From assembly GCA_013178125.1 (NCBI GenBank), contig JABLXJ010000004.1, positions 1 through 64,000 of the forward strand: a stretch of DNA of 64,000 nucleotides. The letters run 5' to 3'. The notes below the pieces were generated by a model. The model ran no database searches and had not been told where the DNA came from. It saw nothing but the letters and a program-made list of their open reading frames with translations. Both the position numbers and the translations under genes were made by a program. The stretch comes from Bacillota bacterium. GTDB lineage: Bacteria > Bacillota > SHA-98 > Ch115 > JABLXJ01. Below, piece after piece: positions 1 to 64,000 of the stretch. Each line of letters begins with the position of its first letter. Position 1 is the first letter of the stretch.

Positions 1-11
1 GATCAGGGTAG

Positions 12-300
12 ACCTCGAGGTCAAGTACCCATACTGTATCCTGGTTTCAAACGGCTGCCTACAATGAGACTGAGGCTTTCCAAAAGGACAAGGCGATCCG
101 CGCCAGGATAGAGCCGAAGTTTGGCGAGGCAAAGAGATCTCACGGCATGGCGAGAGCCCTCTACCGGTGTGTTGAGAAGGTGGACCTCCAGGTACGCCTA
201 ACGGCAATCGCTTTGAACATAAAGCGCATCTTCACGCTGCTCAAGGAGCTGAAGGCTTCGGCACTTGCAGAGCCTATAGCAGCTTGGAATACTCGGGCTA
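12..300 (+). pseudogene. C-terminal remnant of a DDE transposase (IS1182-like)
   Basis: The frame open from about base 12 to a stop at 390-392 encodes, at about 75-275, residues IEPKFGEAKR, then SHGMARALYR, then a stretch ending LTAIALNIKRIF. This matches the C-terminal end of IS1182-type transposases (Arg-x-x-Ile-Glu-Pro-x-Phe-Gly-Glu-Ala-Lys, then His-Gly and an Asn-Leu-Lys-Arg-like ending). A stop codon at 9-11 in the same frame and the window edge remove the catalytic core, so this is a fragment or a frameshifted copy. It has no start codon with a ribosome site. The family call rests on pattern memory only; the residues after about 280 do not look like transposase. Confidence 0.6.
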
Positions 301-632
301 ACAGGCATCAAATCCCCCATATTGTGGGGTTATATGGAGATTATGGCATTATCTCGTTTATCAAGGTGCGATTTGTGCTCCCATCTAATTAGGAGAAATC
401 AACGGTCTCAGGAATACGCACTTAGCTTTGGGACATGGGCAGGACCTCATCGTAATCCCCTGTGCGGTCAGGTCATTCTCGGGGCAAGTCAATATCAGAA
501 AACATGACATGAAATTTGACAGCCGTAGGCTCTACGGCTATTATTTTATGTGGGCCGGGATACCGACCTCTGGTGATAATCTAGTGATAATATAGATCGG
601 GCATGGATTGGATATGAATCGGGGGAAGGTGT
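300..632. other. Intergenic stretch between IS remnant and nadE
   Basis: No convincing gene is present. At 311-330 there is a short hairpin, CCCCATATTGTGGGG. At 521-549 there is a terminator-like hairpin (listed separately). At about 571-596 the motif TGGTGATAATCTAGTGATAATA holds two tandem GTGATAAT units just upstream of nadE; either could act as a -10 element but no good -35 is seen. Confidence 0.4.
521..549. terminator. Hairpin terminator upstream of nadE
   Basis: AGCCGTAG (521-528) pairs perfectly with CTACGGCT (532-539) across a 3-base loop and is followed by ATTATTTTAT. This is a compact factor-independent terminator for transcription entering from the left. Confidence 0.6.
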
Positions 633-2447
633 ATGGGCGGTTTCCGCGTTGCCATAGCCCAGATGAATCCGATAGTTGGAGATATCGAGTATAACGCGTC
701 GAAGATCCTGGATGCCCTAGATAGGGTCAGGAGGTGGAGGCCGCATCTTGTGGTCTTTCCGGAGCTTGCGTTGACTGGCTATCCCCCGGAGGACCTGCTT
801 CTCAAGCCGAGGTTCATCGAGGAGACTGAGCGGGGTGTGCAGGATATCGCCGCCGCAACCAGGGAGCACGATGCCATCATAGTCCTCGGCTCCGTGGACA
901 AACAGGATGATATCTTTAATGCCGCCTGTGTGATCCACCGGGGCGTGATATGCGGGGCCTACCATAAATCATACCTGCCCAATTACGGGGTATTTGACGA
1001 GGATAGGTATTTTGGTGCGGGGACCAGGCCCATGGTGGTAAAGGCCGGACAGGTTACATTCGGCCTTTCTATATGCGAGGACATATGGTACCCCGGGGGA
1101 CCCATAGCCTGGGAAGCGGGCACCGGCGGGGCCGAGATAATAGTCAACCTTTCTGCCTCCCCCTACCATATGGGGAAAAGCGGACAAAGGGAGAGGATGT
1201 TGCGCACTCGTGCCCAGGACCATGCAGTCATAGTTGTCTTTGCAAATATGGTCGGGGGCCAGGATGAGCTCGTCTTTGACGGCAACAGCCTCATAATCGA
1301 CGAGCGGGGAGAGGTGGTGGCCAGGGGTAAGCCGTTTGAGGAAGACCTGGTAGTTGCCGATGTCTTCCCATCCAGGGTGTTCTCGAGGAGGCTCCACGAT
1401 CCCAGGCGCCGCAAACTATCGAAAGATGCTGGAGGGAACGGGGGGATCCTGGAGGCCCTGGACACCGTGGCCCTTGACCTCGATGCCGGTGCCAGTGCCG
1501 ATGCTAACGTCAGCGCTGTCACCACTGCTGATGCTAGTGACCGGCCGGATGGCGACCAACCCAATAGCGGGGCATTTGGCTACGGCGGAGCAGACCCTGA
1601 CCCCATAGGTGAGGTCTATCAGGCGCTCTCGCTCGGGCTCCGGGATTATGTCAGGAAAAATGGATTCAAGCGGGTGGTGATCGGGTTGAGCGGCGGGATA
1701 GATTCGGCGCTCACCGCCACCATCGCCGCCGATGCCCTTGGTAGAGAGGATGTTGTGGGCGTCTCCATGCCCTCGCGCTTCACCGAAGACATAAGTATAA
1801 GGGATGCCAGGGCGCTATCAGCCGCTTTAGGGATCGAATTTCGGGTCATACCCATCGAGCCGGTTTTCAAGGCCTACCTTGGATCCCTCGGGGCGGCATT
1901 CGGCGATCTCCCCTTCGGGGTGGCCGAGGAGAACCTCCAGGCCCGGATCCGCGGGAATATACTCATGGCGCTTTCCAATAAATTCGGGTGGCTTGTTGTC
2001 ACGACCGGCAACAAGAGCGAGATGAGCGTGGGCTACGCAACGCTTTACGGGGACATGGCCGGCGGTTTTGCCCTTCTGAAGGATGTCCCGAAGACCCTGG
2101 TTTACAAGCTCGCACACTACAGGAACGCGCGCGGGCCCAGCCCCATAATCCCTGAAAGCATCATCCTGCGTCCACCCACAGCGGAGCTGCGACCGAATCA
2201 GAAGGATACAGATTCCCTCCCGCCCTACGAGTTGCTCGACCCTATAATCCAGGCCCATGTCGAGGAGGACATCGATGCCCCGTCCCTTGTGTCGATGGGG
2301 TACCCTGAAGATGTGGTGTGCAAGGTGGTGAACCTGGTCGCAAGGAGCGAGTACAAGCGCCGGCAGGCCCCACCCGGGGTGAAGATTACCCCGCGCGCCT
2401 TCGGGCGCGACAGGAGGTTCCCTATCACGAATCATTTCGCGGAGTAG
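633..2447 (+). CDS. nadE: Glutamine-dependent NAD+ synthase
   Basis: The 604-residue protein makes NAD+ from deamido-NAD+, ATP and glutamine in the cytoplasm, the last step of NAD synthesis. Residues 1-260 form a nitrilase-type glutaminase with the expected triad Glu44 (FPEL), Lys112 (HKSYLPNYG) and Cys148 (SICED). The C-terminal half is the ammonia-dependent synthetase with the ATP pyrophosphatase loop SGGIDSA at 353-359. Length fits the two-domain family once a linker of about 60 residues (about 265-325, rich in Ala, Asp and Ser) is allowed for; this linker looks like a low-complexity expansion. The ATG lies behind GGGGGAAGG. It stands alone between two hairpin terminators. Confidence 0.95.
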   Translation: MGGFRVAIAQMNPIVGDIEYNASKILDALDRVRRWRPHLVVFPELALTGYPPEDLLLKPRFIEETERGVQDIAAATREHDAIIVLGSVDKQDDIFNAACVIHRGVICGAYHKSYLPNYGVFDEDRYFGAGTRPMVVKAGQVTFGLSICEDIWYPGGPIAWEAGTGGAEIIVNLSASPYHMGKSGQRERMLRTRAQDHAVIVVFANMVGGQDELVFDGNSLIIDERGEVVARGKPFEEDLVVADVFPSRVFSRRLHDPRRRKLSKDAGGNGGILEALDTVALDLDAGASADANVSAVTTADASDRPDGDQPNSGAFGYGGADPDPIGEVYQALSLGLRDYVRKNGFKRVVIGLSGGIDSALTATIAADALGREDVVGVSMPSRFTEDISIRDARALSAALGIEFRVIPIEPVFKAYLGSLGAAFGDLPFGVAEENLQARIRGNILMALSNKFGWLVVTTGNKSEMSVGYATLYGDMAGGFALLKDVPKTLVYKLAHYRNARGPSPIIPESIILRPPTAELRPNQKDTDSLPPYELLDPIIQAHVEEDIDAPSLVSMGYPEDVVCKVVNLVARSEYKRRQAPPGVKITPRAFGRDRRFPITNHFAE

Positions 2448-2469
2448 CTGGACATGGCCCTGATGAAAA

Positions 2470-2505
2470 GCCACCCGGGCTATCCAGGCGCCCGGGCGGC
2501 TTGCT
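2470..2505 (+). terminator. Probable terminator after nadE
   Basis: GCCACCCGGGC (2470-2480) pairs with GCCCGGGCGGC (2490-2500) with one mismatch across a 9-base loop, 22 bases after the nadE stop. Only a weak T run (TTGCTTC) follows, so efficiency is uncertain. Confidence 0.45.
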
Positions 2506-2648
2506 TCACCCTCCGATATATATGCCATCCTCAATTGCTTACGAAGGCACGGGTTCCGCGCTGGTTGTTACTCCCTGTCCAGGGTGGTATATTCAGGGCG
2601 GTGCTATTCCATCACGCAGCGGCTGCCGGTGAAGATCGGCACGTATCT

Positions 2649-3053
2649 CTATAACCCGCCTATCATGACCGACTTCATGAATTCAAATATCTTTGCATGC
2701 TCCATCTCATCCTTTTGTATACAGAGGATATGCTCTCGAATATCGAGGTTCGGGGACATGTCCGCGAGCTCCGCGTAAAACCTGATAGCATCGAGCTCTC
2801 CGGCTATCGCCGCATTCAGCCCCTCGGTGAACGATCCTGCGGTTACGCCCTCGTCTGGTCCTGGTGGCCCTGAGGCCATTGACATCGCAAGAAATGAGGA
2901 GAACATGTGTGCATGATGGAGTTCATCGTCGCGGATGCATCTGATCCGGGCCGCAAAGGCGGCTAGCGGCGCCATGTCCGCGAGCTGGGCGTACATCCTG
3001 GCCGCCGCAGTCTCATCGTTTATAGCCTTGCGGACACCCTCAGCAAAGGTCAT
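2649..3053 (-). CDS. Small ferritin-like (rubrerythrin-type) diiron protein
   Basis: The 134-residue protein has two halves with the same layout. Each has a Glu in a first helix (DETAAARMY; GELDAIRFY) and an E-x-x-H in a second helix (DDELHHAH; KDEMEHAK), which together give the carboxylate and His ligands of a ferritin-like di-iron site in a four-helix bundle. Such proteins detoxify peroxide or handle iron in anaerobes; the exact activity here is unknown. It lacks a rubredoxin domain. The start is chosen at the ATG at 3053 (MTFAEGV) behind AGGAGG; a GTG 9 bases upstream (3062) sits closer to the same site and is an alternative. It is transcribed leftward, as is the zinc ribbon gene upstream. 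Confidence 0.75.
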   Translation of the reverse strand: MTFAEGVRKAINDETAAARMYAQLADMAPLAAFAARIRCIRDDELHHAHMFSSFLAMSMASGPPGPDEGVTAGSFTEGLNAAIAGELDAIRFYAELADMSPNLDIREHILCIQKDEMEHAKIFEFMKSVMIGGL

Positions 3054-3205
3054 GGAAATCACCCTTTCCTCCTTTTTGTGAGCCTGTGATCCGGGTCTTT
3101 GGGGGGGTGGGGGTAGTCGGGGCATATGGGCTTACCCCTCTATGATCATGATATGCCGGAGGTCGCGAGGGTGTCCGCGTGTCCTCGATTTTGCCCCTTA
3201 TTCTG

Positions 3206-3382
3206 CTACTGTAGCTTCAGGAAGGTTAGGAGCTTGTCAGCCGCTGACCCGGACTTTACGCCCTTTTGAGCCGCCTTCCGGGGCCCTGCTGCAGCCTTTT
3301 TCCTAAGCTCGCCGCCGCAGTGGGGGCAGTAATGTTCCCAGCTGGCTACCTGTTTTCTGCAATCCGGGCATATTTCATACAT
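3206..3382 (-). CDS. Small zinc ribbon protein
   Basis: The 58-residue protein starts MYEICPDC and has two Cys pairs, CPDC and CPHC, 16 residues apart, a classic zinc ribbon. The remainder is Lys/Ala rich and basic. The ATG at 3382 lies 11 bases after AAGGAGG; the GTG twelve bases upstream would be too close to that site. Function is unknown. It may be co-transcribed with the ferritin-like gene downstream. Confidence 0.7.
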   Translation of the reverse strand: MYEICPDCRKQVASWEHYCPHCGGELRKKAAAGPRKAAQKGVKSGSAADKLLTFLKLQ

Positions 3383-3394
3383 TTTGGATGTCAC

Positions 3395-4163
3395 CTCCTT
3401 ACACTCTTCCTCATCCCTTTCCCATTGGTTTCTCTGATTCCTATTCTTCTTATCGGATATCTTGGTATCCTATCCTGGTATCCTACCGCGATATCCTATC
3501 TGAGGCCTCTCTGACCTCCGCTCATATAGTATCCCATTTATCCGGTATATTTGTAAAGTATTGGTAAATTCAATGTTAAACCTTCAATATGCGGTTTGGT
3601 ATGGGGTGGGGGTCAGGTATGGGGTTCGATGTTGAAATCTATCGCTGAATCATATATTTTAACGAAAATTGAATAAAGGTTTATAAACACGCAACATGTC
3701 CGCGGTATGTTTCTAACGTGAAATATGGACGAGAGCCGCCCACCAGGGGCCTAAGTGCAGGTTTTTACTCTATGCCAGTCTGCCAGTCTGCAGGGTGTCT
3801 TGGAGGAAATCCATGCGAAAGCGGAGGGTGTTATGGCTATGCGCAGTCCCACAACCTACAGCCCCATCATCGGTAGCTCTACCACACTCGATGCCCTGCG
3901 CAGCTTTGTGAGGCGCATCAGAGGCGGGCATATTAGAGGCCCTAAATGAACCCGGCCAGAGAGCACCTTACCACGAGTTCCTACGGAATGTTGCGGAGCT
4001 CAAGGCCTATGTCAAGAGTATGGAGGGGAGCAATTATGCGGAGGAGCGCAGGCGCACCCGCGTTTCATGAAACCGCCTCCCGTCATAAACAGCATTGCTC
4101 CGTCATAAATAGCATTGTATCCTGAGCACAGGTTCTTGGCATCCTGAGCGCAGGTTCTTGGTT
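3395..4163. other. Decayed intergenic region with short tandem duplications
   Basis: No intact gene is supported. The part at 3540-3720 is AT-rich compared with its surroundings. An open frame at 3755-3949 encodes YSPIIGSS and DALRSFVRRI, faintly like the start of a sigma-54 activator AAA domain, and another frame at about 3960-4071 reads YHEFLRNVAELKAYVKSMEG; neither has a ribosome site or a family I can confirm. Two tandem duplications are clear: CGTCATAAAYAGCATTG at 4081-4097 and 4101-4117, and TCCTGAGCRCAGGTTCTTGG at 4120-4139 and 4142-4161. The region looks like worn gene debris. Confidence 0.4.
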
Positions 4164-4262
4164 TCATAATATCCTCGCGGCTATCTCCGCAAGCTCCGAG
4201 CGTTCTCCCTTCGTTAGGGTCACGTGGCCGGCTATCGGATCGCACTTGACGGGGTCCTGCAG
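4164..4262 (-). pseudogene. C-terminal remnant of a PIN-PhoH (YlaK-type) ATPase
   Basis: Read on the minus strand from about 4262 to a TGA at 4164-4166, the frame gives LQDPVKCDPIAGHVTLTKGE followed by RSELAEIAARIL. This closely resembles the extreme C-terminus of PhoH2/YlaK-type proteins (GHVTL-x-KGERSELAELAA-x-LL). The reading frame upstream stays open but loses all resemblance, and no Walker motifs are present nearby, so only the tail survives. A complete phoH of the other (YqfE) type lies at 52676-53653 and is not the source. Identification is from motif memory. Confidence 0.6.
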
Positions 4263-4343
4263 AACGTGGAAACGTGGAAAACCCTCTTCCAATTTAAAAC
4301 ATGATGGAGTATAATTACGAAAAGAGGGATGGGGTGCGCTGCC

Positions 4344-4395
4344 TCTCGCCTTTGCGGCCTGGCATTGGGGGCGGGATTTTTTGTTTGATTTTTAT
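4344..4395 (+). promoter_or_regulatory. Possible transcription attenuator before leuS
   Basis: TCTCGCC (4344-4350) can pair with GGCGGGA (4370-4376), followed by TTTTTTGTTTGATTTTT, about 95 bases before the leuS start. This resembles a leader terminator. AGGGATGGGGTGCG at 4324-4337 recalls a degenerate T-box (AGGGTGGNACCGCG), but the match is poor and I cannot call a T-box. Confidence 0.3.
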
Positions 4396-4488
4396 CTCTG
4401 TTTGCTTTTCGTTTGGTAGTGATGCACCTATATGGTATGTGGCGAGCCTATGCGGCATATCGCGAGGTTATGTTGCGAGGTGAAGGGG

Positions 4489-6984
4489 ATGGAAGATAGA
4501 TACCCTTTTAAGGATATTGAATCAAAATGGCAGGAGATTTGGGCGAAAGAGGGCTTCTACAGGGTCGAGGCCGGGGGGGGCCGTCCGAAATACTACTGTC
4601 TCGAGATGTTTCCCTACCCATCAGGGGCGCTCCACATGGGCCACATGCGCAACTACGCGATCGGGGACGTTATCGCGAGATTCAAGAGGATGCGCGGCTA
4701 CAATGTGCTACACCCCATGGGCTGGGATGCGTTCGGGCTGCCCGCTGAGAACGCAGCCATAAAGCACGGGATTCCCCCTGCGAAATGGACCTGGAGCAAT
4801 ATAGATCGCATGAGGGGCCAGATGAAGAGCCTGGGCCTGAGCTATGATTGGGACAGGGAGGTCGCCTCGTGCCACCCCAGCTATTACAAGTGGACGCAGT
4901 GGCTTTTCCTCCAGTTGTATAAGAACGGCCTTGCCTATAAGAAGAAGGCCGCGGTGAACTGGTGCCCGTCCTGCGCGACGGTCCTCGCAAATGAGCAGGT
5001 TGTTGATGGCGCGTGCGAGCGCTGCGACACCCCGGTGACCAAACGCGACCTCGAGCAGTGGTTTTTCAAGATCACGGATTATGCGGACCGGCTCCTGAAA
5101 AACCTGGGGAGGCTCGAGGGCTGGCCTGACAAGGTCAAGATAATGCAGGAGAACTGGATCGGCCGCAGCGAAGGCGTGGAGATCACATTTACGGTGAAAG
5201 AGACCGGCGACAGGCTGCCGGTATACACGACGAGGCAGGATACGATCTTCGGTGTAACATACATGGTCCTTGCGCCCGAGCACCCCGTGGTAGAGAAGGT
5301 TATAGCCGGGAGCCCGAGGGAGACGGAGCTGAGAGACTTTATAGAAGAGGTCAGGCGCCAGAGCGAGATAGTGCGCACGTCGACCGAGGCCGAGAAGCGC
5401 GGCATGTTTACGGGCGCACATGCGATAAACCCGATGAATGGCGAGGAGGTCCCCATCTGGATCGCCAATTATGTGCTCATGGAATATGGGACCGGGGCCG
5501 TGATGGGCGTGCCCGCTCATGACCAGCGTGACTTCGAGTTTGCGAAGAAGTATGGGCTGCCGGTCAGGGTCGTCATCGAGCCGCCCGGCGGACACCTGGA
5601 TGCGGCGACTATGGGCGAGGCCTATGCTGAGCCTGGGGTCATGGTCAATTCGCCTGGCTTTGATGGCCTGGATAGCACGGTCGGGCGCGACAGGATTGCG
5701 GGCTTCATGGAGGAACGGGGAATCGGGAGGCGGAAGGTGAATTACAGGCTCCGAGACTGGCTCATTTCGCGCCAGCGCTACTGGGGCGCGCCGATACCGG
5801 TCGTCTATTGCGAGAAATGCGGGACCGTCCCCGTGCCGGAGGAGGACCTTCCTGTGCTCCTGCCGCTCGACGTGGAGTTTGAACCGACGGGCCAGTCGCC
5901 CCTGACCAAGTCCAGGGAGTTTGTGGAGACGACATGCCCTGTGTGCGGGGGGCCGGCTGAGCGCGAGACCGAGACGATGGACACGTTTGTGTGCTCGTCG
6001 TGGTATTTCCTGCGCTACACTTGCCCGAGGTGCACGGATGCGCCATTCAAGAGGGAGACGGTGGATTACTGGATGCCTGTGGACCAGTATATCGGGGGTG
6101 TTGAGCACGCGATACTCCACCTCATGTACGCCAGGTTCTTCACGATGGTCCTCCACGATCTCGGCCTCGTGGGGGTGGAGGAGCCGTTCACGAACCTCCT
6201 GACACAGGGGATGGTGCTCAAGGAAGGCGCCAAGATGTCCAAGTCCAAGGGCAATGTGGTCGACCCGGAGTATATCCTCGACAAGTACGGGGCCGATACG
6301 GCAAGGCTCTTTATATTGTTCGCCTCGCCGCCTGAGCGGGACCTGGAATGGAGCGACCAGGGGATCGAGGGCTCGCACCGCTTTCTCAACAGGGTGTGGC
6401 GGCTCGTCCAGGAGCTTTCGGATTCCATACGCGGGCTCGATGGGCAGGGGCTTGATGGGGCGGCCCTCACTAGGGACGAGAAGGCGCTGCGCCGGCAGGT
6501 ACACATGACAATAAAGAAGGTCACCGACGATATCGAAGGCAGGTTCAACTTCAATACCGCCATAAGCTCCGTCATGGAGCTCGTGAACGCAATGTATCAG
6601 TTCAAGGACAGGGCGGCTGCGGCTGACGAGCCGCACGGGCTGGCCGTGATGAAGGAAGCCTGCGAGGTCATACTCCTGCTGCTTGCGCCCTTTGCCCCCC
6701 ATATCTCGGAGGAGCTGTGGCGGCGCATAGGCAAGACGGGAAGCATCCACAGGGAGGCCTGGCCCGAGTTCGATCCCGAGGCGATCAAGGTCGACGAGGT
6801 GACTATCGTAATCCAGGTTAATGGAAAGGTGCGGGACAGGATCACGATCCCGTCCGAGATGGATGAAGAGGAGCTGAGGGAGGTCGCCCTGAAGCAGGAC
6901 AGGGCCAGGGCCTTCATAGGTGAGAAGGGGGTGCGGGATGTATTTGTCGTGCCCCGGAAGCTGGTCAATATAGTGACGAATTAG
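4489..6984 (+). CDS. leuS: Leucyl-tRNA synthetase
   Basis: The 831-residue enzyme charges tRNA-Leu. It has the class I signatures HMGH at about residue 48 and KMSKS at about 582, a Zn-type Cys cluster (CPSC...CERC at about 165-185) in the inserted domain, and an editing (CP1) domain in the middle carrying the TTRQDTIFG motif. The C-terminal part [15 protein letters not shown] is typical of bacterial LeuRS. The start is the ATG of [11 protein letters not shown] at 4489, directly behind GAGGTGAAGGGG; an upstream in-frame ATG at 4432 would add 19 residues not seen in the family. A strong terminator follows. Confidence 0.97.
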
Positions 6985-7000
6985 ATAGCTGACGGAAGGG

Positions 7001-7062
7001 AATTCAAAATCCCGCCCGGGGAGGGGAAGCTCCGCTCTGGGCGGGATTTTGTTTTGAATTTC
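7001..7062 (+). terminator. Strong terminator after leuS
   Basis: AAAATCCCGCCC (7006-7017) pairs with GGGCGGGATTTT (7039-7050); the outer bases AATTC...GAATT extend the symmetry to 7001-7060. The downstream arm ends in T-rich sequence, and the mirrored A-rich upstream arm means it could work in both directions. Confidence 0.85.
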
Positions 7063-7247
7063 ACTGTTTTAGGCTTTACTTCGGGTTGATACCTTGAGTT
7101 GGTTTCAAAATCATGCTTTTGGGTGGTATGGAAATAAAAGGGTAAGGCCCCAGCCGCGTCGAAAGGAATAGCCATAAGTAAACAAGTAAGAATGGACGGC
7201 CATAAGAATGTGGCTACGGAAATCCGGAGGGCTGGAGGCGATATTCT

Positions 7248-8015
7248 ATGATTGATTTCACGCGGCGCCAGAGATACGCACTGATGGTGCTCTTGGTCGC
7301 CTTCTGGTCTGGCTGCGGTATCATTGTATGGAAGCGTTTATCGGTGCCGCCGGTGTCGCTTGAAGGTATACAAGGGGCGCAGGTGGCGCAGGTCCGGGCG
7401 GTGTCAGACCAGCGCCCGGGCGATGCGCGCCCGCGCCGGGAGGACGGGCGCGAGCCGGGTGCCGCGGTCGAAGCTGGCGGGACAACGGGAGGATCGGGGA
7501 ACGCGGCGGGAGAAGTGGGAAACATGGCAACAGGAGCGGGAAGCGAGGCTCAGGAGGGGAGGGCGCAGGGCATTGCTGTCCATGTGTGCGGCGCCGTCCG
7601 CGCGCCGGGGGTTTACAGGCTCCCCGAGGATTCGCGCGTGGATGATTGCGTTAAGGCCGCCGGAGGCCCCCTGGCAAAGGCCGCTCTTGATGCGGTGAAT
7701 CTCGCGGCCCGGGTCAGGGACGGGCAGCAGGTCTATATCCCATTCCAACCCGATCCGGCCAGGCTCGAGCGGGCCGGCCTGTCCTCGTCCCCTGCGGCTC
7801 CTGCGGGGCCCGCGGGCGCGGGGCGAGTAAACATAAATATGTGTTCTGTTAACGAGCTCGAGGGTCTCCCCGGCATAGGCCCGGAGCTTGCCCGCAGGAT
7901 ACTTGAAACGCGGGAATCGCGGGGAGGCTTTCAAACCGTTGAGGATTTGCTCGAGGTTCCCGGGATAGGCGAGAAAAAACTTGAAGCCATAAGGGGTCTC
8001 GTGAGCATCCAATGA
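7248..8015 (+). CDS. comEA: ComEA competence DNA-binding protein
   Basis: The 255-residue membrane-anchored protein binds incoming double-stranded DNA during natural transformation and passes it to ComEC. A membrane segment lies at about residues 10-28 (YALMVLLVAFWSG). A Gly/Ala/Glu-rich linker follows, then an SLBB-like domain (VHVCGAVRAPGVYRLP, about 107-165), then tandem helix-hairpin-helix motifs (LEGLPGIGPELARRIL and LLEVPGIGEKKLEAI) at the C-terminus, the DNA-binding part. Its TGA overlaps the ATG of comEC in ATGA, so the two are translationally coupled. The ATG follows GGAGGGCTGGAGG. Confidence 0.93.
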   Translation: MIDFTRRQRYALMVLLVAFWSGCGIIVWKRLSVPPVSLEGIQGAQVAQVRAVSDQRPGDARPRREDGREPGAAVEAGGTTGGSGNAAGEVGNMATGAGSEAQEGRAQGIAVHVCGAVRAPGVYRLPEDSRVDDCVKAAGGPLAKAALDAVNLAARVRDGQQVYIPFQPDPARLERAGLSSSPAAPAGPAGAGRVNINMCSVNELEGLPGIGPELARRILETRESRGGFQTVEDLLEVPGIGEKKLEAIRGLVSIQ

Positions 8016-10354
8016 GAACCCCGCTTCTGTGGGTGGCCGTGGCCTTCGCCTCCGGGATCTTTCTGGACGAGGTTACAAGGCCTGGCCTTGATGCCCTGGC
8101 ATGCATGCTGGTCCTCATGTTGTTTATCCTGGCGGTGTGCCTGCACCTGAGTGGCAGGATATTTGACCGGCATTATGGATCCTATGACCTGTTGCTGGTG
8201 GTTGTCCTGGCCATTCTTGTCGCCTTGTCCGGTGCCCTGCGGAGGGAGGTTCAGGTCTGCTTCCAGGCCCGGGCTCCTGGCCAGATCGTGAACAAGGTCG
8301 CGAGCCAGGTGGTGGGCAGGGCTGTAACCGGTCACCCTGCCGCAGCCGGGCATTCAGCTGGCATCGCGCTCCGCCTGAAGGAGGCGATCCTGGATATTCA
8401 TGGGGCGAGCCTTTCGCCGCGCCATGCAGCCCTGCTCTCAGGCTTCCTCTTTGGGGAAAGGGGCATGGACAGGGAGGTGGAAGAGAATCTCCGCGCATGC
8501 GGCGTTGTCCATCTCCTGAGCGCGTCAGGATTGCATGTGGGCTTCGTGGCGATGCTTCTATCCGGCCTCATGGCCGCGGCTGGCCTCCCCAGGGGCATTT
8601 CGGCCGCGGTTACGATAGCCGGGGTTTTGGTGTATGCCGCCATGGCCGGCATGCGAGCGCCCGTGATGAGAGCGGGCATCATGTTCACGGCAGCGGCGCT
8701 TGCGCGGTGCATGCAGCGCGATGTGGATGGGAGGAACCTCCTCGGTCTGGCGGGGCTGGCCCTGCTGGCCTGGGATCCATCACTGGTGTTCGACATGGGA
8801 TTTCAGCTCTCGTTCATGGCGACATTCGGGATACTGGAATTTGCCCCATGCCTCGCCCCTCGTCTCGTCGCGTTCGCCAGCATACTGATTGGATTCATCA
8901 AGATATCAACTGGTGCGGCAGACCGCGCACACCCCAGGCGCTCCGGGCGCCCTGGGGACCCTGGGATCCCCGGGTGGCCGGGGACGGCCGGTTCATGGCT
9001 TGCCGAGACCGTGGCGGTAACAGTGGCGGCACAGGCCGGCGTATTGCCCCTGATTGCCTATTATTTCAACGAGGTATCGCTTATCGGCCTCGTGACGAAT
9101 CCCATCATGGTGCCGCTGGCGGAGGCCGCGGTGATCATCGGGCTCGTCTCGGGCCTGACAGGCCTCGCACTGCCAGCGGTTGCGGAGGTATTCAACGCTG
9201 CGAATGCAGTGATACTGGAGGCCATAATCACAGGGGCGCGGGTGTTTGCGAGGCTCCCTTTCGCCTCCGTCCCGCTGCCGTGCCCGAACCTGGCGGTCAT
9301 GTTCCTGTATTACTGCCTCAGCTATCTCGTATTCTGTTCGCTCGTGCCTCCTGGGTCCCCGCTTCCCTTTAAGGCGGGCTATCTGAAGTTGAAGAGGATC
9401 GCCAGGAGGGCGGGGGAATGGTGGAGGTGGCGTGGTCCCGGAGACAAGCTTATCATCGGTATGACGCTGGCGACGGTTCTCGTTGCTTTGCTTGCATTGA
9501 GACCTGGTGCGCCGCTCAGGGTCACGTTTATAGCGGTGGGGCAGGGGGATGCCGAGCTGATCCAGACGCCGAGTGGGCGGGCGATTCTCCTCGATGGGGG
9601 GAGCTCATACGGCCGCATGGGGGCTGTAACGGCGACACTGCGGAGGCGAGGTGTGAGGCGGCTGGATGCGGTCATCATAAGCCACCCGCATGAGGATCAC
9701 ATCGGTGGCCTCAAGGATATTATCTCCAAGAAGAGGGTGGGGCGCGTTATCGATGTAGGCCTCGAACACCCATCCCCAGTATATGAGGAGCTGCTGGGAC
9801 TGATTAAGAACAGGCGCATTCCATACCTTGTTGCGCGGCGCGGCCTGGCCATCAAGCTCGACCGGGATGTGAGGCTGGATGTGCTGCACCCGGGGCCCCT
9901 CCTCGCAGGGACGCGTGATGATATAAACAACAACTCTCTCGTCGTGAGGTTGTCATATCGCAACATAAGGTTCCTATTTACAGGGGATATTGAGCTTGAA
10001 GCCCAGCGAACACTTGTTGCAAAATATAGAGGGATGGGCATGGGCGGTGGAGGTGGAGGCGCAGTGAGTGAGGGGCCTGGCAGCGCGGTAGAACTTCGCA
10101 GCACGGTCCTGAAGGTGCCTCACCACGGCAGCCGGTACTCGGTGAATGATCTTTTTTTCAGATGCGTTGATCCCGAGGTTGCGATCGTGTCCGTCGGCCG
10201 GAACCGTTTCGGTCACCCGGACGCTGGGGTTCTCGAGCTCCTGGCATCGGGTGGTTCGACCGTATATCGCACAGATGAATGTGGCTCCATAACCGTGGTC
10301 ACTGACGGGCGGGGTATCAGGGTGGTGACTGGTCGGAACCGGGCGCGGCGATAG
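8012..10354 (+). CDS. comEC: ComEC/Rec2 DNA uptake channel
   Basis: The 780-residue polytopic protein forms the channel that brings single-stranded DNA into the cytoplasm. An N-terminal soluble part is followed by the membrane competence domain (LLSASGLHVGFVAMLLSG, about 165-185, is its signature), then further membrane segments, and a C-terminal metallo-beta-lactamase fold with HPHEDHIGG at about 556-564, DGGSS and HHGSRYS. These metal-binding motifs fit a DNase-like role in degrading the non-transported strand. It overlaps comEA by four bases; holA follows closely. A Gly-rich string (MGMGGGGGGA) at about 675 is a small low-complexity expansion. Confidence 0.93.
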   Translation: MRTPLLWVAVAFASGIFLDEVTRPGLDALACMLVLMLFILAVCLHLSGRIFDRHYGSYDLLLVVVLAILVALSGALRREVQVCFQARAPGQIVNKVASQVVGRAVTGHPAAAGHSAGIALRLKEAILDIHGASLSPRHAALLSGFLFGERGMDREVEENLRACGVVHLLSASGLHVGFVAMLLSGLMAAAGLPRGISAAVTIAGVLVYAAMAGMRAPVMRAGIMFTAAALARCMQRDVDGRNLLGLAGLALLAWDPSLVFDMGFQLSFMATFGILEFAPCLAPRLVAFASILIGFIKISTGAADRAHPRRSGRPGDPGIPGWPGTAGSWLAETVAVTVAAQAGVLPLIAYYFNEVSLIGLVTNPIMVPLAEAAVIIGLVSGLTGLALPAVAEVFNAANAVILEAIITGARVFARLPFASVPLPCPNLAVMFLYYCLSYLVFCSLVPPGSPLPFKAGYLKLKRIARRAGEWWRWRGPGDKLIIGMTLATVLVALLALRPGAPLRVTFIAVGQGDAELIQTPSGRAILLDGGSSYGRMGAVTATLRRRGVRRLDAVIISHPHEDHIGGLKDIISKKRVGRVIDVGLEHPSPVYEELLGLIKNRRIPYLVARRGLAIKLDRDVRLDVLHPGPLLAGTRDDINNNSLVVRLSYRNIRFLFTGDIELEAQRTLVAKYRGMGMGGGGGGAVSEGPGSAVELRSTVLKVPHHGSRYSVNDLFFRCVDPEVAIVSVGRNRFGHPDAGVLELLASGGSTVYRTDECGSITVVTDGRGIRVVTGRNRARR

Positions 10355-10469
10355 CGGCGTGACGATAGCGGGCATGCCGGCCGGGTCTGTTCCGGCGGCC
10401 GCGGCCTGGCGGTCTAGGATCCTGGAATCGGGAATGTGGAATCTGGATTTGGAGTTTGGAGGAGTCAAG

Positions 10470-11588
10470 GTGCGAGGACCTGGCAGTAGGGCGGAGAAGA
10501 GCGCCGGGGGCGTGCAGTCTGCGGGCTTCAAGGACATCGAGAAGGACCTCAGGGAGAGGAGGTTTGTCCCCGTCTATCTCCTTTATGGGGAAGAGACATT
10601 GATGCGGGATGAGGTTGCGTCCGCCCTGGTGGATGCGATCCTCGATGGCGAGATGGACCCCTCGACGAGGGATTTCAACCTGACGACGTTTGATGCGGCG
10701 GAAACCCCGGCGGACACAATAACAGGTGCCATAGTCTCCCTGCCCATCTTTGCCCCCAAGCGCGTGATCGTCGTAAAGAACCTCGATGCGCTCAAGGTAG
10801 AGGCAGAGGCCAGGATAGCGGACGCCATCTTCCAGATGCCCGGGACGAACGTGGTCATTCTGGTTGCCGAGAAGAATGATGGGCGCCGGCGGATATTCAA
10901 CGTTGTGACCAGGGTCGGGCGGGCGGTAGAGTTTAAAAGGCTCTACCCGAGGGATGCCCAGGATTGGGTCATCAAGAAGGCAGGCCGGATGGGGCTGACC
11001 CTGGACGCCAGGGCCGCGTTGTATTTGGTGAGCGCTGTCGGGGTGGATTTGAGAAGGCTCGAAACCGAGCTCGAGAAGATCCGCACTTACCTTGGGGATG
11101 TGGAGGGTGCGAGGGTTTCCGAGAATGACATCGCGGAGCTTGTTGGAAAGTCGCTGGAGGAGGACATCTTTGCCCTTCTCGACGCCGTCGGCAATAGAAA
11201 TCTGGATGCTGCCCTTGATTGCCTGAATAGCATTACCAGGCGCGGCGAACCCGCCATAAGGGTCATAACCATGGTTGCGTGGCAGTTGAGGGGCATCCTG
11301 CAGGCCAGGTTACTAAGGGATGCAAAAATGCCGATGAACAAGATCATCAGCGAGCTGGGGCGCGCGCCCTTTGCTGTGCGGAAATGCCTGGCGCAGGCGG
11401 AGCGCTTCTCGCCCGCTGATCTGAGGACCGCCCTGACATTGTGTCACGGGGCCGATCTCGAGGTCAAAACCGGGACCCTGTCCGAGAGGCTCGTTCTCGA
11501 GCGCCTGATCCTCAACCTGTGCAGGACCGGACGTCGTAGTCCGGGGCGCAAGCCGGGGAGGTTAGCCGGGTGCAATCGAACCGAATAA
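10470..11588 (+). CDS. holA: DNA polymerase III delta subunit
   Basis: The 372-residue clamp-loader subunit opens the beta clamp for the replicase. It has FVPVYLLYGEETLMRDEV near the N-terminus and the conserved domain layout of delta: a degenerate AAA domain, then a lid and a C-terminal collar (KSLEEDIFALLDAVGNR). The GTG at 10470 lies five bases after GGAGGAG and gives a length close to the family norm of about 340; the open frame extends 37 codons upstream without homology. comEA-comEC-holA-rpsT-gpr is a common order in this phylum. Confidence 0.92.
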   Translation: MRGPGSRAEKSAGGVQSAGFKDIEKDLRERRFVPVYLLYGEETLMRDEVASALVDAILDGEMDPSTRDFNLTTFDAAETPADTITGAIVSLPIFAPKRVIVVKNLDALKVEAEARIADAIFQMPGTNVVILVAEKNDGRRRIFNVVTRVGRAVEFKRLYPRDAQDWVIKKAGRMGLTLDARAALYLVSAVGVDLRRLETELEKIRTYLGDVEGARVSENDIAELVGKSLEEDIFALLDAVGNRNLDAALDCLNSITRRGEPAIRVITMVAWQLRGILQARLLRDAKMPMNKIISELGRAPFAVRKCLAQAERFSPADLRTALTLCHGADLEVKTGTLSERLVLERLILNLCRTGRRSPGRKPGRLAGCNRTE

Positions 11589-11840
11589 CTGGCCCAAACA
11601 AGCCTAAATAAAATGAGGCCTGGCTTGCTCCAGAGAACACGCATACCCGGCCTCAGCTATTAGCTCTATTACCTCAACCCTGTATTGCCTCTATTACCGA
11701 TATTGCCGACTCTTCAACCCCGACCCCAACTCCAGCCCCAGCGGAGCGTCGTTCCTACTAGCCCTGGCTCTAGCTCCGGTTCTAACTCATTGTATCTTCA
11801 TTGCACCCAGTTTTGCATCCGGCTTTTGCTCATTCGGCTC
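11589..11840. other. Convergent intergenic region with simple repeats
   Basis: Between holA and rpsT, GAGGCC at 11612-11617 and GGCCTC at 11650-11655 could form the base of a hairpin. The stretch at about 11757-11790 is a degenerate hexamer repeat (CTAGCCCTGGCTCTAGCTCC on the plus strand) whose complement resembles the Pro/Glu-coding repeat inside addA at about 19930-20025. No gene is seen. Confidence 0.4.
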
Positions 11841-12125
11841 TTACTCGGCTGCTGCGACTCCAGCTGCCGCGAGGAGCTTCTTCGCCAGCCGCGATTTTCG
11901 TCGTGCCGCCTGATTCTTATGGATAACGCCCTTAGCTGCCGCCTTATCGATGGCGCTTACAGCCTTTCTAAGCATCTCCTGAGCCGCCTGCGTATCGCCA
12001 CCGCTGAGACTGACTTCGTAACGCTTTATAGCCGTCTTCACCGAAGACTTAATGGCGGTATTTCGGGCCGTCTTCACCTTGGTGACCCGCACCCTTTTCC
12101 CCGCGGACTTTATATTAGGCAACAT
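11841..12125 (-). CDS. rpsT: Ribosomal protein S20
   Basis: The 94-residue basic protein MLPNIKSAGKRVRVTKVK... matches S20, a primary binder of 16S rRNA in the small subunit, with the usual Lys/Arg/Ala-rich helices and the central KGVIHKNQAARRKSRL block. The ATG at 12125 follows GAGGAGGTGAAG. The tail AAAGVAAAE is slightly longer than usual. It faces holA tail to tail and diverges from gpr. A good promoter lies at 12157-12185. Confidence 0.95.
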   Translation of the reverse strand: MLPNIKSAGKRVRVTKVKTARNTAIKSSVKTAIKRYEVSLSGGDTQAAQEMLRKAVSAIDKAAAKGVIHKNQAARRKSRLAKKLLAAAGVAAAE

Positions 12126-12156
12126 CTTCACCTCCTCGCACAGCATTGCCTTGACT

Positions 12157-12185
12157 ATTCTACCACGACACATGCGAAATTTCAA
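12157..12185 (-). promoter_or_regulatory. Sigma-A promoter of rpsT
   Basis: On the minus strand TTGAAA (12185-12180), a 17-base spacer and TAGAAT (12162-12157) lie 31 bases upstream of the rpsT start. Confidence 0.7.
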
Positions 12186-12216
12186 GGCATACCTCGGCCT
12201 GCTAATGGACACCCTA
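12186..12216 (+). promoter_or_regulatory. Possible sigma-G promoter of gpr
   Basis: GGCATA (12186-12191), 18 bases, then CACCCTA (12210-12216) resembles the forespore sigma-G pattern (GCATA ... CATnnTA). gpr is a known sigma-G/F gene in Bacillus. The -10 match is only partial and the start of gpr is about 40 bases downstream. Confidence 0.35.
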
Positions 12217-12254
12217 AAGTAGGTAGTTTCTTAAGTAAACGGGAGGGCAGGGAA

Positions 12255-13418
12255 TTGAAATTCAAACGTCCGAAACAGATCAGGGAGCTTCTCGACAGGG
12301 GCAAATCTGGGCCGGGAGTCGGCGGCGCCGGTGCGGCTGCTAGCAGCATGGCGAGCGCGGGGGCAGGTGCAGGAACAGGGGCTGGGGCCGGGGCTGGCTC
12401 GACCTGGGACCCGGGCCTGGGCTATGCCCGCACTGATCTGGCCGTTGAGGCCAGGGACCTTGTGAGGCAATATAGCGGGCGCGAGATCCCGGGAGTTGCG
12501 AGCGAGACTGACAAGACGGAGCATGCTACGGTCACCCGCGTCAGAGTCATGACCGAGGAAGCCGAGAGGATGATGGGGAAAGTGAGGGGGAACTACGTTA
12601 CGATAGAATCCTCTGAGCTCCGGAGCAAGAATCGCGACATCCAGGAGGAGCTGGCTCAGCTGTTTGCCAGGGAGCTGAACGGCATGGTCCAGCTCAACAA
12701 AGATGCTACTATAATGTGCTGCGGGCTCGGGAACTGGCATGCCACCCCAGATGCGCTCGGGCCCCGCGTCCTGGAATACCTCATGGTCACGCGGCACCTT
12801 TATGGCCTCACCCCGCCAGAGCTCCGGGGGGGAATGCGCTCAGTGTGCGCCATAGCCCCGGGCGTGCTAGGCATAACGGGCATGGAGACCGGGGAGATAA
12901 TTCAGGGGATCGTGGAGAAGGTGAAGCCCGACCTTGTGATAGTGATCGACGCCCTTGCCGCGCGAAGCACTCAAAGGGTTGGAACCACTATCCAGATGGG
13001 TGACACAGGGATTCACCCGGGATCCGGCGTTGGTAATAGGCGTTTCGGTATAACCCTTGACACCCTCGGAATCCCCGTCATCGCCATCGGTGTTCCCACT
13101 GTGGTGGATGCAATAACGATCGCCTCGGACGCAATGGATCTCATGGCAAGCCAGCCAAGCCAGCCAGCGATGGGTATCGGGGCGGGCCGCGGCGTTGCTC
13201 ACGGTGCGGCGCAACCAGCTGCCAGCTTTACTCTAACGCCCGACCAGAAGCGCAATCTCATAAGGCAGGTGCTCTCGCCATACATGGGGACGCTTATCGT
13301 CACGCCCAAGGAGATCGATGACATGATAGATGATATAGCCAGGATCGTGGCGGGCGGCCTGAACGCGGCCCTGCATCCCAATATTGATTTCGATGAGATA
13401 CTTGAATATCTCTCCTAA
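12255..13418 (+). CDS. gpr: GPR germination protease
   Basis: The 387-residue protease degrades small acid-soluble spore proteins during germination. The motif ARTDLAVEARDL near residue 60 matches the pro-peptide processing region, and TVTRVRVMTEEAERMMGKVRG, GLGNWHATPDALGPRV and IQMGDTGIHPGSGVGNRR are family hallmarks. The start is a TTG at 12255, eight bases after GGGAGGG; the frame stays open upstream across rpsT, but that part is antisense shadow. A Gly/Ala string (residues about 20-50) precedes the conserved region and looks like low-complexity expansion. It shows that the host forms endospores. Confidence 0.95.
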   Translation: MKFKRPKQIRELLDRGKSGPGVGGAGAAASSMASAGAGAGTGAGAGAGSTWDPGLGYARTDLAVEARDLVRQYSGREIPGVASETDKTEHATVTRVRVMTEEAERMMGKVRGNYVTIESSELRSKNRDIQEELAQLFARELNGMVQLNKDATIMCCGLGNWHATPDALGPRVLEYLMVTRHLYGLTPPELRGGMRSVCAIAPGVLGITGMETGEIIQGIVEKVKPDLVIVIDALAARSTQRVGTTIQMGDTGIHPGSGVGNRRFGITLDTLGIPVIAIGVPTVVDAITIASDAMDLMASQPSQPAMGIGAGRGVAHGAAQPAASFTLTPDQKRNLIRQVLSPYMGTLIVTPKEIDDMIDDIARIVAGGLNAALHPNIDFDEILEYLS

Positions 13419-13502
13419 TCTCTCGCGTCCCGGCCTCCCTGCTCGATCATCGATCCTCGGCCATAGGGCTCAATCTGGGTTTTTATGGGGGAAGATGTTC
13501 TC

Positions 13503-13955
13503 TCATTCAAACCATCTTTCGGCATTGAAGTTTTCGTCGAAAGGATTTAGGAATAGCACCCCATCAATGACACTGCTCGGATTAAAATCCTCGCTGAGGA
13601 TCACGGGGATCTGGTTTAGCCGGGCGGTCGCCCAAATCTGCGCATCCCAGAATGAGAAGCCGTGGTCTCTTACACCGCGGATAGCTTCCAGAACAATATA
13701 GCTAGTTAAATCCACAACTTTCCATGATCGGATATAGTCGTCCACCCGTTCCAATCCTTCATCGATGTCCAGGGGGGAGGTGAGCTTTCGTGTGATAGAT
13801 ACGAAAAACTCTGAGAGGACCTGAACGCTAATTACCCCCCTGCCGGTTTTGGCGAGCCAATCGAGGACATGAATGGCTTTCTCCTGTTTTGATGGTTCCG
13901 ATCGGTCGTATGCATAGACTAATATATTAGTATCTACGAAAAACCTATCGTTCAT
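13503..13955 (-). CDS. vapC: VapC-type PIN-domain toxin ribonuclease
   Basis: The 150-residue protein has all four acidic residues of a PIN nuclease: Asp8 (FVDTNILVYAYD), Glu49 (VLSEFF), Asp104 (SFWDAQIWATA) and Asp123 (LSEDF). PIN toxins cleave RNA and are held off by a partner antitoxin. It overlaps the upstream RHH gene by about 11 bases, the usual antitoxin-toxin arrangement, and should be co-transcribed from the promoter at 14238-14266. Confidence 0.88.
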   Translation of the reverse strand: MNDRFFVDTNILVYAYDRSEPSKQEKAIHVLDWLAKTGRGVISVQVLSEFFVSITRKLTSPLDIDEGLERVDDYIRSWKVVDLTSYIVLEAIRGVRDHGFSFWDAQIWATARLNQIPVILSEDFNPSSVIDGVLFLNPFDENFNAERWFE

Positions 13956-14202
13956 ATAGATCCTCTCTTCTCCACTGTCGGCCTCCTTTTACGTGTCCCC
14001 TTGCTATTAAACTATCAATGAAGGCCTTCTCCTTTTCCCAGTACCGTAAATCTCGATAGGCGGTGATGCCGGAGCTGGTATAAAGTTCTATGGCTCTACG
14101 AACCAGCTCAGCCTCGGTTACGTTTAGCTCTTTGGCTCGCTGTTTAAGGAGGACGTCCTGGTACGGTGCGATGTAGACCTGTTTTCGTATCATCCTGGGC
14201 AT
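13945..14202 (-). CDS. Ribbon-helix-helix antitoxin of the PIN toxin
   Basis: The 85-residue protein MPRMIRKQVYIAPYQDVLLK... has a short beta strand followed by two helices (KELNVTEAELVRRAIELY), the CopG/RHH DNA-binding fold, then a charged tail that would wrap the toxin. The ATG at 14202 lies about 10 bases after GGGGGG; the next ATG is three codons on. It likely represses its own promoter together with the toxin, consistent with direct repeats at 14227-14247. Confidence 0.8.
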   Translation of the reverse strand: MPRMIRKQVYIAPYQDVLLKQRAKELNVTEAELVRRAIELYTSSGITAYRDLRYWEKEKAFIDSLIARGHVKGGRQWRREDLYER

Positions 14203-14226
14203 GAAAATACAACCCCCCAATGCCTT

Positions 14227-14247
14227 TTATACATCGGATTATACATC
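14227..14247 (-). promoter_or_regulatory. Direct-repeat operator over the -10 of the TA promoter
   Basis: The 9-mer GATGTATAA (minus strand) occurs at 14247-14239 and 14235-14227, 12 bases apart. The first copy covers the -10 and the second lies at the expected transcription start, which suits binding by an RHH repressor. Confidence 0.55.
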
Positions 14248-14266
14248 ACTATGCGGTTATTGTCAA
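14238..14266 (-). promoter_or_regulatory. Consensus sigma-A promoter of the toxin-antitoxin pair
   Basis: On the minus strand TTGACA (14266-14261), a 17-base spacer and TATAAT (14243-14238) give a perfect consensus promoter, about 35 bases before the antitoxin start. Confidence 0.85.
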
Positions 14267-14370
14267 TGTGGATTGTAATGATTGTCCATTTTTGACTGGA
14301 TAATCCTATGCAGCCATGGTAGAATAAAAATTAGTCAAAGCAACCAAGAAGAGAACGGGGGACGCGAGCC

Positions 14371-17300
14371 GTGAGTCTGAGGTTCATCATCGGCAGGGCG
14401 GGGTCGGGGAAGACGTCGCTATGCCTCTCCGAGGTCTGCGCTGAGCTGGAATCTGGCGACCGTGGTGCCGACGGCCCGGCGCTTATCGTCTTGGTCCCTG
14501 AACAGGCCACCTTCCAGATGGAATATGCCCTTCTCGGAAGGCTGCATACGGAGGGCACGCACAGGGCGCAGGTGCTGAGCTTTCGGCGACTGGCATCGCG
14601 AGTCCTGGCCGAGGTGGGAGGCGCGTCCCGGCCATATCTCAGCGAGCTCGGGAAGATCATGGCACTGCGCTCCATCGTCCAGCGGCGCCGCGATGACCTG
14701 CGCATATTTAGCCTGGTCACCCGGCAGGCTGGCTTCATCGAATGCCTCTCGAATACCCTGGCCGAGCTCCGGGCCTATAACATCAGCCTGGGGGGTGTGA
14801 AGAGCCGCCTCGCGGCGCTCGAGCACGAGGGCCTGGGGGGATCCCAGCTTGCCCTGAAGCTACATGATCTCGCCATCATCTATGAGGACTTCCAGGCCTA
14901 CCTGGATGGGCGATTCACGGACCCCTGCGATTACCTTGACCTCTTGAGCGAGAGCCTCCCGGCGTCAGGGCTTGTGACGGGCTCCTATGTATGGGTCGAC
15001 GGTTTCACAGGCTTCACTCCCCAGGAATTCATCGTCCTTGGCAAATTGATGCAGGCGGCTGCCAGGATCACGGTCGCGATCTGCATGGATCCTTTATGCG
15101 TGGATCCTACTATATGCGTTGGCCCGCCTCCGGGCCCGCCGGGTCGGACCCAAGCGCCTGAATCGGCTGGAGTTGGATCTGTAGTCGGGGAGTTTGACCC
15201 ATTCTTCCCTACTTGGGAGACCTACAGGAGGCTTCTGGATATCGCAAGGGAATCGCATGTCGAGGTCGAGGACACCGTCGTTGTCGCCTCGAGGGGGCGA
15301 TTTACGCTATCCGCGCCGCTCGCGCACCTGGAACGCGAATTTTTCGCACGCCCCTGGGAACCCTTTGATGGCGATGCGGCGCCCGGCGTGCGGCTGGTTG
15401 CGGCCTCGAATCCGCGGGTCGAGGTGGAAGGGGTGGCCAGGGAGATCGTCCGGCTGTGCAGGGATGAAGGCTACAGGTGGCGCGAGATAGGATTGATCAT
15501 AAGGGATGCGGAGATGGAGCGCTATGCTCCACTCGTCACCTCCGTGTTCCGGGATTACGGCATACCATTCTTCCTCGATTACAAACGTCCTGTCCAGTTT
15601 CACCCCCTCGTCGAGCTCATAAGATCGGCGTTGGAGGTGGTAAACTCCAACTGGGCGTACGAGCCCGTGTTCCGTTATCTCAAGACGGACCTCGTCCCGG
15701 TAAGCCGGGAGGACGTCGATATACTGGAAAATTACGTCCTGGCCCACGGGATTCGAGGAAGGGCGTGGACCAGCGGCGCGGAGTGGCGCTACCTGAAGCA
15801 GTTTGCCCTTGGCGAGGATCGCGAGCCCGACGAGGCCGGGCGCCTCATGCTCGAGCGCATAAATTCTGCTCGGGATATCGCAGTCAATGCCCTTGGGAGA
15901 TTTTATTCAAGGGTTTGCACGATGAACGGGGGGAAGCGGGCCAACGATGATGACGGGCTGACGGTACGCTATATAACGGCGGCGCTTTTCGAGCTGCTGG
16001 ACGAGCTTGGCGTCGCCGAGACCCTGGAGTCGTGGCGCGCGAGTGAGGAGGCCCGCGGTGACATCGAATCTGCCCGCGGCCACGTCCAGGTATGGTCCGG
16101 GGTGATGGAGCTTTTCGACCAGGTGGTTGAGGGGCTCGGTGACCTGCATGTCAGCGTCGAGGAATACTCTGAGATAATCGACGTCGGGCTCAGGGGGTTG
16201 AGGCTCGGCCTCATCCCGCCGGGTCTCGACCAGGTTGTCGTGGGCTCTGTGGAGAGATCCCGGCACCCGAGCCTCCGGGCCGCATTCGTCATCGGTGTGA
16301 ACGATGGGGTCTTCCCCGCGAGATGTAGGGAGGATTCAATTCTCGACGATGGCGAGCGCGAGGAGCTGGGGCGCCGGGGCATGGAGCTCGGGCCGACAAG
16401 CGAGGAGAAGCTCCTGCGTGAGCAGTACCTGACCTACGTGGCCTTCACACGGGCAGGTGAGAGGCTGTGGATCAGCTACCCCATAGCCGATGAAAAGGGC
16501 AGGGGGCTCCTGCCGTCGCTCTATATAAGGAGGCTCCGGGAGGTATTTCCAAACCTCCAGGAGGAGTTCATAAGCGAGGGCCCGCCAGCGGACGGGCCTG
16601 CCCTGGCATCCACACCCGGCAGGCAGGGCGCCAGCCCGAATTCGGGCGCAGGTGCTCCCGGCCCGGGCATGTTGGCCGTGCGGGTCATGGACTACATAAC
16701 ATCTGTTGAAAAGGCGGCAGCCTATGTCGCCCGGGAGCTCAGGGATGCGCGCTCAGGGAGGCCGCCTGGGAGTATCTGGCTGGATATATATGAGTGGCTG
16801 GTGGGCGACGAGCAGAGGAGGGAACGCGCGGCGGTGAGCCTCTCAGGCCTCTGGTATTCGAACCACGTGGGGAGGCTTCCTTGCGCGATCACCTCCAGGT
16901 TATATCCAAACCCGCTCTGCGTGAGCGTTTCCGCCCTGGAGAGGTTTGCTGCATGCCCCTTCCAGTATTTTGCCCGGGACGCGCTTCGCCTCCTCGAGAG
17001 GGATGAGTTCAAGGTCGAGGCGCCCGAGCTCGGGGTGTTGTTTCACGCGGCACTCAAGGAATTTGTCGAGCGGCTCGCCAGGGACAGGGTAAGTTGGGCC
17101 GAGCTGGATCCGGCCGATGCCGCCCGAATTATCGGTGAAATCGTGGAAAATCTCAGCCGCGAGCTGCGTAACGAGATATTGCTGAGCTCTGCGCGGTATG
17201 TGAACCTGGTCCGGATAATAAAGCGGACGCTTGCGCGGGCTGTGACCGCCCTGGGCGAACATGCGCGCAGGGGCCGGTTCGCGCCGGTGGCCGTCGAGGT

Positions 17301-18168
17301 GCGCTTCGGGAGCGGCGAGCGCGTCCCCGGGTTGAGGTTTGACCTTGGTGGTGGGCGTCTCCTGGAGCTGCGCGGCCAAATAGACAGGATAGATGCAGTG
17401 GAAACGGAGGCAGGGGAAACGGGCGCGGGTGCAGATGGGGCCGGGGCTCTCTATCTGAGGGTCATAGACTATAAGAGCAGCAGGAAAGGGCTGGATATCT
17501 CCCACATTTATCATGGGCTGAGCCTCCAGCTCCCGGCCTACCTTGCCGTCGCCGTTGAACACGCCCGGGCGTTTGCACGGGCCTCATCACTTGCAGGGAT
17601 CCCGTCAAAGCCCGTCAGGCCGGCCGGGATGCTCTACTTCGGGGTGCGCGACCCACTCCTGTCCCTCGAGCATAAGGATGCCGTGACCGCTGAGGATGGT
17701 CAGAGGAGGCTGCTGAAGGCTCTCAGGATGGATGGCCTCGTGCTGGGCGAGCCCGCGGTCGTCCGGATGATGGATGTCGAGGGGTCGGGCGAGCTGGTCC
17801 CGGCATCGTTCAAGAAGGATGGGAGCCTGGATAGGCGCTCAAAGGTAGCCACCGCGGAACAGTTCGACCTTCTTATAGGATTCATCGAGAGCGAGATCGT
17901 GAAGCTCGGCAGGCGCATCATCAGTGGGGATATCTCCCCCGAGCCTTACAGGGATGGACCACGGCGTCCCTGCACATATTGTGAATACATGCCCCTTTGC
18001 GGCTTTGATATCTTGATCGACGGTAGCAGATACAGGGACCTGGTGCCGGTCAAGGGAGACGAGGTGTGGGAGATGATGAGGCGCGAGCTCGATAGAACGC
18101 CTGATGAGGCGCCTGACGAGACGCTCAGCGAGATGCGCAGGGGTTCATTCGGAGGGGGTGGTGCTTGA
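14371..18168 (+). CDS. addB: AddB subunit of the AddAB helicase-nuclease
   Basis: The 1265-residue protein is the second subunit of AddAB, which resects double-strand DNA ends for RecA loading. It has the P-loop GRAGSGKT at residues 8-15 and a C-terminal RecB-type nuclease (VIDYKSSRKGLDI) framed by the four-Cys iron-sulfur staple Cys862, Cys1201, Cys1204 and Cys1210 (ACPFQYF; CTYCEYMPLC). The GTG at 14371 gives the family N-terminus SLRFIIGRAGSGKT. A Pro/Gly insert sits near residue 250 and another near 750-775. addA starts two bases after its stop. Confidence 0.95.
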   Translation: MSLRFIIGRAGSGKTSLCLSEVCAELESGDRGADGPALIVLVPEQATFQMEYALLGRLHTEGTHRAQVLSFRRLASRVLAEVGGASRPYLSELGKIMALRSIVQRRRDDLRIFSLVTRQAGFIECLSNTLAELRAYNISLGGVKSRLAALEHEGLGGSQLALKLHDLAIIYEDFQAYLDGRFTDPCDYLDLLSESLPASGLVTGSYVWVDGFTGFTPQEFIVLGKLMQAAARITVAICMDPLCVDPTICVGPPPGPPGRTQAPESAGVGSVVGEFDPFFPTWETYRRLLDIARESHVEVEDTVVVASRGRFTLSAPLAHLEREFFARPWEPFDGDAAPGVRLVAASNPRVEVEGVAREIVRLCRDEGYRWREIGLIIRDAEMERYAPLVTSVFRDYGIPFFLDYKRPVQFHPLVELIRSALEVVNSNWAYEPVFRYLKTDLVPVSREDVDILENYVLAHGIRGRAWTSGAEWRYLKQFALGEDREPDEAGRLMLERINSARDIAVNALGRFYSRVCTMNGGKRANDDDGLTVRYITAALFELLDELGVAETLESWRASEEARGDIESARGHVQVWSGVMELFDQVVEGLGDLHVSVEEYSEIIDVGLRGLRLGLIPPGLDQVVVGSVERSRHPSLRAAFVIGVNDGVFPARCREDSILDDGEREELGRRGMELGPTSEEKLLREQYLTYVAFTRAGERLWISYPIADEKGRGLLPSLYIRRLREVFPNLQEEFISEGPPADGPALASTPGRQGASPNSGAGAPGPGMLAVRVMDYITSVEKAAAYVARELRDARSGRPPGSIWLDIYEWLVGDEQRRERAAVSLSGLWYSNHVGRLPCAITSRLYPNPLCVSVSALERFAACPFQYFARDALRLLERDEFKVEAPELGVLFHAALKEFVERLARDRVSWAELDPADAARIIGEIVENLSRELRNEILLSSARYVNLVRIIKRTLARAVTALGEHARRGRFAPVAVEVRFGSGERVPGLRFDLGGGRLLELRGQIDRIDAVETEAGETGAGADGAGALYLRVIDYKSSRKGLDISHIYHGLSLQLPAYLAVAVEHARAFARASSLAGIPSKPVRPAGMLYFGVRDPLLSLEHKDAVTAEDGQRRLLKALRMDGLVLGEPAVVRMMDVEGSGELVPASFKKDGSLDRRSKVATAEQFDLLIGFIESEIVKLGRRIISGDISPEPYRDGPRRPCTYCEYMPLCGFDILIDGSRYRDLVPVKGDEVWEMMRRELDRTPDEAPDETLSEMRRGSFGGGGA

Positions 18169-18169
18169 T

Positions 18170-21100
18170 ATGCCGGAGCCCAAAAGCCTTCCTGAGCCTT
18201 CAATCCACCGGTCTTGGACTAGGGAGCAGTGGGACGCTATCACCGCGAAGGCCCCAAATCTCCTGGTATCCGCGGCCGCAGGGTCTGGTAAGACCTCCGT
18301 CCTCGTAGAGCGCGTCATACGGCAGATCACGGAGGGGCTCGATGGTGGGAACCCTGTGGATGTGGACCGCTTGCTCGTCGTTACCTTCACCGATTCGGCG
18401 GCGGCCGAGATGCGCCAGAGGGTGGGGGAGGCGCTCTTGAAACTGGCCGACATAGACCCCGGTAACGAGCGGGTTCGACGCCAGCTCATGCTCCTGAACA
18501 AAGCCCAAATCAGCACCATGCACTCATTTTGCCTCTCCGTCTTGCGGCAGAACTTCCATCGCGCGGGCCTCGATCCCGGTTTTAGGGTGATGGACGAGGA
18601 TGAATCATCCCTCATGCTCCTCGAGGCTGTCTCGCAGGTGTTTGAGGAGGGCTACCAGCTCGCGACCGGGGGTGCGAAGGATGGAATGGAGGGGCTTGCG
18701 GCTGGACTTGCGGCGCTGGCCGACAGGTTTGGCGGCGATAGGGGCGACGAACCCCTCCAGGATATCGTTCTCTCGCTCTACAGGTTTTCGCGGAGCCAGG
18801 TAGCGCCAGGTGAGTGGCTGAGATCCGCTGCCGCGGCATTTGACGTCCCGCCCGGGGCTGGCCCCGGCGACCTCTCCTGGGCCCGGGTCGTCCTCGAGGA
18901 TGCCCGCATGAAGCTGGAGGGAGCTACAGCCAGGTTGGCGCGGGCTCTGGAGCTGGCCGGCTGGCCCGGAGGCCCTGCCGCCTACATATCCACCCTCGAG
19001 AGGGAGGTGGAGATGTGCGTTAGGCTTGCTGACGCCTGCGCGAGCGGGTGGTGGCAGGCGGCCGCCGAGAGGTTCCGCGAGGCGGAGTTTGGGAGGTTGC
19101 GCGGCGCCAAATCGGAGGATGTGGACGAATCGTTGAAGGATAAGGTCAAGGCCCTCAGGGATTCAGCAAAGGTGACCGTTTACGAGTTGCGGGATGGCTG
19201 CTTTGGGGTGCCGTTCGAGAACCTCCTTGCCGATATCAGGGGCCTTGCGCCGCACATGGATACCCTGGTGCGGCTCGTGATGGCGCTCGATGAAGCCTAT
19301 TCGAGAATGAAGAAGGCCAGGGCCCTGCTGGATTTCAATGACCTCGAGCACTACTGCCTCGCCCTCCTGGTGGATGGCCCTGTGAGTCTGCAGGGTGGCG
19401 AACTCGCCCCTTCGGATATCGCGATTGCGCTGCGGTCAAGGTTCGAGGATGTACTGGTCGATGAGTACCAGGATATAAACGCTGTCCAGGACGCTATCCT
19501 GCGGCTCGCAGGACGAAGCCTCTTCATGGTTGGGGATGTAAAACAGAGCATATACCGGTTCAGGCTTGCGGAGCCCAGGCTCTTCATGGAGAAGCGCGCA
19601 AGTTATATGCCATATGAGCATTCATATGGGCATCCATATGAACATCCACATGAACCTCCATATGGACATCATACCGATCATACCAATCATGCCAGCGGAC
19701 CCTTCAGCGGGTCCTCCGGCGGGCCCTGCGCTCACGGCGCCGGATACGGCGCCGGATATCATATCAGCCTCTCGGCCAACTTCCGCAGCCGGAAGGGAAT
19801 CGTGGACGGGGTAAACTTCGTCTTCCGGCAGATACTGAACGGGCGCGTGGGCGAGGTCAGCTATGATAGGAGCGCGGAACTCGTGTATAATGCTCAATAC
19901 CCGCCGATCCCGGGGCCGGCACCAGCGGTCTCAGGGCCAAGGCTAGAGCCAAGACCAAGACCAGGACCAGGACCAGGGCCCGGGCTAGGGCTAGAGCCAG
20001 AACCAGAGCTAGAACCAGAACCAGGTTCCATGCTGGACGAGGTTGAGATCCACCTTATCGAGGGAGATCGTGACGCGGGCGATGAGGGGGTAGCTCCTGG
20101 CTCGAGAGCTGCAGCGGGTTATGGCAATGGCGGCGGTAGTGACCGGGGTAATGACGGTGGCGAGGGAGATGCTGGTGATAGTAGCGATGGCCCTGCGGGC
20201 GGCCCCGGCTATGATTTGGCGGGTGGAGCGGATGATAGCGACCTTATGGGTATAGAGGAGCTCCAGGCGCTCGAGCTCGAGGCCGGACTCGTGGGCGCGT
20301 GTATTCACCGGATTGTGGGGCGGGGGGGCCAGGGGGCGCTCGTATGGGATAAAGGGCTCGGGGAATACCGTCCGGCGACGTTTAGGGACATAGCCGTGCT
20401 GCTCCGGGCGACGAGGGACCGGGCCAATGTGTTTCTCGAGGTCTTCAGGCGGATGGACATACCCGCATATGCGGAGCTCGGGACGGGGTATTTTGTAGCG
20501 ACCGAGGTCCAGATCATGCTCTCGCTTCTGCAGGTTATAGACAATCCGAGGCAGGACATCCCCCTTGCTGCTGTGTTAAAATCCCCAATCGTCGGTCTTA
20601 GCGCTGCAGAGCTGGCCGAGATAAGAATCACGGGGAGAACCCAGGGGGCAGGGGGTGGTGCAGCCACCGCGCCGGCCGGGAGCTTCTACGATGCTGTTGT
20701 CTGCGTCGCCGGCGGAGGCGCCGGCAGCTCGCTGCCGGACAAGCTCTTGGGATTTCTTCAGCACCTGGAGGCCTGGCGAACCCAGGCCCGGAGGGGGCCG
20801 CTTTCCGAGCTGATTTCCCGCATCTTCAGGGATACGAGGTATCTCGATATCGTCGGTGGGATGCCGGGGGGGGCCCAGCGCCAGGCCAACTTGCGGGCAC
20901 TATATGAGAAGGCCAGGCAGTTCGACCAGTTTGCAAGGCCGGGCCTCTTCAGGTTTTTGAGGCATGTGAGGCGGCTGCAGGATATCCAGGGGGACATCGG
21001 TGCGGCCAGGGCCCTCGGCGAGAACGAGGATGTTGTCAGGATCATGAGCATTCACAAGAGCAAGGGGCTCGAGTTCCCGGTCGTCATAGTCGCAGACCTC

Positions 21101-22675
21101 GGCAAGCACTTCAATCTCAAGGATTTGAACAGGGGTATCCTCTTTCACCGCGACCTCGGCCTCGGCCCGGTGTTTGTGGACCCGGCCATGAGGATCAAGC
21201 GCCCCACAATAGCCTATCGCGCCATCAGGGAGCGGCTGCGGCTGGAAACCCTGGCCGAGGAGCTGAGGGTCCTGTACGTGGCCATGACGAGGGCCAGGGA
21301 GAAGCTCATTCTCGTGGGGTCGGGCAGGAATCTAGCCGCCATGTGCGAGGAATTCGGCGGCGAGAGCGAGCCAGGGTTGCGCGGTGGAGAGTCGTCCCCG
21401 CCACCCCTGCCTGACGAAGCCCTGGCCGCCGCAGGAACGTTCCTGGACTGGATCTGCATGGCGACCATGCGGGGTGATGCGCGGCGGTTCCTTACGCATG
21501 AAGGAAAAGGGGGAGCGCCAATCAAGATAAGATTTTGGAGCTCCGGAGACGTGGCCCGCCTGGCGAAATCGGTGGTGGCGCGAGCGGGCGGGTTGGCGGG
21601 CGAGGGCGAGGGCAGGAGCGAGGGCGATGGCGCCGGGGGTGGCACCCCGTGGGACAGGGTGGCATGGGACAGGATAGCGAGGCTCGAGAGCCTCAGCGGG
21701 AGACCCGTCGATCCCGGGGTGGGCCGCGAGCTCGAGCGGCGCCTCAACTGGGTATACCCGCATACCCGCATCTCGCGCCTTGCCGCGAAGGCCAGCGTTT
21801 CCGAATTAAAAAGGATGATAGACTTCATGGTGGACGAGGTGGAAGGGGTCAGACCTGAGAATCTCCGCCCCAGGCCAGTCATTGGTGGGAGGCCGGCGTT
21901 TCTCCGGGACCGGGGCGGGCTGACAGCGGCGGAGCGCGGGACCGTGACGCACCTCGTGCTCCAGCACCTGGATCTCGGCGGGCCTTCGTCTCTTGAGCCG
22001 GGCGAGGTGGCGAGGCAGATAGGGGATATGGTCCGTCGCGAACTCTTGACCCCTGAACAGGCCCGTGAGGTCGACGCCCGGGCGATAGCCGGGTTGTTTG
22101 CGGCCCCTCTCGGACGGAGGCTGGTTGCCGCTGCCCGCAGGGGGGGCGATCGTGGATGCGGGGGCGGAAACGGGGGTAGGGGAAGCGAGGGCAGGGGTAG
22201 GATATGGATCATGCGCGAGCTGCCATTCAGCATGAGGGTGCCGGTTTCAGAGATTCTTGATATTGTCAGCCCCTATCACTTGGCTCCCGGTGATTCTGCT
22301 CCCGGTGATCCTAATGTTGATAGCATGAATGGCATGAATAGCCTGGATGGCCTAGGCCTGGACCTGGATATGGCTGTGCGGGGGGTCGGGGAATGGGAAG
22401 ATGAGTACATCATGGTCCAGGGCATAATAGACTGCCTCGTGCACGAGGACGATGGCTTTCTCCTCGTGGATTTCAAGACGGATCACCTGCCACATGGCCT
22501 GGAGAGCCTTCCGGAGATGGCCGACCGCTATCGCGAGCAGATCCGCCTTTACGCGCGCGCAGTTGAAAAGATATATGGCGAGCCTGTGAAACAGGCCTTC
22601 CTGTACTTCCTGTCGGCCGGCAGGGTGGTTGAGGTCGGGTTGGGTCAGCAGCCGATTTTCGGGTCAAGGCGATAG
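18170..22675 (+). CDS. addA: AddA helicase-nuclease with large low-complexity inserts
   Basis: The 1501-residue UvrD-like helicase and RecB-family nuclease is the motor subunit of AddAB. Walker A (AAAGSGKT) ends at residue 42, VLVDEYQDINAVQ lies at about 430, VRIMSIHKSKGLEFP at about 960, and the nuclease motif LLVDFKTDHLP at about 1430. It is some 250 residues longer than usual. The excess is in inserts: a His/Tyr/Pro segment at about 480-520, a Pro/Glu/Arg repeat at about 577-620, a Gly/Asp segment at about 645-690, and shorter Gly-rich parts near the C-terminus. The ATG at 18170 lies one base after the addB stop, behind GGAGGGGG. Confidence 0.94.
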   Translation: MPEPKSLPEPSIHRSWTREQWDAITAKAPNLLVSAAAGSGKTSVLVERVIRQITEGLDGGNPVDVDRLLVVTFTDSAAAEMRQRVGEALLKLADIDPGNERVRRQLMLLNKAQISTMHSFCLSVLRQNFHRAGLDPGFRVMDEDESSLMLLEAVSQVFEEGYQLATGGAKDGMEGLAAGLAALADRFGGDRGDEPLQDIVLSLYRFSRSQVAPGEWLRSAAAAFDVPPGAGPGDLSWARVVLEDARMKLEGATARLARALELAGWPGGPAAYISTLEREVEMCVRLADACASGWWQAAAERFREAEFGRLRGAKSEDVDESLKDKVKALRDSAKVTVYELRDGCFGVPFENLLADIRGLAPHMDTLVRLVMALDEAYSRMKKARALLDFNDLEHYCLALLVDGPVSLQGGELAPSDIAIALRSRFEDVLVDEYQDINAVQDAILRLAGRSLFMVGDVKQSIYRFRLAEPRLFMEKRASYMPYEHSYGHPYEHPHEPPYGHHTDHTNHASGPFSGSSGGPCAHGAGYGAGYHISLSANFRSRKGIVDGVNFVFRQILNGRVGEVSYDRSAELVYNAQYPPIPGPAPAVSGPRLEPRPRPGPGPGPGLGLEPEPELEPEPGSMLDEVEIHLIEGDRDAGDEGVAPGSRAAAGYGNGGGSDRGNDGGEGDAGDSSDGPAGGPGYDLAGGADDSDLMGIEELQALELEAGLVGACIHRIVGRGGQGALVWDKGLGEYRPATFRDIAVLLRATRDRANVFLEVFRRMDIPAYAELGTGYFVATEVQIMLSLLQVIDNPRQDIPLAAVLKSPIVGLSAAELAEIRITGRTQGAGGGAATAPAGSFYDAVVCVAGGGAGSSLPDKLLGFLQHLEAWRTQARRGPLSELISRIFRDTRYLDIVGGMPGGAQRQANLRALYEKARQFDQFARPGLFRFLRHVRRLQDIQGDIGAARALGENEDVVRIMSIHKSKGLEFPVVIVADLGKHFNLKDLNRGILFHRDLGLGPVFVDPAMRIKRPTIAYRAIRERLRLETLAEELRVLYVAMTRAREKLILVGSGRNLAAMCEEFGGESEPGLRGGESSPPPLPDEALAAAGTFLDWICMATMRGDARRFLTHEGKGGAPIKIRFWSSGDVARLAKSVVARAGGLAGEGEGRSEGDGAGGGTPWDRVAWDRIARLESLSGRPVDPGVGRELERRLNWVYPHTRISRLAAKASVSELKRMIDFMVDEVEGVRPENLRPRPVIGGRPAFLRDRGGLTAAERGTVTHLVLQHLDLGGPSSLEPGEVARQIGDMVRRELLTPEQAREVDARAIAGLFAAPLGRRLVAAARRGGDRGCGGGNGGRGSEGRGRIWIMRELPFSMRVPVSEILDIVSPYHLAPGDSAPGDPNVDSMNGMNSLDGLGLDLDMAVRGVGEWEDEYIMVQGIIDCLVHEDDGFLLVDFKTDHLPHGLESLPEMADRYREQIRLYARAVEKIYGEPVKQAFLYFLSAGRVVEVGLGQQPIFGSRR

Positions 22676-23467
22676 CGCCTTGCAGAGTCCCACGCATTCC
22701 CGGCACCTGATGCAATTCAGCCCGTTTACCTCCCTGGGCACATCAAGGTCCATCGGGCAGGCCCTCGTGCATTCTCCGCAGTCAGTGCAGAGGTCCGGCC
22801 TGATCGTTATGGCGAAGCCCGGGGCCACCTTGTTGAATGGGGAGTAGATCGCGCCCAGGGGGCAGATGAAACGGCAAAATGGGCGTTTCATAAACAGCAT
22901 CAGCCCCAGGAGCGCGGCTGTAATCCCGATCTTCAGCCAGAAGAAGGGGCCGATGAGGGCTCGGATCTGCTGGTTTCCAAGGGCCAGGGGTATGCCGGCC
23001 TCCAGCGTCCCGACAAAGCACAGCTTGGAGAACCATGGTTCGAGGGTGAGGAACGGGATTATGAAGACGAGGACTGCAAGCACTACGTACCGCAGGAAGC
23101 TGAGCCTGGCGCCGAGCCTATTTGATAGATATATCTTTTTCACTGGTACCGGCAGCCTGTAGAGCATATCCTGGAGCCCGCCCACCGGGCATATCCACCC
23201 GCAGGACCCCCTCCCGAAGGTGCTCCCCACGGCGCCCAGGATGCCGAGGGTGAAGAAGGGGACCCGCCGGATGACTGCAAAGTGTTGCAGGGTGCCGATC
23301 GGGCACGCGAAATTGGCGGCCGGACACGCATAGCAGTTCAGGGTCGGGCAGGGGATGTATTTGAGGAATTTAAAAAAATACGAGTTCGCCAGGATGAAGC
23401 CGAGCGCCTGCCAGAGAGCCCTTCTGCTCCTGCTTCTACCCCTGTTTTCGCTCCTGCTCCTGACCAT
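22664..23467 (-). CDS. NapH-like 4Fe-4S membrane protein
   Basis: The 267-residue integral membrane protein carries a CP-rich first part (CPTLNCYACPAANFACP), several membrane helices, the CGWICPVGGLQD motif shared with NapH/CcoG/NosR-type proteins, a second FCRFICPLGAIYS motif, and two C-terminal 4Fe-4S ferredoxin motifs (CTDCGECTRACP and CIRCRECVGLC). It probably moves electrons across or along the membrane; the partner is unknown. It lies downstream of a small CXXC membrane protein on the same strand. Its 3' end overlaps addA by 12 bases (convergent). The sequence just upstream of its start is a degenerate CAT/GAG repeat. Confidence 0.85.
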   Translation of the reverse strand: MVRSRSENRGRSRSRRALWQALGFILANSYFFKFLKYIPCPTLNCYACPAANFACPIGTLQHFAVIRRVPFFTLGILGAVGSTFGRGSCGWICPVGGLQDMLYRLPVPVKKIYLSNRLGARLSFLRYVVLAVLVFIIPFLTLEPWFSKLCFVGTLEAGIPLALGNQQIRALIGPFFWLKIGITAALLGLMLFMKRPFCRFICPLGAIYSPFNKVAPGFAITIRPDLCTDCGECTRACPMDLDVPREVNGLNCIRCRECVGLCKALSP

Positions 23468-23668
23468 GTTCCTGCTCCCCCGCTCCTGCTCACGTTCATG
23501 TTCATGCTTATACTCATGCTCATACGCATGCCTTTAGGATTTTTCTTACCGCGCATAACCCCAGGGACTGATCTGCCACTTAAGCTACTACCTTAGTATT
23601 GGAGCGCATCTACTTCATTCATCCCGCGCCTTATGTGCGGTAAGGACTTTTTGGACGCGGCCACCAAG

Positions 23669-23845
23669 TCACTGGATACCGATACACGACAGGCATATGA
23701 TTACCGCATTCGCAAACACCCGTCTGGGTTCACCGGACAGCGCGCCGGCCCCTGCAAGGAAGAGCGATGCCAGCAAGGTGACCAGAAAAAGGTTTCTCCT
23801 GAGGGTTGCTTTCCAATCCAAGTCTTTCACCTCAAATCTAAACAT
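23669..23845 (-). CDS. Small CXXC membrane protein (CD1871A-like)
   Basis: The 58-residue peptide has one clear membrane helix (NLFLVTLLASLFLAGAGAL) followed by GEPRRVFANAVIICLSCIGIQ at the C-terminus. The ending (Arg, Val-x-x-x-Ala-x-x-Ile-Cys-Leu-x-Cys-Ile-Gly-Ile) matches the CD1871A family of tiny CXXC proteins, which in many anaerobes sit beside NapH-like ferredoxin proteins, as here. The start is unsure: ATG at 23845 has no ribosome site and lies 7 bases from the palindrome array; a TTG near 23816 follows GAGGTGAAAGAC and may be the true start. Role is unknown, likely redox. Confidence 0.65.
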   Translation of the reverse strand: MFRFEVKDLDWKATLRRNLFLVTLLASLFLAGAGALSGEPRRVFANAVIICLSCIGIQ

Positions 23846-23851
23846 GCGCAG

Positions 23852-24191
23852 TGCCAACTTTTTTGGCAGGCTACGCTCAAAGATGCCAACTTTCTGGGCA
23901 GCCTTCCCCAGCCAAAAGTGAAAGTGCCAATTATCTTGGCAGGTCACGTGCAAGGGTGCCAAGTTTATGGGCAGTTATTCGTCCATCCTGCCAAGAATCT
24001 TGGCAGGGTGTCCCGGCAAAGAGGTGAAGGTGGCAACTTCCTTGGCAGGTTGTACGTAATGATGCCAAGATTCTGGGCAGCCACTCGCTCATCTTGCCAA
24101 AAATCTTGGCAGTTTGCCTCGGTAAAAGGTGAAAGTGCCAATATTCTTGGCAGGTCGCGCATAAAGGTGCCAAGATTCTTGGCACTTGGCA
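23852..24191. repeat. Helically phased array of ten 17-bp palindromes
   Basis: Ten units of consensus TGCCAAGAWTCTTGGCA start at 23852, 23884, 23925, 23957, 23989, 24031, 24063, 24095, 24136 and 24168. Units 23989 and 24168 are perfect odd palindromes; the others differ at one to three places. A half unit, TTGGCA, closes the array at 24186. Start-to-start distances are 32, 41, 32, 32, 42, 32, 32, 41, 32, so there is a higher-order period of 105-106 bp (three units), and the longer spacers share A-rich sequence ending GGTGAA(A)G just before the next unit. Spacers differ in sequence. Distances are close to 3 or 4 turns of B-DNA, which would put all sites on one face. The array lies between the helicase 3' end and the CXXC/NapH pair. 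It is not a gene: spacing of 32 shifts the frame at each unit. Confidence 0.9.
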
Positions 24192-24250
24192 GTTTCGCCG
24201 CGCACAGGGGTTAGCTGCTAGATTCTATTATACCCCGGGGAGTATGCTTT

Positions 24251-26620
24251 TTACAAGTCCACCCTTACCACATCCCTGTCCATTTTATCCATGCACCGGT
24301 TTATTTTGTGCAGTAGGTCAGGATCTCCCGTGCAGGCGAGCTTCACCTGGCGGAGCAGGTCTATCCCACGGCGAAGGGCTGAGACCACATCCCCCTCATC
24401 CATGTTGACCGGGCCGAAACGGGCCAGCTGCATCAGGTCACCAAAACCGGCGCCGCGGCTCCACGCGTAGGCAAGATGCGAGATGGACGGGTCAAATACC
24501 ACTGTAGAGAGGCCGAGCTCGCGATATTCCGCCCGCTGGATTCTGCGGATAATGGCCTGGACTCCTTCGAGATCGAATGGGGCCCTTGTCATCCTGGCCC
24601 CTTCCCTCCTTGGCTGGTAATCCACGGCAACCGCCAGGGCGTTTACCTGGTCCTCATCGAGCCTGTGGAAGAACTCCCCAGAGATGAGCTCGGTCACGAG
24701 GAGTTCCTGGACATTTATACGAGACGCCATAGCCCCTTTTTCTGTCAACGCCGCAAATGCCCCGGCTCCGGTTTCAGGGGTTCCGGCGGCGATGTAGCCG
24801 AGCCTCTTCAGGAGCCGGACCTTCGCCTCGAATTCGGCCATCAGCTCGCTGGTTGCAGGCAGGCTTGAGAGCTCGGCCTCGAGACGCCTGAGCCTGCCGT
24901 CAAGACGGCGAAGGCGCTTTGCGCCGCCCTGCGCCCGAGTCGCACGCCCCGACAGGGCTGCCTCCTGACCCGCCTGGGTTGCGTGCCCTGACGGGATCGC
25001 GTGCCTCGACTTGCTGGCAAGCTCATCGCGCCTTGCGCGGATTGCCTCAATTTCCGCCATCAGATTGCCCGCCCTCCGCCTTCGCTGGTATGCGGCAAAG
25101 CTCTTATCCAGGAGGGTCTCGACCTCCTCGCGGGTGTACCTGGCCACGAGGTTCAGGACGGTATTGTATGAGAGCCTGAACTGGCTTGCGAGCCTCTCCA
25201 GCTTCTTTTCCTCGTGCACAGGGAATTGCTCCTTGTCGAAATAGTTGAGGTCGACCAGGGTAAACACGTAGCCCTGCCTGTCTACCCCCCTGCGACCAGC
25301 CCTTCCCGCCATCTGGAAGTACTCCTGGTTGGTCATGGGGCGATACCCGAAGCCGTCGAACTTCTCGGGGGAGTCGAAGCAGACGGACCTTACCGGGAGG
25401 TTCACGCCCACCGCGAATGTCTCGGTACAGTAAAGGACCGCGATCTTGCGCCTTGCAAAGAGCTCCTCCACGATCTCCTTGAGTATGGGAAGCAGCCCGG
25501 CGTGGTGAAACCCTATCCCGTCCACGAGGGCGCGGCGGAGGGCCTTTGAGGTCGGGAGCTCCTTTGCAGACGATCCCTCCATCTTTTCATCGAAAAATCT
25601 CTTCACCTCGCGCCTCTCGTCGTTTGCCAGGAACGAACAAACCTGGGCGAGCTCCCTCGCCTTAATCTCACACTGCTGCCTACTGAAGAGGAAATAGAGG
25701 CATGGCAGCAGGTCCGGGGTAAGATGCCTCACGAGGTCGATATGCGATGTGGATGGGAGGAGGCCATACCGGGCCTTCTTGCGCTGCCTTTTATATGCAC
25801 GGGCGATATCCTGGAGGCTTCCAGCCCCGGCCCCCTTCTCAAAGAGGTAGTGGGCCAGCGGCACGGGCCGCTCGCTGTGCCTGACGACCTTGACCTCCTC
25901 TTCGCGGGTCTCGCTCATCCAGTCCGCCAGCTCCGGGGCATTGGGAATGGTCGCGCTCAGGCCCAGAATCCTTATGTGCCGGGGAAGGAAGATTATTGCC
26001 TCCTCCCATACGCTGCCCCGTTCCTCATCCCCGATGTAGTGGATTTCATCGAAGATTACATGCGAAACCCCCGCGAGCCGGTGAATATCGGTATGAAGTA
26101 TGTTGCGCAGTATCTCCGTGGTCATTACGAGGATGGGGGCTGTATCGTTGATGACGATGTCTCCGGTGACGATGCCCACGTTATCCGGCCCGTACTGGAA
26201 CTTGAAATCCTTGTACTTCTGGTTACTCAGCGCCTTGATGGGCGCTGTGTAAATGGCCTGGCTTCCCCGCCGGATAACTTGGTCAATAAGGTAGTCTGCC
26301 ACCAACGTTTTGCCTGACCCGGTGGGAGCGGACACCAGGACTGACCTTCCAGCCAGGAGGTGCCCTATCGCCTCACGCTGGAAATCATCGAGCGTCAGCC
26401 CTCTATACGGGGCCGGCGCCCCGTGGACCGGCGTCCCGGTCTCGACCGGCGGCGTCCGGGCGCCCTGACCACCCGCCTGAGCCACGCTAGTTTCCGCCTG
26501 CACCTGCATATCCGCTTGCGCATCCTCCGCCTGCGCGCCCGTTTGCACATCCCCTGTCTGCACGTCGTCTATTTGCCCGTCGCCTGCCTGAATGTGAGCC
26601 TGAATCTGACCTGTGCTCAA
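24251..26620 (-). CDS. Ski2/Mtr4-like DEAD-family RNA helicase
   Basis: The 789-residue protein is a superfamily 2 helicase of the Ski2/Mtr4 type, probably acting on RNA. Motifs: LTLDDFQREAI (Q-like), SAPTGSGKT (Walker A), FDEIHYIGD (motif II as DEIH), LGLSATIPN, and QMAGRAGRRG (motif VI). The C-terminus (LLRQVKLAC...DRDVVRVDL) resembles the DSHCT end. The first 75 residues are Gln/Ala/Asp-rich repeats (VQTGDVQTGAQ) and appear to be low-complexity expansion. The start is a TTG at 26620 nine bases after AAGGAG. It is divergent from the lipoate ligase gene. Confidence 0.88.
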   Translation of the reverse strand: MSTGQIQAHIQAGDGQIDDVQTGDVQTGAQAEDAQADMQVQAETSVAQAGGQGARTPPVETGTPVHGAPAPYRGLTLDDFQREAIGHLLAGRSVLVSAPTGSGKTLVADYLIDQVIRRGSQAIYTAPIKALSNQKYKDFKFQYGPDNVGIVTGDIVINDTAPILVMTTEILRNILHTDIHRLAGVSHVIFDEIHYIGDEERGSVWEEAIIFLPRHIRILGLSATIPNAPELADWMSETREEEVKVVRHSERPVPLAHYLFEKGAGAGSLQDIARAYKRQRKKARYGLLPSTSHIDLVRHLTPDLLPCLYFLFSRQQCEIKARELAQVCSFLANDERREVKRFFDEKMEGSSAKELPTSKALRRALVDGIGFHHAGLLPILKEIVEELFARRKIAVLYCTETFAVGVNLPVRSVCFDSPEKFDGFGYRPMTNQEYFQMAGRAGRRGVDRQGYVFTLVDLNYFDKEQFPVHEEKKLERLASQFRLSYNTVLNLVARYTREEVETLLDKSFAAYQRRRRAGNLMAEIEAIRARRDELASKSRHAIPSGHATQAGQEAALSGRATRAQGGAKRLRRLDGRLRRLEAELSSLPATSELMAEFEAKVRLLKRLGYIAAGTPETGAGAFAALTEKGAMASRINVQELLVTELISGEFFHRLDEDQVNALAVAVDYQPRREGARMTRAPFDLEGVQAIIRRIQRAEYRELGLSTVVFDPSISHLAYAWSRGAGFGDLMQLARFGPVNMDEGDVVSALRRGIDLLRQVKLACTGDPDLLHKINRCMDKMDRDVVRVDL

Positions 26621-26709
26621 CTGCAGCAGCTCCTTGAGTCTTATTCTTACCCGGGCTCTTCAAGCTCTTCAAAGCTCTATTGAATGTACATGTCGGCCCG
26701 GCTATAATC

Positions 26710-26762
26710 TAATTATACCGTAATTATACCCTAAACATAGGATGCAAAACTAGGATGCAAAA
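26710..26762. promoter_or_regulatory. Divergent control region with direct repeats
   Basis: Between the helicase and ligase genes, TAATTATACC occurs at 26710-26719 and 26721-26730, and TAGGATGCAAAA at 26738-26749 and 26751-26762 (13-base period). Several -10-like TATAAT boxes are readable on the minus strand, but no matching -35 is convincing. It is likely the shared promoter/operator region. Confidence 0.4.
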
Positions 26763-26812
26763 GTTCGCCCCTAATAGCCCTGGCCGGAAAATCACGGAGC
26801 GGCCCGCCCTCT

Positions 26813-28483
26813 GTGGCCGCCGCGAAGGGACGGGGCGGGGGAAAGGGCGGGGATGATTTGGGCCAGGAGTGGCGACTTCTTGATACAGGGGTTCGTCCCG
26901 CCGCCGAAAATATGGCGCTGGATGAAGTCATACTAACGGCGAGGAGCAGGGATCTCTCGCCGGATACCATTCGCTTCCTCCAGTTTCATCCCCCATGCGC
27001 CCTGGTGGGCTACCACCAGGATGTTGAGCAGGAGGTAAGGGTGGACTGGTGCCGGGAGCACGGCGTGGAGATCAACCGGCGCATCACGGGGGGTGGGGCC
27101 CTATTCTGGGACGAGACCCAGATCGGCTGGGAGGTAATCGCCGCGAAGTCGCATCCCGGCATCCCGTCCGGCATCGAGGGGCTCTATGAGAAGCTCTGCC
27201 TGGCCGCGGTCTCGGGCCTGCGCGCGCTCGGGGTGGAGGCATGCTTCCGGCCGCGCAACGATATCGAAGTGAACGGGCGGAAGATATCCGGCACCGGCGG
27301 GACCGGTCTCGACGGCGCGTTCCTGTTTCAGGGCACGCTCCTCGTTGACTTCGACGTCGATAGTATGCTGAGGGCGCTCAGGATTCCCACCGAGAAGCTC
27401 AAGCGCAAGGAGATCGAATCCGTCAAGGAGAGGGTCACCTGCCTCAAATGGGAGCTCGGCTATACGCCCTCGCCCGCTGAGATAAAGGCTGCGCTGTGCA
27501 AGGGTTTCGAGGATGCACTCGGCATGAGCCTTTCGCCGGGGTGCCTGACGTCCGCGGAGGAAGGTCTTTTCGCGGAGCGGCTCCCGTATTTCCGCTCGGA
27601 CGACTGGATCAGAAAGGTGAGGCAAAAGCCCGGGTCGAGCTTTGAGCTCCGGTCCGTGAGAAAGGCCCCGGGTGGCCTCGTGCGCGTCTCACTGGCCCTG
27701 GATAGGAGCACCTCAAGGGCCTCACGGCTGAAATCCGTGTTCATCACGGGCGATTTCTTTGCCCACCCGAAGCGGGCCATATACGACCTCGAGGCCCGGT
27801 TGAAGAACGCAAGGGCGGAGCCGGCCACCATAACGAGCCTGGTCGAGGCCTTTTTTGCGGAGAGGGGGGTGAAGATCCCGGGAGTGCCCCACCCCGAGAT
27901 ATCCGGGGCGATCCTGGAGGCGCTGAAGAAGGTCAAGCTCACCCAGTTCGGCATCCCCGAGGGCGACGTAAACTCGATTTTCGCAGTCAAGGGGGCGTTT
28001 GGGGATATCCTGAGAGAGCTAAATGAGGCCTCCCGCGCCGGCCCCGTTGCCATCCTGCTCCCATACTGCGCAAAAAAGCCGGGGTGCTCATACCGGTATC
28101 GCGAGGGCTGCGCCTCGTGCGGCCAGTGTAGCATCGGGGAGGCATACGACATGGCCCGGGAGTTCGCCTTGATGCCCGTGTGCATTCAAAACTACGAGAT
28201 GCTGGAGTCGACCCTGGAGGGCCTGAAGTCGCGGGGGGTATCCGCGTTCATCGGTAGCTGCTGCGAGGCCTTTTTTGCAAAGCACCACGATGATTTCGAG
28301 AGGATCGGGCTCAAGGGAATCCTCGTTGATGTAGAGAGCTCGACCTGCTACGATCTTGGCAAGGAGAAGGAGGCCCACCACGGGCGCTTTGAAAACCAGA
28401 CCGAATTGAAGCTCGGCCTTATCAGGAAGGTTCTGGAGGCAATGAAGAATTATGGCAATTATGACTGCGGGGAGCATTCGTGA
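26813..28483 (+). CDS. Lipoate-protein ligase A domain fused to DUF116
   Basis: The 556-residue protein has two parts. Residues 15-260 are a LplA/LipM-type ligase: RRITGGGALFWD at 89-100 (substrate loop) and GRKISGTGG with the catalytic-type Lys157. Residues 260-360 fit the accessory C-terminal domain. From about 410 on it is a Cys-rich DUF116 domain (LPYCAKKPGCSYRY; CASCGQCSIGEA; GSCCEAFF; SSTCYDLG), a family of unknown function with possible metal-cluster ligands. The ligase part would attach octanoate or lipoate to a carrier such as GcvH. The start GTG at 26813 has a weak site; TTG at 26858 is an alternative. The next gene overlaps its end. The context suggests lipoate assembly. Confidence 0.85.
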   Translation: MAAAKGRGGGKGGDDLGQEWRLLDTGVRPAAENMALDEVILTARSRDLSPDTIRFLQFHPPCALVGYHQDVEQEVRVDWCREHGVEINRRITGGGALFWDETQIGWEVIAAKSHPGIPSGIEGLYEKLCLAAVSGLRALGVEACFRPRNDIEVNGRKISGTGGTGLDGAFLFQGTLLVDFDVDSMLRALRIPTEKLKRKEIESVKERVTCLKWELGYTPSPAEIKAALCKGFEDALGMSLSPGCLTSAEEGLFAERLPYFRSDDWIRKVRQKPGSSFELRSVRKAPGGLVRVSLALDRSTSRASRLKSVFITGDFFAHPKRAIYDLEARLKNARAEPATITSLVEAFFAERGVKIPGVPHPEISGAILEALKKVKLTQFGIPEGDVNSIFAVKGAFGDILRELNEASRAGPVAILLPYCAKKPGCSYRYREGCASCGQCSIGEAYDMAREFALMPVCIQNYEMLESTLEGLKSRGVSAFIGSCCEAFFAKHHDDFERIGLKGILVDVESSTCYDLGKEKEAHHGRFENQTELKLGLIRKVLEAMKNYGNYDCGEHS

Positions 28484-29594
28484 ACGTGAATACGACGCCT
28501 TAGTGGTCGGGGCCGGGCCCGCGGGCGCGTGCGCCGCGAGGAGGCTGGCGCTGGGTGGGGTCAGGGTGCTCATCGTGGAGCGAAAGCCCCAGGTAGGCGT
28601 GCCTGTTCAGTGCGCGGAATACGTTCCGATGTTCATCACCCGCTATGTCCCCCTAGATGCTGGCCATATAGCGCAGCGCGTGGACGAGATGGAGACCTTC
28701 CTCCCCACGGGTGAGGTCGTCAGGAATCGCTTTCCAGGTTATGTCCTGCACAGGGCGCTTTTTGACAGGAGCCTTACAGCCTCGGCGCTCAGGGCCGGGG
28801 CCGAGCTCCTCCTCCGGGCGAGGGTGACGGGTTTGAGCGATCATGGCGCTGTGATCGAATCAGGGGGCCCGGGCCGCAGGGAGAGGTTCGAGGTCGCTGC
28901 TAAGGTGATTATAGGGGCGGACGGGCCCCTCTCGACAGTGGGGAAGGCCACCGGCCAGGAGAACGCCGAATTTGTCGTGGGGGCGCAGTGCGAGGTCCTG
29001 CTTGATCGGCCCCTCGGAGCCACGCAGGTCTATTTCGATCCCGAGTATTTCGGGGGCTATGGCTGGGTCTTCCCGAAGGGGGATACGGCGAATGTCGGAG
29101 TCGGGTTGCAGCTCACGGACACTAGGGCCTCGGGCGCCCCGTTGGACAGCCCGCCAGGGGCGCGCGAAGCCCTCGGGGGCTTCCTGGATAAACTCAAGGT
29201 CAGCAGGGGCAAAGTTCTTGGCTATACGGGCGGTCTTATCCCGGTTGGCGGGCCCCTCGCCGCGGTATCCGGGCGCGTGCTCCTTGCCGGCGATGCAGCC
29301 GGGCACACCCACCCCTTGACGGGCGCAGGCATACTTCACGCGGTGATAGGCGGCGATGCGGCCGGGAGGGCGGCGGCCCGGGCGATCAGGGATAATGATA
29401 TGGAGGCCTTGAAGTCCTATGATGATGAATGGCGTGGTATTTTCGGCAAGAGCCTCGAGAGGGCGGTCGCGGGGCGCGCGCTCTTGATGAGTAACTGGTG
29501 TTGTGACCGCGGGGCTCTGAGCGAGCTCATACGCAGGACGTGGATAGCGTTTCGCTCGCTTGCTGATCGCCCTCTTATGGATGCTCGCTTATGA
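28452..29594 (+). CDS. Geranylgeranyl-reductase-like FAD protein (LipT-like)
   Basis: The 380-residue flavoprotein has the FAD-binding GAGPAGACAAR motif near the N-terminus, a second FAD motif VLLAGDAAGHTHPLTGAGI at about 280, and the FPKGDTANVGVG segment typical of the geranylgeranyl reductase/FixC group. In LipS1/LipS2-type lipoate clusters a protein of this group (LipT) recurs, and its position after the ligase gene fits that. A lipid-saturating role cannot be excluded. It overlaps the upstream gene by 32 bases. Start ATG at 28452 or 28461; neither has a strong site. Confidence 0.8.
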   Translation: MAIMTAGSIREREYDALVVGAGPAGACAARRLALGGVRVLIVERKPQVGVPVQCAEYVPMFITRYVPLDAGHIAQRVDEMETFLPTGEVVRNRFPGYVLHRALFDRSLTASALRAGAELLLRARVTGLSDHGAVIESGGPGRRERFEVAAKVIIGADGPLSTVGKATGQENAEFVVGAQCEVLLDRPLGATQVYFDPEYFGGYGWVFPKGDTANVGVGLQLTDTRASGAPLDSPPGAREALGGFLDKLKVSRGKVLGYTGGLIPVGGPLAAVSGRVLLAGDAAGHTHPLTGAGILHAVIGGDAAGRAAARAIRDNDMEALKSYDDEWRGIFGKSLERAVAGRALLMSNWCCDRGALSELIRRTWIAFRSLADRPLMDARL

Positions 29595-29619
29595 CGCCCA
29601 CTTATGGCCCACTTATGGA

Positions 29620-29648
29620 TTGACTTTCCTCTTTCCCTCTGTTACAAT
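29620..29648 (+). promoter_or_regulatory. Sigma-A promoter of cysK
   Basis: TTGACT (29620-29625), a 17-base spacer and TACAAT (29643-29648) give a good promoter about 120 bases before cysK. Confidence 0.75.
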
Positions 29649-29652
29649 AAAA

Positions 29653-29693
29653 CCTGACAGGAAACCCGATTATTTAAGTCGGTTTATCAGGAT
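29653..29693 (+). promoter_or_regulatory. Symmetric element in the cysK leader
   Basis: CCTGA ... AAACCCGA (29654-29671) and TCGGTTT ... TCAGG (29679-29692) form an interrupted inverted repeat right after the promoter. It could be an mRNA hairpin or a repressor site, perhaps for the Rrf2 protein encoded after cysK. No T run follows, so it is not a plain terminator. Confidence 0.4.
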
Positions 29694-29768
29694 TTCTTCA
29701 ACCTGTTTCAAGCTTCCCGGGCGGGTCCGGGCGGATCTATTCCTAGTTTGAATCGGAGGTAGCTGAAA

Positions 29769-30737
29769 ATGGAACGAATTGGACGGGTCGCAGAGGATAT
29801 AACGGAGCTCGTTGGTCGAACGCCGATGGTGCGCCTCCGCAGGGTGGCACAGGCACAGGGTGCGGTTGCGGAGGTTGTGGCCAAGCTGGAGTCCTTTAAC
29901 CCGGGTGGCAGCGTAAAGGATCGCATCGGGTACAGCATGATCGCTGCTGCAGAGGAGAAGGGGATATTGAAGCCAGGGAAAGGGGCGGTGGTGATTGAAC
30001 CTACAAGCGGGAACACGGGTATAGCCCTGGCCATGGTTTGCGCGGCAAGGGGCTACAGGCTCATCCTCACCATGCCGGACACTATGAGCATCGAGCGCCG
30101 GAACCTCCTTGCAGCTTACGGCGCTGAGCTTGTGCTCACACCTGGCGCCGAGGGAATGAAGGGTGCTATTCGCAAAGCGGAGGAGCTCGTTGCCCAAATT
30201 CCAGGCGCCTTCATGCCGCAGCAGTTCGAGAACCCCGCCAACCCTGAGGTCCACCGCCGAACCACGGCTGAGGAGATATGGGCGGATACTGGGGGCAAGG
30301 TTGATGCGATCGTGGCAGGGGTCGGCACGGGTGGGACGATAACTGGAGTCGCCGAGGTTTTGAAAAAGAGGAAACCGGAGGTTTACGTAGTGGCCGTCGA
30401 GCCGGCCGATTCGCCGGTGCTTTCGGGCGGCAAGCCCGGGCCACACAAACTGCAGGGGATTGGAGCAGGATTTGTGCCGAAGGTGTTAAACCCCAAAGTC
30501 ATAGATGAGATCTTCAGGGTCAGGACCGATGAGGCCTATGAGGCCGCACGGAGGCTCGCAAGGGAAGAAGGCATCCTTGCGGGCATCTCGTCGGGCGCCG
30601 CGACCCACGCTGCGCTGGAGATAGCGAAAAGGCCGGAGAATGCAGGCAAGCTGGTCGTGGTGATCCTGCCTGACACGGGTGAGAGATACCTGTCCACGCC
30701 TTTATTCGAGTCGGATCAGGGGGAAGGAAGAGGATGA
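29769..30737 (+). CDS. cysK: Cysteine synthase A
   Basis: The 322-residue PLP enzyme makes cysteine from O-acetylserine and sulfide. The cofactor Lys is in NPGGSVKDR (about residue 47), the phosphate loop is GTGGTITG, and [12 protein letters not shown] is the substrate loop. The ending [14 protein letters not shown] is typical of CysK. Start ATG follows TCGGAGG. The next gene, an Rrf2 regulator, overlaps its stop in ATGA, as in other Bacillota where cysteine genes pair with CymR. It sits between the lipoate-type genes, where it might supply sulfur. Confidence 0.95.
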
Positions 30738-31189
30738 AGCTATCGACTCGCGGCAGGTATGGCGTGAGGCTGATGTTTGATCTGGCCCTCAACTTCGGCA
30801 AGGGACCCATACCTCTCAAGGATATCGCGAAGCGGCAGGACATCTCCGAGCATTACCTTGAACAGCTCGTGGCTCCATTGAGGCGGGCGGGAATGGTAAC
30901 CAGCATCCGCGGCGCGCAGGGGGGATATGAGCTCTCAAAACGCCCTGAGGAGATCACTGTAGGGGATATAATCAGGGTGCTCGAGGGACCAATCGCGCCT
31001 GTTGAATGCGCCGGCATGAATGCCCCATCCGAGGCCTGCGACAGGGCTGACAGGTGCGTTGCGCGCCTCATCTGGGAGCGACTCAGGGATAGCATCACGT
31101 CACTGCTGGATTCCATCACACTCGCAGATATGTGCGAGGATGTCGGGAAGCTGTCTGGGGAACAAGATAGCTATATGTACTATATTTAG
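30734..31189 (+). CDS. Rrf2-family transcription regulator
   Basis: The 151-residue protein begins [19 protein letters not shown] with the winged helix of the Rrf2 family and has [14 protein letters not shown] and [12 protein letters not shown]. Three Cys ([17 protein letters not shown]) in the C-terminal part have the spacing C-x9-C-x5-C, near that of IscR, so it may hold an iron-sulfur cluster rather than act as a pure CymR. Coupled to cysK, it likely senses sulfur or cluster status and controls this operon. Start ATG at 30734. Confidence 0.88.
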
Positions 31190-31235
31190 ACATTTAGACC
31201 AGATTTAGACCAGGGCCAGAGTCAGGGGTGAGGTC

Positions 31236-32231
31236 ATGGAGGAAGGAGCCTGGAAGGAAATCACGCTCGGGACCGGTGGGGCCGGCTCCACCGGGACCGA
31301 TCGCGGCCTTGAAGAGGCGTGGCGGGTGAGAAAGGCCAACTTTACCGATATCATTTATTTCCCCGTTCCCAGCATCATAAGATATGATACAGAATGTTAC
31401 ACAAACAGCCCTGCAAGCTTTGTCCCCGTTTCTATAACAGGGAGAGCGTGCGCCCTCAGGTGCGATCACTGCAATGGCCGCATCCTGGAGAATATGATCC
31501 CGGCGGCGACGTCTGGAGCCCTCCTCGCCCTGGGGAAGAGGCTGGCGGGTGCCGGCTGCCGCGGTCTTCTCATAAGCGGCGGCTCGGGCCCGGATGGCTC
31601 CGTCCCACTGGACTCATTTATCGACGCGATAAGCGAGCTCAAGCGGGCGTACGGGCTTCGAATTGCCGTTCACACGGGGCTGGTCGACAGAAACCAGGCC
31701 CGGCGGCTGGCAGGAGCGGGCATCGATGTAGCCATGATCGACGTCATCGGGAGTGCGGCAACCGCCCGCAGGGTCTACCACCTCGAGGCCGCCCCCCAGG
31801 ATTACATCGGGTCTGTCAGAAACTTGAAGGACGAGGGCGTGCCCGTGGTGCCTCACATTGTCCTGGGCCTCGACTACGGGCGCCTCGAGGGAGAGGTCGA
31901 CGCCCTGTATGCCCTTTCCACCTGCGGTATTCATGAGCTTGTCCTGGTTATTATGATGCCGCTCAAGGGCACGCGCATGGAGAGTGCCAGGCCGCCCGGA
32001 CCCTCGGAGCTTGCCGGGGTGTTTGCGCTCGCGAGGGGCTTGTTTCATCGCCAGCACATATTCCTTGGCTGTGCAAGGCCGGGAGGAGATCACAGGCGCG
32101 ATGTCGAATTACTCGCGGTAAGGGCCGGGTTCAACGGGATCGCTTATCCATCCGATGAGACGATTCGCCTCGCTCGCGACCTGGGGCTCGAGGCAGTATT
32201 CTCAGAGCAGTGTTGTTCGCTGGTGGTATGA
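31236..32231 (+). CDS. Radical SAM protein, probable LipS1/LipS2-type
   Basis: The 331-residue protein has the radical SAM cluster Cys72-x3-Cys76-x2-Cys79 (CALRCDHC) and a barrel with ISGGSGPDG and HTGLVD. The N-terminal 40 residues are Gly-rich. Together with the next gene it forms a radical SAM pair near a lipoate ligase and a LipT-like gene, the composition of the LipS1/LipS2 lipoate synthesis route known from Thermococcus and sulfur oxidizers. Which of the two it is, I cannot decide. Start ATG follows GGTGAGG. Confidence 0.7.
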   Translation: MEEGAWKEITLGTGGAGSTGTDRGLEEAWRVRKANFTDIIYFPVPSIIRYDTECYTNSPASFVPVSITGRACALRCDHCNGRILENMIPAATSGALLALGKRLAGAGCRGLLISGGSGPDGSVPLDSFIDAISELKRAYGLRIAVHTGLVDRNQARRLAGAGIDVAMIDVIGSAATARRVYHLEAAPQDYIGSVRNLKDEGVPVVPHIVLGLDYGRLEGEVDALYALSTCGIHELVLVIMMPLKGTRMESARPPGPSELAGVFALARGLFHRQHIFLGCARPGGDHRRDVELLAVRAGFNGIAYPSDETIRLARDLGLEAVFSEQCCSLVV

Positions 32232-32319
32232 AAGTTATATACACTAAGATAGATTAAGGCGGCGTGAGGCGGGAAGTAGAAGGAAGAGGGCGGGGCGTCA
32301 AGGAGGTCAGGTTGTATTT

Positions 32320-33435
32320 ATGGATTCGATGCAGGCGCCGGGGCCCACCCCGGCGATTGAAGAGAGCCCTGAGCCTGAGATTGAAGAAAGCCCTGAATAC
32401 GTGCGCACGAGCCTGGGCGCGGCCATCGCGTTGGGCTTCAGCCCAGGGGCTTTTTACAGGGATGCAAGGGCCTACTGTGTTAACTTGCTTTTGACCTATG
32501 GGGATGGGTGCAGGGCAAATTGCGCCTATTGCGGCCTCTCGCGCAGCCGGGCCGGCGAGTATACGGATAAAAGCTTTATACGCGTCAAGTGGCCAGTCGT
32601 CAGGGTGAGCGAGGTCGCGGAGCGAATTGGTGAAATTGGCGATTCAGCCGGGTCGCGGGGCGAGGTCGAGGTGCGAAGGGTGTGTATCTCCATGGTTACC
32701 CACCCGAGAGCTGCGGCCGATGTGGTGCGCGTGGCAATGGCTATTCGCTCGCGATCGGATGTGCCGATCTCGGGGCTTCTGACCCCTACAACCCTCGCGA
32801 GGTCGGACCTGGAGGCGATGAAGAATGCCGGCATCGATAGAATCGGCATCGCCGTTGACGCGGCAACGCAGGGGATTTTCGACGTCTTGCGTGGCCACGG
32901 CGTGAGGGGGCCCCACAGGTGGGAGAGCTACTGGAAAGCCCTTGCTGAAGCGGTTGAGGTGTTTGGCCGGTGGATGGTTGGTTGCCACCTGATCGCCGGC
33001 CTCGGGGAGACGGAACAGGAGATGGCGGGCGCCATACAGATGGCGCACGACATGGGCGTCGTCACCCACCTTTTTGCCTTTTATCCCGAGCACGGTTCGG
33101 CCATGGAGTGCCACGAGCGGCCCTCCCTCGAATCTTACCGCAGGATTCAGCTCGCGCGATATTTGATAAATGAGGGCATTGCAAGGTGCGAGGACTTCTC
33201 GTTTGACGGCGGGGGGACGATCACCGGCTATGGAATCCCCCGCGACAAGCTTGAAAGTGTAGTAGGGCTCGGCCTCCCGTTCATAACGAGCGGGTGCCCG
33301 GGCAAGCATGGCGAGCTGGGCTGCAACCGGCCCTACGCGAACGAAAGGCCCGGGGAGCCCATCAGGAACTACCCCTTCCCGCCGGACGAGCAGGATATAG
33401 AGGAGATCAGGGCCCAGCTTGGTTTGTCCATGTGA
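32320..33435 (+). CDS. Radical SAM protein, biotin-synthase-like, probable LipS1/LipS2-type
   Basis: The 371-residue protein has Cys64-x3-Cys68-x2-Cys71 (CRANCAYCGLSR) and a BioB-like barrel (THPRAAADVV; GLLTPTTL; CHLIAGLGETEQE). The end has extra Cys, SGCPGKHGELGCNRPYANE, a pattern seen in archaeal biotin-synthase-like proteins and a possible site for an auxiliary cluster that donates sulfur. True biotin synthase is unlikely since no bio genes are near. The first 35 residues are Pro/Glu low complexity. Start ATG behind AAGGAGG at 13 bases. Confidence 0.7.
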   Translation: MDSMQAPGPTPAIEESPEPEIEESPEYVRTSLGAAIALGFSPGAFYRDARAYCVNLLLTYGDGCRANCAYCGLSRSRAGEYTDKSFIRVKWPVVRVSEVAERIGEIGDSAGSRGEVEVRRVCISMVTHPRAAADVVRVAMAIRSRSDVPISGLLTPTTLARSDLEAMKNAGIDRIGIAVDAATQGIFDVLRGHGVRGPHRWESYWKALAEAVEVFGRWMVGCHLIAGLGETEQEMAGAIQMAHDMGVVTHLFAFYPEHGSAMECHERPSLESYRRIQLARYLINEGIARCEDFSFDGGGTITGYGIPRDKLESVVGLGLPFITSGCPGKHGELGCNRPYANERPGEPIRNYPFPPDEQDIEEIRAQLGLSM

Positions 33436-33448
33436 TGTGTGAGTGTGA

Positions 33449-33499
33449 TCCGGAATAATTCCGGAATAATACGACCCGGAGTAATGCAACCCGGAATAA
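33449..33499. promoter_or_regulatory. Palindrome and CCGGAATAA repeats before spoIIP
   Basis: TCCGGAATAATTCCGGA (33449-33465) is a perfect 17-base odd palindrome. CCGGAATAA or CCGGAGTAA recurs at 33450, 33461, 33476 and 33491. It may be an operator for spoIIP or a hairpin after the radical SAM gene. Confidence 0.45.
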
Positions 33500-33568
33500 A
33501 TGGCAGGGCTCAGGCATATACATAGCACTGCACAAATGAACCTTTGAAGGCGCGTCTGGGAGGCGCGG

Positions 33569-34975
33569 GTGAGAGGCGGGGTGAGTGCTATGTATAGGGA
33601 TGCGAGGAGGAGGCCGCGGCACAGGTTTTACCGTCACCGGTTCGTCCGGTGGGAACGGGAACAGCGTGCGAGAGGGACGCCCGGCCGCCTGATGAGGAGC
33701 CTCGCCTTTTTTTATGCGGCTTTATTCCTAATTGTAGCGGCGCTGGTGATGCTGGGCGCCACTCGTCTCCCCGGCCTCCCCGGCGATGGCGGCGGCCCGG
33801 GAGGGGAAGGGGGGCTGGCGATCGCACCCGGACTGGGGGATTTCTTCGACTCCGCCGAGAGAAACCTCTTCTCAATGCTTTCCCGCTGGCTCGAGCCGTA
33901 TCCAGGTTTGCACACAATAATCTTTGAAAGGGGCGTGCCCGCCCTTGCACCCGAGCAGGAGGCGCGGCCCGGCGAGGACCACCCCGGGACAGGCCGGGGG
34001 GTGATAAGATCCGTTCTTCTCGCCCTTACAGATGCGGATTTCTCCGATCTGAAGGCCCTTCTCACCTTTCAGATTCCGAGGATAAAGAGCAAGCCACCCC
34101 AGGAGAGATCCAAGGAGGCCATAACGAGCCGCGGGGTCCCGGTCGCCAGGGTGGCGGAGGCAGATAGCGCCCATGATGATAGGCGCGCCGGCGAGCTGGC
34201 CGGGCTAGCTCCAGGCGATCCTGCCGGGCCTGTCGCCGCCAGGCCTGCAGTGAGGCCTGGCCCGGCCCCTTCCCCCGCGGAGCTGCCCCGGGGGGCTGTT
34301 CCCGGCATCCAGGGGGGTGCCAGAAATCTGGAGGGTCCGCGTGAGCCTCTCGTCGCAATATATCACTCGCACAGCTCTGAGGCCTACAGGCCGACATCCG
34401 GCGTCGATTATGTCTGGGGCAGGCCCGATGGGGTTATACGGGTCGGCGATGAGGTGGCGCGGGTGTTGACCGAGAAGTACAACATCCCCGTTATCCACTC
34501 GAGGAAGGTTCACGACTTCCCCAAGTGGCGAGAGGCCTACATGAATGCCCTCCCGACGATTGAGGGCATCCTCGAGAAGCATCCATCGATCGAGATCGTC
34601 CTGGATATTCACAGGGATTCGATACCGGTCCCGGCCCCGATACCCAGGACGGTAACCATAAAGGGGCAGAAAGCCGCCCGCATCTTCATTGTAGTATCAA
34701 ACGACAAGTTTGGCCTCCCGCACCCGCGCTGGAGGGAGAATTTTTCATTTGCCCTCCAGCTCAATGCGACGCTAGAGAACCTCTACCCCGGGCTCTCGCG
34801 GGGGGTGGATTTGAGGGATGATGGTCGCTGGAACCAGCACGTCCACCCGCGAGCAGTCATACTCGAGATCGGTTCCGTCAACAATACGAGGGAAGAGGCT
34901 CTCGCAGCGGCCCGCTTTGTGGCGGATGCTGTCGCAAAAACCCTGTCGCAGATAAGGGCGAAGCCGGGGCCATGA
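33569..34975 (+). CDS. spoIIP: Stage II sporulation protein P
   Basis: The 468-residue protein is the amidase/endopeptidase of the SpoIID-M-P machine that thins septal peptidoglycan during engulfment. A membrane anchor lies at about residues 45-65 (LAFFYAALFLIVAALVML). The conserved amidase part has YHSHSSEAYRPTSG, VLDIHRDSIP at about 343-352 and LEIGSVNNTREEA, which hold the zinc ligands His, His and Glu. The middle, residues 200-260, is Ala/Pro rich. Start GTG at 33569 or ATG at 33590. In Bacillus spoIIP lies next to gpr; here they are 20 kb apart. Confidence 0.93.
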   Translation: MRGGVSAMYRDARRRPRHRFYRHRFVRWEREQRARGTPGRLMRSLAFFYAALFLIVAALVMLGATRLPGLPGDGGGPGGEGGLAIAPGLGDFFDSAERNLFSMLSRWLEPYPGLHTIIFERGVPALAPEQEARPGEDHPGTGRGVIRSVLLALTDADFSDLKALLTFQIPRIKSKPPQERSKEAITSRGVPVARVAEADSAHDDRRAGELAGLAPGDPAGPVAARPAVRPGPAPSPAELPRGAVPGIQGGARNLEGPREPLVAIYHSHSSEAYRPTSGVDYVWGRPDGVIRVGDEVARVLTEKYNIPVIHSRKVHDFPKWREAYMNALPTIEGILEKHPSIEIVLDIHRDSIPVPAPIPRTVTIKGQKAARIFIVVSNDKFGLPHPRWRENFSFALQLNATLENLYPGLSRGVDLRDDGRWNQHVHPRAVILEIGSVNNTREEALAAARFVADAVAKTLSQIRAKPGP

Positions 34976-35003
34976 ATGAGATCATCATCGAGATCATCAT
35001 CCT

Positions 35004-35031
35004 GGGCCACCCGCCACCGGCCTGGTGGCCC
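35004..35031 (+). terminator. Hairpin after spoIIP
   Basis: GGGCCACC (35004-35011) pairs perfectly with GGTGGCCC (35024-35031) across 12 bases. No T run follows, so it may only stabilise the message. A tandem GAGATCATCATC precedes it. Confidence 0.35.
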
Positions 35032-35067
35032 GTGGTCCAGGAAGGCGGGCGAGGTGCTTGACTGGTT

Positions 35068-35328
35068 ATGCTGGCGGCTAAAAAGGGTAGGCTCGGTTGG
35101 AAAGCCTTTGTGCTTTGCTTCCTGGGCCTTTTTGTATTCATAGCCCTGGGAGTTTACGTGGCCTCCAGGGGCTCCGGCGACCTGGCCGGGGTCGATCTCA
35201 GCGCGCAACTCAATGTGAATGCAGGTGAGATCGCCGGAGAGGTGCGCGGCACCCTGAAGAAGGAATTCGTGGCGATCCGGAGAATAACTACCTATGCCCT
35301 GAGAAGGATTCATATCCCGGGAAGGTGA
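35068..35328 (+). CDS. Small single-pass membrane protein, unknown
   Basis: The 86-residue protein has a basic start, one membrane helix at about 13-33 (FVLCFLGLFVFIALGVYVA), and a soluble tail ending in basic residues (RRITTYALRRIHIPGR). I do not recognise the family. The ATG lies 11 bases after GAGGTG. It sits between spoIIP and another membrane gene, which starts six bases after its stop, so they are likely co-transcribed. Confidence 0.6.
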   Translation: MLAAKKGRLGWKAFVLCFLGLFVFIALGVYVASRGSGDLAGVDLSAQLNVNAGEIAGEVRGTLKKEFVAIRRITTYALRRIHIPGR

Positions 35329-35333
35329 CAAGC

Positions 35334-35762
35334 ATGTACTGCATCACCCATACAGTTGCAGGGGCGGCTGCAGGCCTCCTGGCGGGCGACCCTGTTACAG
35401 GCTTTGTCCTCGGCCTCGGCACGCATGCCGTGCTGGATGCCTTGCCGCATCATGATTATTCGGATACAGCCACAGGGGCGCTCGATACGCTGGCTGCTTT
35501 GATCATCTTCTGGGTCATTGCGGCCCTTGGAGGCAGGTACGGGGTCCTGCTTGGCGCCATAGGCGGAGCAGCACCGGACCTGGAGGTCGTGAGGGCCCAT
35601 TTCAACCCCCGGCCTTACCTTTCACCGAACCCCTCGCGGAGGCTGATCTTCCCCTCTCATAGCGGTCTCATTCCCCACGGAAGGCGATGGGTGCCCTGGG
35701 GTATAGCGATCCAGGTCGCCATCGTCATCTCCGGCCTCGGACTCATAATATCGCGTCTCTGA
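35334..35762 (+). CDS. Small multi-pass membrane protein, unknown
   Basis: The 142-residue protein has three or four membrane helices and conserved-looking His residues (CITHTVAGAAAGLLAG; LGTHAVLDALPHHDYSD; SHSGLIPHG). The layout recalls small membrane-bound metal-dependent hydrolase-like proteins, but I cannot assign it. The ATG at 35334 lies eight bases after GGGAAGG; a GTG at 35325 is in the same frame. Confidence 0.6.
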   Translation: MYCITHTVAGAAAGLLAGDPVTGFVLGLGTHAVLDALPHHDYSDTATGALDTLAALIIFWVIAALGGRYGVLLGAIGGAAPDLEVVRAHFNPRPYLSPNPSRRLIFPSHSGLIPHGRRWVPWGIAIQVAIVISGLGLIISRL

Positions 35763-35842
35763 TATCGCGTTCCCGCTTCTGGTTATCATCCGCAGGACCT
35801 GAGTCCCCACCCCCCTGACCCACCAGCCAGCCCATCCCGACC

Positions 35843-35871
35843 TTGCAGTTAACCACAGGTAATGCTATAAT
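35843..35871 (+). promoter_or_regulatory. Sigma-A promoter of lepA
   Basis: TTGCAG (35843-35848), 17 bases, TATAAT (35866-35871). The leader to lepA then holds a 22-base direct repeat (35902-35923 and 35937-35958, two differences) and a partial third copy at 35963-35973. Confidence 0.7.
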
Positions 35872-35994
35872 CTCATTAGCCCGGGGTCGGGAATGCAGAA
35901 CGCAGCTGGGCCAGGGGAACTGGTCAGAGAAACCATGCAGCTAGGCCAGAGGAACTGGACTGAGGGGAACTGGATTGAAGGAAGTTGAGGTCCG

Positions 35995-37821
35995 ATGTCG
36001 ACGCAGGATATGGAGAACTTGGAGAACACGGAGAACATAAGGAACTTTTCTATAATCGCACATATTGATCATGGCAAATCAACGCTCGCTGATCGCATTC
36101 TCGAGTACACGGGGGCTCTTTCGGAGCGAGAGATGGAGGAACAGGTGCTCGACCAGATGGACCTCGAGCGTGAACGGGGCATCACCATCAAGGCCAAGGC
36201 GGTCAGGCTGAGCTACACCTCGGCGGCCAGCGGCGATACCTACACGTTTAATCTCATAGATACACCGGGCCATGTGGATTTCTCATACGAGGTCTCGAGG
36301 AGCCTTGCCGCATGCGAGGGGGCCATCCTGGTGATCGATGCGTCCCAGGGCGTGGAGGCGCAGACCCTTGCCAATCTCTACCTGGCCATCGAGCACGACC
36401 TCGCGATCGTGCCCGTAATCAACAAGATCGACCTGCCGGGGGCCGAGCCCGACAGGGTTAAAAAGGAGCTCAAAGACATCGCCGGCATTGATCCCGGCGA
36501 GTGCATCCTGGCGAGCGCCAAGACGGGCCAGGGCACCATTGAGATCCTGGAGGCGGTCGCCCAGAGAATACCCGCGCCCCGGGGGTCGAGGGGAAGCCCC
36601 TTGCGGGCCCTGATCTTCGATTCCCACTTCGACCCCTATCGCGGGGTCATAGCCTATGTACGGGTTGTTGATGGCCAGATCGCGCCGGGGATGAAGATTA
36701 AGATGATGGCCACCGACAAGGTATTCGATGTTGATGAGGTCGGTGTGTTCCGGCCGCGAATGCAGGGCATCGACAGGCTTTCCGCGGGCGAGGTGGGTTA
36801 TGTCATAGCCGGGGTCAAAAACGTCAAGGATGCGCATGTAGGTGATACTATCACCGGTGCCCAGAATCCGGCGGGATCCCCCCTGCCCGGCTACCGCAAG
36901 GTCCAACCGATGGTGTTTTGCGGGATGTACCCTGTGGAGACCAATAGATATGAGGAATTGCGGGATGCCCTGGACAAATTGCAGCTGAATGACGCCTCCC
37001 TTGCCTATGAGCCTGAAACCTCCGTCGCCCTCGGTTTTGGATTCAGGTGCGGATTCCTGGGCCTGCTTCACATGGAGATCGTCCAGGAGAGGCTCGAGCG
37101 GGAGTTCGGCCTCGACCTCGTGACAACCGCTCCCAGCGTGGTCTACAAGGTTGTCAAGACCAGCGGGGAGGTTGTTGATGTCGATAACCCCGCCAAGCTC
37201 CCGCCGGCCGGCGAGATCCAGAGGATAGAGGAGCCTTATGTGAGGGCCACGATCCTGACGCCTGCGGAGTATGTGGGGTCCGTTATGGAGCTATGCCAGG
37301 AGCGTCGCGGCGAATACAGGAGCATGGAGTACCTGAGCGAATCAAGGGTCATGCTCGAGTATGACCTGCCCCTCAGCGAGATACTGCTGGATTTTTTTGA
37401 TAAGCTCAAGGCGAAGACGAGGGGGTATGCCTCGCTCGACTACGGGTATTCCGGCCACCGGGAGTCGCGCCTGGTGAAGCTGGATATCCTGCTGAACGAC
37501 AAGCCCGTGGATGCCCTTTCATCTATCATCCACGCGGACAAGGCTTATCAGCGGGGGCGCCAGCTTGTGGAGAAGCTTAGGGGGATAATACCGCGGCAGA
37601 TGTTCGAGGTGCCGATACAGGCCGCGGTCGGCAGCAGGGTGGTCGCCCGCGAGACAGTGAAGGCCCTGAGAAAGAACGTCCTCCAGAAGTGTTACGGCGG
37701 GGACGTCACGCGAAAGAAGAAGCTCCTCGAGAAGCAGAGGGAAGGCAAGAAGCGGATGAAGCAGCTCGGCAACGTGGAGGTCCCACAGGAGGCGTTCATG
37801 GCCATCTTGAAGGTTGACTGA
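35995..37821 (+). CDS. lepA: Elongation factor 4 (LepA)
   Basis: The 608-residue GTPase back-translocates stalled ribosomes. It has G1 [10 protein letters not shown]3 [10 protein letters not shown]4 NKIDLPGA, the EF-G-like domains, and the LepA-specific C-terminus ([31 protein letters not shown]). Length is as expected. Start ATG follows AAGGAAGTTGAGG. lepA then hemW then hrcA is a common gene order in Bacillota. Confidence 0.97.
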
Positions 37822-37951
37822 AGGGTGAGGGTGGACCGGGAGGCATCATTCGCAGTCGATCAGGCGTGGTTTAGCAGGCGTACACCAGGTATGTATCGAG
37901 TCGAGGGATTCGCTTTGGGTGGCAAAGTCTTAAATGGCAGGTTAAGTCCAA

Positions 37952-39145
37952 ATGGCAGGTTACAGTTCAGATCATGATCCCGGTATATCTGTTTATGTTC
38001 ATATTCCGTTCTGCATACGAAAGTGCTATTATTGCGACTTTAATTCATATCCTCTAGATGGTGAGGTTGGCGGCGAGTTCGGCGGCAAGGTTGCCCGCGC
38101 CTATATTGACGCGCTGGTTCAGGAGGCAGCGCGCACCGGGGAATTGCTTGCCCGGAAGGGGCTTGGGGTCCGGACCCTGTATATCGGCGGCGGGACGCCG
38201 ACATGCCTGCCCGCGGAGCTCCTGGCCAGGGCGCTGAGGGGGCTGGGCCGGAACCTTCCGGTCAGAGAGGGCGCTGAGATTACAGTAGAGGCAAACCCGG
38301 GCACCCTGGATGAGGCAAAGCTCGAAGTCATGCTGGCTGCAGGGGTAAATCGCCTGAGCCTCGGCGCCCAGGCGATGGATGATGATCTCCTGGCGAGAAT
38401 CGGCCGGATCCACAAGGTAAGCGATTTCCTGGAATCCTTTGCTGCGGCGCGGAGGGCCGGATTTGAGAACATAAATGTCGACCTGATTTTCGCCCTGCCC
38501 GGGCAGGACCTGGCCCGGTGGCGGGGAACCCTGGAGGCCGTGGCGGACCTCGCACCGGAGCACATCTCCACCTACAACCTGGTGATAGAGAAGGATACCA
38601 GGTTTGGCCAGGAGCTGGAGGCGGGGGTGCTGGAGCCTGTGGACGAAGATCTTGACGCCGATATGTACCAGTATACCATCGATTACCTCCCAGAGAGGGG
38701 CTATGAGCATTACGAGATCTCGAACTTCGCGCTCCCGGGACGTTCGTGTCTCCACAACATCACCTATTGGGGAAACGGGGCGTACCTCGGCCTGGGGGCA
38801 GGTGCCCACTCGCATTTCGATGGGATGCGGTATTTCAATTCCCTCTTGCCTGGCGACTATGCCGTTCGCGTTGCTGGCGGGCTGAGCCCTGTTGCGGAGG
38901 CTGAACGGGTTTCAGACGAGACCGAGAGGCGGGATGCGGTTATCCTAGGCCTCAGGATGCTCCGGGGGGTGCTGGACAGCGAGTTTTATGCGCGTTTCGG
39001 TATTCACCTGCGCGATGCCTTTGGGCCGCAACTGCTCGAGCTGAGCGGGCGAGGGCTTCTCCATGTTGACGAGAATGGCGACATTGCACTCACAAGGAAG
39101 GGCCTCTTCCTGGCTAATGAGGTATTCGTACAGTTTTTGCCATAA
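37952..39145 (+). CDS. hemW: HemW heme chaperone (radical SAM)
   Basis: The 397-residue protein has the radical SAM motif CIRKCYYCDFNSY (C-x3-C-x2-C-x-F). The Phe in place of a fourth Cys separates HemW, a heme-binding chaperone, from the coproporphyrinogen dehydrogenase HemN. IGGGTPTCLP and the C-terminal HemW domain (SDETERRDAVILGLRML) are present. The ribosome site is weak; the start sits in a small duplication, AAATGGCAGGTTA at 37931 and 37949. Confidence 0.9.
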   Translation: MAGYSSDHDPGISVYVHIPFCIRKCYYCDFNSYPLDGEVGGEFGGKVARAYIDALVQEAARTGELLARKGLGVRTLYIGGGTPTCLPAELLARALRGLGRNLPVREGAEITVEANPGTLDEAKLEVMLAAGVNRLSLGAQAMDDDLLARIGRIHKVSDFLESFAAARRAGFENINVDLIFALPGQDLARWRGTLEAVADLAPEHISTYNLVIEKDTRFGQELEAGVLEPVDEDLDADMYQYTIDYLPERGYEHYEISNFALPGRSCLHNITYWGNGAYLGLGAGAHSHFDGMRYFNSLLPGDYAVRVAGGLSPVAEAERVSDETERRDAVILGLRMLRGVLDSEFYARFGIHLRDAFGPQLLELSGRGLLHVDENGDIALTRKGLFLANEVFVQFLP

Positions 39146-39209
39146 ATCAGCGGGCGCAGGGAGAAGATGGAAAACAGCGGTGATTCTCGGGCATAAGAGA
39201 AAATTGCGC

Positions 39210-39239
39210 TTGACAAGAAAGAGGGGTCAATGATATTTT
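39210..39239 (+). promoter_or_regulatory. Sigma-A promoter of hrcA operon
   Basis: TTGACA (39210-39215), an 18-base spacer, TATTTT (39234-39239), just upstream of the CIRCE operator. Confidence 0.7.
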
Positions 39240-39253
39240 TAACATAAGGAACG

Positions 39254-39280
39254 TTAGCACTCTCGCCTAACGAGTGCTAA
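39254..39280. promoter_or_regulatory. CIRCE operator
   Basis: TTAGCACTC (39254-39262), 9 bases, GAGTGCTAA (39272-39280): a perfect CIRCE, the binding site of HrcA. It controls the heat-shock operon that follows. Confidence 0.97.
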
Positions 39281-39313
39281 TGCGGGGTGATCTCCGTGAG
39301 CGGCGGAGCCATT

Positions 39314-40342
39314 ATGAACGAGAGGAAAAAGCGCATATTGCAGGCGGTTACAGATGATTACATCTCAACCGCCGAGCCGGTAGGATCAAGGACGATTGCC
39401 CGCAGGTATAATCTGGGGATCAGCCCAGCTACAATAAGGAATGAAATGGCTGACCTCGAGGAGGGCGGGTACCTGGAGCAGCCTCATACCTCGGCCGGCC
39501 GGATCCCGTCGGACAAGGGCTATAGGTTTTACGTGGATGCGATCATGCAGGCGAGGCCGTTGAGCAAGGAAGAGCGGGCGGCGATCTACAAGGAGCTCAA
39601 GCAGAGGCAACATGAGATAGAGGCCCTGATTCAGCATACAGCCAGGCTTATCGCTGATCTTTCTCACTGCGCCGCTCTCGTCCTGTGCCCGAGGCTTCAG
39701 AACAGCGTCCTGAGACATATAGAGCTGATTCCCTTGAATGATGAGAACATCCTGGTGATCCTCGTTACGAGCCCGGGCTTTGTCGAGACAAGGGTTGTTG
39801 AAACCCCCCGGCCTCTCAGCGCGGGTGAGCTCCATAGGGTTGCGGAGTTTCTAAATGCGCGCCTGCAGGGGATGGTTGTAGCGGATATAAGGTTCTCGCT
39901 CTTGGAGCAGCTGCATTCCGAGCTTGTGCGCTACAATTCCCTGCTCGAGGGGACTCTCGACCTCATCATAAAGACCTTCAGGACATCCGGGAAGGAGCGT
40001 ATTTACCGGGAGGGCACGATGAACATCCTCGAGCAGCCGGAGTTTAGAGATATAGAGAAGGTTAAGCCCCTTTTCGAATTCCTCGGGGAGGACGATACCC
40101 TCATAGACGTCCTCGGGAGCGCTTCATCCGGCCAGATCAGGGTGGTCATTGGCAAGGAGCATGGGATGGCGGAGATCCGGGATTGCAGCATGATCAGCGC
40201 CCCTTATGGCACCCGGAGCAATATAGTTGGCATCCTGGCTGTGCTGGGTCCTACGAGGATGGACTATGCGCGCATCATAGGCCTTGTTGAATTCATGGCG
40301 GGGCTTTTGAGCGACACACTGATGGAGATAGATGCGAGTTGA
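39314..40342 (+). CDS. hrcA: HrcA heat-shock repressor
   Basis: The 342-residue repressor binds CIRCE and turns off the operon; GroEL normally helps it fold. MNERKKRILQAVTDDYISTAEPVGSRTI is the family N-terminus and carries the winged helix. The ATG at 39314 is chosen for that reason; GTG at 39287 or 39296 would extend it by up to 9 residues. The gene lies 34 bases after its own operator. Confidence 0.95.
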   Translation: MNERKKRILQAVTDDYISTAEPVGSRTIARRYNLGISPATIRNEMADLEEGGYLEQPHTSAGRIPSDKGYRFYVDAIMQARPLSKEERAAIYKELKQRQHEIEALIQHTARLIADLSHCAALVLCPRLQNSVLRHIELIPLNDENILVILVTSPGFVETRVVETPRPLSAGELHRVAEFLNARLQGMVVADIRFSLLEQLHSELVRYNSLLEGTLDLIIKTFRTSGKERIYREGTMNILEQPEFRDIEKVKPLFEFLGEDDTLIDVLGSASSGQIRVVIGKEHGMAEIRDCSMISAPYGTRSNIVGILAVLGPTRMDYARIIGLVEFMAGLLSDTLMEIDAS

Positions 40343-40422
40343 TCGAGTTGATCACGATGGACGCGGGTTGACTACGATGGGTGCGAGATGATCGCTGATA
40401 TAATCCCAGGCATTGATGAGAT

Positions 40423-40454
40423 GTGGGGTTAAGTGTTCCTGACCTTAGCCCCAC
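40423..40454 (+). other. Stem-loop between hrcA and grpE
   Basis: GTGGGGTTAAG (40423-40433) pairs with CTTAGCCCCAC (40444-40454) with one G-U pair across 10 bases. No T run follows. Such intercistronic hairpins can set mRNA stability, so that grpE-dnaK is made in excess over hrcA. Confidence 0.5.
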
Positions 40455-40508
40455 AAGACTGTTTAGAAGATTGTTCGCGCAGGTCCGATCGGGAAGGAGA
40501 TGGGGACT

Positions 40509-41210
40509 TTGGTAGAGGAATTGGACAATGCTTCAGGGGCCGCGGAGGCCGCCCTGGAGAGGACCCTGGACCAGGGGGGAGTCCAGGCAGAATCCACAGA
40601 ATCCGTAGGATCCGTAGGATCCGCAGAATCCGTAAAATCTCAGGAATCCCAGGAATTCCGGAAATCCCAAAATGAGCAGGGGGAAGCGTGTGAGGGCGAG
40701 CTTGCCAGGCTTATGGAGGAGCTGGAAAGGGTAAAGCAGGAGAGGGATAAGTACCTGGCCGGCTGGCAGAGGACACAGGCGGATTTCGAGAATTTCAAGA
40801 AGAGGGCGCGCCAGGAGAAGGAGGAACTCTCCACTGTCGTCGTTGAGGAGACCGTGCTCAAGGTTCTCCCGATAATAGACAATCTCGAGCGCGCGCTGGC
40901 TTTTTCGAGGGCGAAGAACGATGCAGAGCCGCTCATAAGCGGCGTGGAGCTGACGCTTCGCCAGTTCATGGATACCCTCGCAAGGGAGGGCATAACGCCC
41001 ATCGAGGCGAAGGATAAGTCATTCGACCCCAGATTTCACGAGGCAATGATGCAGGTGGAAAGCGACGGGGCCGCCGAGAACACGGTTGTTGAGGAAATCC
41101 AGCGAGGCTACCGGTCGCGCACGAGGGTGCTGCGGCCTTCCCTGGTGAAGGTTTCGAGGCGGCCTGAATCTGGTTTGGAATCTGGTTTGGAATCCGGCAA
41201 GGAGGCATAG
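40509..41210 (+). CDS. grpE: GrpE nucleotide exchange factor
   Basis: The protein, about 230 residues, releases ADP from DnaK. After a Ser/Glu-rich N-terminal tail comes a coiled coil (RLMEELERVKQERDKYLAGW) and the conserved RTQADFENFKKR, then the beta domain (DPRFHEAMMQVESD; VEEIQRGYRSRTRVLRPSLVKV). The TTG at 40509 is nine bases after AAGGAG; the ATG at 40500 touches that site and is less likely. The tail contains a degenerate GAATCCGTA nonamer repeat (40588-40660). Confidence 0.95.
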   Translation: MVEELDNASGAAEAALERTLDQGGVQAESTESVGSVGSAESVKSQESQEFRKSQNEQGEACEGELARLMEELERVKQERDKYLAGWQRTQADFENFKKRARQEKEELSTVVVEETVLKVLPIIDNLERALAFSRAKNDAEPLISGVELTLRQFMDTLAREGITPIEAKDKSFDPRFHEAMMQVESDGAAENTVVEEIQRGYRSRTRVLRPSLVKVSRRPESGLESGLESGKEA

Positions 41211-41213
41211 ACT

Positions 41214-43136
41214 ATGGGAAGGGTTGTTGGAATAGATCTAGGAACAACAAATTCCGTTATAGCTGTTATGGAGGGCGGGGAGCCCAAGGTTATCCCGAAT
41301 ACCGAGGGAAGCAGGCTCACTCCGTCAGTTGTGGGCTTCTCCAAGACGGGCGAGCGTCTTGTGGGTCAGGTGGCCAAAAGACAGGCCATTACCAACCCTG
41401 AGCGAACGGTTATATCCATCAAGCGGAAGATGGGGACCACCTACAAGGTAAAGATTGATGATAAAGAGTATACGCCCCAGGAGATCTCAGCTATGGTCCT
41501 CCGTAAATTAAAGGAGGATGCTGAAAGCTTCCTTGGGGAGAAGATCGAAAAGGCGGTCATAACCTGCCCGGCCTATTTCACGGACAGCCAGCGGCAGGCC
41601 ACGAAGGATGCGGGCAAGATCGCCGGACTCGAGGTGCTCCGCATCATAAATGAGCCCACGGCGGCAGCGCTCGCATACGGTCTTGATAAAACCGGCGACC
41701 ATACTATTCTCGTTTTTGATCTTGGCGGCGGGACATTTGACGTCTCCATCCTGGAGCTGGGCGATGGTGTGTTCGAGGTCAAGGCGACCAACGGCAATAA
41801 CCTTCTCGGCGGCGACGATTTCGACAGGAAGGTCGTGGATTATATAGCCGAGGAATTCAGGAAGCAGTATGGGATCGACCTCCGGAAGGATAGAGTGGCG
41901 CTCCAGCGGTTGACAGAGGCTGCCGAGAAGGCCAAGATAGAGCTGTCGACCCTGGTGACAACCAGCATAAACCTGCCTTTTATAACCGCGGATTCATCGG
42001 GCCAGCCCCTTCACCTGGACATGACCTTGACGCGGGCGAAGTTCGAGGAGTTGACGCGCGACCTCGTCGAGAAGACGCTCGGGCCCACGAGGCAGGCCCT
42101 GGCTGATGCGGGGCTGGAGCCGAAGGATATCGACAAGGTGATCCTGGTCGGCGGGTCGACGCGAATCCCGGCGGTCCAGGAGGCTATAAGAAGCCTCATA
42201 GGCAAGGAACCGCACAAGGGGGTCAATCCCGACGAGTGCGTGGCAATCGGTGCCGCCATCCAAGCGGGCGTTATAACCGGCGAGGTGCATGACGTCCTGC
42301 TGCTCGACGTAACGCCCCTGTCCCTTGGTATCGAAACCCTGGGGGGCGTCTTTACAAGGCTCATCGAGCGCAACACCACGATCCCGACGACGAAGAAGCA
42401 GATATTCTCCACGGCCTCGGACAACCAGACGACGGTGGATATTCACGTGCTCCAGGGCGAGCGCCCGATGGCGGCTGATAACGTGACCCTTGGCAGGTTC
42501 CAGCTTACAGGCATCCCGCCGGCGCCGAGGGGGATACCCCAGATCGAGGTGACGTTTGATATCGATGTAAACGGGATTGTTCACGTTTCTGCGAAGGATC
42601 TCGGGACCGGCAGGGAGCAGAAGATCACCATAACCTCGTCCAGCGGGGTGAATGAAAAGGATATCGAGCGCATGGTCAAGGAGGCCGAAGCCCACGCTGA
42701 GGAGGACAAGAGGCGCCGCGAGGAGGCCGAGCTGCGCAACGACGCGGATTCGCTGATCTATACGACAGATAAGACCCTGCGCGACCTGAAGGATAGGATT
42801 ACGTCGGACCAGAGGGACAGGATCGAGCGCGCCAAGGAGGACCTGAGGTCGGCGCTCGGGGGCAAGGATATGCAGAGGATCAAGTCGAGAATGGAGGACC
42901 TGACGAAAGCCCTTCACGAGGTAACATCCTCCATGTACAGCCAGACGCAGGCCCAGGGTCAGGGCCAGGGCCAGCAGGGTTATGGCTCGTATGGCGAGGG
43001 CCAGGCGGCTGCGGGTGGCAACCCGCATGGGTACGGTTCCAGCGCCAGTGGGCGTGATGGCGCCGGGGGCGCGGATGATAATGTGGTCGATGCAGATTAC
43101 CGGGATGTCAGCGATGATGACAAGGGGAGGAAGTAG
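41214..43136 (+). CDS. dnaK: Chaperone DnaK (Hsp70)
   Basis: The 640-residue chaperone begins [21 protein letters not shown]. The actin-like ATPase motifs ([27 protein letters not shown]), the linker [16 protein letters not shown] and the peptide-binding domain are complete. The C-terminal tail is Gln/Gly-rich and lengthened ([14 protein letters not shown]). It starts four bases after grpE and acts with GrpE and DnaJ. Confidence 0.98.
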
Positions 43137-43174
43137 GCTGCCGCGCCTGCGCCTGATACGCAGGTACAGGCCGC

Positions 43175-43213
43175 AAGGGTTGCAGGCCCCTCATGAAGGG
43201 GCTCCTGCTGTGA
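43175..43213 (+). other. Hairpin between dnaK and dnaJ
   Basis: GCAGGCCCCTCATGAAGGGGCTCCTGC (about 43182-43208) folds with CCCCT/AGGGG as the top stem and GCAGG/CCTGC at the base. No T run. It may tune dnaJ relative to dnaK. Confidence 0.45.
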
Positions 43214-43231
43214 AGAAGGCGGTGGGCAACC

Positions 43232-44377
43232 ATGGCTAAGCGAGATTATTATGAGGTGCTCGGCGTCGACAGGGATGCGAGCCAGGATGAGATAAAGAAG
43301 GCCTATCGCAAGCTGGCGCGGCAGTACCATCCCGATGCCAACCCCAACAATTCCTCTGCCGAGGAGAAGTTCAAGGAGATAAACGAGGCCTACGAGGTGT
43401 TGGGCGACCCCGAGAAGCGGGCGCGCTACGACCAGTTCGGCCACGCGGGGACCGAGGGGGGCTTCGGCGGATTCGGCCAGGGCGATTTCGGTGGTTTTGG
43501 TGGTTTCGAGCCCTTCGGGAATATCTTCGATATGTTCTTCGGCAGCGACTTTGCCGGGGCTCGCGCCCAGCGGAGGGGGCCCGAGCGCGGAGCCGATCTC
43601 CGCTATGACCTGGAGATCACCCTGGAGGACGCGGCCTTTGGGCTGGAACGCGAGGTACAGGTGACCCGGATGGATACCTGCAGGGAGTGCGGGGGGACGG
43701 GGGCTGCGCCCGGCACTCATCCCATCACCTGCCCCGTATGCAACGGGAGGGGCCAGGTCGGCGAGACGCGCGCCACACCCTTCGGCCGCTTCACCAGCCT
43801 TCATACGTGCCAGCGCTGCGGCGGGGAGGGCAAGATAATAGAGAAACCTTGCCCTGCCTGTAATGGCAAGGGAAGGGTGCGCGGGCGCCATACAATTGCC
43901 GTCAAGATCCCGCCCGGGGTCGATACCGGGACGCGGCTCAGGGTCGCGGGCGAGGGCGATGGAGGTCTCAAAGGCGGGGCGCCTGGTGATCTCTATGTAT
44001 ATATAACTGTGCTTCCTCACGATATATTTGAGCGCGCGGGCAATGATATAGTGTGCGAGGTTCCTGTCGAGTTCTGGCAGGCGGCCCTCGGCGACGAAAT
44101 AGAGGTTCCAACCCTCGATGGCAAGGCGAAGCTCAAGATCCCCGAGGGGGCTCAGACGGGGACCGTATTCAGGCTGAAGAACAAGGGAATCCCGAGCGTC
44201 CGGGGTTTTGGCCGGGGCGACCAGCACGTCAGGATCAAGGTCGTGACGCCGACGAAGCTCAACGAGAAGGAGAGGGAATTGCTCCGCCAGTTCGCGAAGC
44301 TTCATGGTAAGAGCGCCACAGAAGAGAGCAAGGGTTTCTTCAAGAAGATGAGGGATGCGTGGGAGCGACATGCGTAG
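43232..44377 (+). CDS. dnaJ: Chaperone DnaJ (Hsp40)
   Basis: The 381-residue co-chaperone stimulates DnaK ATPase. The J domain has HPDAN, a Gly/Phe region follows ([13 protein letters not shown]), then four Cys zinc repeats ([32 protein letters not shown]) and the C-terminal substrate domains. Start ATG at 43232. Its stop overlaps rsmE. Confidence 0.97.
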
Positions 44378-45260
44378 GTTCTTTGTCCAGAGTCAGGATA
44401 TAGTTGACGGCGTGGCCTATATCAGGGGAAGCGATGTCAGGCATATACGAGATGTCCTGCGCCTGCGCGAAGGCGACTCCATTGCTGTGTTGGACGGCTC
44501 GGGAGATGAATACCGGTGCCGCATAATGGGCTTTGCGGGCGATGCGATTGGCTGCAGGATTCTGGAACAGGTGAGGAGGGCCGGAGAGCCCTCCATTAAA
44601 ATTACCCTCGTCCAGGGTTTGCCCAGGGGCGATAAAATGGATTATATAGTGCAGAAGGGAACGGAGGTAGGGATCTGGAGGTTTGTGCCGGTCATAACGG
44701 AGAGGACCGTGGTGCGCCTTGATAGCGGGGAGCCCGGGGAGGCCGGGCGGGCCGGGAAGGTCGAGAAGAAGATCGAGAACGGGAAGATCGAGAAGAGGGT
44801 GGCGAGGTGGAAGCGCATCGCCATGGAAGCCGCAAAGCAGGCGGGGCGGGCGATCGTGCCAGCGGTTGAGCGCCCGCAGGGGTTTGCCGGCGCTGTGGAG
44901 GCGCTCTCCAGTAATGTGGGCATGAGTGGCCTGGATATGGGCGGCTCCGGCGCAGGCGGCCCGGGCGTGAGCAGACCGGGCATGGGCAGCCTGGATGCTA
45001 ATGCTGGAACGACATGGATCGCCCCGTGGGAGCTCGAAACGACGCGCCCCCTCAAAGGCGTTCTGCGGGAGAGGCCGGGCGCCAGGGATTTCGTGGTGTT
45101 TATCGGACCGGAAGGGGGCTTCACCGCGAGCGAGATGGAACTTCTTATGATTCACGGCGCCGTTCCCGTTACCCTCGGCCCCCGCATATTCAGGACGGAG
45201 ACGGCAGGGCTGGTCGTCGCCGCGGCTATATTCTATGAATATGGGGAGCTGGGCGGGTGA
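44370..45260 (+). CDS. rsmE: 16S rRNA m3U1498 methyltransferase RsmE
   Basis: The 296-residue SPOUT methyltransferase modifies U1498. It begins MRRFFV and ends with the knot motif [14 protein letters not shown] and [15 protein letters not shown]. Family length is about 245; extra residues lie in two inserts, one Glu/Lys/Gly rich ([20 protein letters not shown]) and one Gly/Ser/Met rich at about 185-215. The ATG at 44370 overlaps the dnaJ stop by eight bases. prmA, often between dnaJ and rsmE, is absent. Confidence 0.92.
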
Positions 45261-45269
45261 GAAGGACGG

Positions 45270-46667
45270 ATGGGTGAGGGTGAGCGGGTTAAGTCCTGCG
45301 CTTTCAGCACGCTCGGATGCAAGGTCAACCAGTATGATACCGCGGGTCTGGCCGCCCTCTTCAAGAAGCGTGGTTACGAGATCGTTGATTTTGATTCCGC
45401 GGCTGATGTATATTGCATTAACACCTGCACGGTCACGGCGACGAGCGACCGGAAGTCGCGCCAGCTCATCAGGCGCGCCCTCAGGCGAAACCCGGGTGCT
45501 ATCATCGTGGTAACAGGGTGCTACGCCCAGGCGGCGCCCGATGAGGTCCTGGCGATACCAGGGGTTAATATCGTTGTCGGCACCAGGGGGAGGGCCAGTA
45601 TCGTTGACCTCGTAGGGGGAATCCTGGAGGCCGGGGACGGGATACGCGACATAAAGATAGATGCTGTCCAGGAATTGTATGGCAGCGGCTGCGACAGCGG
45701 CTGTGAGCCGGGAGGGCGAGGATTTCGAGAGTTCGAGGAGCTGCCTGCGGGGGGATTTGCAGAGCGCACGCGGGCCTATTTGAAGATTCAGGAAGGCTGC
45801 GAGCAGTTCTGCTCATACTGTAAGGTTCCCTATGTGAGGGGCCGCATGCGCAGCAGGAAGCCCGAGAGCGTGCTGGACGAGGCCAGAGCCCTGGTGGAGG
45901 CGGGCCACAAGGAGATCGTCTTGACCGGTATCCACCTCGGGGCCTATGGGAGGGATCTCGGCTGCGCCCCCGGCGCCGACGGGAGCGGGACCCGGGTGGA
46001 CCTGGCATGGATTGCCCGGCGCGTTGCAGGAATCCCGGGGGTGGGGCGCATCAGGTTGAGCTCCGTGGAGCCCGCCGATATCACCGAGGACCTTATAGAC
46101 CTTGTTGCTGCCGAGCGCAGGATGGCGCGCCATTTTCACATCCCGCTCCAGAGCGGGGACGATGATATCCTGGCTCTCATGCGCAGGGGTTATACCACAT
46201 CAGATTATGAGGCGCTGATAAAGAGGATACGAGGGGCGGTGTCTGGCGTGGCGATAACCACTGATATTATGGTCGGATTCCCGGGCGAGACGGACGAGAG
46301 ATTTGAGAACAGCCTGAATTTCGCCCGGAGGATGGCTTTCAGCCGGATGCACATCTTTAAGTACTCGAGGAGGCCCGGGACGGCTGCGGCCCGGTTCCCG
46401 GGGCAGGTTAATGCCAGGGTCAAGGAGGACCGGAGCAACAGGATGCTCGATCTCGCTGAGGAGATGTCGCTCCAGTTTCACAGGAGGTTCATAGGCTCGA
46501 TCATGGAGGTCCTTTTTGAGAACCATAGTGAAAGCGGCCTGGAAGGGTTGACCGACAACTATATCCGGGTGTTCGCGGGCGGTCCGGCCACGCTTGTCGG
46601 CCGATTCGGGCAGGTGAGGATCGACCGGGCAACCGCTGAGTTTGCATCTGGTGAGATCGTGCAGTAG
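45270..46667 (+). CDS. mtaB: tRNA t6A37 methylthiotransferase MtaB
   Basis: The 465-residue radical SAM enzyme adds a methylthio group to t6A37 of tRNA. The N-terminal domain holds three cluster Cys (LGCKVNQYD, INTCTVT, VTGCYAQ), the radical SAM motif is CEQFCSYCKVPYVRG, and a TRAM domain closes the protein. The LGCKVNQYDT version marks the MtaB branch rather than MiaB or RimO. A Gly/Ser/Cys-rich insert lies at about 130-150. Confidence 0.93.
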   Translation: MGEGERVKSCAFSTLGCKVNQYDTAGLAALFKKRGYEIVDFDSAADVYCINTCTVTATSDRKSRQLIRRALRRNPGAIIVVTGCYAQAAPDEVLAIPGVNIVVGTRGRASIVDLVGGILEAGDGIRDIKIDAVQELYGSGCDSGCEPGGRGFREFEELPAGGFAERTRAYLKIQEGCEQFCSYCKVPYVRGRMRSRKPESVLDEARALVEAGHKEIVLTGIHLGAYGRDLGCAPGADGSGTRVDLAWIARRVAGIPGVGRIRLSSVEPADITEDLIDLVAAERRMARHFHIPLQSGDDDILALMRRGYTTSDYEALIKRIRGAVSGVAITTDIMVGFPGETDERFENSLNFARRMAFSRMHIFKYSRRPGTAAARFPGQVNARVKEDRSNRMLDLAEEMSLQFHRRFIGSIMEVLFENHSESGLEGLTDNYIRVFAGGPATLVGRFGQVRIDRATAEFASGEIVQ

Positions 46668-46809
46668 ATGAGCCTCCGGGGCCAGGGCATACAGGTTTCT
46701 ATCACTTGTCAGGCTCCACCTTGGTGGGGTAGTGGATTGGGGAAGGCGGCAGGCAGGGAGAGAGTGCGCACCATGCGCCCTATGGAGATTGTGCAGCATG
46801 GGTGGTGGC

Positions 46810-47157
46810 ATGAATATGGAGGAGTGTATTTTCTGCCAGATCATAGCCGGTAAGAAGCCTGGCGATATCGTGTATGCGGACGACCGGGTCCTGGCGTTCA
46901 GGGATAAGCGTCCGAGGGCGCCGGTCCATGTGCTTGTAATCCCCAGGAAGCATATTCCGACATTGTTCGACCTGACGGATGAGGATGAAAGCCTGATCGG
47001 GCACGTACATCTCGTCGCAATGCGACTGGCCCGGCAGCTGGGCGCGATGGACGGGTTTCGGGTGGTCGTGAATTGCGGGGCCAGGGCCGGGCAGACTGTA
47101 TATCATATTCATTTTCATCTCCTTGCGGGCAGGACCCTCGGATGGCCTCCTGGTTGA
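46810..47157 (+). CDS. HIT-family nucleotide hydrolase
   Basis: The 115-residue protein (MNMEECIFCQIIAGKKPGD...) has the His triad HIHFHLLAGR near its end and the CIFCQI zinc-type start of PKCI/HinT-like proteins, which cleave AMP-lysine or similar nucleotides. Start ATG at 46810; a second ATG is two codons on. It lies between mtaB and rpsU, its usual place. Confidence 0.9.
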   Translation: MNMEECIFCQIIAGKKPGDIVYADDRVLAFRDKRPRAPVHVLVIPRKHIPTLFDLTDEDESLIGHVHLVAMRLARQLGAMDGFRVVVNCGARAGQTVYHIHFHLLAGRTLGWPPG

Positions 47158-47159
47158 GA

Positions 47160-47189
47160 TTGACACCCGGATTTCCCTTGCGGTATAAT
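47160..47189 (+). promoter_or_regulatory. Sigma-A promoter of rpsU
   Basis: TTGACA (47160-47165), an 18-base spacer, TATAAT (47184-47189), about 80 bases before rpsU. Confidence 0.8.
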
Positions 47190-47270
47190 AGGGCATAGGT
47201 CTGCACAAGAGCGGGGTATTGGAGGCGCTAGTCGCGGAGGATTTCCAGCAACGGAGGGAGGGAGATCAGA

Positions 47271-47447
47271 GTGGCAGAAGTACGGGTGGGTAAAAACGAG
47301 TCCCTTGACAGTGCATTGCGCAGGTTCAAGCGGCAGTGCCAGAGGTCAGGCATAATGGCTGAGATCAGGAAACACGAGCACTATGACAAGCCGAGCGTCA
47401 GGCGCAAGAAGAAGTCGGAGGCGGCACGCAGGAGACGGTTCCGTTAG
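47271..47447 (+). CDS. rpsU: Ribosomal protein S21
   Basis: The 58-residue basic protein [20 protein letters not shown]... ends with the Lys/Arg-rich [15 protein letters not shown] of S21, a small-subunit protein near the mRNA exit. The GTG at 47271 follows GGAGGGAGGGAG. It has its own promoter at 47160-47189 and a terminator at 47560. Confidence 0.95.
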
Positions 47448-47559
47448 GAGGCCCTTGTGCATGTCCCTCTCTCGATGAGAAGTTGCTGGCTCTATTAACC
47501 TTATATGGATGATTCCCTGAGATAGCTTAGGAAGAAGATGAAGATTCCGTTGGAGAAGG

Positions 47560-47600
47560 TGCCCGATACATACCGGTCCAGTAATATCGGGCATTTTTTC
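47560..47600 (+). terminator. Terminator after rpsU
   Basis: TGCCCGATA (47560-47568) pairs perfectly with TATCGGGCA (47585-47593) across 16 bases, followed by TTTTTT. Confidence 0.85.
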
Positions 47601-47617
47601 ATTGCGAGGTGAGCTCT

Positions 47618-49066
47618 ATGCTTGGGAAGGCTGGCTTGATTCGCTCTGCTTACCTTGTCGACCTGGTTATCGCTGTTGTCGCGGTAGCCTGGCTTTTTAA
47701 CACGGGCCTTTATGTCTTCGACCCGGGCCCGCATGCATCCTTACTCCTGGCGGCTGGCGCCGGCGCGACAGCTGGCGCGGCATCTGCGGCCGGGTCTTCG
47801 CCCGGTGCCGGGACGGGCCAGGCGGGCGGCGGCGCAGGCGAGGATGGCGGCGTGCCCGTGATCTATGTGGTGGCTATCAAGGGCACGATCGAGCCCGGGC
47901 TTGCGGCATATGTTAGAAGGGCGATGAGGCAGGCAGAGCAGGACGGCGCGGACGCGCTGGTCTTCGAGATAGATACATTTGGCGGGAGGGTGGATGCGGC
48001 GACGGAGATAAGGGATATGATCCTCGATACCCCGATGACCACGATCGGTTTTGTGAAGGGCCGGGCATGGTCGGCGGGAGCCCTCATCACGCTCGCAACC
48101 AGGCACATCGCCATGACCCCGTCGGCAAGCATAGGGGCTGCGGAGCCCCGGCCCGCAGACGAGAAGACGATATCCGCCCTGCGTGCCGAGTTTGAGGCCA
48201 CGGCCGAGGCGAGGGGGCGGGATGCACGGATTGCCGCGGCCATGGTGGATAAGGACATTGAGATAAAGGGGCTTGTCGGGAAGGGCAAGATCCTGACCCT
48301 CGCAGCGAAGGACGCCCGGGCCCGGGGGTTCATCGATTTTGTCGGGAATGACAGGATGACGGTTCTCAGGCACCTCGGGTACGGCGGTGCTCATGTCAAG
48401 GTGATCCCCATCAGCTGGTCGGAGATGCTCGCCAGGTATATAACCGACCCCATGGTGAGTTCGATCCTCCTGACCATCGGCTTCCTGGGCCTGGTCTTCG
48501 AGGTGCTCACGCCGGGCTGGGGTATCCCTGGGACGGCGGGCATCATCGCGCTCGCCCTCTTCTTCGGCGGCAGGCTCGTGGCGGGCGTTGCCGGCTGGGA
48601 GGTAGTGATCCTGTTTGTGGCCGGGTTTCTCCTGCTCCTGCTGGAGGTTTTCGTGATCCCCGGCTTCGGCGTGGCCGGCCTGGCCGGCGTAGGGGCGCTC
48701 CTCGCCAGCATCTTCCTGAGCTTCGGCAGCGTGCGCGATGCGGCCTTTGCGATCGCCTTTGCGTTCATCCTGACGGTGCTGGTTATCGCCCTGGCGGTGA
48801 AGTATTTAAACAAAACCCGGCTCTGGCGTGGTATAATCCTGGATGTGAGGGAGGAAACAGCCGATGGTTACGTTAGCGGGCCCGGGCGCCAGGGTTACCT
48901 GGGTAGGGTCGGGAGGACGCTGACGGTGCTCAGGCCGGCGGGCGTTGTGCAGTTTGGCGATGATAAGCTCGATGCTGTATCCGAGGGTGAGTATATCCCC
49001 GCCAACTCCATTGTGAGGGTGGTGAAGGTCGAGGGGAGCAAGCTCATTGTGAGGGCGGAGGAGTAA
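47618..49066 (+). CDS. NfeD-like membrane serine protease
   Basis: The 482-residue protein (YqeZ/NfeD1b type) has an N-terminal anchor, an Ala/Gly linker, a ClpP-like protease domain (IDTFGGRVDAATEIRD; Ser in GRAWSAGALITLA; SASIGAAEP), four or five membrane helices and a C-terminal OB-fold NfeD domain (GRTLTVLRPAGVVQFGD). It works with the flotillin encoded next (floA) in membrane microdomains. The ATG at 47618 follows GAGGTGAGCTCT. Confidence 0.92.
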   Translation: MLGKAGLIRSAYLVDLVIAVVAVAWLFNTGLYVFDPGPHASLLLAAGAGATAGAASAAGSSPGAGTGQAGGGAGEDGGVPVIYVVAIKGTIEPGLAAYVRRAMRQAEQDGADALVFEIDTFGGRVDAATEIRDMILDTPMTTIGFVKGRAWSAGALITLATRHIAMTPSASIGAAEPRPADEKTISALRAEFEATAEARGRDARIAAAMVDKDIEIKGLVGKGKILTLAAKDARARGFIDFVGNDRMTVLRHLGYGGAHVKVIPISWSEMLARYITDPMVSSILLTIGFLGLVFEVLTPGWGIPGTAGIIALALFFGGRLVAGVAGWEVVILFVAGFLLLLLEVFVIPGFGVAGLAGVGALLASIFLSFGSVRDAAFAIAFAFILTVLVIALAVKYLNKTRLWRGIILDVREETADGYVSGPGRQGYLGRVGRTLTVLRPAGVVQFGDDKLDAVSEGEYIPANSIVRVVKVEGSKLIVRAEE

Positions 49067-49109
49067 ATAAGAGAGCGCAGGAGCAAAGATAAGCTGGAGG
49101 TGTCAATAC

Positions 49110-50117
49110 GTGTTTGAGGCTTATTTCGTGATCCTTGTGGTGCTGGTTGTCGTCTTCTTCCTCGTATTGCTAAATTTCATCCCGGTGGGCCTCTGGATCT
49201 CAGCAATGGCTGCGGGGGTTCACGTCGGGATATTCAACCTCGTGGGAATGCGCCTGAGGCGGGTCCCACCATCGCGCATAATCATGCCGCTCATCAAGGC
49301 TGTGAAGGCTGGTTTGAACGCAAGCGTGGATAAGCTGGAGGCCCATTACCTTGCCGGCGGCAATGTCGATCGCGTGGTGGATGCATTGATAGCCGCGCAC
49401 AGGGCGGAGATATCCCTGAGCTTTGAACGCGCGGCTGCGATCGACCTCGCCGGGCGCAACGTGCTCGAAGCTGTCCAGATGAGCGTCAACCCCAAGGTCA
49501 TCGAGACCCCGGTCGTGGCCGCGGTCGCGAAGGATGGGATCGAGCTCAAGGCGAAGGCGAGGGTGACCGTGCGCGCAAATATCGACAGGCTGGTGGGTGG
49601 CGCGGGCGAGGCGACGATAATCGCCAGGGTCGGCGAGGGCGTCGTTACCACCGTGGGCTCGGCCGAGAGCCACAAAGAGGTGCTCGAGAACCCTGACAAG
49701 ATCTCGCGGACCGTCCTGAGCAAGGGTCTGGATGCGGGAACTGCATTTGAGATCCTCTCCATAGACATCGCCGACGTGGATGTAGGGCGGAACATAGGTG
49801 CGAGGCTCCAGATGGACCAGGCCGAGGCCGATAAGAATATCGCGCAGGCCAAGGCCGCCGAGAGGCGTTTCGCCGCCCTCGCCCGTGAGCAGGAGATGAA
49901 GGCCATGGTCCAGGAGATGAGGGCCCGGGTGGTCGAGGCTGAGGCCGATGTCCCAAGGGCCCTGGCGGATGCCCTGCGAGCGGGCAAGCTCGGCGTTCTC
50001 GATTACTACAACCTGCAGAATGTCCTCGCTGACACTCAAATGCGGGAGGCGATATCCAGGATCACTGGGAGGCCGCAGGCGGGCGCGGATGAAGGCGAGG
50101 GTTCGAAAAGGGGGTAA
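49110..50117 (+). CDS. floA: Flotillin-like protein FloA
   Basis: The 335-residue protein (YqfA) has an N-terminal hydrophobic hairpin ([24 protein letters not shown]), then an SPFH-like domain and an Ala/Glu-rich coiled part ([22 protein letters not shown]). It scaffolds functional membrane microdomains. The GTG at 49110 follows CTGGAGGTG. The 3' end carries a 20-base direct repeat (50102-50121 and 50129-50148), the first copy overlapping the stop. Confidence 0.95.
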
Positions 50118-50220
50118 ACCCTGAGAAATTCGAAAGGGGGTAGACCCCGGGGAATAAAGGGGCAAGTGATAAACTGGGGGAATGAACCTGGCTATGAGAA
50201 GGGGAAGAAGGTGAGGCGGA

Positions 50221-50964
50221 ATGGATATATGGTTTGCCATAGGGTTTGCAATATATATAATCTCGTCTGTGCTCGCGGCCCTGGCCAGGAAGGGTGCTAA
50301 AGGTCAACGCCCCGCTCGACCAGCTCGCCAGGCTGGCCCGGCCAGCCCAACCTGGCCGTCCGGCGTGCCGCGGGGCTGGCCTTTCGGCGAGGTCCTGGGC
50401 GAGCCGTTCCCTCCATTTCCTGTTGAGGCGCCCGGGCCGGAGGCCCAATCCATGGAGGCCCAGCCTGTGGATGCCAAGCCCCCAAGGGTCCAGCCCTCGG
50501 AGACCGGATCCCCGGATGCCGCGCCCCTCGAGGGTGGTCCGGGTAGCCACCTGGAGGATAAGCCCTTGATAGAGCCCATGACGGGCGAGGTGCTGGAGGG
50601 GGAGCCCCTAGAGGGCGGAGAGGGCGCGTCTCTGGAGGGGCGGTCCCTGGAGGGTGAGTCGCCAGAAGGTTCATCCCTTGAATGGAAAGACGTGGAGGGC
50701 CCTGGAGACGCCGAGCTGGAAGAGTTCGAAGACGGTATGGAGGGCTGGGACGTGATGCCGGGCGATGAGCACGCCATGCCGGGATCCGGTCTGAGAGGAC
50801 CGGAGGCAGGGGACGCCGGGACTACGCCCGCAGCTGCAGCGGGGAGTGCTGCATTTCTTGCCGGCCCGGATTCTATCCTTCGCGGGCTCATATTCTCGGA
50901 AATAATTGCCCGGCCGCAGCATAGATTTATTAAGAGCCGGCGTCTCTACTTGCGATGCAGGTAA
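50221..50964 (+). CDS. Membrane-anchored low-complexity protein, unknown
   Basis: The 247-residue protein has one N-terminal membrane helix (WFAIGFAIYIISSVLAALA), then about 190 residues of Pro/Glu/Gly repeats (LEGEPLEGGEG; LEGRSLEGESPEG), and a short C-terminal block ILRGLIFSEIIARPQHRF with a basic end. The last block looks conserved-like: a short hydrophobic-basic motif seen at the end of small membrane proteins in this gene neighbourhood. The middle has arisen by expansion of a CTGGAGGG-type repeat. Function unknown. The ATG follows GAAGGTGAGGCGG and it precedes yqfC. Confidence 0.65.
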   Translation: MDIWFAIGFAIYIISSVLAALARKGAKGQRPARPARQAGPASPTWPSGVPRGWPFGEVLGEPFPPFPVEAPGPEAQSMEAQPVDAKPPRVQPSETGSPDAAPLEGGPGSHLEDKPLIEPMTGEVLEGEPLEGGEGASLEGRSLEGESPEGSSLEWKDVEGPGDAELEEFEDGMEGWDVMPGDEHAMPGSGLRGPEAGDAGTTPAAAAGSAAFLAGPDSILRGLIFSEIIARPQHRFIKSRRLYLRCR

Positions 50965-51016
50965 GCGGGCGAGCCTAGGCGAGCTTACGGCGAACTCTAC
51001 GGCGGGGGGGCTTCTG

Positions 51017-51328
51017 GTGGGGGACAGAGCTCACGGCGGTCTCTCGGGCAGGGTTGCGGACGGGGGAAGGATACGGGAAAAACTTGCAGACGTCCTGGAA
51101 ATGCCGCGAGAGCTTGTCATGGACTTCCCCAGGATCACCATGGTCGGAAACGCCCAGGCGCTTATAGAGAATCATAAGGGCCTTATTGAGTATACCTCTA
51201 ACAAGGTACGGGTATCTGTGAGCCTCGGAGAGCTCGTCCTCTCCGGGGCTAATCTCGTCATTGCCAGGATATCAAGCGATGAAATCGCCGTCGAGGGCTC
51301 GATATCGTCGGTCAGCTTTACGGGTTAG
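51017..51328 (+). CDS. yqfC: Sporulation protein YqfC
   Basis: The 103-residue protein matches YqfC (KLADVLEMPRELVMDFPRITMVGN; NHKGLIEYTSNKVRV), a sporulation gene of the mother-cell program. The GTG at 51017 lies behind GGGGGG and gives a normal length of about 95-100; the frame extends upstream without homology. It precedes yqfD, its constant partner. Confidence 0.88.
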   Translation: MGDRAHGGLSGRVADGGRIREKLADVLEMPRELVMDFPRITMVGNAQALIENHKGLIEYTSNKVRVSVSLGELVLSGANLVIARISSDEIAVEGSISSVSFTG

Positions 51329-51347
51329 GGACGGGGGAGGGCCGTTG

Positions 51348-52679
51348 ATGGTGATCAGCAGGCTGTGGTCCTACCTCAGAGGGTATGTTATAATAAAGGT
51401 CAAGGGGAGGTCGCCTGAGAAATTCATCAATCTCGCAACGTCGAGGGGCTTCCGCCTCTGGGATGTCTACAAGGCGGGCGACCGCTTCCTTGTTGCAAGG
51501 GTGGAGGCGGCGCGGATGAAACAGCTTGCCTCCCTGCTCAAGACGGCCAATTGCAGGGCGTCGATCGAGGAGAGGGTGGGGCTGCCGTTTATCGCGGCCC
51601 GCGCCCTGAGGCGTAAAATTCTTGTTGCCGGGGCAGTCCTTTTTTGTATAGCCCTCTACCTGCTTTCATCGTTTATATGGTTCATTGATATAGACGGGAC
51701 TCAGAAGATCGGTAAGGGCAGGATCCTCCAGGTCTTGAGGTCCATGGATATCAGACCTGGGGTGAGAAAGCGGAGCGTTGACCTCTCAGCGGTTGAGCGG
51801 AGAGTTCTATCAGAGCTGAGGGAGGTCGCGTGGGTCGGCGCGAGCCTGGAGGGCACGAGGCTGCGCGTAGAGATCGCCGAAAAGAAGCTCGTTGAGGAGA
51901 AGCACGGGCTCACGGATGTGGTTGCCGCGAAGGACGGCCTCATCGTGGAGGCCATCTTCCTTGCAGGGCTGCCCCTTGTAAGGGAGGGTGATACAGTCCA
52001 GAAGGGGCAGGTGCTGATCCGGGGGTATCTCAAGCCTCGTTCCGGAGTGTCCGGCCTGGAGACCTCACAGGCCGGGGGCCAGAGCCAGCAGCAGCGCCCG
52101 CAAGCAGAGGGACCGGGGCTGGAGGGCGCGCCCTTCGAGACCATCAATGCTAAGGGACTGATTTCCGCCCGGGTCTGGTATGAAGCTGTCGGCGAGGCCC
52201 TCCTGAAAAGAGAGGCGGCGGAGAGGACCGGCCGGGTCTGCCGGCTCCTTGATGTATCGCTTGGGGACCACAAGATCAGGGTTCCCCTGAGCGCCCTCGA
52301 GTTTGAAGACTATGAAAAGGATGAAAAACCAGTTGACCTGGGGTTTATCGACCGGCTGAGCCTCCCGCTCAAGATATCGAGCGTCTGCTATCGTGAAATC
52401 AGGCGCAAAACCATCTCGCTCGGCCGTGATGAGGCTGTTGCCGCTGCCCGCAAGTCTGCGGAGGGGGCTATCTGGAGTCAGGTGCCCCCGTCGGCGAAGG
52501 TCATATGGAAAAGAGAGGATGTGATTGAGAGCAAGAAGGAAGGGAGCATCAGGGTCCGGATCACCCTTGAGACTGTCGAGGACATCTGCAAGCCTGTAGA
52601 GAGGGCAGCGGGCCAGGATGATATAATACGGGAAGAGGTAAAGGATGAGAATGATAAAGGGGGAAAGGAACAAACTTGA
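51348..52679 (+). CDS. yqfD: Sporulation protein YqfD
   Basis: The 443-residue membrane protein is YqfD. An N-terminal soluble part (RGYVIIKVKGRSPEKFINLA) is followed by a membrane helix at about 87-107 (ILVAGAVLFCIALYLLSSFI) and a large outside domain with DGTQKIGKG, a FtsQ/POTRA-like segment. A Gln/Ser/Gly-rich insert lies at about 240-265. The ATG at 51348 follows GGGGGAGGG. The role in sporulation is not well defined. Confidence 0.9.
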   Translation: MVISRLWSYLRGYVIIKVKGRSPEKFINLATSRGFRLWDVYKAGDRFLVARVEAARMKQLASLLKTANCRASIEERVGLPFIAARALRRKILVAGAVLFCIALYLLSSFIWFIDIDGTQKIGKGRILQVLRSMDIRPGVRKRSVDLSAVERRVLSELREVAWVGASLEGTRLRVEIAEKKLVEEKHGLTDVVAAKDGLIVEAIFLAGLPLVREGDTVQKGQVLIRGYLKPRSGVSGLETSQAGGQSQQQRPQAEGPGLEGAPFETINAKGLISARVWYEAVGEALLKREAAERTGRVCRLLDVSLGDHKIRVPLSALEFEDYEKDEKPVDLGFIDRLSLPLKISSVCYREIRRKTISLGRDEAVAAARKSAEGAIWSQVPPSAKVIWKREDVIESKKEGSIRVRITLETVEDICKPVERAAGQDDIIREEVKDENDKGGKEQT

Positions 52680-53653
52680 CATTGGAAGCCACAGATGGTA
52701 GGTTTATCCTGGAGGACACTCATGAGGCGATAACCCTTCTCGGGAAGCATGATGAGACTTTGAAGGCCCTCGAGAGGATTTTCGGAGTCACGATCGCGGT
52801 CAGGGGAAATGAACTCGTTTTCAGCGGGGCGCCTGACCAGGTCGATAAGGTGTTGAGGGTCTTGCAGGATTTGCAGGGTCTTCTTCGCCTCGGTAGCAAT
52901 ATTACAATCCGTGATGTCAAATATGCAGCTAAACTTGCCAGGGACAATGAGGATGTAACCCTCAGCGACCTTGCATCCGATATTATTCAGGTCACGGCCC
53001 GGGGCAAGCAGGTAAGGCCCAAGACCCTGGGACAAAAGAGGTATGTTGATGCCATCAGGCGCTCGGGGTTGGTGTTTGCAATAGGGCCGGCGGGGACGGG
53101 CAAGACATATCTAGCTATGGCCATGGCTATAGCGGCCCTCAAGAGCAGGGAGGTCAGCAGGATTGTACTGACAAGGCCCGCCGTTGAAGCGGGGGAGAGG
53201 CTCGGCTTCCTGCCAGGGGATCTCCAGGACAAGGTCGATCCCTATCTGAGGCCGCTTTACGATGCTATATATGATATCCTCGGCGCGGAGATCTTCCAGA
53301 AGTATATGGAGAAGGGCATAATTGAGGTTGCCCCGCTCGCCTATATGCGGGGCAGGACCCTTGATGATTCATTCATCATTCTCGATGAGGCCCAGAACAC
53401 CACGCACGAGCAGATGAAGATGTTCCTGACGCGGCTCGGGTTTGGATCCAAGGCTGTGGTCACAGGGGATATCACTCAGATTGATCTCCCGCGCCGCAAG
53501 TTCAGCGGTCTCGAAGAGGTACAAGCCATCCTGCGCGGGATCGATGGGATCGAGTTCATCTATCTAACCGACCAGGACGTCGTCAGGCATGAGCTTGTCC
53601 AGAAGATTATAAGGGCTTACGAGAAGTTTGAAGGAGAGCGTGCTTCAGAATGA
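52676..53653 (+). CDS. phoH: PhoH-like ATPase (YqfE type)
   Basis: The 325-residue protein has a KH-like N-terminal domain and a P-loop ATPase domain, GPAGTGKTYLA at about 139 and SFIILDEAQNT (Walker B). PhoH proteins bind RNA and act with YbeY, encoded two genes on. The TTG start overlaps the yqfD stop (TTGA) after AAAGGAAC. Confidence 0.95.
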   Translation: MTLEATDGRFILEDTHEAITLLGKHDETLKALERIFGVTIAVRGNELVFSGAPDQVDKVLRVLQDLQGLLRLGSNITIRDVKYAAKLARDNEDVTLSDLASDIIQVTARGKQVRPKTLGQKRYVDAIRRSGLVFAIGPAGTGKTYLAMAMAIAALKSREVSRIVLTRPAVEAGERLGFLPGDLQDKVDPYLRPLYDAIYDILGAEIFQKYMEKGIIEVAPLAYMRGRTLDDSFIILDEAQNTTHEQMKMFLTRLGFGSKAVVTGDITQIDLPRRKFSGLEEVQAILRGIDGIEFIYLTDQDVVRHELVQKIIRAYEKFEGERASE

Positions 53654-55866
53654 GTAAACTGGCTCTCGCCGGTAAATCCAGAATCCACCTGATAAAGCGG
53701 GGAATGAAGGAAGCGCTTGATCTCTTTCTCCGGAACCCGACCGTAGAGCGCGTCCTGATCGGCGTCCTTGTGACCGTCGCGCTGGTAGCGATACTCTCCA
53801 GCGTCTTGATCCCCAGGAAGGTCGAGATCTCAGCGGGGCAGCCGGCCAGGGCGGATGTTGAGGCCCCCAGGGACATGGTGAATCGCTTTTCTACGGACAA
53901 GCTCAAGGCAGAGGCCGAGAAACAGGCGGTGAAGGCGGCAAGTGCGTCCCCTGTGAATTATGATATAAGCCCGGCCGCCAGCATCAACGCCGAAGATACA
54001 GTGAACGCGATATTCGAGCGCGTCAGCAAGGGGCGTACCGCTATCAAGCTCGTCGCGGCGGCGGCCGGCCCGGCTGGCGGCAGAGAGGATTCGAACAGTC
54101 AGGCTCAGACCCAGGTAAGACAGGCCAGGCTGATTGTGAAGGAGATCGCGACGGATTTCGGCGTAGTTTTGCCTGAAGGTGCCATTCTGGAGCTCCTGCG
54201 CGCAGATGACCAGGCCTTTGAGGGGGCCAGGAGGGCGGCCAGGTCCGAAGTCGGAGCGGTCATGAAGGAGCTCAGGATAAGCAAGGAAAACCTCGAGATG
54301 GCTCGCGAACGCGTGAGCGAGGCCATCAGGAAGCTGGGCCTGCCCCCGGATGTTGTGCCAAGCGTAATCGCCATCGCAAAGACCCAGGTCAGCCCGAATC
54401 TCGTGTTGAACCCGGGCAAGGTGGAGAAGGTGCGCGAGGCTGCGGCGCGGGCTGTTGAGCCTGTCATGATTTTGAAGGGCCAGATCATCGTGCGCCGGGG
54501 TGAGATAGCAACCGAGGAGGATGTGGCCCTGCTCAAGGACCTCGGGCTCATGGGCGGGCATACGGATTACGCCACCCTGCTCGGCATAGTAATGCTGGTC
54601 CTTGCGCTGGTGTCGTTGATCGGGGTCTATCTCTACCAGTATAACCGGAGGATCCTGGAGACAGCGGGGCTCCTGGCGGCGCTCGGTACGATCGTGGTGC
54701 TGGTTGTATTTATCACGGCGGTTATCACCTCGATCCCCTGGCCTGGTTCGGGCTACCTTGTGCCGGTGGCCCTCGGGACGATGATGATAGCCATACTCCT
54801 GGATTCGCGTCTCGCGGTAGTAAGCGGCATAGTATTCGGGTTGCTGGCCGGCATAATGGGGGGCAACGTGTTGAGGCTCGCCCTTGTGGCTATTGTCGGC
54901 TCCGTGGCTGGTGTTTACAGCGTCACGAAGGTTGGAGAGCGTTCCGACCTGATGAGGGCAGGCTTTATCGTGGGCGCCGCCAACGCCTTCACCATAATTG
55001 GGGTCGGGCCCGCGACGGGGAGCTGGGAGGTGGCGCGCCTGTGGTACCTTGGCATGGTGAATGGCCTGTTATCCACGATTTTCGCCATAGGCCTGCTCCC
55101 ATTCTTCGAGAATATATTCCACATAACGTCGGCCATCAAGCTTCTCGAGCTCTCAAACCCAAATCAGCCGCTCCTGCGCAGGCTCCTGGTTGAGGCTCCA
55201 GGCACCTACCATCACAGCATAATCGTGGGCAACCTGGCCGAGGCCGCGGCTGATGCTGTTGGGGGGGATTCATTGCTGGTGCGCGTCGGCTCTTACTACC
55301 ATGATGTCGGCAAGTTGAAGAGGCCCTACTTTTTTGTGGAAAACCAGCTCATGCAGGATAACCCGCATGACAGGATCTCCCCAACCCTGAGCACCCTCGT
55401 CATAATCTCGCATGTGAAAGATGGCGTGGAATTGGCTGGAGCGCACAGGCTGCCGGAGGCGATCATCGATCTTATCAAGGAGCACCATGGCACAGGCCTC
55501 GTGCCATATTTTTACCACAAGGCCACGGAGAATGGCGGCGAGAAGGTGGACGAGAGCGACTTCAGGTATCCCGGGCCGAAGCCCCAGACCAAGGAGGCTG
55601 CCATAGTGATGCTTGCGGACTCGGTGGAGGCGGCGGTAAGGTCCCTTGCGCGACCGACGCCCGGGAGGATCGAGGGGCTCGTCAGGAAGATAATCAAGGA
55701 GCGCCTCAACGATGGCCAGTTTGACGAGTGCGATCTGACCCTTAAAGAGCTCGACGAGGTTGCGAACGCCTTCGTCAGGGTCCTGTCGGGAATATTTCAC
55801 GCTCGAATCGAGTATCCTGATGGAATGGCGAAAGAAATAAGGGAAAGAGAAGCAAAGGAAGTATAA
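53650..55866 (+). CDS. 7TM-HD phosphodiesterase (PgpH/YqfF)
   Basis: The 738-residue protein has an outside 7TMR-HDED domain, seven membrane helices (about 305-490), and a cytoplasmic HD domain (YYHDVGKLKRP at about 550; EHHGTGL). PgpH hydrolyses cyclic di-AMP, so it likely tunes this messenger. It starts four bases before the phoH stop. Confidence 0.93.
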   Translation: MSKLALAGKSRIHLIKRGMKEALDLFLRNPTVERVLIGVLVTVALVAILSSVLIPRKVEISAGQPARADVEAPRDMVNRFSTDKLKAEAEKQAVKAASASPVNYDISPAASINAEDTVNAIFERVSKGRTAIKLVAAAAGPAGGREDSNSQAQTQVRQARLIVKEIATDFGVVLPEGAILELLRADDQAFEGARRAARSEVGAVMKELRISKENLEMARERVSEAIRKLGLPPDVVPSVIAIAKTQVSPNLVLNPGKVEKVREAAARAVEPVMILKGQIIVRRGEIATEEDVALLKDLGLMGGHTDYATLLGIVMLVLALVSLIGVYLYQYNRRILETAGLLAALGTIVVLVVFITAVITSIPWPGSGYLVPVALGTMMIAILLDSRLAVVSGIVFGLLAGIMGGNVLRLALVAIVGSVAGVYSVTKVGERSDLMRAGFIVGAANAFTIIGVGPATGSWEVARLWYLGMVNGLLSTIFAIGLLPFFENIFHITSAIKLLELSNPNQPLLRRLLVEAPGTYHHSIIVGNLAEAAADAVGGDSLLVRVGSYYHDVGKLKRPYFFVENQLMQDNPHDRISPTLSTLVIISHVKDGVELAGAHRLPEAIIDLIKEHHGTGLVPYFYHKATENGGEKVDESDFRYPGPKPQTKEAAIVMLADSVEAAVRSLARPTPGRIEGLVRKIIKERLNDGQFDECDLTLKELDEVANAFVRVLSGIFHARIEYPDGMAKEIREREAKEV

Positions 55867-55896
55867 AGGAAGCAGCAGAAGGGAAGAGGGCATAGC

Positions 55897-56478
55897 ATGG
55901 CGATAGGGATAAATAACCTCCAGGATAAGCTTGAAGTGGAGGACGATCTGGTCGGATTCCTGGAGTCGCTCCTGGCGCGAGGCCTAAGCTTGGAAGGCAA
56001 GGATCCCAGGGAGGTCGAAGTGAGCGTGGCCCTGGTGGATGACGACCACATCAGGAGCTTGAACAAGCAATACCGGGGCATCGATGCGCCGACGGATGTA
56101 CTCTCCTTTTCGATGCTGGAGGGCGAGGATGATGATATGATGCCGGGGCCCGGTCCCGGCGGTGGCGGCGACAGGGAGTCAGGGCCTGCAGGACCTGGCG
56201 GCGGGTCAGGACCTTGTGTGGAGGGCCCGCCGGAGCTCCTGGGTGATATAGTGATCTCGCTCGAGTCCGCCGCCCGCCAGGGGGATGAATATGGCCACGG
56301 ATTTGTTGCTGAGGTAGGGAGGCTTGCGGTTCATGGTCTATTACACCTCCTCGGGTACGACCACGAGTTAGATACGGACAGGGACCTTATGGAGGGGCGG
56401 GGAGAGGCCATCCTCGAGGGGGGTCTTCAGGGATTATGCATTTGCGTCGCCCGGTGGCGGTGGGGGCCAGAGCGGTGA
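55897..56478 (+). CDS. ybeY: Endoribonuclease YbeY
   Basis: The 193-residue metal nuclease matures 16S rRNA and helps ribosome quality control. The zinc motif HGLLHLLGYDHE has His146, His150 and His156; YRGIDAPTDVLSF is also typical. About 35 extra residues lie in a Gly/Pro/Asp insert at about 83-113 (EDDDMMPGPGPGGGG). The C-terminus is unlike the family and overlaps dgkA. Confidence 0.93.
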   Translation: MAIGINNLQDKLEVEDDLVGFLESLLARGLSLEGKDPREVEVSVALVDDDHIRSLNKQYRGIDAPTDVLSFSMLEGEDDDMMPGPGPGGGGDRESGPAGPGGGSGPCVEGPPELLGDIVISLESAARQGDEYGHGFVAEVGRLAVHGLLHLLGYDHELDTDRDLMEGRGEAILEGGLQGLCICVARWRWGPER

Positions 56479-56864
56479 AGACTAGAACTCTCGCCGAGAG
56501 CTTCAGATGCGCAGCCAGGGGGCTCCTATATGTCCTCGCCACACAGCGGAATTTCAGGATTCATTGTGCGGCCGGGGCAGGGGTTATACTGGCTGCCTTT
56601 TTATGGAACGTGCCCAGGACGGAGTTCATCCTCCTCATCCTGACGACCGCAGCCGTCCTGGTGGCGGAGATAATGAATACCTCAATCGAAACTATAGTGG
56701 ACATGGTCAGCCCGGCCTACCACCCACTCGCCGCCGTGGCGAAGAATGTTGCCGCCGGAGCTGTGCTGGTTACAGCGGCAGGCGCCATAGTCGTGGCTCT
56801 CCTGGTCTTTGGGGGGAAGCTTTGCGAGCTGGGTGTTTCCATTTTCAGGATAGGGTGGAAATAA
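56475..56864 (+). CDS. dgkA: Diacylglycerol/undecaprenol kinase
   Basis: The 129-residue three-helix membrane kinase has the family signature AEIMNTSIETIVDMV and the helix FRIHCAAGAGVILAAFLW. In Gram-positive bacteria it phosphorylates undecaprenol for wall synthesis. The GTG at 56475 overlaps the ybeY stop (GTGA). Confidence 0.92.
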   Translation: MKTRTLAESFRCAARGLLYVLATQRNFRIHCAAGAGVILAAFLWNVPRTEFILLILTTAAVLVAEIMNTSIETIVDMVSPAYHPLAAVAKNVAAGAVLVTAAGAIVVALLVFGGKLCELGVSIFRIGWK

Positions 56865-56902
56865 CCTCGCTTTCTGCTATAATATAAGGGGTAATGTAAG
56901 GG

Positions 56903-57952
56903 GTGATGATGATCGTGCAGGATCCCCTGGCTCGAGGGACAAAGGCTGTATTGATTGCGCTGGCCCTGCTGATGGGCTTGAATGTAGTAATGCTTGCCCG
57001 GTCCCTCGAATTGCTTAGATTCCCCGGCGAGATCACTGATGTGGAAGCGGCGCGGGATGGAGCCCGCGCGCTGAGGGACTATTACAGGACGGTTGTCGAG
57101 TCGTCTGGCCTCGGCAACAACCCCGCAGTCAGGGATGCCCTTGCAAAGTTCTGGTTTGAGGTCGAACAGGCAGACGGGGTTCAGGCTATAGCGCGCACCA
57201 CGGCTATCTATGGTAGAAGCGTGCAGGACATCATAGCGCGGGAAGAGGACAACATGCGGCGAGAAACGGTGCTCCGCATTATCAGCCAGGATGGCGGGAT
57301 CAAGTCTATTACGGGAAAGGCGAGCATCCTGGTGTCAAGGGGGACCGACGGCTCGGTTGAGATTGAGGATGAACAAAACGTGTTGTCCCCCGTCACCAGG
57401 GAGAGGTTGAGGCGTGAACCCTCCCTGCTCAAACTGGCTGAGACGGTGGAGGTGGATATAACCGATGGCAAGGCCGTCCTGGCGACGGCCCGGACCATGG
57501 CCGACCGTTTGCGCCTCCTGAGGTCGGAGGTTGAATCCCTCAGGCAGACGCTGGAGGATGTCAGGCGAGATGCAGGTTTTGCCCCACTGAGCGGCCCCGG
57601 CATTGTTATAGAGATGTATGATGCCCCTGGCGGGCGGAGCAAGGAAGAGGTTGTCCAGGAGAGGGACGTACGAGATGTTGTAAATGAGCTTTTCGCGGCC
57701 GGGGCTCTTGGCGTTGAGGTCGGCGGCCAGAGATTCATCGCCACCTCATCTATCAGGTCCGCGGGGGCCCTCATACTTGTCAACCAGCACCCTATCAGCG
57801 TAAATCCCATTGTCGTGAAGGCCGTGGGCGACCCGCGGGTGCTAGAAAGCAGCCTGGACCTGGTGGTGAACAGCCTCAAGCCCTGGGGCATAAGAATTGA
57901 CATAAGGAAAGAGGATTTCGTAAGGCTCTCCGCTTTCCATGAGGAGGGCTAA
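56903..57952 (+). CDS. DUF881-family membrane protein, first copy
   Basis: The 349-residue protein has an N-terminal membrane helix (AVLIALALLMGLNVVMLA), then FPGEITDVEAARDGARAL, a long helical part, and a C-terminal DUF881 domain (GPGIVIEMYDAPGG; VVNELFAAGALGVEVGGQRF; TSSIRSAGALILVN). DUF881 (YlxW/YlxX) proteins of Bacillota have unknown function and are membrane-bound. Starts at 56903, 56906 or 56909 are possible after AAGGGG. A TATAAT at 56878-56883 may be its -10, though no -35 is clear. A paralog follows. Confidence 0.8.
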   Translation: MMMIVQDPLARGTKAVLIALALLMGLNVVMLARSLELLRFPGEITDVEAARDGARALRDYYRTVVESSGLGNNPAVRDALAKFWFEVEQADGVQAIARTTAIYGRSVQDIIAREEDNMRRETVLRIISQDGGIKSITGKASILVSRGTDGSVEIEDEQNVLSPVTRERLRREPSLLKLAETVEVDITDGKAVLATARTMADRLRLLRSEVESLRQTLEDVRRDAGFAPLSGPGIVIEMYDAPGGRSKEEVVQERDVRDVVNELFAAGALGVEVGGQRFIATSSIRSAGALILVNQHPISVNPIVVKAVGDPRVLESSLDLVVNSLKPWGIRIDIRKEDFVRLSAFHEEG

Positions 57953-57963
57953 GGGGGACCGGG

Positions 57964-58851
57964 ATGTCTATGGTCGCGCACCGGGATCCTGGGAGGCCCG
58001 AGAGGCCCGGGAGTTTCATATCAGTTGTGGTCGGCGTGGCGATATTTCTGCTTTTCCTCGATACCTTGATGCTGGCGAGATGGATGGGGATGTTCTCGTT
58101 CCCCGGCGAGGTAGACGAGGTAGAGGCCGCTAAACGGGGGGCTACCGCCATACTTTCATATTATGAGCGCCTTGCCAGGAGTGAAGAGGAGACCGCCGGC
58201 GGTGCCGGTGGCGTCCCTCAGAATGCCAATATTGCCCTGAGGGCCTTTAAACTCGCGATCGATGGCGCAGCGACGAGGGTTGGCGTGGCTCAGGCCCTTG
58301 CAACTTACGGGCGCAGGCTCACCACCGCCTCTGTCCCTGGCTCCGGGCCTGTAGCCGGGGGAGAGGAACGCGAGGGTGATAGTTCTCCCCAGGCAGTGGC
58401 CAGGCAGGTTGATGACCTGCAGCAGGAGATAAGCCTCTTGAGGGCGAAGTTGAGGGAGACGCAAAGCAGGGCAGGCCTGGCGGAAATGGTTGGTCCTGGG
58501 GTTGTGGTTCGCGCATATGATGCCAGCGAGGGCTATTCCTGGAACCAGATAATTCACGAGCGCGACATAAGGGACATAGTCAACCGGCTTTGCGTTGCGG
58601 GCGCCAGGGGCGTCGAGGTTGGTGGCGAGAGGCTCACTGTGACCTCATCCATCCGGTGCGCGGGCCCGGTTATCCTGGTCAATCACCGTTCGATCGCAGT
58701 CAACCCCGTAGTGATAAAGGCCGTGGGCAACCCCTGGAAGTTGGCGGAGGCGCTTCACCCTGTAGGGCGGGATTTCACCCGGTTGGGCAAGAGGCTCCTG
58801 ATCAAGATCGAGGATGCCGTAGTTCTCCCGGCATACCGGAGGGGTTTTTAG
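57964..58851 (+). CDS. DUF881-family membrane protein, second copy
   Basis: The 295-residue paralog has the same layout: membrane helix (VVGVAIFLLFLDTLMLA), FPGEVDEVEAAKRGATAI, a coiled coil (VDDLQQEISLLRAKLRET) and DUF881 (GPGVVVRAYDASEG; VNRLCVAGARGVEVGGERL; SSIRCAGPVILVN). The two probably arose by tandem duplication, with the second losing about 50 residues in its middle. It begins 11 bases after the first copy. Confidence 0.8.
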   Translation: MSMVAHRDPGRPERPGSFISVVVGVAIFLLFLDTLMLARWMGMFSFPGEVDEVEAAKRGATAILSYYERLARSEEETAGGAGGVPQNANIALRAFKLAIDGAATRVGVAQALATYGRRLTTASVPGSGPVAGGEEREGDSSPQAVARQVDDLQQEISLLRAKLRETQSRAGLAEMVGPGVVVRAYDASEGYSWNQIIHERDIRDIVNRLCVAGARGVEVGGERLTVTSSIRCAGPVILVNHRSIAVNPVVIKAVGNPWKLAEALHPVGRDFTRLGKRLLIKIEDAVVLPAYRRGF

Positions 58852-58853
58852 GG

Positions 58854-59237
58854 ATGAGACGCGAGGAATTGTTGCAGGATGCTATAGAGGCGCGGGAGTT
58901 CGCATATGCCCCATATTCCAATTTCAGGGTTGGTGCGGCCCTCCTCACCCGCGACGGGAAGGTATATAAGGGCTGCAATATAGAAAACGCAGCTTATGGG
59001 TGCACGATATGCGCCGAGAGGGTCGCCATGTTTAAAGCGATATCAGATGGCGAGCGGGCCTTCCTGGCCATCTGCGTGGTGGCTGATGGCGATGTGGTCT
59101 GCGCGCCGTGCGGGGCCTGCAGGCAGGTAATGGCTGAGTTTGCACCCGATATGATGGTGATCATGGCGAACCTGGCGGGTGCATATGAGATCAAGATGGC
59201 TTTCGAGCTTTTGCCGCACGCATTTCGGGGAAAATGA
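58854..59237 (+). CDS. cdd: Cytidine deaminase
   Basis: The 127-residue enzyme turns cytidine into uridine for salvage. The zinc site is CTICAERVAM (catalytic Cys/Glu) plus CAPCGACRQ. Start ATG at 58854, two bases after the DUF881 stop. era normally follows cdd in this phylum and is missing here. Confidence 0.96.
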   Translation: MRREELLQDAIEAREFAYAPYSNFRVGAALLTRDGKVYKGCNIENAAYGCTICAERVAMFKAISDGERAFLAICVVADGDVVCAPCGACRQVMAEFAPDMMVIMANLAGAYEIKMAFELLPHAFRGK

Positions 59238-59310
59238 AAAGCAGAGATCGAGGTTGCTTAGATACACTCAAAAATAGCAGCAGCTTACGAAGTCTATAAT
59301 ATGGCGATGG

Positions 59311-60081
59311 ATGGTGAAGCCGATGAGTGTCCCCCTCAAGCGAAAACAAGGCCGCGAGGACTCATCTAATTTAAATAGACTGATCGGGGAGGCCCAGAAT
59401 GGGCGGACCGACGCGCGCGAGAAGCTTATAAGGGATTACTTGCCATTCATTTTGAGGGTGGCCTCGAAGGTCACCAGGAGGTACTTACGGCCCGGGGAAG
59501 ACGATGAGGTAAGCGTTGGCATGATGGCCTTTAATGAGGCGATAAATGAGTATGATCTTCGCAAGGGGAGCTCGTTTTTATCCTTTTCGGAGATCGTGAT
59601 GAGGAGGCGCCTCACCGATTATTTTCGTAAAGAGGCCCACTTCAGACGGGAGATACCAATGAGCAGTTTTCAGGTGGAAAGACAGGAGCCCGAGGAAGGG
59701 GATATCGCCGAGTTTCTAAGGGAGCAGCAGGCCACGGATAATTATCTTATCCTCACGGAGAACAGGGAGAGGAAGGACGAGATATTCCATTTTAGAGATA
59801 TGCTGGCTGACTACGGGATTTCCCTTTCGGAGCTCGTTGCAATCTCGCCCAAGCATGAGGATGCGCGGATGCGAGCTATAGAGGTGGCGAGGGTCATAGT
59901 ATCTGATCAAAATCTGCGCGCGGAACTTATAAGGAAGAGGGGGCTTCCCATCAAGCAGCTCCACGGGAGGCTGAGGGTGAGCCGGAAAACCCTTGAGAGG
60001 CAACGAAAGTATATACTGGCAGTCGCGCTCATCTTGATGGGGGAATTTCAGCACTTGAGGGCCTATGTAGATAAGCTATAA
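59311..60081 (+). CDS. sigI: RNA polymerase sigma factor SigI
   Basis: The 256-residue sigma factor has region 2 (LRVASKVTRRYLRPGEDDEVSVGMMAFNEAI; GSSFLSFSEIVMRRRLTDYFRK) and a region 4-like end (KQLHGRLRVSRKTLERQRKYI), typical of the SigI family. In other clostridia SigI answers heat or extracellular polysaccharide through an RsgI anti-sigma, encoded next. Start GTG or ATG near 59311-59326. Confidence 0.93.
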   Translation: MVKPMSVPLKRKQGREDSSNLNRLIGEAQNGRTDAREKLIRDYLPFILRVASKVTRRYLRPGEDDEVSVGMMAFNEAINEYDLRKGSSFLSFSEIVMRRRLTDYFRKEAHFRREIPMSSFQVERQEPEEGDIAEFLREQQATDNYLILTENRERKDEIFHFRDMLADYGISLSELVAISPKHEDARMRAIEVARVIVSDQNLRAELIRKRGLPIKQLHGRLRVSRKTLERQRKYILAVALILMGEFQHLRAYVDKL

Positions 60082-60094
60082 ATGAGGCTGTTAG

Positions 60095-61825
60095 GTGCCC
60101 TATGTGATTCCTGAGCTTAAAAGCAAGGGGTCATGCACTATTAGCTTTGAGACTGCCTATCTTAGGGGGGGAAGGACAGTGCGGGGGGTTGAATGCGAAA
60201 GTGGCATAGTTCTGGAGGCCAGAGGCAGGACTGTCATCCTGCTTACGAGGAACGGGGAGTTTCGGCGGGCGACGGTTGCAGGTAGAGTCCCGGATATCGG
60301 CGAGGAGATTGCTATTCCCTCACGAAATGCGACCTTTGCCCTCCATTCTATATTTGAGTGGCCTGCTTTCAGGGCTGCTGCAGTGGCGGCGCTGGTCCTC
60401 ATCGTGTTCATTCTAGCCGGGGTCCCGGGTTATAACCTTCCGGTCTGGTTGAAATTCAGGGGAGCGTGGCGAACGCCTCCGGCTCCGGGGATAGCAGTAT
60501 ATGTGAGCGTGGATATTAACCCCAGCATTGAGCTGGCTCTCGATGCTTCCACCGTGGTGATCCAGGCGAGGAGTTTCAATGAGGATGGTGAAAAGCTCCT
60601 TGGCCGTGCAAGAGTGGTCGGGAAAAAGGCCACGGAGGCTATCGAGGTGCTTACGGACAGGGCCATAGATGACAACTTTATTGGCGGCCGCGAGCCTGGG
60701 GGCATCATACTCCTTGCAGTGACACCACAGGGAGCCCCGGGAGCTGCGCCGGGTTCGAGGGGTTCGAAGGCGGATTTGAATCCTGAAGTCCTCGGGGAGG
60801 AGCTAAGGCGCGCAGCCGGCCTCGTCCTGGCCAGACGGGGGGTCCAGGTCGCTTCCATTGAAACCTTGACCGTTGATAGGGCATCCCGGGATGAAGCAGT
60901 TCGCAAGGGCCTCTCGGCGGGCCGTCTCGCGCTGGTGACGAGGGCCAGGGAGGCAGGGATTCGCATCGGCATCGAGGACGTGAGAAGGGGCAGGATCGGG
61001 GATGTCATGGCGCATGCGGGCGTTAACCTCCATGATCTCCTGGCTGCTTCCGATAGCGCACCCGGTATGATCCGCGATGGTGGGGGGCCGGGCTGGGATG
61101 GGAAGGAACCGGCGGGGCCGGCAGAGCCACACCCTCGCCCACCTGTGGTAGCCATATTCATGAAGACCGGGAGTGACGGAACTCCCAGGAATAAGGGCGT
61201 GGCAAACGGCCCAAGCACGGGGGCCGCAAAGGTGAATGGGACTGCGGCCGGCCACCCAGCGTCCGCGGGCGTTGGCAACGGGGTAAAGGCGCAGCCCGAG
61301 TCTCCAGAGTCTAAATCTGAGCCCTCCGGGATCGCTGGTCTCAGACTGAGTGGCAGTGGCGACGAGCCCGGCATGGGCCCAGGGGCTGGCCAGGGCCAGG
61401 GGGAGTCCGGCGATTCCAATGCCCATGGCGGTCCTGTGATGCTGGCTAGCGCCTCTGATGTCAGCGTCACCAAGGGCGCAGGGATTGCGACAGCGCCGAA
61501 TTCGAATTCAAATCCTGATTCGTCTGGGGTGAAGACTAAGGGCTTGCGAGTCTCGGGTCTTTCTTTGTCCAAGGAAGCCAGGGTATCCCAAGGTGGGGCT
61601 GCCACAGATATAGCTGGCGATATTGCTGTCGACAAGGATAATGATAAGTATAATGATAAGAATGATAAGTATATAGAAGGTAAGAGCATAGAGAATAACG
61701 GCCAGGATAAAGGCGAAGCTAAAGACAAGGATAAGGACAAGGGTGAGAATAAGAATAAGGACAGTATGGATAAAAACACAGGTGACACAGGTGAGGGCGA
61801 TAAAGATAAGGTGAAATCTGATTGA
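60095..61825 (+). CDS. rsgI: RsgI anti-sigma factor with charged repeat tail
   Basis: The 576-residue protein binds SigI with its N-terminal domain (about 1-60), has one membrane helix at about 90-115 ([20 protein letters not shown]), and an outside domain opening [15 protein letters not shown], typical of RsgI. From about 340 the tail is low complexity: Pro/Gly/Ala, then Asn/Asp/Lys/Glu repeats ([25 protein letters not shown]). No carbohydrate-binding or hydrolase module is seen. Start GTG at 60095, after GAGG. Confidence 0.92.
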
Positions 61826-62853
61826 GGGTTGATGAATTCGATTATTACCTTCCAGATGAGCTTATAGCGCAGGAGCCCATCGAGCCGAGGGATAGATGCC
61901 GCCTGATGGTCTTGAGGCGTGATGATGGGGCGGTCGAACACAGAGAATTCAAAGACATTGTGGAGTACGTGCGCCCGGGAGATGTGTTTGTTTTGAATAA
62001 TACCCGCGTGATCCGCGCGCGGCTGTCCGGCCGCCGCAAGGATACGGGGGGCAGGGTCGAGATCTTACTCCTGCGTAAGGTTGGGGATGACCAGTGGGAG
62101 GTGCTGGTGAAGCCCGGGCGGAGGGCCCGGGTCGGGTCGTTCATAACCATGGGAGATGGGGCGCTTGACGGCGAGATCCTGGACAAGACCGCAGCGGGTG
62201 GCCGGCACATCAGATTCACCTCCCCCTCAGGTGAAGATGTGGGCGAGGTCCTGAGGCGCTGCGGCATGGTCCCGTTGCCGCCCTACATTAAGAGGGAAGT
62301 GAAGGATGAGGAGAGCTACCAGACGATTTACGCGGAACCGGAGGGATCCGTTGCAGCGCCGACTGCGGGGCTTCATTTTACCAGGGGGCTGCTGGATAAG
62401 ATCGAAGCGCTCGGCGTAAAGGTCGCGAAGATAACCCTGCACGTGGGGATCGGGACCTTCCGGCCCGTCAAGGTCGCCAATGTTGAGGAGCATGAGATGC
62501 ACGAGGAGTGCTACGAGGTTCCCCCTGAGGCCGCCAGGGTGATAAACGAGGCCAGGAGCACCGGGGGGCGCGTGGTGGCCGTGGGGACGACGAGCGTCAG
62601 GACGCTCGAAACCGTTGCGGATTCGTCAGGCCGAATACATCCCGGGCAGGGATGGACGAATATTTTTATATACCCGGGGTATAGTTTTAAGGTTGTGGAC
62701 GCCCTGGTTACGAATTTTCATCTCCCTAAATCAACCCTCATTATGCTGGTTGCGGCGTTCTGCGGGAAGGAAAACATAATGAGGGCGTATAAGATCGCCG
62801 TGAGTGAACGCTATCGTTTTTTCAGCTTCGGTGACGCAATGCTGATAATCTAA
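61822..62853 (+). CDS. queA: QueA (tRNA queuosine precursor synthesis)
   Basis: The 343-residue S-adenosylmethionine:tRNA ribosyltransferase-isomerase makes epoxyqueuosine on tRNA. Motifs: [12 protein letters not shown] at the start, [21 protein letters not shown] and [10 protein letters not shown]. Start is TTG at 61822 behind AAGGTG, overlapping the rsgI stop. tgt follows. Confidence 0.96.
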
Positions 62854-62917
62854 CGGCACTCGGGCTAATGGTAGTTGAGGGCACTCAATGGCATTCGGAT
62901 AGTTTTTGATGGCGTAG

Positions 62918-64000
<1,083 letters not shown>

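Follow-up and report, generated by a model that had tools for sequence, protein, structure and literature searches.

A lipoate ligase fused to a cysteine-rich DUF116 domain in LipS1/LipS2 cassettes of Bacillota: a candidate iron-sulfur partner of lipoyl synthesis

What is encoded at the locus? The window analysed here, a stretch of 64,000 nucleotides from the genome of an anaerobe-type Bacillota bacterium, holds a reading frame, uninterrupted from end to end, for a protein in which an LplA/B catalytic domain is followed by an LplB-like domain and a divergent DUF116 domain (Table 1); an alternative TTG start is possible at 26858. An earlier note on this DNA, made from the letters alone, had read the gene as a lipoate ligase fused to DUF116, and this is confirmed by the LplA-B_cat and DUF116 profile matches within a single open reading frame. 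The interval it gave for the fusion, 27980-28483, describes the DUF116 part well and does not describe the whole gene, which begins upstream at 26813. The ligase part retains the lysine of the NDIxVxGxKIxG motif of Lpl(AB) ligases, Lys157 (NDIEVNGRKISG; 27281-27283), which is invariant across 20 aligned relatives. The LplB-like domain reaches 43 bits against NF053749, whose curated cut-off is 65, and its match to 3r07_C, an LplB subunit of known structure, has an E-value of 2e-5; in the fusion protein of genome G137, PF10437 stands above its cut-off. Pfam DUF116 (PF01976) matches residues 406-514 with 37 bits (cut-off 25, E 3e-09), and the domain searched alone reaches 40 bits against the same cut-off; it is the sole DUF116 of its genome.

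Table 1. Genes, domains and cysteine groups of the fusion cassette; positions refer to the window.
Feature	Coordinates	Strand	Basis or remark
Lpl(AB)-DUF116 fusion protein, 556 aa	26813..28483	+	ORF, Pfam/NCBIfam profiles, alignment
LplA/B catalytic domain	26900..27511	+	LplA-B_cat match, residues 30-233, E 2e-50
LplB-like accessory domain	27662..27925	+	residues 284-371; NF053749, 3r07_C
Divergent DUF116 domain, predicted alpha/beta Rossmann- or flavodoxin-like	27980..28480	+	Pfam, AlphaFold (mean pLDDT 88)
First Cys group C419, C425, C433, C436, C439	28067..28129	+	loop after strand 1, ends CxxCxxC
C483-C484 pair after strand 3	28259..28264	+	C483 restricted to fused subfamily
C512 after strand 4	28346..28348	+	alignment, predicted structure
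LipT-like FAD oxidoreductase (geranylgeranyl-reductase family)	28452..29594	+	TIGR02032, position
Cysteine synthase CysK	29769..30737	+	profile search
Rrf2-family regulator, closest to CymR	30734..31189	+	178 bits, below 195-bit cut-off
LipS1, second-class (LbpA-type) lipoyl synthase subunit	31236..32231	+	NCBIfam
LipS2	32320..33435	+	NCBIfam

The fusion gene overlaps by 32 bases with a lipT-like gene, assigned by profile (TIGR02032, 196 bits against 158.8) and position, and cysK, the Rrf2 gene, lipS1 and lipS2 follow downstream on the same strand. LipS1 lies barely over its NCBIfam cut-off (231.4 against 230), and LipS2 is a strong match yet below its own (232.7 against 270). The placement of the fusion beside radical SAM lipoyl synthases, as originally noticed, thus stands, with both subunits in the same cassette and the link conserved: LipS1 was found at E<=1e-30 in 91 of 398 genomes, among them all 13 fusion genomes of that sample. 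In 12 of these a LipS1 gene is no more than 9 kb away from the fusion; in the exception, G001, the fusion stands close to the end of a contig and LipS1 is encoded on a different one. These fusion-linked LipS1 proteins score 200-242 bits against the family model, lower than most others. In the window, cysK and the CymR-like Rrf2 gene (29769-31189) split lipT from lipS1; this insertion is missing in the relatives G006 and G008, whose four cassette genes adjoin one another, and cysK was not found between lipT and lipS in other cassettes.

How widespread is the fusion? With a profile of the fused domain as query, 13 of the 398 genomes sampled from the phylum gave matches at E<=6e-54, each in an open reading frame of 533-859 residues, followed by a gap, the next matches starting only at 8e-8 and belonging to ordinary DUF116 proteins of about 255 residues. 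Searches at class and order level, covering small samples around G028, G053 and G062, added a fourteenth fusion (G402, from the class of G028), so that the search for further cases proposed in the earlier note has yielded 14 genomes. The 13 fused proteins align over their full length with a mean column identity of 66%. Lpl-DUF116 is a real, discrete subfamily; a chance event or frame artefact was rejected, as the fusion recurs in 14 genomes. A scan of genome contigs returned solely the genus mate.

DUF116 itself occurs in 189 of the 398 genomes. In five neighbourhoods (G050, G028, G053, G020, G062) the ordinary gene belongs to all or part of the series priA-def-fmt-DUF116-(YugP-like)-rsmB-rlmN-prpC-prkC-rsgA-rpe, the genes being named from N-terminal sequences and gene order. 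Stand-alone DUF116 genes adjoining lipS1/lipS2, which had also been suggested as a place to look, did not appear among the matches listed for the phylum sample, and a search of plasmids returned no match. The association with lipoate is therefore a trait of the fused subfamily and not of DUF116 as a whole.

The cysteines are the most conspicuous feature of the tail. At least ten had been claimed at DUF116-like positions; ten are present in residues 390-556, the last 167, against seven in the first 389, and eight of them are conserved. These eight (domain positions 30, 36, 44, 47, 50, 94, 95 and 123) are invariant across 13 aligned fusions, and all except position 94 stay so once the alignment is extended by 32 ordinary DUF116 proteins, whereas Cys 68 and Cys 163 of the domain are not conserved. 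The window domain thus contains the conserved DUF116 cysteine set with its CxxCxxC motif, and the seven cysteines common to fused and ordinary members confirm the weak Pfam assignment. Compared with ordinary DUF116 (PF01976, COG1852, arCOG02078; PMC5898192), with which it shares these cysteines, the alpha/beta fold and a score above the cut-off, the fused form scores about 40 bits rather than about 190, follows a ligase in place of the N-terminal stretch of about 95 mostly hydrophobic residues, the membrane segments that ordinary members usually have and that lie outside the profile, adds one cysteine, and is tied to lipoate assembly, whereas ordinary members are tied to the def-fmt operon.

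The AlphaFold model of the domain is a confident alpha/beta structure (mean pLDDT 87.9) with predicted strands at domain positions 23-28, 65-69, 89-93 and 112-116, while the full-length fusion model is weaker (pLDDT 79, pTM 0.57). In the predicted model strand 1 leads into Cys 30-50, strand 3 into Cys 94/95 and strand 4 into Cys 123; provided that the sheet is parallel, all conserved cysteines would lie at the same, C-terminal edge. A Foldseek search of the predicted domain against the PDB gave no match at E<=0.001, the best fold matches being B12-binding and other Rossmann-like domains (TM 0.3-0.46), a sequence-profile search of the PDB yielded nothing credible, and a solved structure for a DUF116 protein did not turn up. 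From other contexts, a flavodoxin-like fold and an electron-transfer role have been predicted for DUF116 (PMC5898192).

Two kinds of lipS system can be told apart in the neighbourhoods. In one, lipS1 and lipS2 belong to a glycine-cleavage set, gcvT-H-PA-PB-lipS1-lipS2-lpl; in the other, to which the window cassette belongs, the set is LbpA / Lpl(AB) / LipT / LipS2 / LipS1. Cassettes of the second kind lie beside Hdr genes in G028 and G391 and beside GlcD/GlcF genes in G062, G165, G053, G137 and G094, as well as, with unfused ligases, in G084, G121 and G057. The window genome carries the first kind too, on contig C5 (35000-54000), where lpl, lipS2 and lipS1 end a glycine-cleavage operon and the LipS2 and LipS1 proteins are only 33-36% identical to those of the window. 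On contig C6 (34000-44000) it encodes HdrB and two HdrA-like proteins together with a GcvH-like protein of the LbpA type. This Hdr-linked protein groups with the cassette LbpAs, apart from the glycine-cleavage GcvH proteins, at a support of 100/100, and is probably the acceptor of the window ligase. Another genome, G129, has the fused cassette as well as a second Hdr-LbpA cluster (C1, 3240000-3250000) with its own unfused, divergent ligase. Within glycine-cleavage lipS sets there are natural LipS1-LipS2 fusions (L141:7296-9446, L151:6516-8444) and LipS2-ligase fusions (L150:5956-7797, L153:5891-7762), which suggests that the two LipS subunits and the ligase function in one assembly.

The arrangement has a close precedent. 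As in the described sLpl(AB)-LipS1/S2-LipT pathway (PMC10332631), Lpl(AB), LipS1, LipS2 and a LipT-like flavoprotein are encoded in one cluster, and LbpA-type carriers, frequently along with Hdr proteins, are encoded close by. However, the ligase here carries a C-terminal DUF116 domain, the hosts are Bacillota relatives, and the neighbours are Hdr or GlcD/GlcF genes rather than a demonstrated sulfur-oxidation set. DUF116 is absent from the main text of that paper, and our literature search found no paper joining DUF116 and lipoate. We take the Lpl-DUF116 cassette for a variant of this known pathway.

Among the partners, LipT is the most constant: it lies next to or near the fusion in all 14 fused cassettes, and in only one of seven cassettes with an unfused ligase, that of G057. 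In a tree of the ligase domain the 14 fusions form one group (91/90) with G057 as its sister (81/82), placing the origin of the fusion in a single event; LipT seems to have been acquired first and DUF116 later, once each, if the tree is followed. A 14/14 versus 1/7 table gives p about 1e-4, but the tree holds only one independent pair, so that we dropped the p-value and count the association, consistent over wide divergence, as one event.

Could DUF116 stand in for a part of the synthases? In T. kodakarensis the auxiliary-cluster ligands of the two subunits were found by mutation (C230, C276, C277 and C85, C276, C279; PMC9585515). In all three kinds of system, fused, unfused and glycine-cleavage, LipS1 and LipS2 each keep the radical-SAM cysteines (CxxxCxxC) and three further cysteines that match these ligands in order and number. 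We therefore rejected a replacement of the LipS auxiliary cluster by DUF116, which makes the domain a partner and not a substitute. In G137 (L095:5799-8306, minus strand) the Lpl-DUF116 frame continues into a complete LipA (TIGR00510, 370 bits, cut-off 310), a single case from a draft genome of 370 contigs, in which a sequencing slip at the junction is possible. The known LplA-LipA fusion (NCBIfam NF053790) likewise joins ligase and lipoyl synthase; G137, however, has DUF116 in between and scores 499 bits, split over two stretches, where the cut-off is 800 bits, and the window protein lacks the LipA part. In G053 and G094 the gene order is Lpl-DUF116, LipB, LipA, LbpA, GlcD, GlcF, LbpA, LipT, LipS2, LipS1; a linkage of canonical lipoate genes with lipS1/S2 has been described in Sporomusa (PMC10332631).

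What, then, might the tail do? We consider it rather probable that this DUF116 subfamily serves lipoyl synthesis as a dedicated iron-sulfur partner and unites the ligase and LipT with the radical SAM synthases, LipS1/S2 and in one case LipA, in a single assembly. For its more specific role we favour, with a probability of roughly 0.4, an iron-sulfur module at the ligase/synthase assembly through which electrons pass from LipT to LipS1/LipS2. The Lpl(AB) part would activate octanoate or lipoate and attach it to an LbpA-type carrier, whereupon LipS2 and then LipS1 would insert the two sulfurs, at C8 and C6, respectively, as is known for their homologues (PMC9585515). The tail would hold one or two iron-sulfur clusters through its seven to eight cysteines at one end of the domain and hand on electrons from the flavoprotein, LipT having been proposed as the electron donor to LipS1/S2 (PMC10332631). 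The relay would thereby be located where the carrier is charged, with the ligase keeping the carrier close. If the subfamily is indeed such a dedicated partner, this would be the first concrete function for a DUF116 protein; in a widespread family whose function is not known, a subfamily tied to an assayable pathway makes function testable. It would also bear on two questions about the LipS1/S2 pathway, namely the source of electrons and the renewal of the sacrificed clusters.

The second of these questions leads to a different, less likely reading, in which DUF116 is a dedicated donor of [4Fe-4S] clusters or sulfur that rebuilds the sacrificed auxiliary clusters of LipS1 and LipS2 in the manner of NfuA. 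Demand would be high, since each subunit carries a [4Fe-4S] auxiliary cluster (PMC9585515), whose cysteines are retained in all cassettes; SmsB2C2 of T. kodakarensis can restore LipS1/S2 (PMC12442378), LipA, to which DUF116 is fused in one case, likewise sacrifices a cluster, and the window cassette includes a cysteine synthase and a CymR-like regulator. Of the supply role put forward in the earlier note, the donor function thus keeps some plausibility, while the replacement of an auxiliary cluster does not. Speaking against a donor, however, a Pfam search of the window domain at E<=10 gave no Fer4 (ferredoxin), NifU or A-type match, and NfuA/NFU1 carriers (PMC9585516), to which no sequence relation was found, would be functional analogues under this reading. 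Moreover, unfused LipS1/S2 cassettes and the glycine-cleavage lipS1/S2 of the same genome manage without DUF116, a donor leaves the tie to LipT unexplained, and eight fully conserved cysteines fit stable clusters better than a labile one. The data do not decisively separate the two, but the constant presence of LipT makes the electron relay at least as likely as a donor, and together with the eight cysteines it leads us to prefer the relay as the most likely role. Against it, the LipT correlation rests on one acquisition each of LipT and DUF116, LipT occurs without DUF116 in G057 and in the cassettes of PMC10332631, and a relay does not account for the tail sitting on the ligase instead of on LipT or LipS.

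Two further readings appear improbable to about the same degree. That the domain acts on the carrier, by reducing the LbpA dithiol or keeping it reduced, or by docking LbpA or its Hdr or GlcD/GlcF associates, would agree with the LbpA, Hdr and GlcD/GlcF genes beside fused cassettes and with the extra cysteine of the subfamily, which creates a CC pair; yet in G084, G121 and G057 it is an unfused ligase that serves the LbpA/GlcD/GlcF neighbourhood, and the HdrB-like CCG domain brought to mind by the CC pair was rejected, as hhalign gave a probability below 1%. Nor was anything found in support of the octanoyl carrier being held by DUF116, as once surmised. A structural or regulatory zinc or iron domain, stabilising the ligase or sensing redox on its behalf, would suit a domain that sits on the ligase itself, and one ordinary DUF116 protein has a weak Pfam zinc-ribbon match (E 0.017). 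However, a single origin with no loss in 14 divergent fusions, constantly accompanied by LipT and LipS, points to the synthase step, as does the fusion to LipA.

Upstream of the cassette, at 23852-24184, the window contains ten palindromic 17-base units close to TGCCAAGATTCTTGGCA, spaced by 32, 41/42, 32, 32 ... bases with a period of about 105. The pattern has 18 matches against 0.4 expected, all of them within this interval, and the unit has no exact match in the other loci examined. Its form suggests an operator or iteron array or, alternatively, a small repeat element.
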